A stretch of 34,174 nucleotides of DNA from positions 1-34,174 of IMG/VR virus record IMGVR_UViG_3300027800_000341; one strand, written 5' to 3'. Position numbers and translations under genes: made by a program. Below are positions 1 through 34,174 of the stretch, one piece after another. The notes beneath the pieces are model-generated. The model searched no databases. It saw only the letters and a list, made by a program, of their open reading frames with translations, and was not told the DNA's origin. How positions within the stretch are numbered: position 1 is the first letter of the stretch; each line of letters opens with the position of its first letter. The stretch comes from a virus.

Positions 1-699
1 TTAACGCACGTATTCCCGACAGCTCCAAACCACCCTCCCGATGATCCGGACTGCCTCGACATGGCCGTTCATGTCGACCTCTATTGGGGGATAATCAGGA
101 TTTTTGCTCCGCAGAACCAGCTTGCCGGGAATGCGATCCAGGTACTTTACAAAAACCTCGCTCTCTAGTCCGATAGCAAACAGCCCGCCAGGAATTATCT
201 CCCGCTGGCTCTCATCAATCAGCACCGTATCTCCGCTCCAGACATCAGGCTCCATGCTGTCACCGGTAACATCCATCAGGACCATTTTCCTGGCACGTCC
301 TTTCCGCTTCAGAAAGTCTGTCTTGAACGCATAGAGACCGACTACATCTCCAGACGTTTCCAGACTTCCCGTCCCGGCACAGAGCCGCGCCTTGACCTTG
401 GGAATGAGCGTGTATCCCATGGCTGGCGCAGTCTCCGGGCTCATCCATGGCGGTTCGTCGGCCGGGATCGGGCTGACAGTTTCGGCTGTGCCGCCGCGCC
501 GCATGGGGCCCTCGCCGAAAAGTAGCCAATTAGGGTCAACATCAAGATTTTTGCATAATAAGGTAATGGCTTCGCCGCCCGGGACGATCTCACCACGTTC
601 GTAACGCCCCAATGTGTTCTTTGGGATCTTTGTCAGATCTGCGAAATCCGACTGGGTCTTGTCGCCGCGCAGGGCGCGTATTCTCTCGCTGATATTCAT
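1..699 (-). CDS. LexA/CI-like phage repressor (XRE HTH + S24 peptidase)
   Basis: A 232-aa prophage repressor that should bind the operators at 823-873 and hold the early transposition operon off. Residues 1-60 form an XRE-type helix-turn-helix (TQSDFADLTKIPKNTLGRYE). Residues 100-228 are an S24/LexA-type self-cleaving domain: a cleavage-type Ala108-Gly109 pair (LCAGTG), Ser148 (TGDSMEPD) and Lys185 (EVFVKYLD) form the expected Ser-Lys dyad. This predicts RecA-stimulated autocleavage, so induction by DNA damage, unlike the classical Mu c repressor which lacks a LexA-type protease. I chose ATG 699 because the HTH begins there; an upstream in-frame ATG (804) would add 35 residues of non-family sequence and would start inside the promoter region. 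The ribosome site is weak (GGAAAA). It is transcribed divergently from the early operon, the usual arrangement for such phages. Confidence 0.93.
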   Translation of the reverse strand: MNISERIRALRGDKTQSDFADLTKIPKNTLGRYERGEIVPGGEAITLLCKNLDVDPNWLLFGEGPMRRGGTAETVSPIPADEPPWMSPETAPAMGYTLIPKVKARLCAGTGSLETSGDVVGLYAFKTDFLKRKGRARKMVLMDVTGDSMEPDVWSGDTVLIDESQREIIPGGLFAIGLESEVFVKYLDRIPGKLVLRSKNPDYPPIEVDMNGHVEAVRIIGRVVWSCREYVR

Positions 700-774
700 G
701 TTTTCCGGGTGTCGCGGTTCGGGGGTTAACTCCGACAAAGAACATCGACAGCGGCCAAGGGGGGATATCTTTAT

Positions 775-804
775 ATTACAGCGCGGTGCATTTTTATGCA
801 TCAA
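775..804 (-). promoter_or_regulatory. Putative repressor promoter
   Basis: Read leftward, TTGATG (804-799) and TGTAAT (780-775) are separated by 18 nt and lie about 75 nt upstream of the repressor ATG. A short dyad, TGCAT (787-791) and ATGCA (796-800), lies between the two boxes and could be an autoregulatory site. Assigned from sequence match only. Confidence 0.45.
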
Positions 805-822
805 AACGAACTACGACTCCTA

Positions 823-873
823 AAAAGGGTTGACTAAAACCCTTTTCAGGCATTATTTACCCCTTAAAGGGTT
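823..873 (+). promoter_or_regulatory. Operator array with repeated AAGGGTT half-sites
   Basis: AAAAGGGTT (823-831) and its exact inverse AACCCTTTT (838-846) flank a 6-nt spacer. A second palindrome CCCTTAAAGGG lies at 861-871 and continues as AAAGGGTT (866-873). The same half-site therefore occurs three to four times in 51 nt between the divergent repressor and early operon. This is what cooperative repressor and/or Ner/Cro-type binding sites look like. Which protein binds is inferred from position only. Confidence 0.6.
830..858 (+). promoter_or_regulatory. Possible early promoter overlapping the operators
   Basis: TTGACT (830-835) is a good -35 box and sits inside the first inverted repeat. 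The -10 is poor: CATTAT (851-856, 15-nt spacer) or TTATTT (853-858, 17-nt spacer). A repressor on 823-846 would cover the -35. Position relative to the early genes supports the call; the weak -10 lowers it. Confidence 0.35.
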
Positions 874-948
874 ACGAACGTCAACTTACGTCGGAAATTA
901 CCCCGAGGCATGGCCCGGGGTCAATGTCCGAAGAGCCAGAAAAACCGG

Positions 949-1362
949 ATGCGGCAGATATCACTCTTCGAAGGACAGGTTCCGGATACGGAACCCCTCA
1001 TCAAGGCAGCCATGCACAGGGTCGCCAAAAGGTGCGGCCTGTCGCGGGAGCAACTCGTTGATCGGATGAACGAGATCGCGGCCCTGGGGGGATATCGCCT
1101 GAACCGGAACGCCCGGACCTTGAGCGTGGATGTCTTTGAAAAATGGCTGAATCCGCTGGAACGGGACTACGTCCCAGGCCTCAACGCCATCCAGGCGTTT
1201 GTTGCGGCCACAGGTGACCCGGAACCGATCCGGGTTGCGGCAGGCATCCAGGGATTTGAACTTGTTGGCGGTGATGATCTGAAGATCCTCAAGGCCGCCA
1301 AGCTGGATCGCGAGATCCAGAACTTGAAGCGCCAAAAGCGGCGGCTGGAGCAGGAGCTATAG
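949..1362 (+). CDS. Early phage protein, probable DNA-binding regulator
   Basis: First gene of the rightward early operon, 137 aa from ATG 949. I do not recognise a named family with certainty. Residues around AKRCGLSREQLVDRMNEIA look like a helix-turn-helix, and the C-terminus (KAAKLDREIQNLKRQKRRLE) is a charged helix suited to a coiled coil, so a dimeric DNA-binding regulator in the Ner position is plausible. The start is uncertain: neither ATG 949 nor the in-frame ATG 910 has a well-placed ribosome site. An alternative ATG at 924 in another frame opens with a very protein-like N-terminus (MSEEPEKPDAADI) but stops at about 1058, which suggests a possible indel near 960. The stop codon is followed directly by the ATG of the next gene. 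Confidence 0.6.
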   Translation: MRQISLFEGQVPDTEPLIKAAMHRVAKRCGLSREQLVDRMNEIAALGGYRLNRNARTLSVDVFEKWLNPLERDYVPGLNAIQAFVAATGDPEPIRVAAGIQGFELVGGDDLKILKAAKLDREIQNLKRQKRRLEQEL

Positions 1363-1587
1363 ATGGACGCGAAACGAAACGGTCTGGAGATCAGAGTGGA
1401 CTTGCTCCGGCGCGGGCGGTCCATCGCGGATGTGGCGGCCTTGGCAGGGGTGTCACGGCCGCTGGCCAGCCGCACCATAAGCGGCGGGGCCAATAACCGG
1501 AAGGTGTTGCGGGCGCTAGTCGCCCTTGGTGTGCCCAGGCGGCTTTTGGCGTTGCCGGAAGACATGCGGGGGAAGGAGGCGGCGTGA
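1363..1587 (+). CDS. Small HTH protein, Ner/Cro-like position
   Basis: A 74-aa protein whose ATG follows the preceding TAG without a gap, with GGAGCAGGAG (1347-1356) as ribosome site. Residues 19-45 (SIADVAALAGVSRPLASRTI) form a clear helix-turn-helix. Small single-HTH proteins immediately before the transposase gene are typically Ner-like regulators that damp early transcription in Mu-like phages. The function is inferred from size, fold and position; sequence identity to Mu Ner is not evident by eye. Its TGA overlaps the transposase ATG (TGATG), implying translational coupling. Confidence 0.65.
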   Translation: MDAKRNGLEIRVDLLRRGRSIADVAALAGVSRPLASRTISGGANNRKVLRALVALGVPRRLLALPEDMRGKEAA

Positions 1588-3671
1588 TGCCGTGCCGTAT
1601 GAACAGCATTCCTGAAACGGCAACGGCAAAACAGATCGCAGCGGCGTTGAGCGTCACGGAGCGCTCTATACAGCGCCGCGCCGAACGTGAGCAGTGGCCG
1701 CACGAAAAGCGGCCGGGCCGTGGCGGCGGCAAGGCCTACGTCATCGCATCCCTGCCGGAGCCGATACGCATCGCCCTGGCCAGACAGATTTCCCGCCCCG
1801 CCCTGGGCATCATCCAGGGCGGCAAAGCGCCCTCCACCGTGTCCGCCGCTGTCCCTCCCTCACCCCTTGCCGTAGCGCCGCCGGACCCTGCCCTCCCTCC
1901 GGCGGCGCTTGGCAAGGCGGCACTCAAAGCGGACCTGGTCCGGGCCTATCTCGACGCCAAGGAGTGGGGTCGCAAGCACGGCAAGGCCCTGGCCCGGTGC
2001 CGCGAGGCCTTTGTCATCGGCTACAACAACGGCCAAATCTGCCCGACCATCCGCGAGCAGCTCGGCACGACTAGCTGGCAAAGCCTGGAACGCTGGGCCG
2101 TGGAGCTGCGGCGTGCGGACTACGACTGCGCGGCCATCGCCCCGCGCTATGGGCTGCACAGACGGGGAGCGTGCAAGGTCACCCCGGCCGAGGAGGAACG
2201 CCTCCTGGCGCTGCTCCTGTCGCAGAGCCAGTTCAAGATCGGCACGGCCATCACTCTCATGAAGATGGACCTTTCGCGTCAGGGTGTTTCCTCGCCGTCA
2301 TCCCCTTCGACGCTACGCAACTGGGTCGAGGCCTTCCGCCGCGAGCACGCCGACGTCTGGACCCTGGCCCGGGAGGGCGAGAAGGCCTTGACCGACAAGA
2401 TAGCGCCCTTCCTGCGGCGTGACGCCGGGTTGCTCGCTGTCGGCGACGTGCTCATCGCGGACGGGCACCGCCTGAATTTCCGCGTCAGACATCCCCTGCA
2501 CGGCCGCCCCTGCCGGGCGACGCTGGTGGCCTTCGAGGACTGGGCCAGTCGCGACATCGCCGGGTTCTCGATCATGCTGGAGGAAGACCTGTGCGCCGTG
2601 CATCTGGCCCTGTACCGCTCGATCATTCGCCTGGGGAGGCTGCCCCGGGTGGTCATGCCGGACAACGGCCGGGCGTTCAAAAACAAGGTGTTCGTCGAGA
2701 GCAAGATCGACCTGACCACCTCCGGCATGGCCGGGTTGTACGGCCGCCTGGGCATCATGTGCCACTTCCCCAAGGCCTACAGCGCCCGTTCAAAGCCCAT
2801 CGAATCCTTTTTCAAGACGGCCGGACTCTCCTTTGAGAAGGCCGTGTCCAGCTACTGCGGCGGCTCCATTGCGGCCAAACCGGCCAGGATGCGGCGCAAC
2901 GAGACATTCATGCAGGAAATCGAACCCGAGGCCCTGCTTTCCATGGACGAGGCCAGCGGGCTTTTTGAATCCTGGTTGAACAGCTTTTATCGGGTGAAGC
3001 CTCATTCGGGGCTTGGCGGCAGATGTCCCGGCGAGGTGTTCGCGGCCGGGCGCGGCCAGGGTCTGGATCACGCCAGCATCCGCTATCTCCTGATGCACGA
3101 GGAGGTGGCGCACCTGCACAACAACGGTATCAAACGGTTCGGCGGAGAGTATTTTGACGAGGCCCTGTACGGCCTGCGCGACAAGGTGCTCATCCGCTAC
3201 GACTGGCACGATCTGCGCCAGATCTTCGTCTACCGCACGGACGGCAGCTACCTGTGCATGGCCAAGCGCCAGGGGGTCGTGCATCCCATGTTCAAGTTGA
3301 TCGGAGGCAAGGATGCCGAGGGTTATGCCGAATTCAAGGCGGCCCTGGCGACGCATGAAAGCCTCAAAAAAGGCACCAAGAAGATCGTCCGCAAGCTTGC
3401 CAAAGCCGGGATGATCGCCGAGGCGCGCGACATCCTGCCCGTGGCGGAGCTGGCCGAGACCGGCAGCCCGCGTCTGCCCGAGTCCCTGGAGGCCATTGAG
3501 GCCGCCCATACGCCGGACGATCCGGACATCCCCGATTTTTCCGAGCCCACCCCGCCGGTCCCGGCCGGTCCCGGGCCGCTCATCGACCCTACCAATTTGG
3601 ACTATTTTTCGACCGAGGAACTCGGCGCGGAGCTGGCCTACCAGCAACAGCGCGCAAAAACAGGGAGATAA
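1587..3671 (+). CDS. MuA-type DDE transposase
   Basis: A 694-aa transposase (Mu A is 663 aa) that carries out integration and replicative transposition of the phage genome. The N-terminal ~70 residues carry a winged-helix DNA-binding segment (TAKQIAAALSVTERSIQRRA) as in the Mu DNA-binding domain. The RNase-H-like core shows the catalytic triad D292 (LIADGHR), D359 (VMPDNGRAFKN) and E406 (KPIESFFK); the 67-residue D-D spacing equals that of MuA. The C-terminal part should contact MuB. ATG 1587 is preferred over GTG 1584 because it overlaps the upstream TGA and lies 7 nt after GGAGG (1575-1579). MuB follows 4 nt downstream. Confidence 0.96.
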   Translation: MPCRMNSIPETATAKQIAAALSVTERSIQRRAEREQWPHEKRPGRGGGKAYVIASLPEPIRIALARQISRPALGIIQGGKAPSTVSAAVPPSPLAVAPPDPALPPAALGKAALKADLVRAYLDAKEWGRKHGKALARCREAFVIGYNNGQICPTIREQLGTTSWQSLERWAVELRRADYDCAAIAPRYGLHRRGACKVTPAEEERLLALLLSQSQFKIGTAITLMKMDLSRQGVSSPSSPSTLRNWVEAFRREHADVWTLAREGEKALTDKIAPFLRRDAGLLAVGDVLIADGHRLNFRVRHPLHGRPCRATLVAFEDWASRDIAGFSIMLEEDLCAVHLALYRSIIRLGRLPRVVMPDNGRAFKNKVFVESKIDLTTSGMAGLYGRLGIMCHFPKAYSARSKPIESFFKTAGLSFEKAVSSYCGGSIAAKPARMRRNETFMQEIEPEALLSMDEASGLFESWLNSFYRVKPHSGLGGRCPGEVFAAGRGQGLDHASIRYLLMHEEVAHLHNNGIKRFGGEYFDEALYGLRDKVLIRYDWHDLRQIFVYRTDGSYLCMAKRQGVVHPMFKLIGGKDAEGYAEFKAALATHESLKKGTKKIVRKLAKAGMIAEARDILPVAELAETGSPRLPESLEAIEAAHTPDDPDIPDFSEPTPPVPAGPGPLIDPTNLDYFSTEELGAELAYQQQRAKTGR

Positions 3672-3675
3672 CACG

Positions 3676-4371
3676 GTGAAAAAGCAGTTTGCCGAGACGC
3701 AAAACGTGCAGCGGTACCTGGTCGCGGTCAACAGGATGCTGGCCAGCCCTCCGGGCATCGACAAGTTCATGCTGGTCCACGGGGAGGTGGGCCTGGGCAA
3801 GACCGAGACCAACCTATGGTGGAAGAACACCATGTCGCCCCAGTCGGCGTTCATTCGCATCAAAAAAGCCATGGGGGTGCGGTGGTTGCTTGAGGAAATC
3901 GTGGTGGAGCTTGGGCTCGTGCCCGAAAGGCGCACCAGCGACCTTTTCCATCAGGTGGTCGGCGAGCTGATCGGCACGAATCGGGCGCTCATCTTCGACG
4001 AGATCGACTACGTGGCCGACAAGCGGACCCTGGTGGAGACCATCCGGGACATCGGCGACATGGCCGGGACGCCGATCATCCTTGTGGGCATGCCCTGGGC
4101 CCCGGAGAAGCTCAAGCGGTTCCCGGCGCTGTGGCGGCGCATCTCGCAGATCGTGCCCTACCACGGGCTGGCCGAGGCCGATGTGCGGCTGGTGATGGAC
4201 CAGATCTGCGAGGTGGCGGTGGACGACTCGGCCGTGGCGGCCATCGCGGCCTCGGCCAAGACCACCACCACGGCCAGTCTCTACCGCTGGGCCCAGGCCT
4301 GCGAGGGCGTGGCCCGGGCCAGAAAGACCGACCTGGTCACGGCCGAGCACCTCAAGGCCAAGGCGGCCTGA
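3676..4371 (+). CDS. MuB-type AAA+ target-selection ATPase
   Basis: A 231-aa ATPase that should deliver target DNA to the transposase and stimulate strand transfer. The Walker A motif is HGEVGLGKTE (K42) and Walker B is ALIFDEIDY (D108, E109). It is shorter than Mu B (312 aa) because it lacks the N-terminal HTH region, as in many MuB-like (AAA_22 type) proteins of related prophages. The start is GTG 3676, 8 nt after AGGGAG (3662-3667); upstream in-frame codons lie inside the transposase gene. Adjacency to the MuA-type gene makes the assignment firm. Confidence 0.93.
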   Translation: MKKQFAETQNVQRYLVAVNRMLASPPGIDKFMLVHGEVGLGKTETNLWWKNTMSPQSAFIRIKKAMGVRWLLEEIVVELGLVPERRTSDLFHQVVGELIGTNRALIFDEIDYVADKRTLVETIRDIGDMAGTPIILVGMPWAPEKLKRFPALWRRISQIVPYHGLAEADVRLVMDQICEVAVDDSAVAAIAASAKTTTTASLYRWAQACEGVARARKTDLVTAEHLKAKAA

Positions 4372-4373
4372 TC

Positions 4374-4931
4374 ATGGCCGCCGCCACAAAAATCCTGGCC
4401 GTGGTGCGGGCGGTCATCGCCACGAAAACCGTCGTGGACGGGCGTTTCCGGGTCTGCCGCGTGGCCCTGGCCGAGGTGGTGGAGGCGTCTGGCTGCCCCA
4501 GGCGGCCGGTGATGCGCGTGTTGGATCGGCTGGTGCGGGAGGGGTGGTTGGAACTGGTCTCCAATGACCGCATCCATGCCGACAACCTGGGAGAGGTTTA
4601 CGGCCCGGCCCGGCGCAACCCGACCTATCAGGTCATCAGGGATTTCCGGCTGCACCGGGGATACCAGGTCCGCGCCCGGGTCTCTTGCCGGGACAAGATC
4701 TGGTCAACGCTGCGGACGCTGTTGCGGTCAACGCCCTCAAACCTGGAGCGTCTGACGGGGTGCGGCAATAAGGCTGTGGCTGAATTCCTGCGCATGCTCA
4801 AGGACGGTGGATATGTGCGCGAGGTCGGCAAGGAGTCTCATGAAAAGGTTTGGGCCTTGACCAAAGATATAGGCGCCAAACGGCCTGAAACACCTCTCCC
4901 GAATCGGCGTCGAAAGAAGGGGGATGCCTGA
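4374..4931 (+). CDS. Winged-helix early phage protein
   Basis: A 185-aa basic protein beginning 2 nt after the MuB stop. Two winged-helix-like segments are visible: residues ~15-65 (ALAEVVEASGCPRRPVMRVL, then LVREGWLELV) and ~105-155 (NLERLTGCGNKAVAEFLRML, then DGGYVREV). The C-terminus is strongly basic (NRRRKKGDA). This looks like a DNA-binding accessory protein of the transposition operon; I do not recognise a named family. Its TGA overlaps the next ATG (4929-4933), so it is translationally coupled to the XRE-like gene. Confidence 0.7.
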   Translation: MAAATKILAVVRAVIATKTVVDGRFRVCRVALAEVVEASGCPRRPVMRVLDRLVREGWLELVSNDRIHADNLGEVYGPARRNPTYQVIRDFRLHRGYQVRARVSCRDKIWSTLRTLLRSTPSNLERLTGCGNKAVAEFLRMLKDGGYVREVGKESHEKVWALTKDIGAKRPETPLPNRRRKKGDA

Positions 4932-5260
4932 TGGACTGGTTGGACATCCTGCGCGACCGCGTGGCGGCCATGGGGCTGCCTGCCGTGGCCAAGGCCCTGG
5001 GCACGGCCAAATCCACCATCTCCATGGTGACCAACGGCAAGTATCCGGCCTCGACGGATCGCATCCAGGCCCGGGTGTTGGCCGTGTACGGCGGCCAGAC
5101 GGTCGCCTGCCCGGTGCTCGGCGAAATCGATGCGGCGGTCTGCGCCGACAAGCAGTCACGCGCCAGACGCATCGGCCTGCGGGCAGGCAGCCCGGAGACC
5201 CTGCGCCTGTTCAAAACCTGTTCAAACTGCCCTGTGCGGGGCGCAAAACAAGGAGGCTGA
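4931..5260 (+). CDS. XRE-like HTH protein with C-terminal cysteines
   Basis: A 109-aa protein with an N-terminal lambda-repressor-like HTH (residues 15-45, LPAVAKALGTAKSTISMVTN) and four cysteines at 60, 71, 97 and 100, the last two as CSNC near the C-terminus. A metal-binding role for the cysteines is plausible but unproven. It lies in the early operon between the winged-helix protein and DUF3164, overlapping the former by one base. It may be a second early regulator. Confidence 0.7.
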   Translation: MDWLDILRDRVAAMGLPAVAKALGTAKSTISMVTNGKYPASTDRIQARVLAVYGGQTVACPVLGEIDAAVCADKQSRARRIGLRAGSPETLRLFKTCSNCPVRGAKQGG

Positions 5261-5263
5261 CAC

Positions 5264-5449
5264 ATGCTGTCCAAGAAGATTCAAAACGTCGCCAACAGCC
5301 TGTCCCTGGTCGCCGACAAGGTTCCCGAAGAGGTCTGGAGCTTTCTGGCCGTGTGCCAGAGCGAGCTGGTCGACGCGGCCGATCTGGCCGTGGAGTTCGA
5401 GTCGCAGCCGCTGTTCCACGTCCCCGGGGGCGAGGAGGTGGCGGCATGA
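5264..5449 (+). CDS. Small early phage protein, unknown
   Basis: A 61-aa acidic protein with AAGGAGG (5249-5255) ahead of its ATG. The body reads as one amphipathic helical unit (KIQNVANSLSLVADKVPEEV) with no recognised domain. It is linked to the DUF3164 gene by an ATGA overlap (5446-5449), which supports it being translated. No function can be assigned. Confidence 0.6.
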   Translation: MLSKKIQNVANSLSLVADKVPEEVWSFLAVCQSELVDAADLAVEFESQPLFHVPGGEEVAA

Positions 5450-6054
5450 GCGCGGCGCCTGACGGATACATGCAGGACGCCCAGGGGCGGCTGGTGCCCG
5501 TGGACATGGTCAAGGACGTTGACAAGGCGCGCGACGGCCTGGTGCGCGAGATCGCGGCCAAGGCGCTGGATCTGCGCAAGGCCATGGCGAAGTTTCGTGA
5601 CGACTCCATGGGCGATGTCGCGGCGTTCTGCCAGCTCTCGGCCGAGCAGTACGGGGCCAAGTTGGGCGGCGACAAGGGCAATGTGACGCTCACCACCTAC
5701 GACGGGCAGTACAAAGTGCAGCGGTCTGTGGCCGAGTATCTGGTGTTCGACGAGCGGCTCCAGGCGGCCAAGGAACTCATCGACGAATGCATCACCGAAT
5801 GGACCGAAGGCAGCCGCGATGAACTCAAGGCCCTGATCAATGACGCCTTCCAAGTGGACAAGGAGGGACGCATTAACACCGGGCGGGTGCTGTCCCTGCG
5901 GCGGTTGGCCATCGACGACGACCGCTGGCGGCGAGCCATGCAAGCCGTGTCCGACAGCCTGCAAGTGGCTGGGAGCAAGACGTATCTGCGGCTGTATTCC
6001 CGCCGCGCGGATGGCAAGTATGAACCGATCTCACTGGATTTGGCGTCGTTCTAA
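5446..6054 (+). CDS. DUF3164 family Mu-like early protein
   Basis: A 202-aa protein of the DUF3164 type, characteristic of the early region of Mu-like phages and sometimes mislabelled sulfate transporter. Recognisable parts are the N-terminal MQDAQGRLVPVDMVKDVDK, the central LTTYDGQYKVQRSVAEYL and the C-terminal YLRLYSRRADGKYEPISLDL. Its biochemical role is not established; position suggests a transposition or replication accessory. It starts at ATG 5446, overlapping the preceding stop, with GAGGAGG upstream. Confidence 0.88.
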   Translation: MSAAPDGYMQDAQGRLVPVDMVKDVDKARDGLVREIAAKALDLRKAMAKFRDDSMGDVAAFCQLSAEQYGAKLGGDKGNVTLTTYDGQYKVQRSVAEYLVFDERLQAAKELIDECITEWTEGSRDELKALINDAFQVDKEGRINTGRVLSLRRLAIDDDRWRRAMQAVSDSLQVAGSKTYLRLYSRRADGKYEPISLDLASF

Positions 6055-6080
6055 ATCGCAGCAACGCAAGGGGGATTGAC

Positions 6081-6215
6081 GTGGACGACATCGATTTCGC
6101 GGCGGTTGTGACCACACTCGAAAACAATTGGGGTGACTTTGTCGAGTACAGCGGAGGCGAGGAATCTGCGGATCGCACACTCGACGCCTTGAAGCGGGAG
6201 GGGAATCTGGAGTGA
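6081..6215 (+). CDS. 44-aa early micro-ORF
   Basis: GTG 6081 follows a strong ribosome site (AAGGGGG, 6068-6074) and encodes 44 residues ending at TGA 6213-6215. The peptide is acidic and helical (VDDIDFAAVVTTLENNWGDF at its start). Good spacing, early-operon position and sensible composition support it. Function unknown; tiny early ORFs at this location in Mu include lytic helper genes such as kil, but no similarity is claimed. Confidence 0.5.
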   Translation: MDDIDFAAVVTTLENNWGDFVEYSGGEESADRTLDALKREGNLE

Positions 6216-6221
6216 TGCGAA

Positions 6222-6239
6222 ACCGCCCTGCGGGGCGGT
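6222..6239 (+). other. Perfect hairpin after micro-ORF
   Basis: ACCGCCC and GGGCGGT flank a TGCG loop, 7 nt after the 44-aa ORF stop. There is no T-tract, so it is more likely an RNA stability or processing element than a terminator. Confidence 0.4.
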
Positions 6240-6288
6240 CGTCTCGGCGTGGCGGCCGGGGCCTGATGAGCAGCCAGAGGGGAAGACC

Positions 6289-6531
6289 ATGTCCGCTAAT
6301 TCGTCGGACTGGCTGGTGTATCTTGGGTCAGAGGGCGCATTGCCGGTCCTGAAGGTCGAAGAGGGTGTCAGGGTTTGCGGCCGTACGGGCATGCACAGGG
6401 CATGTATCGGCCCGAATGGTCTGGTCTGCCCGGGATGTAATCGTGTGTGCCGTATCCCTGTCTCGGCGGGGCTGGCCCAGGGCGATGAGTTTCTCTCGCG
6501 GGGCAAGAGTAATCCCAAGGGGGCTCGGTGA
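6289..6531 (+). CDS. Small cysteine-rich protein, possible zinc ribbon
   Basis: An 80-aa protein preceded by GAGGGGAAG at good spacing from ATG 6289. Cysteines at 30, 39, 47, 50 and 54 include CPGCNRVC (47-54), a knuckle typical of small zinc-binding phage proteins. No family is recognised. It is the last early gene before the opposite-strand tRNA unit, whose terminator begins 10 nt after its stop. Confidence 0.55.
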   Translation: MSANSSDWLVYLGSEGALPVLKVEEGVRVCGRTGMHRACIGPNGLVCPGCNRVCRIPVSAGLAQGDEFLSRGKSNPKGAR

Positions 6532-6540
6532 TGCAAGCCC

Positions 6541-6571
6541 AAAGAAAAGTCCGCCTGGTTGCCCCGGCGGA
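6541..6571 (-). terminator. Rho-independent terminator of the tRNA unit
   Basis: Read leftward, TCCGCC (6571-6566) and GGCGGA (6555-6550) form a 6-bp GC-rich stem with a 10-nt loop that can add two more pairs. It is followed by CTTTTCTTT (6549-6541). It lies 5 nt beyond the tRNA 3' end and would end a transcript of about 108 nt. Confidence 0.7.
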
Positions 6572-6575
6572 GAAA

Positions 6576-6649
6576 TTTCGCGAGAGGGATTCGAACCCCC
6601 GACAACCCCGTTAGTTAAACAGGTGCACTATCCACTGTGCTATCGCGAC
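6576..6649 (-). tRNA. tRNA-like gene, anticodon AAC (Val-type)
   Basis: A complete cloverleaf can be drawn by hand: acceptor GTCGCGA/TCGCGAA (six pairs plus a G1-A72 mismatch), T8, D-stem GCAC/GTGC with A14 and G18-G19 in the loop, anticodon stem CCTGT/ACGGG, 7-nt loop TTAACTA, T-stem GGGGG/CCCTC with canonical loop TTCGAAT, and A73. CCA is not encoded. The anticodon would be AAC (6616-6614), reading GUU valine; A34 is rare in bacteria and T37 is odd, since position 37 is normally a purine. A35, C36 and A73 match valine identity elements. A near-consensus promoter ends about 7 nt before G1 and a terminator follows, so it is an independent leftward unit inside a rightward operon. It may be functional, specialised or decaying. 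Confidence 0.8.
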
Positions 6650-6656
6650 ATAGCCT

Positions 6657-6684
6657 ATTATAACAAATATTAGCTCTTTGTAAA
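6657..6684 (-). promoter_or_regulatory. Strong sigma70-type promoter for the tRNA
   Basis: Read leftward: -35 TTTACA (6684-6679), 16-nt spacer, perfect -10 TATAAT (6662-6657). The expected start falls at 6649-6650, the first tRNA base, so the primary transcript would have almost no leader. The -35 adjoins the gemA ribosome site (AGGA, 6685-6688) on the other strand. Confidence 0.75.
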
Positions 6685-6694
6685 CAGGACATCG

Positions 6695-7141
6695 ATGATG
6701 TTGAAAGATAATAATGTACTAGCCACGACGGCACAGATTCGCAAACTCCACGCCCTCAAGCGGGCGCTCGGATTCGACGACGACACTTACCGCGCCATGC
6801 TGGAGCAATTCGGCGCGACATCATCTAGGGACTTGGGCGGCCAGGCCATGGCTCGGTGCCTGGACGATCTGGAAGCAAAGGCCGCACAGGCGGGCGTCTG
6901 GCAGATTCGGAACATGCCGCCGAAGCCGCGCCGCCCCGGGGCGGCTTCCGAGGCCCAGGTCCGGATGGTGCGGGCGCTGTGGAAGCAGGTCAGCCGCCAG
7001 ACCACGGACCAGGACCGCGCCACGGCCCTGGACGCCCTGGTCAAGCGCCTGACCAGCAAGCCGCGCCTGACCTGGTGCGGGCATCTGGACATCGCGACGC
7101 TGGTTGCCGCCCTCGAAGCCATGGGGGCGGTCAAGGAGTAG
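6695..7141 (+). CDS. gemA: GemA-like protein (Mu gp16 family, DUF1018)
   Basis: A 148-aa protein of the GemA/DUF1018 family. Mu GemA is reported to modulate host gene expression and DNA supercoiling. The N-terminal signature is ATTAQIRKLHALKRALGFDD followed by DTYRAMLEQFG, and the C-terminal half carries a helical RPGAASEAQVRMVRALWKQV segment. Start ATG 6695 has AGGA 6 nt upstream; ATG 6698 is an alternative. It is paired with the Mor gene 3 nt downstream, as in Mu and many relatives. Confidence 0.88.
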   Translation: MMLKDNNVLATTAQIRKLHALKRALGFDDDTYRAMLEQFGATSSRDLGGQAMARCLDDLEAKAAQAGVWQIRNMPPKPRRPGAASEAQVRMVRALWKQVSRQTTDQDRATALDALVKRLTSKPRLTWCGHLDIATLVAALEAMGAVKE

Positions 7142-7144
7142 CTC

Positions 7145-7453
7145 ATGGACAAGACCATCAGCAGGGAAAATTTCGTGGCCACGGTCACCCCCGAGGACCT
7201 GGGCGGAGATATCGGCCTGGTCGCCGAGCAATGCGGCGTGAATGTGGCGGTGGAGCTTGTCCAGCGCATGGGCGGCACGCAGATCTCGGTGCCCAAGTAT
7301 GCGCTGAAGCAGGCCGCCATCCGCTACATCCGCGCCCACTACAACGGCAGCAACGCCAAGCTCTTGGTCCTGGCCACGGGGATGACCGAGCGGTTCGTGT
7401 ACGACGCGCTGGCGACCGCGCCGGTCAAGAGCGATCAATTCCGGTTGGTGTGA
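7145..7453 (+). CDS. mor: Mor-type transcription activator
   Basis: A 102-aa Mor/C family activator. The N-terminal half (DIGLVAEQCGVNVAVELVQR, then GGTQISVPK) is the dimerisation part, and the C-terminal helix-turn-helix (AIRYIRAHYNGSNAKLLVLA then TGMTERFVYDAL) binds DNA. In Mu, Mor turns on the middle promoter and C the late ones; no second family member is visible here, so this protein may serve both steps. AGGAG (7135-7139) precedes its ATG. Its 3' end overlaps a convergent opposite-strand gene by 29 nt. Confidence 0.92.
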   Translation: MDKTISRENFVATVTPEDLGGDIGLVAEQCGVNVAVELVQRMGGTQISVPKYALKQAAIRYIRAHYNGSNAKLLVLATGMTERFVYDALATAPVKSDQFRLV

Positions 7454-7727
7454 TTTTACCACGGTGTCTGGCTTGGCCTGGATAGTAAATAAGCATTGCG
7501 GCATCCTTTCCATCTTGTTTTGCTTCTTTGAAAACTCTCTCGTCGAGCCTATCACGAAGGAGATTGATATATTCATCAATTCTAAACGCGATGCTTTGCT
7601 CTTTTGAGTTGACACCATACGCAGCGTGAAATTTCCTTCTGAGTTGTTTGATGAAGTCCTGAACGTCAAGCAATTGGGGGGCAATCTCAACATGCTGTTC
7701 ATAACTAAGGGGAGTAAGCCTTCGCAT
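7425..7727 (-). CDS. Unknown leftward accessory protein
   Basis: A 100-aa protein from ATG 7727, preceded by a near-perfect ribosome site (AAAAAAGGAGG, spacing 6). The upstream in-frame extension to 7868 is rejected because it runs through the promoter region. Base composition is clearly more AT-rich than the neighbours and the gene lies against the phage operons, typical of a lysogeny-expressed cargo gene. The protein is helical and charged (VQDFIKQLRRKFHAAYGV; IDEYINLLRDRLDERVFKEA) with no signal peptide or membrane segment and no recognised family. Its 3' end overlaps the mor coding end by 29 nt in convergent orientation. Confidence 0.7.
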   Translation of the reverse strand: MRRLTPLSYEQHVEIAPQLLDVQDFIKQLRRKFHAAYGVNSKEQSIAFRIDEYINLLRDRLDERVFKEAKQDGKDAAMLIYYPGQARHRGKITPTGIDRS

Positions 7728-7749
7728 CCTGGTCCTCCTTTTTTGTGGC

Positions 7750-7780
7750 AGCATACTCCGACTTGTTGCGTGTGAGTCAA
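7750..7780 (-). promoter_or_regulatory. Putative promoter of the leftward accessory gene
   Basis: Read leftward: TTGACT (7780-7775), then TATGCT (7755-7750) after a long 19-nt spacer, ending just upstream of the AAGGAGG ribosome site. The good -35 supports independent expression in the lysogen; the long spacer lowers confidence. Confidence 0.4.
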
Positions 7781-7782
7781 GG

Positions 7783-7825
7783 GAAAAAAGGCGGGTGCGA
7801 CCATAGAGACCTTTTTTCGTATAAC
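7783..7825 (+). promoter_or_regulatory. Inverted repeat and possible Mor-dependent promoter
   Basis: GAAAAAAGG (7783-7791) and CCTTTTTTC (7810-7818) are exact 9-nt inverse repeats 18 nt apart. TATAAC (7820-7825) follows as a -10 with no matching -35. In Mu, Mor binds roughly 33-51 nt upstream of a middle promoter that lacks a -35; the left arm would lie in that window here. This is a positional inference. Confidence 0.3.
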
Positions 7826-7894
7826 TATGAAAACAACGCGGGGGCGGATTGCGCGTCTCAATGAGCAACCAACCCCATAAATCCCGCGCGCGAC

Positions 7895-7913
7895 TTGCGC
7901 GCTAGCTGCGCAA
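7895..7913 (+). promoter_or_regulatory. Inverted repeat abutting an ATG
   Basis: TTGCGC (7895-7900) and GCGCAA (7908-7913) flank a 7-nt spacer and end 1 nt before the ATG at 7915, where a ribosome site should be. It may be an operator or an mRNA hairpin that hides the start. Confidence 0.4.
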
Positions 7914-7914
7914 C

Positions 7915-8379
7915 ATGGACAAACGAAAGCCGCAAATACGGATCACCATTGAGAAATCAGGCCCCGGCAGGCGGGTGGTGGTGGAGCTGTTCCCTGCCAC
8001 ACTCTTTCCGGGCGGCGAGGCCCACGAGGGGGCATACCGGGTGCGGGTTGACCGCAAGTGGCTGCGGCCGCATGGCGAGCAGTATGCCTTCCTGACCAGA
8101 TCGAACGTGCTGGCCGCGTTGTGGCGCATCGCCAACCCCCAGGATCAGGGGCCGCCGGAGTCTGGCGCGGCTGAAGCCCCGGCGGATTCCCCGCGCCCCG
8201 ACCTGCCCCGGGGCTCGCGGGTTGCCATCGAGAACGGCCACGTCAGGCCCGACGGCGTGCGTATGCGCGACCGGACGTTCACCCGGACAGACCCGTTTCA
8301 GGGACCGGGCGGGGCATGGCTGGTGTTTGTGATAGGGCGACGGGAGCCGGTGCCCGTCGCCACACTTGTCACAAAATAA
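7915..8379 (+). CDS. Unknown phage accessory protein
   Basis: A 154-aa ORF, first rightward gene after mor. The N-terminal ~80 residues look like a compact beta-rich domain (ITIEKSGPGRRVVVELFPAT, then YRVRVDRKWLRP). A Pro/Ala-rich linker (ESGAAEAPADSPRPDLPRGS) joins a second short segment ending in WLVFVIGRREPVPVATL. No signal peptide and no recognised family. The start has no normal ribosome site because an inverted repeat occupies that position, so expression or the true start is uncertain. Confidence 0.55.
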   Translation: MDKRKPQIRITIEKSGPGRRVVVELFPATLFPGGEAHEGAYRVRVDRKWLRPHGEQYAFLTRSNVLAALWRIANPQDQGPPESGAAEAPADSPRPDLPRGSRVAIENGHVRPDGVRMRDRTFTRTDPFQGPGGAWLVFVIGRREPVPVATLVTK

Positions 8380-8400
8380 GAATACTGGTATGTATCTACT

Positions 8401-8823
8401 ATGCGATATATTGCGTTCAGCCTGATCGCCCTGGCCTTATGCGTCGGTCCCGTCCTGGCGCGGGAACCCGGCCCCGATCTCGACGCCGTTGTGGTCCGTG
8501 TGGTGGACGGCGATACCGTCAAGGTTCGGCTTACGGGAGAGATGCCGGATTTTTTCCGGGTCCAGTCCATCCGCCTGCGGCACTGCGACACGCCGGAGCT
8601 GCGGGACAAGCGGCCCGAGGTCGCGGCCAATGCCCAGGAGGCGCGGGAGTTCGTGAAGGCGCGAATCGCGCCAGGCATGCGCCTGACGCTTTTGGACGTC
8701 GGCCGCGACAAGTACGGCGGGCGGCTGGTGGCGGTTATCAATGTGGAGGGGGAGGATTTGTGCCGGTCGTTGCTTGATGCCGGATTGGCCGTGCCGTATG
8801 AGGGCGGCAGGAAAACCTGGTAA
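8401..8823 (+). CDS. Exported SNase-like thermonuclease
   Basis: A 140-aa staphylococcal-nuclease-fold protein with a Sec signal peptide (residues 1-20, ending PVLA before RE). Family catalytic features are present: metal-binding region VVDGDTVKVRL (D36, D38, T39), IRLRHCDTPEL (R58, D63, E66) and DKYGGRL (R108). It should cut DNA and/or RNA in the periplasm or outside the cell with calcium. The ribosome site is poor. It starts a run of three exported proteins ending at a strong terminator. Such nucleases could scavenge nucleotides or attack incoming DNA; neither can be decided here. Confidence 0.88.
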   Translation: MRYIAFSLIALALCVGPVLAREPGPDLDAVVVRVVDGDTVKVRLTGEMPDFFRVQSIRLRHCDTPELRDKRPEVAANAQEAREFVKARIAPGMRLTLLDVGRDKYGGRLVAVINVEGEDLCRSLLDAGLAVPYEGGRKTW

Positions 8824-8840
8824 CCAGTACGAGGTGGGCT

Positions 8841-9071
8841 ATGCGCGTGCGACATGTTCGACGGCTGGCTTTTTCCGTGTTGCTGGCGGTGATCCTTGGC
8901 GGGGTGGCTGTGGCGGCCCAGGGGCTCGTGTTCCACGGCAACGTGCAGAGCCATATTTTTCACGGGCCGGGCTGCCGGTATTACGACTGCAAGGCCTGCT
9001 CGGCGGTCTTTGAGAGCCGGGAGGCGGCCATCAAGGCCGGATACCGGCCGTGTCAGGTGTGCAATCCGTAA
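8841..9071 (+). CDS. Exported Ada-like zinc-binding small protein
   Basis: A 76-aa protein with an N-terminal signal or anchor (residues 8-26). The mature part matches the Ada metal-binding module: GNVQSHIFHGPGC, then C50 and C53, the FESREAAIKAGYRPC helix and a final CQVC (C71, C74). In other bacteria this module is often fused to or encoded beside SNase-like nucleases, as here 17 nt downstream. It lacks any methyltransferase part, so a DNA-repair role is not implied; a nucleic-acid-binding partner of the nuclease is more likely. Confidence 0.8.
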   Translation: MRVRHVRRLAFSVLLAVILGGVAVAAQGLVFHGNVQSHIFHGPGCRYYDCKACSAVFESREAAIKAGYRPCQVCNP

Positions 9072-9082
9072 GGGGAGGTCTC

Positions 9083-9583
9083 ATGAGGAAGACGTTCGTT
9101 TTGCTGGCCCTGATGGTCAGCCTGGGTACCACAAGCGTCCAGGCCCGGGAGGTCACGTCGTTCACGGTTGGCGACGGGCAGGCGTCGTACGCCTTCGCGC
9201 TGGCCGAATCCGGGAAAAAGCTCTTCTACTACAGCTACCAGGATTCGGGCTACGGCGACATGGCGAGCCAGGTGTTTGCGTATGAACCCACGGCCGCCCC
9301 TGCGGACCACCCGGTCATCCGGGCCGAGATCGCCGAACAGGTGCGCTGGCTGTTCCTCAACGACCGCATCCGCCTGGATACGGCGTCCCCCGTGGATTTG
9401 CCGGGCGGCATCGTCTGCTATCAGGGGGTGCTGATCGCGACGGGGAAGCCGGGCGGCGGCGTGGGGGTGCGGTTTGTGGTCAAGGATGGCGCGATCCGCC
9501 GGGTCGAGGCGGCCATGAGCAACGAGTGCGCGATGGACAAGCAGATGATCGGGGCCTACGAGGCCAAGAAACCGGGTAGTTGA
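9083..9583 (+). CDS. Exported protein of unknown function
   Basis: A 166-aa protein from ATG 9083 with AAGGGGAGG upstream and a clear Sec signal peptide (RKTFVLLALMVSLGTTSVQA, cleavage before RE). The mature part is mixed alpha/beta with FTVGDGQASYAFALAESGKK and a conserved-looking GGIVCYQGVL. Two cysteines (in VCYQ and NECAMD) could form a disulfide. No family is recognised. It is the last gene before a perfect terminator and probably shares a transcript with the nuclease and Ada-like genes. Confidence 0.75.
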   Translation: MRKTFVLLALMVSLGTTSVQAREVTSFTVGDGQASYAFALAESGKKLFYYSYQDSGYGDMASQVFAYEPTAAPADHPVIRAEIAEQVRWLFLNDRIRLDTASPVDLPGGIVCYQGVLIATGKPGGGVGVRFVVKDGAIRRVEAAMSNECAMDKQMIGAYEAKKPGS

Positions 9584-9609
9584 CGCCGGATTGAACGGTC
9601 TGTGAACGG

Positions 9610-9644
9610 GCGGCCCGCCGGGAAACCGGCGGGCCGCTTTTTTT
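9610..9644 (+). terminator. Perfect rho-independent terminator
   Basis: A 12-bp perfect GC stem (9610-9621 with 9626-9637), a GAAA tetraloop and seven Ts (9638-9644). It isolates the exported-protein operon from the DUF4747 cassette. Confidence 0.95.
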
Positions 9645-9749
9645 GATATGCGATTTACAGATATCCATGTTTCGGTTTACTGACGAGCCATCGTTAATCG
9701 GGATGCGCTATATGAAGTCATCAAACAACGAAATGCCCAGGGGGAGAAC

Positions 9750-10622
9750 ATGTCGAGACAGGGGGAAAAAACCTTGAATTTAGCGGGAGTGACGATCACC
9801 ATGCACCCCCATAGTGACGATTCCTACGTCAACCTGCTCAATGAAACTTGGGCCACCCGTCGGAAGGCAACCTTTCGAGGCAAGGAAAGAGGTGCTATCA
9901 GCCGCCCGATCATTGAACGACACGGCGATATGACTTTTACTTATATCCCTATTCTCAAGTATTATGATTTATCCCCCTTTGGCTTATGGTACAGGGAGTC
10001 CACCCAAGAGGCCGTTGAGTCCACCGAAGAAAGCCCTTTAGCGGCTATCCCCGAGGACCTGAAGCCCGAATTGATCATCATTCCCGCAGTGTTTATCAGC
10101 CCAGGGCATCAGATCATTTTCGACGCCGGGAAGATGGGGCCTTCAACCGCTGAGCGCTTCTTCCACGCTTTATTTGCCGATCCACTGTTGCTTGATCGTT
10201 TTGGCCCTGTGGACGTCACCATGATCCAGGACCATGAACAGCTTGAACGCATTCTGAGCTTGGAAACGATCACCCAACTGCGTATCTTTATCAAACGCCC
10301 CAACGCCGATGACGAAGAGTCGGATGAAGAACGAATCCAAAGACGGATGGAGAGCATGGATGTTTATCGATGGGAGCAGGTTCTTGGGGGCCAGCCCCGC
10401 CGTAGAGACTCGATCAGACCAGACGAAGGTCTGAAACCGTATATGCGGGTCGCCCTGGAGAATGGGGAGGTTCGTGCCAAGGGCTACGAGGCGGAACAAG
10501 TGGTCGAGCTTTCCACACGTACGTCCCCAAGAAGGCAGCGAGTCACGGTTCCTTCAAGCATGGGTATGGCGGAGTTCATAGAAGCTGTGGGCAGCATTCT
10601 GCCACGCTGGAGAGGTCGGTAG
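9750..10622 (+). CDS. DUF4747 family protein
   Basis: A 290-aa cytosolic protein whose overall pattern matches DUF4747: N-terminal VTITMHPHSDDSYVNLL, RRKATFRGKERGAI, a central FFHALFADPLLLDRFGPVDV block, EQLERILSLETITQLRIFIK, and a late PYMRVALENGEVRAKGYE. The family has no established biochemical activity. AGGGGGAG precedes the ATG. Its TAG overlaps the GTG of a membrane protein, so the two are translationally coupled. Base composition is lower in GC than the phage backbone, and the cassette is bounded by a terminator and by the convergent packaging block, marking it as recently acquired cargo. A sensor/effector pair for phage exclusion is a reasonable hypothesis but not shown. Confidence 0.78.
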   Translation: MSRQGEKTLNLAGVTITMHPHSDDSYVNLLNETWATRRKATFRGKERGAISRPIIERHGDMTFTYIPILKYYDLSPFGLWYRESTQEAVESTEESPLAAIPEDLKPELIIIPAVFISPGHQIIFDAGKMGPSTAERFFHALFADPLLLDRFGPVDVTMIQDHEQLERILSLETITQLRIFIKRPNADDEESDEERIQRRMESMDVYRWEQVLGGQPRRRDSIRPDEGLKPYMRVALENGEVRAKGYEAEQVVELSTRTSPRRQRVTVPSSMGMAEFIEAVGSILPRWRGR

Positions 10623-11197
10623 TGGCCGAGTTCTGGAGTCTATATAAGGGGGTCCGCAAGCTTTTTGGGGCCTATTGGTCTGCCTACGGCGGCTGGAGAG
10701 ACTTGGTCAGGTCACCGTATTTGCACGTCGCCAGCTTGTTGGCCCTGTTATCCGTGGTTTTCGCCGACCCTCAGGATCCACTCCCATTTTACGATTTGGC
10801 GCTCTCTATTTTACCCAACCTTTTGGGATTCACCCTGGGCGGCTTCGCAATCCTCATGGCTTTCGGCGATCCGGAATTTCTGGGGATGCTTTGCGGTCGG
10901 CGTCCGAACGAGGACGAGGACTTCTCTCCTTTGGTCAGCCATGCCGCCAATTACATGCATTTCTTGGTCGTCCAGGGAGTCGTGCTTATTCTTGCGGTAT
11001 TAGCCAGGGCAACAGACGTGAAATCTTGTGTGATCAATCTGGTTGGATATTTCGGCCTTTATTACGCCCTCTTTCTGAGTCTGGCTACTGTGGCCAGCAT
11101 ATTTCGTATGGTCAGACGATACGATACGTTTAAAGAGATATGTAACAGAAATCGCCAGACACCAGACACCTCTCAATCCGACAAAACTCATGAATAA
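10622..11197 (+). CDS. Four-helix membrane protein coupled to DUF4747
   Basis: A 191-aa integral membrane protein from GTG 10622 (overlaps the upstream TAG; GGAGAGG 6 nt before). Four hydrophobic segments are visible: residues ~34-49, 58-82, 109-129 and 136-162. Between helices 2 and 3 is an acidic loop (RRPNEDEDFSPL). A short amphipathic N-terminus (WSLYKGVRKLFGAYW) and a charged tail flank the core. No enzyme motif is seen. Coupled translation with a soluble protein suggests one complex; membrane effectors of abortive infection or superinfection exclusion often have this build, but that is an inference. It ends 28 nt from the convergent G-like gene, with no clear terminator between. Confidence 0.8.
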   Translation: MAEFWSLYKGVRKLFGAYWSAYGGWRDLVRSPYLHVASLLALLSVVFADPQDPLPFYDLALSILPNLLGFTLGGFAILMAFGDPEFLGMLCGRRPNEDEDFSPLVSHAANYMHFLVVQGVVLILAVLARATDVKSCVINLVGYFGLYYALFLSLATVASIFRMVRRYDTFKEICNRNRQTPDTSQSDKTHE

Positions 11198-11225
11198 CCG
11201 TTTGTATCCCGGGCCAGCCTATATC

Positions 11226-11678
11226 CTACCCCACCGCCTCGCCCAGGAACCGGGCGAAGCTCTGCACGATATCCTCTTCGTCGTCGGGGCCCAGGGTGAG
11301 GAACGGCCGAGCCGGGATCGTCACCTTGCGGCCGCGTCCGGCCTGGCCGCCGAACTGGTGGACGGCTGCGTAGACCGAATTGGTGCCGACGGTGGCGCTG
11401 GTGGCGTCGCAGTGCCGGGTGATGGACCGGGCCAGGTCGCCGCGCCGTTGCAGGATTTTCCCCGTGCTGCCTTCCTTGGCCCGTTGCCGCAGGGTGGACG
11501 CGGCCAGACTCTGCCACTTGGGGCGGCCTTCCACCTCGAAGTTCTCCTCGACGCTGTCGGCCATGATGCCCGCCGCCATGCGCATGGCCGGGGACAGGTC
11601 GCGCCCAGCGGCCGCCAGACGTTTGAGGGCGGCGGTCAACCGCGCGGAGTCGAGGGTGATTTTGATCATGTCGGACAT
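11226..11678 (-). CDS. Phage virion morphogenesis protein (Mu gpG-like)
   Basis: A 150-aa Mu G / P2 S-type protein involved in tail completion and head-tail joining. Family signatures are GRPKWQSLAASTL, LQRRGDLARSI, YAAVHQFGG and IPARPFLTLGPDD. ATG 11678 is chosen over in-frame ATG 11702 because GGAGG lies 9 nt upstream. Last gene of the leftward packaging block. Confidence 0.88.
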   Translation of the reverse strand: MSDMIKITLDSARLTAALKRLAAAGRDLSPAMRMAAGIMADSVEENFEVEGRPKWQSLAASTLRQRAKEGSTGKILQRRGDLARSITRHCDATSATVGTNSVYAAVHQFGGQAGRGRKVTIPARPFLTLGPDDEEDIVQSFARFLGEAVG

Positions 11679-11817
11679 GGGGCTTGCCTCCAGGCGGCGC
11701 AATGGTTAGAAGATATGTGAAAGGCGGTCGCGACACGGTGTCATTCTCCCGGCCGTAGCACGGACGATTGTCCGGAGCGCCATGCGGGGTTCCTGGGAGG
11801 CCCCGCCGACCGCCTCT

Positions 11818-13032
11818 TTACAACACCTTGCCCCTGCGGCGCAGCCGCGCCACATCCGCATCGCTGGTCCTCCGAAATGAGGTGACAAACGTCCCCTCGC
11901 CGCTCTTGGTGGCCTTGACCGCCGCCGCGTACCAATCCTCCCCCTTGCGCACCAGGACCACGGTCTGGTCGCTGTCCTGGACGATGAGGTCCGGTCGCCC
12001 CAGGTCGGGCAACGACTGATAGTCTCGCAGCGTCAATTCCGGGTGATGCGCCTTGTTCTTGGCCAGGGAGTCGGCCGACAGCATGGCAACCGGGTCGTGG
12101 GCCTTGATGGCCTTGGCGGCTTCGTCCGGCAGGCGCAGCACGGGCCATTGCCCTTCGGGACGTTCGACGAATCGTTTGAACCCGTCGGATCGGACTGTCT
12201 CCCGCAGGGCGGCCTCGGCCGCCTCGCGCGGTGCGGCGGCCAGCGACGCGGCCAGCTTCGGCCCCATGCCGTCCATCCAGGCCCGGCCCGGGTTGTGCGC
12301 CCAGCCCGGGTCTGTCTGCACGCGGACGCCGGTCTTGGGATTGCTGTAGATCGCCATGCGGGCCGTGCGGCCGTCGCGCGAGACGGGCACGTCCTCGTGG
12401 CTGACAAGTCCGTCCGAGGATTCGACCTGGAGGCTCTTGCGGCGCACGCGCTCGGGGGTCAGGGCGCGCACCCGGCAGCGGCAGTTCCAGCCGTTGGGCG
12501 GGTAGAACGAGGACCAGAACGGATCGTCGTGGCGCAGGGTCTTGCCGTTTAGCGCCGCGTGGGCTGGCCGGGTCCGGGAGTCCATCACGGCCACGTACAT
12601 CCAGTACGGCTGGGCCTCGGCGTTCTCGATCTGCTCACGGTAGCGGCCTGCGGCATACGCCGTGGCCATGTTCGTCTCGTAGATGGTCTTCAAGCGCCAC
12701 GGGCTGCCGAGCTGGGTCCGGCGAACCTCGCCGGTTCGCGGATCGACGACGTCCTTTTTGCCCCACCAGCCCTTGGACTGGAGGATGGGCGTCAGATCCT
12801 TTTGGAACTGGCGTAGCGTCGTGCCGGAGTCGAGGGCCTTTTGCACGGCGCCCCGGATGTCCGTGAGGATGTCCAGGCGGGTGGCCTTGGCCACGGTGAA
12901 GGCCCGGGCGTGGGCGTCGGCCAGCATCTCGTGCCAGTCGAAGGTGACCTCGTAGCCCTTGGCCTTGAAGTAGCTGATGGCCCGTTCGGGCGGCAGGCCC
13001 AGGGCGAAGGACAGGTCGGGGACGTCAGGCAT
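11818..13032 (-). CDS. Head morphogenesis protein (MuF/SPP1 gp7-like) with C-terminal nuclease-like region
   Basis: A 404-aa minor head protein (Mu gpF/gp30 family). The MuF core is clear: DSRTRPAHAALNGKTL (151-166), PFWSSFYPPNGWNCRCRVRA (171-190). After a linker (residues ~205-310) the last ~90 residues (LTLRDYQSLPDLGRPDLIVQ, VVLVRKGEDWYAAAVKATKS, TFVTSFRR) resemble the PBECR barnase/EndoU/colicin/RelE-like nuclease regions known to be appended to MuF proteins. If active, it would be an RNase carried in the capsid and injected with the DNA. The catalytic residues are not assigned. It starts 3 nt after the portal stop and is followed by a 139-nt spacer with small dyads before the G-like gene. 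Confidence 0.87.
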   Translation of the reverse strand: MPDVPDLSFALGLPPERAISYFKAKGYEVTFDWHEMLADAHARAFTVAKATRLDILTDIRGAVQKALDSGTTLRQFQKDLTPILQSKGWWGKKDVVDPRTGEVRRTQLGSPWRLKTIYETNMATAYAAGRYREQIENAEAQPYWMYVAVMDSRTRPAHAALNGKTLRHDDPFWSSFYPPNGWNCRCRVRALTPERVRRKSLQVESSDGLVSHEDVPVSRDGRTARMAIYSNPKTGVRVQTDPGWAHNPGRAWMDGMGPKLAASLAAAPREAAEAALRETVRSDGFKRFVERPEGQWPVLRLPDEAAKAIKAHDPVAMLSADSLAKNKAHHPELTLRDYQSLPDLGRPDLIVQDSDQTVVLVRKGEDWYAAAVKATKSGEGTFVTSFRRTSDADVARLRRRGKVL

Positions 13033-13035
13033 GGC

Positions 13036-14520
13036 CTATTTGGCGTCGGCCTTGGCCGACAGCCGTCCCCAGACGGCGGAGATGAAGATGGCCCGGGTGA
13101 GCAGATCCTCGAAGAGGTCCGTGTCCATATCGGGATAGACGCCGTGCAGCCGGTCGGCGATGTCCTCGACCGACCCGGCCGACTCCACCAGATCAATGAC
13201 CGGCGCAAGCAGCTTCCCGGCGATGCCCTGGAGCATCTCCGGCGGCAGTTCGGCGACGTCGTCGGTGTCGGGCGCGCCTTCCCGGAACTCCGCAGGCTTC
13301 GCTTCCGCCTTGTCCTCGGCGCCACCCACGACCTCGAAATCATCCTCGGCCAGATCGTAGGCCTTCATGAGGTACTTTTTGGTGAACTTCACCTGGCCGG
13401 TGTCGGAGAGGGTCTTGTCCCGGGTGGCCAGGGCTTGGTCCACCTCCTCTTCCTCGAACATCTCGAAGACCGGCCGGGCGTCGCAGGGGCCGAAGTTCAG
13501 CTCGCAGATCCAGTCGATGAGCGTGGCCATGGTCTGGGCCACGATCTTCTTGTCGCCGTCCTTGATCTCACCGCGAACCCGTTCATGCACCTCGGCCGCC
13601 GCCCGGGAGCCGCCCGACACGCTGGTGGTCAGGTTCTGGCCCAGGATGCAGATGGCGATGTCCTCGTCGCAGGTGGCCTTGAGGTCTTTGTAGAGCGACG
13701 ACGATCCGGCCTTGCCCGCCGCCTCGACGATGTCGGCGCTGGAACCCTCCGGAATCACCAGCACGGCGTCCTGGACGGCCCGCTCCAGGGCATCGGCCAG
13801 GTCGCGGATGGCCGCCTTGTCGGCCTGCGCGGGATGCTTGCCGATGATCCACGGCGAGCCGAACTTTTCGATGAACCGCAACCAGAACTTGAGGCCCCCT
13901 TTTTTGAACGCCACGGGCCAGAAACAACGGGACAATACCCGCTCGCCGTAGGGGTTGTCGTAGGTGGCGTTGTAGCGCGGCGCGAGGAACTTCTTCTCCG
14001 GCAACACCTCGCCCTGGAGCAAATTGGTCCTGGTGCGCAGGCGCAGGGTGTTCTCGGGGTCGAACGTGAACCACTCAATGGGCTTGCCCACCACACGATC
14101 CGGAACGGTGGCCGCGCCGTCGCGCCGCCAGACGACCTCCAGGGGGGCCATGCCGAAAAGCGGCGCGTTTAAGATCTCGCGGATGATGCTCCCGACATCA
14201 AGCCGGGTCAGGCATTTTGTCACGAATTTGGCCTGGACCGCCGGGGCGTCTCCCCGACTCACGGCCCACTCCAGGGACACCACGGCAGCCTTGCGCGATT
14301 CCACGCACGGCCCCACCCGGGCGTCGGCCAGAAGTTCCTTGTAGACTTTGATGTCCTTGCCGAGCTTGCGCAGGACCGGGTCAGGGTCTGGCAGGGACAT
14401 GGCGATGGAAAAGAAATCCGGGGAACGGTCACGGGTGGCCAACTCCTCGAAAAGCGTCCCCGCCCCCTGGTCTATCGGACGGAAATTAGTGGGACTGGTC
14501 CAGATGCCGACCTGGCGCAT
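13036..14520 (-). CDS. Portal protein (Mu gp29-like, DUF935)
   Basis: A 494-aa portal of the DUF935/Mu gp29 family, forming the dodecameric channel through which DNA enters the head. Recognisable segments include the N-terminal SPTNFRPIDQGAG, the central IIREILNAPLFGMAPLEVVW, NPYGERVLSRCFWPVAFKKG, and ILGQNLTTSVSGGSRAAAEV. GGAGG lies 9 nt before ATG 14520. The 113-nt gap to the terminase stop holds no gene I can support. Confidence 0.93.
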   Translation of the reverse strand: MRQVGIWTSPTNFRPIDQGAGTLFEELATRDRSPDFFSIAMSLPDPDPVLRKLGKDIKVYKELLADARVGPCVESRKAAVVSLEWAVSRGDAPAVQAKFVTKCLTRLDVGSIIREILNAPLFGMAPLEVVWRRDGAATVPDRVVGKPIEWFTFDPENTLRLRTRTNLLQGEVLPEKKFLAPRYNATYDNPYGERVLSRCFWPVAFKKGGLKFWLRFIEKFGSPWIIGKHPAQADKAAIRDLADALERAVQDAVLVIPEGSSADIVEAAGKAGSSSLYKDLKATCDEDIAICILGQNLTTSVSGGSRAAAEVHERVRGEIKDGDKKIVAQTMATLIDWICELNFGPCDARPVFEMFEEEEVDQALATRDKTLSDTGQVKFTKKYLMKAYDLAEDDFEVVGGAEDKAEAKPAEFREGAPDTDDVAELPPEMLQGIAGKLLAPVIDLVESAGSVEDIADRLHGVYPDMDTDLFEDLLTRAIFISAVWGRLSAKADAK

Positions 14521-14633
14521 GAGGGGTGACCTCCGGGCATGGGGTTTGCGGCGTTCAAAAGCCGTTCAATTTTCGTCCTGCCGTGCGATGTGGCCGTCGC
14601 ATCGCCGGGGCGTCCTGTCGCGCCGCAAACGGC

Positions 14634-16124
14634 CTAGAATTTGTCGAGCAGGTCGCCAGCCTCGCGGCGGCCGCGAGAGACGACGCTGTCTTCGGTCAGG
14701 CCGGTGGCGAAGGACTCCCCGGCATGCACGGCCAGGGCGGCGGCCCAGAAATGATCGGCGTGGCCGGTGGCGTCGCTCCTCTCGGCGTCGAAGCGGGGCA
14801 GGCCCGTGGAGGTCGTGATCTTTTGCACGCTGTGCAGCGACCGAGACACCTCCGGATCAATGGGGATCAGGAAGCCGTGATCCTCCAGGACATCTTTGAG
14901 GCCCACGGCCAGGGCCTCCTTATGGGCATTGGTGAAGTCGACGCCTTCGACGCGCGAACCGAAGAGGTCGCGGGCATCTTCGGTCAACTGGCGGCCGATG
15001 CCGCCCTGGTCGATGCAGGCCCGGCCGCCGGAACGCAGCACGTAGGGCAAAAGTGCGTGCAGCACGTAGCGCTGCACGCGAAACGGCATGCGCGCCATGG
15101 TGATGACGGCTGCGGTGAATCGGGCCAGCTCGCCGCGCCGCAGCAGCCAGATCACGGACAGATCCCTGGTGCGGCCGATGTCCATGCCCAGGTCGAGAGG
15201 GTCGCCGTTCTCCGCCAGATGTGCGGTCAGCTCCCGGGCCTTGGTCGGCCACCAGGCCGGATCGGCCTTGGCGAGCTTGTAGTGCTTCCGGGCCTTGACG
15301 GCCTGGTGCACCAGCCTGGACGCCCATTCCGGCGACGGATCGATGTATTCGTCCTCGGCGGCCCGGAGGAGTTCCCAGGTCAACCAGGCGGTGGCGTCGT
15401 CCTGCGGGTCCAGTTCGTATTCTTCGAGCCAGACCATGGGATCGGCCACCAGTTCGCGCAGGCTGTCCACGCTGCGGATGCGGCCATCCTCGTCTTTGAG
15501 GACCAAGCCCTCGCGGATGGCGTCATGGATGGTGGTCCGGTGGTGCGAATAGGCCTTGTTGCGGGTCAGCTCGAAAAACTTGGTCTTCCTGCCGCGATGG
15601 GTCGAGGCGACGCGGACTCCGTAGCCGCGCGTAATGGCGGGCACGGCCGCGCGCCAGATGCCCCAATCGTCCTTGTGCAGGGCGAATTCGTCCAGGTAGA
15701 CGTTGCCGGAAAATCCCGGGATGGTGTCGGGGTTGGACGGCACGAGGTTCAGGAATCGGTCGCCCGGGAAGGCGATCAGCCAGGCGTTGTTTTTGTCCGG
15801 GACCAGCCTGCCCTCGGTCAGAAGCGCTATGGCCTTGATGTGCCGCCGCATTTCCCGGCCGGAGCGAAAGACCTGCCGGGCGCTGGCCGATCCGTAGACG
15901 GATTCGATGGGTCGTGGCGAGAGCGCGGTCTCCGTGACGGCTTTGAAGGTCAGGGCGAAGGATTTGCCAGCCTGCCTTGAGGCCGCCCATTCGATGCCCG
16001 CCGCCTTGTCGTCGACGAAGCGGCGCTGGTACGGCAACATGATGCCCAGGGTGGCCTTGAGGCGTTCTCTGGTGTCACGGTCCTGCCCGTAGAGCTTTTC
16101 AAATTTATTGCCGGTCTTTGCCAT
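14634..16124 (-). CDS. Terminase large subunit (Mu gp28-like)
   Basis: A 496-aa headful packaging motor. The ATPase domain has Walker A-like AASRQAGKSF (47-56) and Walker B NVYLDEFA (141-148, D145 E146). The RNase-H-like nuclease has D315 (GMDIGRTRDLS), D372 (CIDQGGIG) and D457 (HADHFW). ATG 16124 fits best, with GGGA 9 nt upstream and 20-nt overlap with the small-subunit gene; in-frame ATGs at 16139 and 16274 are less likely. Confidence 0.94.
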   Translation of the reverse strand: MAKTGNKFEKLYGQDRDTRERLKATLGIMLPYQRRFVDDKAAGIEWAASRQAGKSFALTFKAVTETALSPRPIESVYGSASARQVFRSGREMRRHIKAIALLTEGRLVPDKNNAWLIAFPGDRFLNLVPSNPDTIPGFSGNVYLDEFALHKDDWGIWRAAVPAITRGYGVRVASTHRGRKTKFFELTRNKAYSHHRTTIHDAIREGLVLKDEDGRIRSVDSLRELVADPMVWLEEYELDPQDDATAWLTWELLRAAEDEYIDPSPEWASRLVHQAVKARKHYKLAKADPAWWPTKARELTAHLAENGDPLDLGMDIGRTRDLSVIWLLRRGELARFTAAVITMARMPFRVQRYVLHALLPYVLRSGGRACIDQGGIGRQLTEDARDLFGSRVEGVDFTNAHKEALAVGLKDVLEDHGFLIPIDPEVSRSLHSVQKITTSTGLPRFDAERSDATGHADHFWAAALAVHAGESFATGLTEDSVVSRGRREAGDLLDKF

Positions 16125-16542
16125 CGAAATCGATCCCATAGACCGTGGACAGGAGGTCCTTGACGTCCCTGGCGGTTTCTTCCGGTGTGGTTTTTTTATC
16201 CTCGGCGACGGGCACGGCCACGGCCTCGTAGTCCTTGACCTTGACCAGGTTCGGCAGCAGGCGCAGCAGGGCATAAAGCTGGCCGGTGGGGGTGTCCTTG
16301 CCCTCGGCCATGTCGGTGCGGATCTTCGTCAGCAGATCCTTGCCGAACTCGTACAGCTCCTCGTGAAAGCTGCGGCGGCTGGCCAGATAGGCCCGGCGCT
16401 TGGCGTCCCAGTCGCCCTTGCCCTTCCAGTTCTGGATGGTGCGGACGGACACGGACAGCCGACCGGCGATCTCGTCCAGGGTGCTTTGATCGATGACGTA
16501 GAGGCGCTCGGCCTCCAGGCCGTGAAACTGCCCCTTAGCCAT
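16105..16542 (-). CDS. Terminase small subunit-like protein (Mu gp27-like, DUF1804)
   Basis: A 145-aa protein with an N-terminal HTH (STLDEIAGRLSVSVRTIQNW) that should recognise the packaging start on phage DNA and load the large subunit. The rest is helical, with LYALLRLLPNLVKVKDYEAV. ATG 16542 has GGAGG 9 nt upstream; the in-frame extension to 16599 overlaps the preceding gene. It overlaps the large-subunit gene by 20 nt and the gp26-like gene by 8 nt. Confidence 0.87.
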   Translation of the reverse strand: MAKGQFHGLEAERLYVIDQSTLDEIAGRLSVSVRTIQNWKGKGDWDAKRRAYLASRRSFHEELYEFGKDLLTKIRTDMAEGKDTPTGQLYALLRLLPNLVKVKDYEAVAVPVAEDKKTTPEETARDVKDLLSTVYGIDFDGKDRQ

Positions 16543-16786
16543 CGCCCAGGGCCTCCGACAGTTCGGCGATTCGGGCGTCCAGGTCGCGCAGTTCGGCATG
16601 GATGTCCGCCAGCCGGGCCATGTTGGCCCGGGCCTCGGGGATACGAAGTCGGGCCAGGTCGGGCTCGTAGGGGTCGAGGCATTCCCGCAGGAGGATGATG
16701 ATCCCCTTGCCCTCCAGCGACAGTTCGCCGCGTCGCCGTCTTGCCTCGGCCAACCGGCCTTTGGCTTTCAATATTTCGTCATGCAT
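16535..16786 (-). CDS. Small coiled-coil protein (Mu gp26 position)
   Basis: An 83-aa charged helical protein (KAKGRLAEARRRRGELSLEG, IPEARANMARLADIHAELRD) at the Mu gp26 position, between the gp25-like membrane protein and the terminase small subunit. GGAAGGGAAG precedes the ATG. It overlaps both neighbours by 8 nt. The function in the family is unknown; a packaging accessory role is inferred from order. Confidence 0.75.
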   Translation of the reverse strand: MHDEILKAKGRLAEARRRRGELSLEGKGIIILLRECLDPYEPDLARLRIPEARANMARLADIHAELRDLDARIAELSEALGDG

Positions 16787-17081
16787 GGCTTCCCTTCCGC
16801 ACGATTGGGCAATGTTGATTCGTGTCGATTTTGTTTTCCACCCGGGCCATCTGGCCGATCAGGCATTGCAGGGCCTCCAGTTGACCGCCGAGCAGGTTGA
16901 ACACCCGCTCCTCTCTCGCGGCCATGGCCTGCATCTGCCCATCCCAGGCGGCGCTTTGGATTGCCTCTCTCGACTCCCAGGCCTTGACCTGGGAGCGGTG
17001 ATACAGGTACCAGACCGCGAAGATGAGCGCCGGGAACCCGATGCTCTCGATGAGTTTGAGAAACGTCGCGCTTTCGGCCAC
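16779..17081 (-). CDS. Small membrane-anchored protein (Mu gp25-like, DUF2730 type)
   Basis: A 100-aa protein with one N-terminal membrane segment (residues ~9-27, KLIESIGFPALIFAVWYLY) and a coiled C-terminal part (REERVFNLLGGQLEALQCLI). This matches the gp25/DUF2730 type found next to gp26 and gp27 in Mu-like phages. AGGGAGGG lies just before its ATG. It is the first gene of the leftward block. A lysis or packaging accessory role is unproven. Confidence 0.75.
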   Translation of the reverse strand: MAESATFLKLIESIGFPALIFAVWYLYHRSQVKAWESREAIQSAAWDGQMQAMAAREERVFNLLGGQLEALQCLIGQMARVENKIDTNQHCPIVRKGSHA

Positions 17082-17116
17082 ATGACCCTCCCTGTTGCAA
17101 GTCTCTCTCTATCCAG

Positions 17117-17144
17117 GCCCGCTCTATAGGCGGGCTTCTTTTTT
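17117..17144 (+). terminator. Rightward terminator in the divergent late spacer
   Basis: GCCCGC (17117-17122) and GCGGGC (17130-17135) form a 6-bp stem with a 7-nt loop, followed by TTCTTTTTT (17136-17144). It would stop rightward transcripts entering from the left before the lysis genes. The rest of the 17082-17239 spacer holds short dyads such as AGTCTCT (17100-17106) and AGAGACT (17164-17170), possibly late activator sites. Confidence 0.7.
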
Positions 17145-17239
17145 GTCCGCTGCACGCTGCACAAGAGACTCTCCGCCCGTCCCGCTATGTTCCGCGCATC
17201 TCGTGCGCCGGAGGTATCCGGCGCTGCAAGGAGGCGCGG

Positions 17240-17746
17240 ATGCCCGAAGACCATATCACTCCGGAACTGCTTGAATTGATCGCGGCCGCAGCCAGGCGGC
17301 ACGGGCTGCCCGTGCAACACGTCCTGGCCATGGTCCGGCACGAATCGGTGGGGGGCGTCACGTATGCCGTCCGCTACGAGCCGGGCTTTTATGACCGCTA
17401 CCTCAAGGGCAAGACGCCGAATTTCCGGCCGCCGCATTGTTCCTGGGACACCGAGCGCATCGGCCGGGCGACATCGTGGGGCCTGATGCAGGTCATGGGC
17501 GAGACGGCCCGCTGCCAGGGGTTTCGCGGCTGGTTCCCGGAGCTATGCGTGCCGGAGGTCGGTCTGGAGTGGGGCTGTCTCTACCTGCGCCGATTGGCGG
17601 ACAGATACCTTTCCGACGGCGGTTGGCAGGTGGTCTGCCGGGCCTACAACGGCGGCCCTGGCAACGCCCACAACGTCGTAAACGACTACCCGGCCAAGAT
17701 ACTGGCGCTCATTCCGGGCGGCCGTTGGCCGGAACAGGAGGCCTAG
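17240..17746 (+). CDS. SLT-type lytic transglycosylase endolysin
   Basis: A 168-aa phage endolysin of the soluble lytic transglycosylase fold, cleaving peptidoglycan glycan strands at lysis. The catalytic Glu35 lies in AMVRHESVGG; the fold markers ATSWGLMQVMG and VCRAYNGGPGNA follow. No signal peptide is seen, so release depends on a holin. AAGGAGG precedes the ATG. First gene of the rightward late block, directly followed by a holin-like gene. Confidence 0.92.
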   Translation: MPEDHITPELLELIAAAARRHGLPVQHVLAMVRHESVGGVTYAVRYEPGFYDRYLKGKTPNFRPPHCSWDTERIGRATSWGLMQVMGETARCQGFRGWFPELCVPEVGLEWGCLYLRRLADRYLSDGGWQVVCRAYNGGPGNAHNVVNDYPAKILALIPGGRWPEQEA

Positions 17747-18151
17747 ATGAACGACTCCGAGACCAGGCAGACGACGCCGGGCGTCCCGATGACTCCGGAA
17801 TTTCTGGCCGCCGTGGCCGAAGGCGTGGGCGCGGCCCTGTCCGGCAAGGTGGCCACGCCCCCCGCCGTGGCCGTCGCCCCGGCGGCTTCGTCCACGCCCG
17901 CCGAGATTGGCGCGGCCCTGGGCCGGGTCGCCGCCCCACTGGCCGCGCCGGTCCTCGCCAAGGCCGGGAGCCGGATCAAGAGCCGCAAGCTCTGGGTGAC
18001 GGTGGGCACGTTGGGCTCGTTGCTGGCCCAGACGCCCCTGGGTCTGGCCCTGCCTCCGGCCGCACAGGTGGCGATGGCGGCCCTGGCGGCCGTGTACGTG
18101 GCGGCCCAGGCCGGAGTGGACAGCTCCAAAAAGGAAGGCCCCCATGCGTAA
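17747..18151 (+). CDS. Probable holin
   Basis: A 134-aa protein starting right after the endolysin stop, with AGGAGG upstream. A Pro/Ala-rich N-terminal ~60 residues precede two hydrophobic segments at ~82-101 and ~103-123 (WVTVGTLGSLLAQTPLGLAL, AAQVAMAALAAVYVAAQAG). Size, membrane segments and position in the lysis cassette point to a holin that lets the endolysin through the inner membrane. No sequence family is claimed. Confidence 0.7.
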   Translation: MNDSETRQTTPGVPMTPEFLAAVAEGVGAALSGKVATPPAVAVAPAASSTPAEIGAALGRVAAPLAAPVLAKAGSRIKSRKLWVTVGTLGSLLAQTPLGLALPPAAQVAMAALAAVYVAAQAGVDSSKKEGPHA

Positions 18152-18545
18152 GCGACGCTTCATCCTCTCCGTCTGCGTCCTGGCCGTGGTGACCCTGGCC
18201 TCCTGCGCCGTCCTGTCCAAATCCTCCGGAGGCCTAAGCGCCGAACAGGTCAGGTCCGGACTCGAATGGCTCGACGCCAGCCTGGCCAAACTGGAGGCCG
18301 ACGTGGCCGTGGCCAAGGCCGTCGCGCCGGAGCATGCCGCCGACCTCGACGCGGCCGTGGACGAACATCTGGAGGAGCTGCGCACCGGGGCGGCCTTCAT
18401 GCGCGAGCAGCTTGCGGAGGGGCAACCCGGCGTGGCCGACGCCATATGGCAGGTGGTGCGCCCGATTGTGGGGACCGCCGCCATGGAGATTCTCTCGCAC
18501 GGCGTCTCCCCGATTCGGCCCGGCTGGCCGGAGGTCGCCCCGTGA
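18144..18545 (+). CDS. Lipoprotein, possible spanin component
   Basis: A 133-aa protein with a lipoprotein signal (basic start RKRR, hydrophobic stretch, lipobox LASC with C21). The mature part is helical and charged (VRSGLEWLDASLAKLEADVA). A lipoprotein right after endolysin and holin genes suggests a spanin or other envelope-lysis role, but no inner-membrane partner is evident. AAGGAAGG precedes its ATG and it overlaps the holin gene by 8 nt. Confidence 0.72.
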   Translation: MRKRRFILSVCVLAVVTLASCAVLSKSSGGLSAEQVRSGLEWLDASLAKLEADVAVAKAVAPEHAADLDAAVDEHLEELRTGAAFMREQLAEGQPGVADAIWQVVRPIVGTAAMEILSHGVSPIRPGWPEVAP

Positions 18546-19078
18546 CGACGTATCCCGCCGAACTGGGCGTGGTCCCCTATGAGAGGTTGCGCCCCGACCT
18601 GGACGTGTTCGTGGTCACCTGGGTGGGAGCGTCGCTTCTGTCCCGGGCCATCCGGCGCTTCGCTCCCGGCGGATCGCACACCAGCCTTGGGCTCAACCTC
18701 TACGGCTCCATCATGCTGATCGAGGCCATGGAGCTTGGGGTGGAGCCCAACCGGGCCTCTGACCGCTTCGACGACTACGACGGCGACATCTTCGTCCACC
18801 CCATCCGGGTGGCCGCCGACGTGGCCGACGGCATCAAGGCCACGGCGCTCAAGATGTGCGGCTCGCATGTGCGCTACGGCTACCGCACGCTTTTCGCCCT
18901 GTCCTGGCGGCGGGTGCGCAACGTCATGCGCCGTCCCGTCTGCTCCCAGACGACGGGCTACATCCTGGCCAAGCATGGCGTCATCCCGCCCCAGGATCAT
19001 GTGATTTCCCCGGGCGGGCTGCGGACGCTTCTGCCTGCGCCCTGGCGGCTCGCCCCCTACAGCAAGGAGGCCGACTAG
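18542..19078 (+). CDS. Permuted papain-like (YiiX/NlpC-P60 type) hydrolase
   Basis: A 178-aa protein from GTG 18542, overlapping the lipoprotein stop (GTGA). A circularly permuted papain-like site is visible: His46 in PGGSHTSLGL, Glu61 in IMLIEAMELG and Cys134 in RPVCSQTTGY. Such folds act as amidases, peptidases or acyltransferases. Position between the lysis genes and the head protease suggests peptidoglycan degradation or virion entry. There is no signal peptide. The substrate cannot be read from sequence. Confidence 0.72.
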   Translation: MTTYPAELGVVPYERLRPDLDVFVVTWVGASLLSRAIRRFAPGGSHTSLGLNLYGSIMLIEAMELGVEPNRASDRFDDYDGDIFVHPIRVAADVADGIKATALKMCGSHVRYGYRTLFALSWRRVRNVMRRPVCSQTTGYILAKHGVIPPQDHVISPGGLRTLLPAPWRLAPYSKEAD

Positions 19079-20152
19079 ATGGATATCTTCAAGCGCGTCG
19101 AGGTGTTCCGCGCGGGCGACCACGTGGACAGCAGCGGCCGGAAACACACGTTTGCCGAAGCCGATCTGGACAGGATCGCCGCTTATGACCCGGCCCGGCA
19201 TGAGGCCCCGCTGGTCGTCGGACATCCCAAGGACAACGCCCCGGCCTACGGCTGGGTGGAGCGCGTCTACCGTGAGGGCGGTACGCTTCTGGCCGATTTC
19301 AAGGACGTCGCGCCGGAATTCGCCGACCTGGTCCAGTCCGGCCGCTTCAAAAAGCGTTCAATCAGCCTCTATCCCGACGGCTCCTTGCGCCACGTGGGTT
19401 TCCTGGGGGCGACGCCTCCGGCCGTCAAGGGCCTGAAGGACGTGGCCTTCGCCGAGGGCGAGGCGCGGACCTTCGAGTTCGCCGAGGAGTCCGATCCGGA
19501 CGCCGACAAATCCCTGTTCACCCGCTTCGCCGAGGCCTTCCTGGGGCTCGCCGGGCCGGGACGAACCGGCAAACCGGCCGTTTCCCCGGCCGCCAACAAG
19601 GAGAAGCCCATGGGGGGCGACAAGGATCTGGCCGTCCAGGTGGCGGCCCTGACCGCCAAGGTGGCCGAGTTTTCCGAAGCGCAATCCGCCAAGGACCAGC
19701 GGATCGCTGTTCTGGAAGCGGCCAACAAGGCTCTGGCCAGCCGCGTGGACGCCACGGTGGCCACCGGACGCCGGACCGAGATCGCGGCCTTTTGCGAGCG
19801 CTTGGCCGGGGACGGCCACCTCACGAGCTACCAGCAGGGGCTGGCCATGCACTGCATGGAAAAGCTCGACGCGGCCGGGACCGTGGACTTCGAGGAGGGC
19901 GGCAAGACCGTTCAAAAGCCGGTGGCCGAGGCGTTCAAGGCGTTTTTGGAAAGCCTGCCGGTCCAGGTGGAGTTCGGCGAGCGGGCCACCCATGGCCGCG
20001 CCGCCGGGAAGCCCGGCGGCCTTGATGTCGCCGCCATGGCCGTGAAGATCCGCGACAAGGTGGACGCGGCCGACAAGGCCGGGCGCACATTGAGCTTTGC
20101 CGAGGCGCAGGCGGAAGTGCTGCGCGAACACCAGGAGGGCGCGAAAAAATGA
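19079..20152 (+). CDS. Prohead protease/scaffold fusion (Mu gpI-like)
   Basis: A 357-aa Mu I-type protein. The N-terminal ~130 residues are the protease part (PLVVGHPKDNAPAYGWV, RFKKRSISLYPDGSLRHVGF, LGATPPAVKGL). Residues ~178-357 are a helical scaffold (DLAVQVAALTAKVAEFSEAQ). The protease matures the prohead and removes the scaffold. AAGGAGG precedes the ATG. An internal in-frame start at 19610 can yield the scaffold alone, as Mu makes gpZ from gene I. Confidence 0.9.
   Translation: MDIFKRVEVFRAGDHVDSSGRKHTFAEADLDRIAAYDPARHEAPLVVGHPKDNAPAYGWVERVYREGGTLLADFKDVAPEFADLVQSGRFKKRSISLYPDGSLRHVGFLGATPPAVKGLKDVAFAEGEARTFEFAEESDPDADKSLFTRFAEAFLGLAGPGRTGKPAVSPAANKEKPMGGDKDLAVQVAALTAKVAEFSEAQSAKDQRIAVLEAANKALASRVDATVATGRRTEIAAFCERLAGDGHLTSYQQGLAMHCMEKLDAAGTVDFEEGGKTVQKPVAEAFKAFLESLPVQVEFGERATHGRAAGKPGGLDVAAMAVKIRDKVDAADKAGRTLSFAEAQAEVLREHQEGAKK
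19610..20152 (+). CDS. Internal-start scaffold protein (gpZ-like)
   Basis: An in-frame ATG at 19610 (codon 178 of the protease gene) lies 6 nt after an excellent AAGGAG (19598-19603), at the junction between the protease part and the coiled scaffold part. It would produce a 180-aa scaffold with the same C-terminus. Mu and lambda-type head genes use this nested arrangement, which supports the call. Confidence 0.75.
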   Translation: MGGDKDLAVQVAALTAKVAEFSEAQSAKDQRIAVLEAANKALASRVDATVATGRRTEIAAFCERLAGDGHLTSYQQGLAMHCMEKLDAAGTVDFEEGGKTVQKPVAEAFKAFLESLPVQVEFGERATHGRAAGKPGGLDVAAMAVKIRDKVDAADKAGRTLSFAEAQAEVLREHQEGAKK

Positions 20153-20520
20153 TTCCCGGACTGACCAAGACATACGTGGCCGACGGGGACATCCCGGCCC
20201 GGGCCATCGTCAAGGCCGGATCGGCCGAGGGAACCGTGGCCGTGGCCACGGCCGCCACCGACGCCATCATCGGCGTGTCCGAACGCCTGGACGCCGACGA
20301 CGGCGACCGCGTGGACGTGATCCATTCCGGTGTCGCCGAGGTCGTTCTCGGCGGGGCCGTGACCTACGGCGACTTCCTGACGGCAGGCGCCCTGGGCGTG
20401 GCGGTCTCCGCCGCCCCGGCCGCCGGGGTCAACGCCCGGATCGCGGGCATGACGCTGTCAAGCGGCGTCTCCGGCGACATCATCGACATGCTCATCACCC
20501 TGAACCGGATTCAGGGCTAA
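20149..20520 (+). CDS. Head decoration/cement protein (DUF2190)
   Basis: A 123-aa beta-rich protein of the DUF2190 decoration type: GLTKTYVADGDIPARAIVKA, AATDAIIGVSERLDADDGDR and VVLGGAVTYGDFLTAGALGV. Such proteins bind the outer capsid surface as cement. It overlaps the protease stop (ATGA) with AGGAGGG upstream, immediately before the capsid gene. Confidence 0.85.
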   Translation: MIPGLTKTYVADGDIPARAIVKAGSAEGTVAVATAATDAIIGVSERLDADDGDRVDVIHSGVAEVVLGGAVTYGDFLTAGALGVAVSAAPAAGVNARIAGMTLSSGVSGDIIDMLITLNRIQG

Positions 20521-20529
20521 GGAGGTTTT

Positions 20530-21462
20530 ATGGGCCGCAAAGCGCCTTTCACCATCATCCCGGAACTGATGGCCGTCGCCATCGCCTACCGCAACCGGGA
20601 GATGATCGCGGACCTGGTGCTGCCCCGGGTCACCCCGGTGAGCACCGAGGAGTTCTTGTACTTCGTCTACAGTCTGGCCCAGGGCTTCACCGTGCCCGAC
20701 ACCAAGGTCGGGCGGCGGGGGCGGGTCAACCAGATCGAGATCGAATCCGAGGAGCGCACCGGCTCCACCCAGGATTACGGCCTGGAGGATCCGATCCCCA
20801 TCAAGGACATCGAAAACGCCCCTCCGGGCATCGACCCCCGGGCCACGGCCACGGAATACATCATGAATCTGCTGGCCCTGGACCGCGAGGTTCGCGTGGC
20901 GGGCCTGGTGTTCAACCCGGCCACCTATCCGGCCGGGAACAAGGCCACGCTGTCCGGCACGAGCCAGTTCTCGGACAACAGTTCCGATCCCGTCGGCGTG
21001 ATTTCCGACGCCCTGGAATCGTGCGTCATGCGCCCCAACACCATGGTCATCGGCCGTTCGGGCTGGTCGAAGCTGGCCCGGCATCCCAAAATCGTGTCCG
21101 CCTGCCTGCGCAATTCGGGCGAGTCGGGCATCGCCCGCCGCCAGGACGTGGCCGCTCTTTTCGAGCTGGAAGATATCCTGGTCGGGGAATCCTTCGTGAA
21201 CACGGCCAGGAAGGGGCAGCCGACGAACCTCTCCAGGACGTGGGGCAAACACCTCTCGCTCATCTACCGCAACAAGCAGGCCGCGCCCCAGCGCGACGTG
21301 ACCTTCGGCATGACCGTGCCCTTCAGGACGCCCATCGCCGGTTCCTGGCCGGACAAGAACATCGGGTTGTACGGCGGTGAGATGGTCCGCGCCGGTGAAT
21401 CCGTGTCCGAGCTGATCACCTGCCCGGACGTCGCCTACTTCCTGCAAAACATCGTCGCCTAA
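20530..21462 (+). CDS. Major capsid protein
   Basis: A 310-aa protein at the Mu T position with a very strong ribosome site (AAGGAGG), as expected for the most abundant head protein. Features include FTIIPELMAVAIAYRNREMI, LVLPRVTPVSTEEFLYFVYS, NTMVIGRSGWSKLARHPKIV and the C-terminal ELITCPDVAYFLQNIV. The sequence is in the HK97-fold capsid style of Mu-like phages. Confidence 0.92.
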   Translation: MGRKAPFTIIPELMAVAIAYRNREMIADLVLPRVTPVSTEEFLYFVYSLAQGFTVPDTKVGRRGRVNQIEIESEERTGSTQDYGLEDPIPIKDIENAPPGIDPRATATEYIMNLLALDREVRVAGLVFNPATYPAGNKATLSGTSQFSDNSSDPVGVISDALESCVMRPNTMVIGRSGWSKLARHPKIVSACLRNSGESGIARRQDVAALFELEDILVGESFVNTARKGQPTNLSRTWGKHLSLIYRNKQAAPQRDVTFGMTVPFRTPIAGSWPDKNIGLYGGEMVRAGESVSELITCPDVAYFLQNIVA

Positions 21463-21470
21463 GGGGGCTT

Positions 21471-21722
21471 ATGAAAATCCAGATGCTGCACACCGTACTG
21501 CACGACGGCGAGCGGATCCCGGCCGACGAAATCGTCACCGGTCTGCCCGAGGCCGCCGCGCAGGCGTTGGTCGCCTCGGGCGCGGCCAAGGCCGTGGATG
21601 AGTCCAAAGCCGCGCCCGAGGAGCCGGAGCCTAAGGCTCCCGAGGCCGCCCTGGCCGCGCCTGCCGGTAACGGCGACGTCGCGCCCGCCGCCGAAACCGC
21701 CAAGGCCAAGGCAGGGAAGTAG
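21471..21722 (+). CDS. Small head protein (Mu gp35 position)
   Basis: An 83-aa protein with a short N-terminal domain (MKIQMLHTVLHDGERIPADE) of the type seen after the capsid gene in Mu-like phages, followed by an Ala/Pro/Glu-rich low-complexity tail from residue ~38. GGGGG lies before its ATG. Role in head completion is inferred from order. Confidence 0.75.
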   Translation: MKIQMLHTVLHDGERIPADEIVTGLPEAAAQALVASGAAKAVDESKAAPEEPEPKAPEAALAAPAGNGDVAPAAETAKAKAGK

Positions 21723-21724
21723 AC

Positions 21725-22168
21725 ATGGCCTACTGCGCGCAGACGGACCTGACGCGACGGCTCACCCACGAGCGGCTCGTGGAGCTGACCGACGACCGCG
21801 TGCCGCCCGAGGCCGTGGACGTCGCCGTGCTCGATGCGGCCGTCGCGGCGGCCGGGGAGATCGTGGACGGATATCTGCGCGACCGCTACGAGCTGCCGCT
21901 CGACCCTGTCCCGGGCCTGGTGCGCGAGATCGCAGCCGACCTGGTCGCCTACGACCTGTGGGGACGGCGGCCCGAGGCCGACGGTGAGCCTCCGAAAAAC
22001 CTGGAAAAGGCCCACGACCGGGCGCTTAGGCTCCTGCGCGAGATCCAGGCCGGGCACGTCACCCTGGGGGTGGCCGCCGGGCAGCCCGATCCCGCGCCGC
22101 ATGCCTCCGGGGTGCGGGTTAACGACCGTCTCCGGGAGTTCGGCGACGACATCCTGGGGCGGTTCTGA
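21725..22168 (+). CDS. DUF1320 head-tail protein (Mu gp36-like)
   Basis: A 147-aa DUF1320 protein: YCAQTDLTRRLTHERLVELT, an acidic helix VLDAAVAAAGEIVDGYLRDR, and YELPLDPVPGLVREIAADLV. In Mu-like phages this family sits between the capsid and gp37 and is thought to act as a head completion protein. Its stop overlaps the next ATG (TGATG, 22166-22170). Confidence 0.9.
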   Translation: MAYCAQTDLTRRLTHERLVELTDDRVPPEAVDVAVLDAAVAAAGEIVDGYLRDRYELPLDPVPGLVREIAADLVAYDLWGRRPEADGEPPKNLEKAHDRALRLLREIQAGHVTLGVAAGQPDPAPHASGVRVNDRLREFGDDILGRF

Positions 22169-22662
22169 TGATCGCGGAGATCGAACGGGACATGGTGGCT
22201 GTCCTGGCCGAGGCGCTGCCGGAAATCACGGTCCAGGCTTTCCCGGACAAGCCCGAGGCCTACCGGCTGGCGCATCCGCACGGCGTGGTGCTGGTGGGCT
22301 ACTCCGGAAGCCGCCTGCCCGGGCCGGATACGCTGCCCGGAACCGAACAGAAACGCCGCCTGGAGTTCCAACTTGTGATCAAGGTGCGCTCCCTGCGGGA
22401 CCACACAGGGGCCTACGCCGTGCTGGACGCCGCCCGCGCCGCCCTGTCCGGACGCGCCATTCGGGGAGCCCGGTTCCATCCGGTGCGAGAACAGTTCGAG
22501 GATGTGAGCAGCGGCGTGTGGACCTATCTGGCGGTGTACGCGGCGGACGTGCCCTGGGTGTCCCAGGCGCAGTTCCCCGACGACGTGGCCCACGCCCTGG
22601 CCGCCGCCCGGATCGCGGTCACCGGCGGCATCGACCCCGCACCCATCATCGTGGAGAAATGA
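22168..22662 (+). CDS. Gp37 family head-tail protein
   Basis: A 164-aa protein of the Mu gp37 family, likely a tail completion or terminator-type protein. Typical parts are IERDMVAVLAEALPEITVQA, the basic KRRLEFQLVIKVRSLRDHTG strand and a final domain WTYLAVYAADVPWV. Overlaps the DUF1320 stop by 1 base; ribosome site is weak, so coupling is likely. Confidence 0.82.
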   Translation: MIAEIERDMVAVLAEALPEITVQAFPDKPEAYRLAHPHGVVLVGYSGSRLPGPDTLPGTEQKRRLEFQLVIKVRSLRDHTGAYAVLDAARAALSGRAIRGARFHPVREQFEDVSSGVWTYLAVYAADVPWVSQAQFPDDVAHALAAARIAVTGGIDPAPIIVEK

Positions 22663-22663
22663 C

Positions 22664-23002
22664 ATGGACAAGACCTACCGCTACAGCGGCCCGCTTTCGG
22701 CCGTGACTCTGCCCGACGATGCGTTCCCCAAAGGCCGCCAGGTGCGGCTTTTCCCGGGTCGGGACATCGCCCTGCCCGAGGACAACGCCTACGTCAAAGC
22801 GCTCGTCGCTCGCGGCCACCTGACGCCCGTGGTCAGTCCCGCCGCCCCGGCCGCGCCGGTCACTCAGGCTGTCACGCCGCCCGTCGCTGCGGCCGTGAAG
22901 CAGGAATCCGCGCCCGCTGGGACGGCCTCGACCGTCCAGTCCGCCACGGCCGCCGCTCCCGCCACACCCGCAGCCAACACCAAACCCACGGGGGGGGAAT
23001 AA
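22664..23002 (+). CDS. Small tail-region protein (Mu gp38 position)
   Basis: A 112-aa protein with a folded N-terminal ~55 residues (LSAVTLPDDAFPKGRQVRLF then LPEDNAYVKALVARGHLTPV) and a long Ala/Pro/Thr-rich tail. It sits where DUF2635/gp38-type small proteins precede the sheath gene. The 3' end contains an 8-G run (22990-22997) that also serves as the sheath ribosome site. Confidence 0.68.
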   Translation: MDKTYRYSGPLSAVTLPDDAFPKGRQVRLFPGRDIALPEDNAYVKALVARGHLTPVVSPAAPAAPVTQAVTPPVAAAVKQESAPAGTASTVQSATAAAPATPAANTKPTGGE

Positions 23003-24730
23003 ATGCCCGCGAACTTCCTTCACGGCGTCGAGACCGTTGAAATCGACGACGGCCCGGCGCCCATTCGGCTGGTGAAAACGGCCGTCATCGGGCTTGTCGG
23101 AACTGCGCCGATCTTCGAGGTTGACCCGGCCTATCGCACCGTGGGCGAGCCGGTCCTTATCCTCAACGACCAGTCCGCCGCCAAATACTTCGGTACGGCC
23201 CGGGACGGCTACACCATCCCGCAGGCCCTGGACGCCATCCGCGACCAGCAGGTGAACGGCTCGGGCTACGGCGCGGTGGTAGTCATCAACGTCTTCGATC
23301 CCGAGGGCGGCGAGCGGGTCATCGATGTTCCGGCCGAGGAAATGACTTTTAGCGCGGCCGGGACCATCACCCTGGACCGCGAGGACATCTCCGGGGTCAT
23401 CATCAAAAACGAGGCCAGGACGCACACCTTCATCTCCGGCACGGACTACTCGGTCGATCCGGCCACGGGCGTCATCACCCGGCTGGCCGAGGGATCCATC
23501 CCGGCCCTGGCCACTGTGTCCGTTAGCTACGCCTACACCAACAGCCACACCTCGCAGTGGCCGCTGGGCGACGCCCTGTTCGCGGACGATGACACGCTGC
23601 TTTTGGGTGCTCCCGGCGTCTCCGACGTGGTGGTCAAGTCCAAGGATGGCGCAACCACCTACGTCCTCGGCACGGACTACAGCGTCGAACCCGTGGAAGG
23701 CGTCGTGACCAGGTTGGCCGCCGGGGGCATCGCCAAGGGCGCGGCGGTCAAGGTGGGCTGCACCTACGCCGATCCGTCGAAGGTGTTGCCGTCGGAAATC
23801 ATCGGCTGGACCGACGCGGCCGGGGAGCGCCTCGGCATGCAGGCGTTCAAGGATTGCTTCAACCTGTTCGGCTTCTGGCCGAAGATCCTGGTTGCGCCAG
23901 GCTATTCGCCGCTGACGTCCGTGACCTCGGAGTTGATCGTTTTGGCCGAGGCCATGCGGGCCATCTCCATGGTGGATGCGCCCGTGGGCGTCACCTTCCA
24001 GCAGGCGCTGGCCGGACGCGGCCCGCTTGGCGCGATCAACTTCAACACGTCGAGCCCCAGGGCCGTGCTGTGCTACCCCCACTGCAAGGTCTACGACACG
24101 TCCACAGACACCACGGTGTTGCAACCGTTGTCGGCGCGTCTGGCCGGGGTGCTGGCCGCCAAGGACATGGACAAGGGCTATTGGTGGAGCCCGTCCAACA
24201 CCGAGATACAGGGCATCGTCGGCATGGAGATTCGCCTCACGGCCGGGATCAACGACGCCAACTCCGAATGCAACCTCTTAAACGAGGTGGGCATCACCAC
24301 CATCTTCAACGCTTACGCCACGGGGCTGCGCACCTGGGGCAACCGCTCCGCCGCTTGGCCCTCGGTCACCGGCCCCAAGCAGTTCATCAATGTCCGTCGC
24401 GTGGCCGACGTGATCGCCGAGTCCATCGAATACAGCATGCTCCAGTTCCTGGATCGGCCCATCACCAGTGCATTCATCGACGCCGTCACAGAAAGCGTGA
24501 ACAGCTTCATGCGCACCCTCGTGGCGCGCGGAGCCATCCTGGACGGCCGCTGCTGGTACGACAAGAGCCTCAATGAGGCCACGGAACTGGCCGCCGGGCA
24601 CATCACATTCAGCTACGACTTCATGCCGCCGCCCCCGGCCGAACGCATCACATTCGAGAGCCGCGTGAACATCAACTATCTGTCCCAGCTCAACGCCTCG
24701 GCCAACACCGTGGCCACGACGACCTCATAA
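23003..24730 (+). CDS. Tail sheath protein with duplicated inserted domain
   Basis: A 575-aa contractile sheath (Mu L / P2 FI type). The N-terminus (LVKTAVIGLVGTAPIFEVDP) and C-terminal domain (GNRSAAWPSVTGPKQFINVR, VDVIAESIEYSMLQF-like region, CWYDKSLNEA) are typical. Residues ~123-258 hold two similar beta-sandwich-like repeats sharing GTDYSV[D/E]P..GV[I/V]TRLA. This insert probably decorates the sheath surface. The length exceeds Mu L (495 aa) by about the size of the insert. Confidence 0.93.
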   Translation: MPANFLHGVETVEIDDGPAPIRLVKTAVIGLVGTAPIFEVDPAYRTVGEPVLILNDQSAAKYFGTARDGYTIPQALDAIRDQQVNGSGYGAVVVINVFDPEGGERVIDVPAEEMTFSAAGTITLDREDISGVIIKNEARTHTFISGTDYSVDPATGVITRLAEGSIPALATVSVSYAYTNSHTSQWPLGDALFADDDTLLLGAPGVSDVVVKSKDGATTYVLGTDYSVEPVEGVVTRLAAGGIAKGAAVKVGCTYADPSKVLPSEIIGWTDAAGERLGMQAFKDCFNLFGFWPKILVAPGYSPLTSVTSELIVLAEAMRAISMVDAPVGVTFQQALAGRGPLGAINFNTSSPRAVLCYPHCKVYDTSTDTTVLQPLSARLAGVLAAKDMDKGYWWSPSNTEIQGIVGMEIRLTAGINDANSECNLLNEVGITTIFNAYATGLRTWGNRSAAWPSVTGPKQFINVRRVADVIAESIEYSMLQFLDRPITSAFIDAVTESVNSFMRTLVARGAILDGRCWYDKSLNEATELAAGHITFSYDFMPPPPAERITFESRVNINYLSQLNASANTVATTTS

Positions 24731-24739
24731 GGAGACCGC

Positions 24740-25264
24740 ATGCCCACCCCGATCCAGATCAACCGCCTGACGAACTGCAACGTTTATCTAAATGGCGATT
24801 CGCAGCTTGGTCGGTGCGAGGAGGCCAAAGTGCCGTCGGTCAAAAACGTCATGAGCGAACACAAGGCCCTGGGAATGATCGCCAAGGTCGAACTGCCGTC
24901 GGGCATCGACAAGATGGAGGCGGACTTCAAATGGGCCAGCTTTTACCCGGACGTGCTGCCGACGGTCGCCAATCCCTTCCGGGCTGTTGCCTTGCAGGTT
25001 CGCGGGTCGCTCCAGACCTGGGACGATTCCGGACTCATCGCCGAAGCGCCCCTGGTGGTGCACCTGCGCGGCCAGTTCAAAGAGGTGAGCTTCGGCGACT
25101 ACAAACCCCAGAACCCGGCCGAGTTTCCGTCCAAGTTTTCCTGCACCTACGTCAAATGCGTGTCGGACGGCCGGGAACTCTATGAGATCGACGCCCTGTC
25201 CAACATCCTCAAGGTGGACGGCGTCGACCTCCTGGCCACCTACCGCGCCAACATCGGCGGATAA
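24740..25264 (+). CDS. Major tail tube protein (P2 FII type)
   Basis: A 174-aa tail tube protein with the P2 FII/Mu M pattern: INRLTNCNVYLNGDSQLGRC, KALGMIAKVELPSGIDKMEA and FKEVSFGDYKPQNPAEFPSK. AAGGAG lies just upstream. Hexamers of this protein stack inside the sheath. Directly follows the sheath gene, as expected. Confidence 0.92.
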   Translation: MPTPIQINRLTNCNVYLNGDSQLGRCEEAKVPSVKNVMSEHKALGMIAKVELPSGIDKMEADFKWASFYPDVLPTVANPFRAVALQVRGSLQTWDDSGLIAEAPLVVHLRGQFKEVSFGDYKPQNPAEFPSKFSCTYVKCVSDGRELYEIDALSNILKVDGVDLLATYRANIGG

Positions 25265-25286
25265 CCCCAACCCACAGGAGAAATCC

Positions 25287-25700
25287 ATGAGCGATCCGAA
25301 CAGCATCGATCCGGCCGTCGAGCAGCCCCAGGCCCCCGGCCCCGAGAGCGCGGCCGAGGCCGTGGCCACGGCCCTGGAAGAACACCTCCAGGACATCGAC
25401 GCCGCCATTGCGTCCCTGCCGGGCGAATTCCTGCTGCCGTCCGGCGTGCGCGTGGTCATACGCCCGGGCAAGGGGCGCGACCTGCTGGCCGCCCAGCGCG
25501 CCGCCGCTACCGACACGCATCTGGTCATGTACGGCCTGATCGCCAGCCTGTGCACGTTCGACGGCAAAAAGCGGGTGCTCGAGGACATCCTGGAAATGCC
25601 GCTCGGCGACGTCATGCTCTTAAACGTCAAGATCGGGGAATTGACCGGCGGCGATTTTTTGCCGTCGACGCCCGGGCCGTCCTCCACCTCGCAGCCGTGA
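25287..25700 (+). CDS. Tail assembly chaperone (Mu gp41 / P2 E type)
   Basis: A 137-aa protein from ATG 25287 (CAGGAGAAA upstream) between tube and tape measure. The central domain (EFLLPSGVRVVIRPGKGRDL, VMYGLIASLCTFDGKKRVLE) is typical of P2 E/Mu gp41 chaperones that coat the tape measure during tail assembly. A T_TTT_TTG slippery site at 25655-25661 lets some ribosomes continue in the -1 frame to give a longer form. Confidence 0.85.
   Translation: MSDPNSIDPAVEQPQAPGPESAAEAVATALEEHLQDIDAAIASLPGEFLLPSGVRVVIRPGKGRDLLAAQRAAATDTHLVMYGLIASLCTFDGKKRVLEDILEMPLGDVMLLNVKIGELTGGDFLPSTPGPSSTSQP
25655..25661 (+). promoter_or_regulatory. Programmed -1 frameshift slippery site
   Basis: The heptamer T_TTT_TTG is in exact zero-frame register (GAT TTT TTG) 39 nt before the zero-frame stop at 25698-25700. 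A -1 shift opens a frame that encodes a sensible C-terminal domain to 25804. Tail chaperones of P2, Mu and lambda use this device. Confidence 0.85.
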
Positions 25701-25804
25701 CCGGCTGGAGTCACGACGAACTGATGGCCATGGATGCGGCCGATCTGGCCCGCTGGTGCCGGGAGGCCGTGGAGTACCACAACGACATGAACAGGGTTGA
25801 TTGA
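25658..25804 (+). CDS. -1 frameshift extension of the tail chaperone (E' type)
   Basis: After the shift the product reads FFAVDARAVLHLAAVTGWSH, then DELMAMDAADLARWCREAVE and YHNDMNRVD, 48 codons, giving a fused chaperone of 172 aa in place of 137. The small helical domain with Trp and Tyr residues is typical of P2 E' and Mu gp42-type extensions that contact the tape measure. No start codon with a ribosome site serves this frame, consistent with expression by frameshift only. Confidence 0.82.
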   Translation, partial: FAVDARAVLHLAAVTGWSHDELMAMDAADLARWCREAVEYHNDMNRVD

Positions 25805-25805
25805 C

Positions 25806-25826
25806 GGGGCGGCGAAAAGCCGCCCC
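25806..25826 (+). other. Perfect hairpin after the frameshift product
   Basis: GGGGCGGC and GCCGCCCC (8 bp) enclose a GAAAA loop, starting 2 nt after the extension stop and 19 nt before the tape-measure GTG. No T-tract. Likely an mRNA stability or partial attenuation element between chaperone and tape measure. Confidence 0.5.
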
Positions 25827-25844
25827 TGACGCCTGGGGGCCAGC

Positions 25845-28322
25845 GTGAACGGACTGTTGCAACTCGGCATCGTGCTGACCGCCATCGACAAGATGAGCGG
25901 CGTCATCACCGGCGCGACCGACAAGGCCGCCCAGGGCTTTGCCCGTCTGCAACAGACAGTGTCACAGGTCTCGGCCAAGATGACCGAGATGGGGACCAAG
26001 GCCAGCCTGATGGGCGATGGCATCATGAACGGCCTGCAAAAGCCCATCACCGCCTTCGCCAACCTGGACGAGGCCTCGACGAACCTGCGCGTGGCCATGT
26101 TGGACAACCTGGGACGCATCCCGCCGCAATTCGCGGAGATCAACCGTCAGGCCGTGGAGCTTGGCAACCTTCTGCCCGGAACCACGGCGGATTTCGTCAA
26201 CAATGCCCAGGCCCTTATCGAAAAGGGTGCGTCCCTGTCCTCGGTCGTGAATGGAGGCCTCAAGGCCGCAGCCTACCTGGGCGTCATCCTCAAGATCCCC
26301 CAGGCCGAGGCGGGCGCGCTGACGGCGAAGTTTCGCGAGACCTTCGGCCTGGCCGAAAACGAGCTGGTCAAAATGGCGGACCTGACCCAGCGGGCCAAGT
26401 TTTCCTTCGGCCTGGCCCCCGAGGAAATCAAGTACGCGGCGCAATACCTCGGCGGGACGCTCAATACCCTCAAGCTGGCCGGGGCGGAGAACGCCAAGAT
26501 GGTCCTGGCCATGCAGGGCCTGGCCAGCCAGCACGGGGTCGAGGGCAGCGTCTTCGGCACCAACTTCGCCACAATGCTGACCCAGACGGCCATGCTCGAG
26601 GACAAGCTGGGCCGCAACTCCAAGATCATGAAGGAGGTCAACGCGGATCTGCGGCATGCCGGGATCAACATGCAATTTTTTGATCAGGCGGGAAACTTCG
26701 TCGGGCTGGAAAAGATGGTCGGCGAATTGGAGAAGCTGAATTCGCTCTCCCAACTGGACAAGCTCCAGGTCATGACCAAGCTGTTCGGCTCGGAAGGTAC
26801 GCGGGTGGCCTCCATCCTGTCCGACGCTGGCGTCGCGGGCCTGCGTGAGGCTATGGCGCTCATGGACAAGCAGGCCAGCATCCAGCAGCGCATCGCCGAG
26901 GTCAACACATCCGCCCGCAACACCTGGGAGGCCCTGACCGGCACCGTCGAGAACTTCTGGGCGGCCGTGGGCGGCCCCATGGTCACATCGCTGTATCCGT
27001 ATATGCAGGCGGTCAACGAATTTGTCGGCGGTCCCATGATGGCCTGGGTCGACCGCAACAAGGACCTGGTTAAATGGCTGGGGCTGGCAGCCCTGGCCGT
27101 GGGCGGGCTCCTGGTGGTTTTGGGCGGCGTGGGCATCGTGGCCGGGGCCGTGGGCAGCGGCGTATCCGCGTTGCTCGGGGTGTTTTCCGCCGTGGCAGGC
27201 GGGGTCGGCATGCTAGGCCGGGCGCTGGCCTGGCTCGGTCCCATCCTCGGCCGCACGCTTTTGACCGCCTTCCTCGCGGCGGCCAAAGGGGCGTGGGCGT
27301 TCACCACGGCGCTTTTGGCCAACCCCATCACCTGGATCATCGCGGCCGTCATCGCCTTGGGCGTGGGCATCTACATGCTGGTCAAGCATTGGGACACGGT
27401 CAAGGCCGCGACCCAGCGCTTCTGGGACTACCTGAAGACTGTGGCCGGATCGATTGGGACGGCGTTGTCCAGCGCAATCACAGGCGGGATGGCGGCCATA
27501 CAAAGCGGCGTGTCCCGCGCGGTTTCCGCTGTGGCCCAGGTGGGCGGCCGGTTGCTATCCGTCTTCACGAGCCTGCCCGCCCGGATGTTCCAGGCTGGCG
27601 TGGGCATCATCGAGCAGTTGTGGCAGGGCATGATGTCCGCCGCAGGCAAGTTGCTGGATGGCGTCAAGGGGATCGCCGAGAAGGTGCGGTCCTACTGGCC
27701 GTTTTCTCCCGCCAAGGCTGGGCCGCTGCGGGATCTGCACCGCGTCCGGCTCATCGAGACCATCGCCGAGGGCGTCGACGCCGGGCCGCTGGTCAAGGCC
27801 ATGACGGCGGCGGCGGGCGCCGGGATGGCTCCTGTGAACAAGGCCACGGTGGCCGCCAAGGCCACAAGCCTTATGGGGGACGCCAAGTGGCAAGACCCGC
27901 GTCTGCAAGCCATCCTCGGCAAGCATGGCGGAATGGCCGCCAAGGCCACAAGCCTTATGGGCGATTCCAAGTGGCAGGACCCGCGTCTGCAAGCCATCCT
28001 GCGTAAACACGGCGGAATGGCCGACCCGATGCCGCCCACCGCGCGGGCATTGCCCCGAAACCTCGGCCGCACCGTGCCCGTGGGCGGCGCGTCAGCCGCG
28101 CCAACGCCCGCGCCGCGTCCGGCGGCCCCGGCGGCCGCGTCCGGACGTGGGGGCCGGGGTCCGGGCGGCGGGGGCGGCGTCACGGTCAACTATTCGCCCA
28201 CCGTCACTGTCCAGGGCCCGGGCGGCAAGGACGGCCTCATGGCCGCACTCAAGCGGCACGAGCATGAACTGGTGCGCCTGATCGAGCAGGTCGTGGCCCG
28301 CAACGCCCGGAGGGCGTACTAA
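25845..28322 (+). CDS. Tail tape measure protein
   Basis: An 825-aa tape measure that sets tail length. The N-terminal region is helical (GITDKAAQ-type start, LQQTVSQVSAKMTEMGTKAS) and residues ~70-370 form the TP901-type core (ANLDEASTNLRVAMLDNLGR). Hydrophobic segments from ~408 to ~515 (LVKWLGLAALAVGGLLVVLG, WIIAAVIALGVGIYMLVKHW) are typical and may cross the inner membrane at DNA entry. Residues ~670-724 contain a 28-residue tandem duplication. The start is GTG 25845 behind TGGGGGC; it is not well supported by a strong ribosome site. Confidence 0.93.
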   Translation: MNGLLQLGIVLTAIDKMSGVITGATDKAAQGFARLQQTVSQVSAKMTEMGTKASLMGDGIMNGLQKPITAFANLDEASTNLRVAMLDNLGRIPPQFAEINRQAVELGNLLPGTTADFVNNAQALIEKGASLSSVVNGGLKAAAYLGVILKIPQAEAGALTAKFRETFGLAENELVKMADLTQRAKFSFGLAPEEIKYAAQYLGGTLNTLKLAGAENAKMVLAMQGLASQHGVEGSVFGTNFATMLTQTAMLEDKLGRNSKIMKEVNADLRHAGINMQFFDQAGNFVGLEKMVGELEKLNSLSQLDKLQVMTKLFGSEGTRVASILSDAGVAGLREAMALMDKQASIQQRIAEVNTSARNTWEALTGTVENFWAAVGGPMVTSLYPYMQAVNEFVGGPMMAWVDRNKDLVKWLGLAALAVGGLLVVLGGVGIVAGAVGSGVSALLGVFSAVAGGVGMLGRALAWLGPILGRTLLTAFLAAAKGAWAFTTALLANPITWIIAAVIALGVGIYMLVKHWDTVKAATQRFWDYLKTVAGSIGTALSSAITGGMAAIQSGVSRAVSAVAQVGGRLLSVFTSLPARMFQAGVGIIEQLWQGMMSAAGKLLDGVKGIAEKVRSYWPFSPAKAGPLRDLHRVRLIETIAEGVDAGPLVKAMTAAAGAGMAPVNKATVAAKATSLMGDAKWQDPRLQAILGKHGGMAAKATSLMGDSKWQDPRLQAILRKHGGMADPMPPTARALPRNLGRTVPVGGASAAPTPAPRPAAPAAASGRGGRGPGGGGGVTVNYSPTVTVQGPGGKDGLMAALKRHEHELVRLIEQVVARNARRAY
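27851..28018 (+). repeat. 84-bp tandem duplication in the tape measure gene
   Basis: Units 27851-27934 and 27935-28018 are near-identical, in frame (28 codons each). Both encode AAKATSLMGD[A/S]KWQDPRLQAIL followed by [G/R]KHGGMA. Only a few substitutions separate the copies, so the duplication is recent. Confidence 0.9.
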
Positions 28323-28766
28323 ATGTGGGCCACCCTGGGCGACATCCGCTTCGAGCTGTTGCGCGCGCCGGAGTCGGCAGACCTGGCCATCGGCCACACC
28401 TACGCCGAACACGCCGTCATCGAAGGCAAGCCCAAGCTGCAATGGACCGGCGACGCCTTGCGCGACCGCAACTGGACCATCCGTCTGCACCATTCGTTTT
28501 GCGATCCCGAGACCGTGATGACGGCGCTTAGGACCGCCGCCGCCGGACATCAGGCCCTGCCGCTGTCGCTCGGAACCGGGACATATCTCGGGCGCTACGT
28601 GATCGTCTCCATCAACGAGGACACGCTTTTTACCGGACCTGCCGGGCGCGCCATGGAAGTGGCGGCAACGCTCAAGCTCAAGGAATGGGTTGGCGGCGAA
28701 TCCTCGGGCACGGGCGAGGCCGTCGCCCAGTCCGGCCAGTCGCTGATCGGGAGCGTGTGGCGATGA
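28323..28766 (+). CDS. P2 gpU-like tail protein
   Basis: A 147-aa tail protein of the P2 U family: WATLGDIRFELLRAPESADL, YAEHAVIEGKPKLQWTGDAL and ALPLSLGTGTYLGRYVIVSI. In P2, U terminates the tail tube or helps sheath assembly. GGAGGG lies upstream. Its stop overlaps the next ATG (28763-28766). Confidence 0.9.
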   Translation: MWATLGDIRFELLRAPESADLAIGHTYAEHAVIEGKPKLQWTGDALRDRNWTIRLHHSFCDPETVMTALRTAAAGHQALPLSLGTGTYLGRYVIVSINEDTLFTGPAGRAMEVAATLKLKEWVGGESSGTGEAVAQSGQSLIGSVWR

Positions 28767-28978
28767 GCGCGTATCTGGAGCACATCACCACCGAGGGAGA
28801 GCGCTGGGACCATCTGGCCTGGCGCTACTACCGCGACCCAATGGGCTACGAGCGCATCATGGTCGCCAACCCCGGCCAGCCCCGCGACACGGTCCTGACC
28901 GGCGGCATCCGCCTGCTTATCCCCATCATAGAAGCCCCTGCCACCCTGGCCGAGGATCTGCCGCCATGGAAAAGGTGA
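28763..28978 (+). CDS. P2 gpX-like LysM-type tail protein
   Basis: A 71-aa protein of the P2 X type, a small LysM-like module (YLEHITTEGERWDHLAWRYY, YERIMVANPGQP) that probably binds peptidoglycan or the tube end. It starts inside the gpU stop (ATGA) and overlaps the gpD gene by 13 nt, an arrangement conserved in P2-like tail modules. Confidence 0.9.
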   Translation: MSAYLEHITTEGERWDHLAWRYYRDPMGYERIMVANPGQPRDTVLTGGIRLLIPIIEAPATLAEDLPPWKR

Positions 28979-29976
28979 AGGTCCGCACCCCGCAATGGAA
29001 AGTAAGCATCGCGGGAAAAGACGTGACGTCCGCGATCATGTCCTACGTGAAGTCGGTGACCTACAGCGACAGCGTGGCGGGGTCGTCCGACGAGGTGGAC
29101 CTGGTCCTGGAGGACTCCACCGGCGTGTGGCGCACGTCCTGGTATCCGAGCCAGGGCGACGCCATCGTGGTGGCCATGGGCTACGCCGGGGAGCAGCTCA
29201 TGCCGTGCGGGTCGTTTGAGATCGAGGAAATCGAGATCTCCGGCCCCGAGGCCGTGATGCATATCCGCGCTTTGGCCAGCGGCGTCACCCCCGCCCAGCG
29301 CACCAAGCGGTCCCAGGCCTACGAAGGGTCCAGTCTGCGCGAGATCGCCACCACCGTGGCCCGCCGCCACGGCTTTCGAGTGCTCGGCGACATCCCGGAC
29401 GTGCGCCTCAATCGGATCACCCAGAACCAGGAAACCGATCTGTCGTTCGTGAAGCGGTTGGCGGGCGATTACGGCCACGTGTTTTCCGTCAAGGGCGATC
29501 AATTGGTGTTCAGCCAGTATTCAAAACTGCGCCAGGCCGCCCCGGTCCTGACGCTCAATCGCGTGGGCGGCGTGGCGTCCTATAGTCTGCGGGATCAGTC
29601 GCTCAAGGCCTACAAGGACTGCGAGTGCTCCTACGACGATCCCAAGACGAAAACCTGCCACACGCACCAGGCCCGGGCCTCGGGGGCCGCGTCCGGAGAC
29701 ACCTGCAAAATCACCCGGCGCTGCGAAAATGCCCAGCAGGCCAAGCTCCAGGCCGAGGCGGAACTGGAGCGGCAAAACGACGGCAAATACGAGGGGACTA
29801 TCAACTGCGAGGGCAACACGCGGCTGGTGGCCGGAAACACCGTGGCCCTGGCCGGATTCGGCCGTTTCGACGGGACATACCTGGTCGACTCGTCGCGCCA
29901 CAGCATCGAGCAGGGCAAGGGGTACGCCACGGAGATCACGATCAAACGGGGCTACGAGGAGGCGGGAAATGCTTAA
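28966..29976 (+). CDS. Baseplate hub protein (P2 gpD-like)
   Basis: A 336-aa P2 D-type late-control/hub protein (Mu gp44 equivalent position). Typical parts: SIAGKDVTSAIMSYVKSVTY, SYEGSSLREI-like YEGSSLREIATTVARRHGFR, ETDLSFVKRLAGDYGHVFSV and GNTVALAGFGRFDGTYLVDS. It forms the trimeric hub linking tube and spike. It overlaps gpX upstream and gpV downstream. Confidence 0.91.
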   Translation: MEKVKVRTPQWKVSIAGKDVTSAIMSYVKSVTYSDSVAGSSDEVDLVLEDSTGVWRTSWYPSQGDAIVVAMGYAGEQLMPCGSFEIEEIEISGPEAVMHIRALASGVTPAQRTKRSQAYEGSSLREIATTVARRHGFRVLGDIPDVRLNRITQNQETDLSFVKRLAGDYGHVFSVKGDQLVFSQYSKLRQAAPVLTLNRVGGVASYSLRDQSLKAYKDCECSYDDPKTKTCHTHQARASGAASGDTCKITRRCENAQQAKLQAEAELERQNDGKYEGTINCEGNTRLVAGNTVALAGFGRFDGTYLVDSSRHSIEQGKGYATEITIKRGYEEAGNA

Positions 29977-30592
29977 ATTCGGCGTCGTGACCCGGGTGGA
30001 CGCTACGAACTGCCGCGCCCGCGTGCGCTACCAGGACAACGAGGGCATCGAATCCTGGTGGCTGGCCGTGATCCAGCGCAAGACCACGGGCGACCGCGAC
30101 TACCACATGCCCCAACCCGGCGAGCACGTGGCCTGTCTGGTCGATGCACACAATGAAGAGGGAGTCATCCTGGGGGCCATCTATTCGGCCGCCGATCCCG
30201 CGCCGGTTTCGAGCCAGGACAAGCGCCACACGCAATTCGAGGACAAGACGGAAGTCGAATACGACCGCAAGACGCACGAGCTGCGGGCGAGCATTCGCGG
30301 CGGCGTTGAAACAAGCGTGCTCAAAAAGCTGCAACGCCATCGCATCAACAAGGGGAACCTGCTCATCAAACTGGTGAAGGAAAAACGTCTGCCTAAGGAG
30401 CCGCCGGAGATCGTGCCCGCCGATGATTGGAAGAAGCTCAAGGGATATGGATATGTCGTGATCGAATCAGAGCGCACGATCTGCCTGAACGCCCCGACCA
30501 TCGTGATGCTGTGCAACAGCACCGTGACGGGGCAATATGTCCCTGATCTCATCGAAGATGAAGTGTATAGTGAGCAATCTCGAAAAGAGTAG
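29969..30592 (+). CDS. Baseplate spike/assembly protein V (Mu gp45-like)
   Basis: A 207-aa gpV-type protein. The N-terminal OB-fold is clear (KFGVVTRVDATNCRARVRYQ, MPQPGEHVACLVDAHNEEGV, ILGAIYSAAD). The C-terminal third (from ~residue 110) is Lys-rich and lower in GC (KKLQRHRINKGNLLIKLVKE), unlike the usual beta-helix repeat, and lacks the HxH iron-binding tip seen in P2 V. The tip may have been exchanged. A perfect palindrome begins right after its TAG. Confidence 0.85.
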   Translation: MLKFGVVTRVDATNCRARVRYQDNEGIESWWLAVIQRKTTGDRDYHMPQPGEHVACLVDAHNEEGVILGAIYSAADPAPVSSQDKRHTQFEDKTEVEYDRKTHELRASIRGGVETSVLKKLQRHRINKGNLLIKLVKEKRLPKEPPEIVPADDWKKLKGYGYVVIESERTICLNAPTIVMLCNSTVTGQYVPDLIEDEVYSEQSRKE

Positions 30593-30609
30593 TTCTGCAC
30601 GATGCAGAA
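30593..30609 (+). repeat. Perfect inverted repeat after gpV
   Basis: TTCTGCA and TGCAGAA flank a CGA spacer immediately after the gpV stop. It lies at the edge of a lower-GC patch and in the only sizeable gap (74 nt) of the baseplate operon. It may be an mRNA hairpin or a recombination scar. Confidence 0.5.
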
Positions 30610-30666
30610 GGAAACCCGCGTTGAGAGATATACAACGTCCCCATCCCGCCGCCGGAAGAGGATGAC

Positions 30667-31056
30667 ATGACAAACCCCGTCGCCGACGTCAACGAAATAC
30701 GATCCGCCGACTGGTCCCGCACCGTGGGCGGCTACGGCGAGGTGGTCGAGCAGCTCGACGACATCGCCCAGGCCATGCGCATCCTGCTGGCCACGCCCAA
30801 GGGGGCCGTGGTCCACCGGCCGGAGTTCGGCTGCGACGCCTGGCGTTATCTCGATCATCCGACCAACGAGGCCCTGCCCCACATCATCCGCGAATGCACC
30901 GACGCCCTGGCCAGGTGGGAGCCCAGGGCCACGGTCGTCGGCATCGATAGCAGCTACGATGCCGAGCACGTGTGTCTGGTCATCCGCTGGGTGGCTGCCC
31001 TGGGGTCGCAAGCCCAGACGTCGGAGGTGCGGTATGTGTTCACTCGACCTGACTAG
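30667..31056 (+). CDS. Baseplate wedge protein (P2 gpW / T4 gp25-like)
   Basis: A 129-aa lysozyme-related gp25/W-type wedge protein: VVEQLDDIAQAMRILLATPK, GAVVHRPEFGCDAWRYLDHP and AEHVCLVIRWVAALGSQAQT. GAAGAGGA precedes the ATG. The EPR-like core motif (RPEFG) is present. Overlaps gpJ by 23 nt. Confidence 0.93.
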   Translation: MTNPVADVNEIRSADWSRTVGGYGEVVEQLDDIAQAMRILLATPKGAVVHRPEFGCDAWRYLDHPTNEALPHIIRECTDALARWEPRATVVGIDSSYDAEHVCLVIRWVAALGSQAQTSEVRYVFTRPD

Positions 31057-32152
31057 ACTGCCTGAACCCTCCTTCGTTTCGCGGGACGCGGCCGCCGTAA
31101 CCTCCGAAATGGTGGCCATGTTTGAGGCCATGACCGGGCGTACGCTCTATCCGGCCCAACCCGAGCGCGTTGAGATTGACGTGGTGGCCTACCGGGAGAT
31201 GCTGGTCCGCATCGGCATCCAGGCCGCCGCCAAGCAAAATCTTTTGGCCTACGCCACGAACACGCACCTCGACCACCTGGCCGCCTTTTACGACGTCGCC
31301 CGGCTGGCGGCTGCGGCCGCCCGCACCACACTGCTATTTTCGGTCGACCCGCCGCGCTCGGCGGCGGTTGCCATCCCGGCTGGAACCCGGGTCCAGACCA
31401 AGGACGGCAAGATCGCGTTCGCCACCACGGTCCAGGTGGTGCTGCCCGCCGGGGAGGCGTCCGTCGCCGTCCCGGCCGTGGCCGCCACGCCCGGGACCGG
31501 GGCCAACGGCTATCTGCCGGGCGAGATCGCCAATCTGGTGGACAGCCTGGACGTGGACGCCGTGGCCAACACCACCACCAGCTACGGCGGACTGGCCGCC
31601 GAGGACGACGACCGGCTGCGGATCCGTACCCAGATCGCTACGGAGGCGTTTTCGACATGCGGACCGGCGGACGCCTACCGTTTTTGGGCGCTCTCGGCCC
31701 ACCAGGGGATTGTGGATGTGGCCGTGATATCGCCCTCGGCCGGGGTGGTGCACGTGCATCCGCTCATGGCCGACGGGCTGCCCGGAAGCGAGGTGATCGC
31801 CCAGGTGGCGGCGCTTCTTCTGGGCGACAAGGTCCGGCCTTTGACCGACCTGGTCAAGGTGTTGCCGCCCGTTTCCCGCGACTACGCCGTGCATGTGGCC
31901 GTGACCGTCCAGGGCGGACACGATGCGGCCACGGTTGCGGGCGCGGCGCACAAGGCCCTGTTGGCCTATGCGTCGGGCCGGGCCGCCCGGCTGGGCCGGG
32001 ACATCGTTCCTGCCCAGGTCATTTCCGCCGCCGCCGTGACCGGCGTGCATGACGTGTCGGTCATCTCCCCCGGGCTGTTGGTGTTGCCGCCGGAAGAGTG
32101 GGCGCACTGCACCGGTGTGACCGTCGACGTGGCGGGGGTGGCCGATGGCTGA
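31034..32152 (+). CDS. Baseplate protein J (P2 gpJ / Mu gp47-like)
   Basis: A 372-aa baseplate wedge protein from ATG 31034 (CGGAGG 6 nt upstream); longer in-frame starts overlap gpW further. Typical parts: VSRDAAAVTSEMVAMFEAMT, NTHLDHLAAFYDVARL, VAIPAGTRVQTKDG, VAATPGTGANGYLPGEIANL, and TSYGGLAAEDDDRLRIR. Works with gpW and gpI to form the wedge. Confidence 0.93.
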   Translation: MCSLDLTRLPEPSFVSRDAAAVTSEMVAMFEAMTGRTLYPAQPERVEIDVVAYREMLVRIGIQAAAKQNLLAYATNTHLDHLAAFYDVARLAAAAARTTLLFSVDPPRSAAVAIPAGTRVQTKDGKIAFATTVQVVLPAGEASVAVPAVAATPGTGANGYLPGEIANLVDSLDVDAVANTTTSYGGLAAEDDDRLRIRTQIATEAFSTCGPADAYRFWALSAHQGIVDVAVISPSAGVVHVHPLMADGLPGSEVIAQVAALLLGDKVRPLTDLVKVLPPVSRDYAVHVAVTVQGGHDAATVAGAAHKALLAYASGRAARLGRDIVPAQVISAAAVTGVHDVSVISPGLLVLPPEEWAHCTGVTVDVAGVADG

Positions 32153-33425
32153 TCCGCGCATCATCCCGCCAGGGATAAATGACGACACCAGCCAGGCGAT
32201 AGGCGGCCTGCTCGACCGCTTCGACGCCCTGGACCTGGACGTGTTGCGCATGATCCCGGTGGAGTCGCGCCTGGATGCTGTCCTGGAGCACCTAGCCTAC
32301 GCCTATCATGTGGACGGCTGGGAGTATGTCGCAACGCGCGCCCAGAAGATCGACCTGATCAAACGCTTCTATGAGTTTCACCGGTACAAAGGGACAAAGT
32401 ACGGCCTGGCCCTGTACCTGCGCACGTTTCTGTCCCGGGACCTGCTGTCCTGCGCCCCGCCCACGAAATCCTATTGCGGCGCCAGCCTGACCGACGCCGA
32501 GCGGGCGGCCTGGGAGGCCCCGCATCCCGAATTGCGCATCTACCCGTTCCGGCACGCCGGGACGAGGCAGGGGGCGTTCGTCGGCGATTTCGCCGGAGTC
32601 TGCTACCCCAACACCTCCGACGCCATCCTGCGCATCGGGGAGCGTGTGACCCTCTACGATCCGCGGACCGGCGAGGATACCTGGCTGGATTCCCTGGTCA
32701 CCTCACGCGACACGGTGGAGAGGATGGGCGTCGAGCGCGTGACCGTGCGCCTGCCGGGGCAGGCGGGCCGGGCGTTATTCGTGGGACAATGCCTGTCGGG
32801 GTTCACGGCGGACACCGGGGCGGCCTCGCGTATGTACGCCCTGGATCTGGCGGTGGGCTATGCCGACGAGATCGCACGCCGCATGCCGTTATCCGTCCGT
32901 CCGTCGCTTACGCCCATGCGCATCGGCTGCGACCAGGTCGCAAGCCCCGGGCAGGCCGGGTACGGCCTGTTTCCGGGACACCGCTGGCCGGACGCCTACG
33001 ACGCCCCGGCGCATCTGTTTTTTTCAGGACGCTTTCCGGCGCCTTCGACTGCTGGGGACCGCCTCTACCGCCGCACCAAATTGTTTGATCCGGACCGCGT
33101 GGTCTTCCATCGCCGCGCCACCTCCACATTCTGCGGGGCGTTCAAGCTGGGCGCTGTCCGCCCGCACCATGCGGAGGCCGCTGTGGACATGCTGCGGCAG
33201 GCCCCGCCCCGGGCTATGTTTTGCGGCTGCCATCTGGCCAACCGGCATGTCTGCGATTTGGCCGCCGGGGACTGGATCGACCTCATGCGCCGGATCGGTA
33301 GGATGTCGGTCCGGATTTCCGACCGCATTCTCGTTGCGACAGCCAACCGCCGACAGATCCAGGCCAGCGAGTCGATTACCTGCGGAGCCGTGGTCTGCGG
33401 CGATTATCAACTGGAAACCTTCTAG
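32145..33425 (+). CDS. Baseplate protein I-like, enlarged
   Basis: A 426-aa protein at the gpI position. The N-terminal ~100 residues are gpI-type (LLDRFDALDLDVLRMIPVES, LEHLAYAYHVDGWEYVATRA, FYEFHRYKGTKYGLALYLRT). P2 I is about 176 aa and Mu gp48 about 180 aa, so some 300 residues are extra. The additional part is Cys- and Arg-rich (SYCGASLTDAER, CPPTKSY-like, STFCGAFKLGAVRP, MFCGCHLANRHVCDLAAGDW) and ends in a short repeat-like CGA/CGD pattern. It probably extends to the fibre attachment site. It overlaps gpJ by 8 nt. Confidence 0.85.
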   Translation: MADPRIIPPGINDDTSQAIGGLLDRFDALDLDVLRMIPVESRLDAVLEHLAYAYHVDGWEYVATRAQKIDLIKRFYEFHRYKGTKYGLALYLRTFLSRDLLSCAPPTKSYCGASLTDAERAAWEAPHPELRIYPFRHAGTRQGAFVGDFAGVCYPNTSDAILRIGERVTLYDPRTGEDTWLDSLVTSRDTVERMGVERVTVRLPGQAGRALFVGQCLSGFTADTGAASRMYALDLAVGYADEIARRMPLSVRPSLTPMRIGCDQVASPGQAGYGLFPGHRWPDAYDAPAHLFFSGRFPAPSTAGDRLYRRTKLFDPDRVVFHRRATSTFCGAFKLGAVRPHHAEAAVDMLRQAPPRAMFCGCHLANRHVCDLAAGDWIDLMRRIGRMSVRISDRILVATANRRQIQASESITCGAVVCGDYQLETF

Positions 33426-33433
33426 GGGGGGAT

Positions 33434-34174
33434 ATGGAAACGCTCGTCAAATTTCGGGACCGGCAGGAAGTGCAGGCGATTGACCTGAACAACATAGGGG
33501 GATTCGCCGATGTGGCCATGGCGAATGTGGTCACCGACGCCATCACCACGGAGAGGATGTTCGTCGGACTCCAGGTCACGCAGCATTCCGCCACGGAGAT
33601 TGACGTCGCGGCCGGCCGTTTGTGGGACGGCGTCACCGGAAAGCGGTACGCGCATGATGCGGCGGAAACGATCAGCCTGTTTTCCTTTATGCCTGTCGCC
33701 GATCAAAAATATCTGGTCATCTCGGTCATCGGCCAGGAGGTGGACACCGACCAGGAGCCCCGTGATTTTCTTGTGGACCTGACGTCGGGGCAAACCGAAC
33801 CCAAGGCTGTGATGATGCACACGGCCCGTCAGGTGGCCATCCAGATCACGGCGGGCTTGGAGTCGACCACGCCGCAAAAGCCGGACGCGCCGACCAGCTA
33901 TCTGGCTATCGCCCACGTGCTGCTCGGAACATCTGGCATTATGGAGATCGAGGTTGCCGACAACAAACAGCTCATGCGGCTGTTCGACGTCTGGCAGCAG
34001 ACGTTAAGCAACTTGAGGTGGATCAATGACGCGGCGCCGAAGCTCGCGTCGATCCTGTCCGACCTCGCCAGCCTGGCCGCTTTGGTCAGAGCGCTACAGG
34101 CCGCCAATTCGTCGCAGGGTTTGGTCATGCAACTCGCGGCCGAGGTCGCCTTGCTGCGGGACAAAGTGGGTCTG
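33434..34174 (+). CDS. Tail-fibre-type protein, N-terminal part (cut by window)
   Basis: An open frame of 247 codons from ATG 33434, behind a GGGGGGG run, without a stop before the window ends. The first ~160 residues are beta-rich (MFVGLQVTQHSATEIDVAAG, RDFLVDLTSGQTEPKAVMMH) and the next part is helical (VWQQTLSNLRWINDAAPKLA, LVRALQAANSSQGLVMQLAA), possibly a trimeric stalk. Position after gpI and this build suggest a fibre or a connector of the tail-fibre system. The C-terminal receptor part is not in the window. Confidence 0.72.
   Translation, partial: METLVKFRDRQEVQAIDLNNIGGFADVAMANVVTDAITTERMFVGLQVTQHSATEIDVAAGRLWDGVTGKRYAHDAAETISLFSFMPVADQKYLVISVIGQEVDTDQEPRDFLVDLTSGQTEPKAVMMHTARQVAIQITAGLESTTPQKPDAPTSYLAIAHVLLGTSGIMEIEVADNKQLMRLFDVWQQTLSNLRWINDAAPKLASILSDLASLAALVRALQAANSSQGLVMQLAAEVALLRDKVGL

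Follow-up and report, generated by a model that had tools for sequence, protein, structure and literature searches.

A single tRNA unit with an arginine-type body and a valine anticodon between two early genes of a Mu-like phage: a probable non-coding moron

The window analyzed here is the whole virus record of a Mu-like phage, with a length of 34,174 bases. A small tRNA unit is situated in its early region, and by comparison with related phages it appears to be an extra gene and no normal part of the phage. It is probably a non-coding moron placed between two adjacent early genes, whose product would be an Arg-derived RNA with a Val anticodon. The reasons for which phages retain tRNA genes are not settled; most phage tRNAs are grouped and the roles of single ones are hard to isolate. 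A lone isotype-switched tRNA moron, found in one phage but not in its close sister, would be a clean case, as one 0.17-kb unit could be removed or added to ask for the role of a single phage tRNA, codon supply being already unlikely. The features of the unit and its neighbourhood are listed in the table.

Table. Features of the tRNA unit and the surrounding early region (window coordinates)
Feature	Position	Strand	Basis or remark
MuA-type transposase	1584-3671		
DUF3164 gene	4924-6054		
Type II hammerhead ribozyme	6215-6279	+ (early strand)	75.4 bits; outside the tRNA unit
Left neighbour, 80-aa ORF with cysteine motif	6289-6531	+	directly before gemA in the sister phage
Whole insertion, absent in the sister phage	6529-6700	.	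comparison with the sister phage (L002); TGATG at each end
Predicted intrinsic terminator	6541-6571	-	hairpin about 6571-6550 and TTTTCTTT tract 6548-6541; folding and sequence reading
tRNA gene	6576-6649	-	74 nt, no encoded CCA; anticodon AAC, U37, A73; ARAGORN and Rfam
Arg-type D-loop AGUGGAUA (A20); G1-A72 mismatch	within 6576-6649	-	tRNA comparison
Predicted sigma-70 promoter, TTTACA-16-TATAAT, extended -10 (TGTTATAAT)	6657-6684	-	motif scan; inside the GemA leader
Right neighbour, GemA (PF06252), early operon	6695-7141	+	
Mor-like activator	7145-7453		

The tRNA gene and its signals

An earlier note, made from the sequence alone, had described at this place an autonomous tRNA unit on the strand opposite to a Mu-like early operon, with promoter, cloverleaf and terminator within 144 nt, and had proposed a covariance-model search as a check. 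ARAGORN detected a single tRNA in the 34,174 bases, a tRNA-Val with the anticodon AAC at 6650-6575 on the minus strand. The Rfam family RF00005 matched the same strand at 6649-6576 with 42.7 bits, above its gathering score of 29 bits (E value 2.4e-7 for 1.5 kb and 5.5e-6 for the whole window), so the search upheld the tRNA and both programs agree. The score is low, as the tRNAs of three reference genomes nearly all reached 49-77 bits and three degenerate ones 30-37 bits. The molecule forms a cloverleaf with the invariant bases of the tRNA family. Among its 21 stem pairs 20 are formed, the broken one being 1-72, and the tertiary-contact bases U8, A14, G18, G19, U33 and the T-loop are all intact. 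The A34, the U37 (T37 in the DNA) and the G1-A72 mismatch that the note had pointed out are all present. Position 37 is a purine in 141 of the 141 other tRNAs compared here, against U in the phage tRNA. A match to the SpF41 sRNA overlapping the same site was dismissed because its score was under the cut-off.

The putative promoter agrees with the sigma-70 consensus in 11 of 12 positions and has a TG preceding the -10 element. No other site with at least 10/12 was found when each position of the window was scanned on both strands (about 68,000 tests), and shuffling of its own AT-rich upstream sequence gave at least 11/12 in 77 of 200,000 cases. The predicted start is a purine 6-8 nt beyond the -10 element, A6651 or G6649, which leaves a leader of 0-2 nt before G1 and agrees with the near-absent 5' leader of the note. 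On the other side of the tRNA, the terminator hairpin has a predicted energy of -14.5 kcal/mol. It was not listed by a simple terminator scan, probably because of its interrupted stem. The predicted full transcript is more stable than its shuffles (z = -2.9). The 11/12 promoter, the 42.7-bit tRNA and the hairpin with its U tract together occupy 6684-6541 of the minus strand, so the arrangement claimed in the note, a unit with its own signals among early genes of the opposite strand, was borne out.

From this anatomy we infer how the unit may be transcribed, processed and timed. In the prophage, host sigma-70 polymerase would transcribe the unit against the direction of the repressed early operon, starting no more than 2 nt from the mature 5' end and terminating at the hairpin, after which the host would trim the trailer and add CCA. 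After induction, early transcription across the same DNA would oppose the minus-strand transcription, so the product would be mainly a lysogen-stage RNA. The same geometry raises the question of an antisense role, as the early mRNA stretch that separates the 80-aa ORF from gemA is complementary to the transcript, whose promoter lies within the gemA leader. The transcript might damp GemA and the downstream early genes including the Mor-like activator, either by opposing transcription or by pairing with early mRNA. However, an antisense RNA does not need a tRNA fold, the RNA overlaps the coding sequence of neither neighbour and the sister phage does without the unit, and both routes taken together appear improbable.

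Insertion between two early genes

The closest relative found, IMGVR_UViG_3300048576_000489 (L002, referred to as the sister phage), is 84-94% identical over most of the window. It does not possess the tRNA unit, and its 80-aa ORF abuts gemA. In a more distant prophage (L122), gemA is likewise immediately preceded by a small cysteine-motif protein, and the tRNA unit is absent. As these two relatives have the same arrangement, the sister layout is read here as the ancestral state, while a loss by the sister is conceivable. The inserted stretch is flanked by TGATG, read from the sequences at 6529-6533 and 6696-6700, and the sister has one copy of it. The pair fits a short duplication or microhomology, for which five bases are weak evidence.

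Screening of about 140 related loci around gemA or DUF3164 revealed no intact tRNA. The sole ARAGORN call among them was malformed, with a two-base anticodon, and lies about 0.75 kb downstream of gemA in locus L104. Only one copy of the tRNA unit is known. The note had also suggested looking for conservation in related phages; on this point it was not supported, as the unit is missing at the locus in every relative found, including the one with about 90% identity. This absence rules out a conserved component of the phage and points to an accessory insertion, and it is not a sign that the unit is unreal.

The moron concept was introduced by Hendrix and co-workers. As published, morons of temperate phages are distinguished by disrupted collinearity, deviating GC content and their own promoter and terminator (PMC2920897). 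All these features recur here: the extra gene is found between genes which are adjacent in a close relative, it is accompanied by a promoter and a terminator as sequence signals, and its GC content is 49% compared to 64% for the phage. Unlike known morons, the product is a tRNA and not a protein, and the unit is placed on the strand opposite to its operon. With tRNA-dependent lysogeny the unit shares a temperate phage carrying a tRNA, but that system requires the phage to integrate site-specifically into a tRNA gene of the host and to carry a tRNA of matching isotype (PMC10865867). It does not fit, because the phage has a MuA-type transposase; the part of the ORFs that was screened gave this enzyme and not a tyrosine integrase. 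A remnant of an attachment site was also ruled out by the full-length tRNA, its promoter and terminator and the MuA-type transposase.

Ancestry and possible roles of the tRNA

To place the tRNA, it was compared with 141 other tRNAs from the loci gathered here (142 with the phage tRNA). The D-loop pattern GGA[TC]AG, which is GGAUAG in the phage tRNA, was found in 32 of 34 tRNA-Arg and in none of 107 others, counts which serve as a guide and not as a census since the set is skewed to query-like tRNAs. With the anticodon loop masked, the best matches of the body were tRNA-Arg(ACG) by a small margin, and apart from the D-loop, Pro, Thr and Trp bodies match only slightly less well than tRNA-Arg. 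Cellular and phage tRNA-Arg(ACG) share with it this D-loop, A34, similar stems and a similar T-arm, and on these features the body is of tRNA-Arg type. Descent from a tRNA-Arg(ACG) is most likely. Differences are found at positions 35-37, which are ACU and not CG-purine, at the mismatched 1-72 pair and at position 73, which is A compared to G in the closest tRNA-Arg(ACG). Within the set, A34 occurs in 15 tRNA-Arg(ACG) and one phage tRNA-Thr(AGT). The rare A34 emphasized in the note is thus present but is no isolated oddity, since the body is tRNA-Arg and tRNA-Arg(ACG) normally carries A34; what stands out is the alteration of positions 35-37. A34 was probably inherited, and positions 35-37 altered from C, G and purine to A, C and U.

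A near-identical donor tRNA was looked for without success in about 700 genomes of two phyla and in phages and plasmids, the best match reaching about 80% identity, and an exact-pattern search in IMG/VR also gave none. One pattern match from IMG/VR was rejected as donor, being another phage tRNA-Arg, as were 17 further ones which are not tRNAs. Large plasmids of Tsukamurella and Mycolicibacterium (L116, L117) have clusters of 8-10 tRNA genes within 3 kb, and some of the closest matches to the phage tRNA are the tRNA-Arg(ACG) encoded there.

For the function, the passenger or relic is ranked first, followed by counter-defence, a poor Val tRNA and the antisense RNA discussed above. As a passenger or decaying relic, the tRNA gene and its signals would have been acquired by chance and would now be drifting, and this is the favoured reading, though still a tentative one. 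The unit is missing from all relatives found. The low Rfam score compared to cellular tRNAs, U37 which occurs in none of the 141 others, and the G1-A72 mismatch could be signs of decay, and CCA is not encoded. Random decay, however, should strike the stems too, yet 20 of 21 pairs and the tertiary-contact bases are intact, and promoter and terminator are near consensus. Compared to the three closest tRNA-Arg(ACG), 3-6 stem pairs are changed on both sides with pairing retained, and such paired double changes show that the fold was retained since the divergence from those tRNAs. Much of that divergence may have occurred in the donor, and it is no proof of selection in the phage.

The anticodon loop directs attention to counter-defence, in which the RNA would protect the infected or lysogenic cell from a tRNA-cutting system of the host. 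It might serve either as a competitor that has a tRNA-Arg body and is not cleaved, or as a stand-in for a Val tRNA. Here 3-4 of 7 loop bases differ from the closest tRNA-Arg(ACG) and pair 1-72 is broken, with the stems otherwise still paired, and the unit has a strong promoter of its own. Phage tRNAs with altered anticodon loops were predicted to be resistant to anticodon nucleases (PMC10264068), and supply of tRNA was shown to overcome retron-Eco7 and PrrC (PMC11555353). The phage tRNA resembles these defence-evading tRNAs (PMC10264068, PMC11555353): it is phage-borne, its anticodon loop is altered and its promoter is strong. It differs from them in being a single gene of a small temperate phage. 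The published phage tRNAs keep the anticodon of the attacked tRNA, and a replacement of this type would be expected to have its loop altered close to the cut site. In contrast, this tRNA has AAC on a tRNA-Arg body, differs from its apparent ancestor in the anticodon and reads no arginine codons, so it is unlikely to be a true spare for tRNA-Arg and would not replace it. Only a decoy or a Val target would fit, and U37 is unfavourable for decoding. With both forms counted jointly, counter-defence is possible but doubtful. A specific version is that a tRNA-Arg(ACG) was repurposed as a non-decoding decoy, expressed from the prophage as a one-gene moron, with the Arg body kept for recognition and the loop changed so that neither the tRNA-Arg nuclease nor the ribosome uses it; this is a rather remote proposal.

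The anticodon AAC together with A73 matches known valine identity elements, which for E. coli ValRS are A35, C36 and A73. The tRNA might therefore work as a weak Val tRNA reading GUU codons. The codons themselves argue against much demand: GTT accounts for 11% of Val codons in early genes, 7% in late plus-strand genes and 4% in late minus-strand genes, and for 18% in a cassette at 9750-11720. The note had read mainly GTC and GTG for valine in the late genes and had found the case for codon supply weak, and both readings agree with these counts. U37 is expected to impair decoding. With U37 unique among 142 tRNAs and GTT at 4-11% in the core genes, codon supply is unsupported and was ruled out as the main role. 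A20 is also of tRNA-Arg type, and a poorly working Val tRNA is regarded as unlikely.

Hammerhead ribozymes and other genes of the phage

In the early operon, about 300 bp separate the hammerhead ribozyme from the tRNA unit downstream of it. Of the related loci scanned, 12 of 18 around gemA and 13 of 16 around DUF3164 have a hammerhead upstream of gemA, and L006 and L123 have two copies each. In most Mu-like relatives scanned, it is followed by variable small genes before gemA. Type II hammerheads were also detected in the isolate phages RcapMu (L165, 2479-2549) and YPCBV-1 (L166, 2506-2570), where the deposited annotation has no feature or a hypothetical protein. A 2011 paper reported hammerheads in prophages that flank single genes which vary (PMC3088659). 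The content of the interval from the ribozyme to gemA differs between relatives, with an inserted gene just after the ribozyme in the sister phage and the tRNA immediately before gemA in the window, and this interval looks like a cargo site. The inserted gene of the sister (L002, 3359-3770) is positioned behind the hammerhead and before the 80-aa ORF, and resembles nucleotide-processing enzymes by eye. Search of IMG/VR with peptide patterns of the 80-aa ORF gave no match; the patterns were too specific, and the sister copy was reached via gemA.

Protein matches pointing to a host were limited to 48-57% for a Desulfobacterota sample and to less than 60% for plasmids and phages. Head and contractile-tail genes are situated farther downstream in the window. 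The portal gene (13036-14520) and flanking long ORFs are on the minus strand at 11818-16274, whereas the plus strand carries the tail genes and the remaining head genes, a strand split unlike Mu. The plus-strand cassette at 9750-11720 is composed of three genes and is largely absent from the sister. Its first gene encodes a DUF4747 protein, and weak DUF4747 matches have been reported for RexA-like prophage exclusion proteins. The cassette is possibly prophage-borne phage-defence cargo. A staphylococcal-nuclease-like protein is encoded among the early genes at 8401-8823 on the plus strand. C4 antisense RNAs were observed in two Mu-like relatives, at 2918-3000 in L018 and at 3749-3828 in L095.
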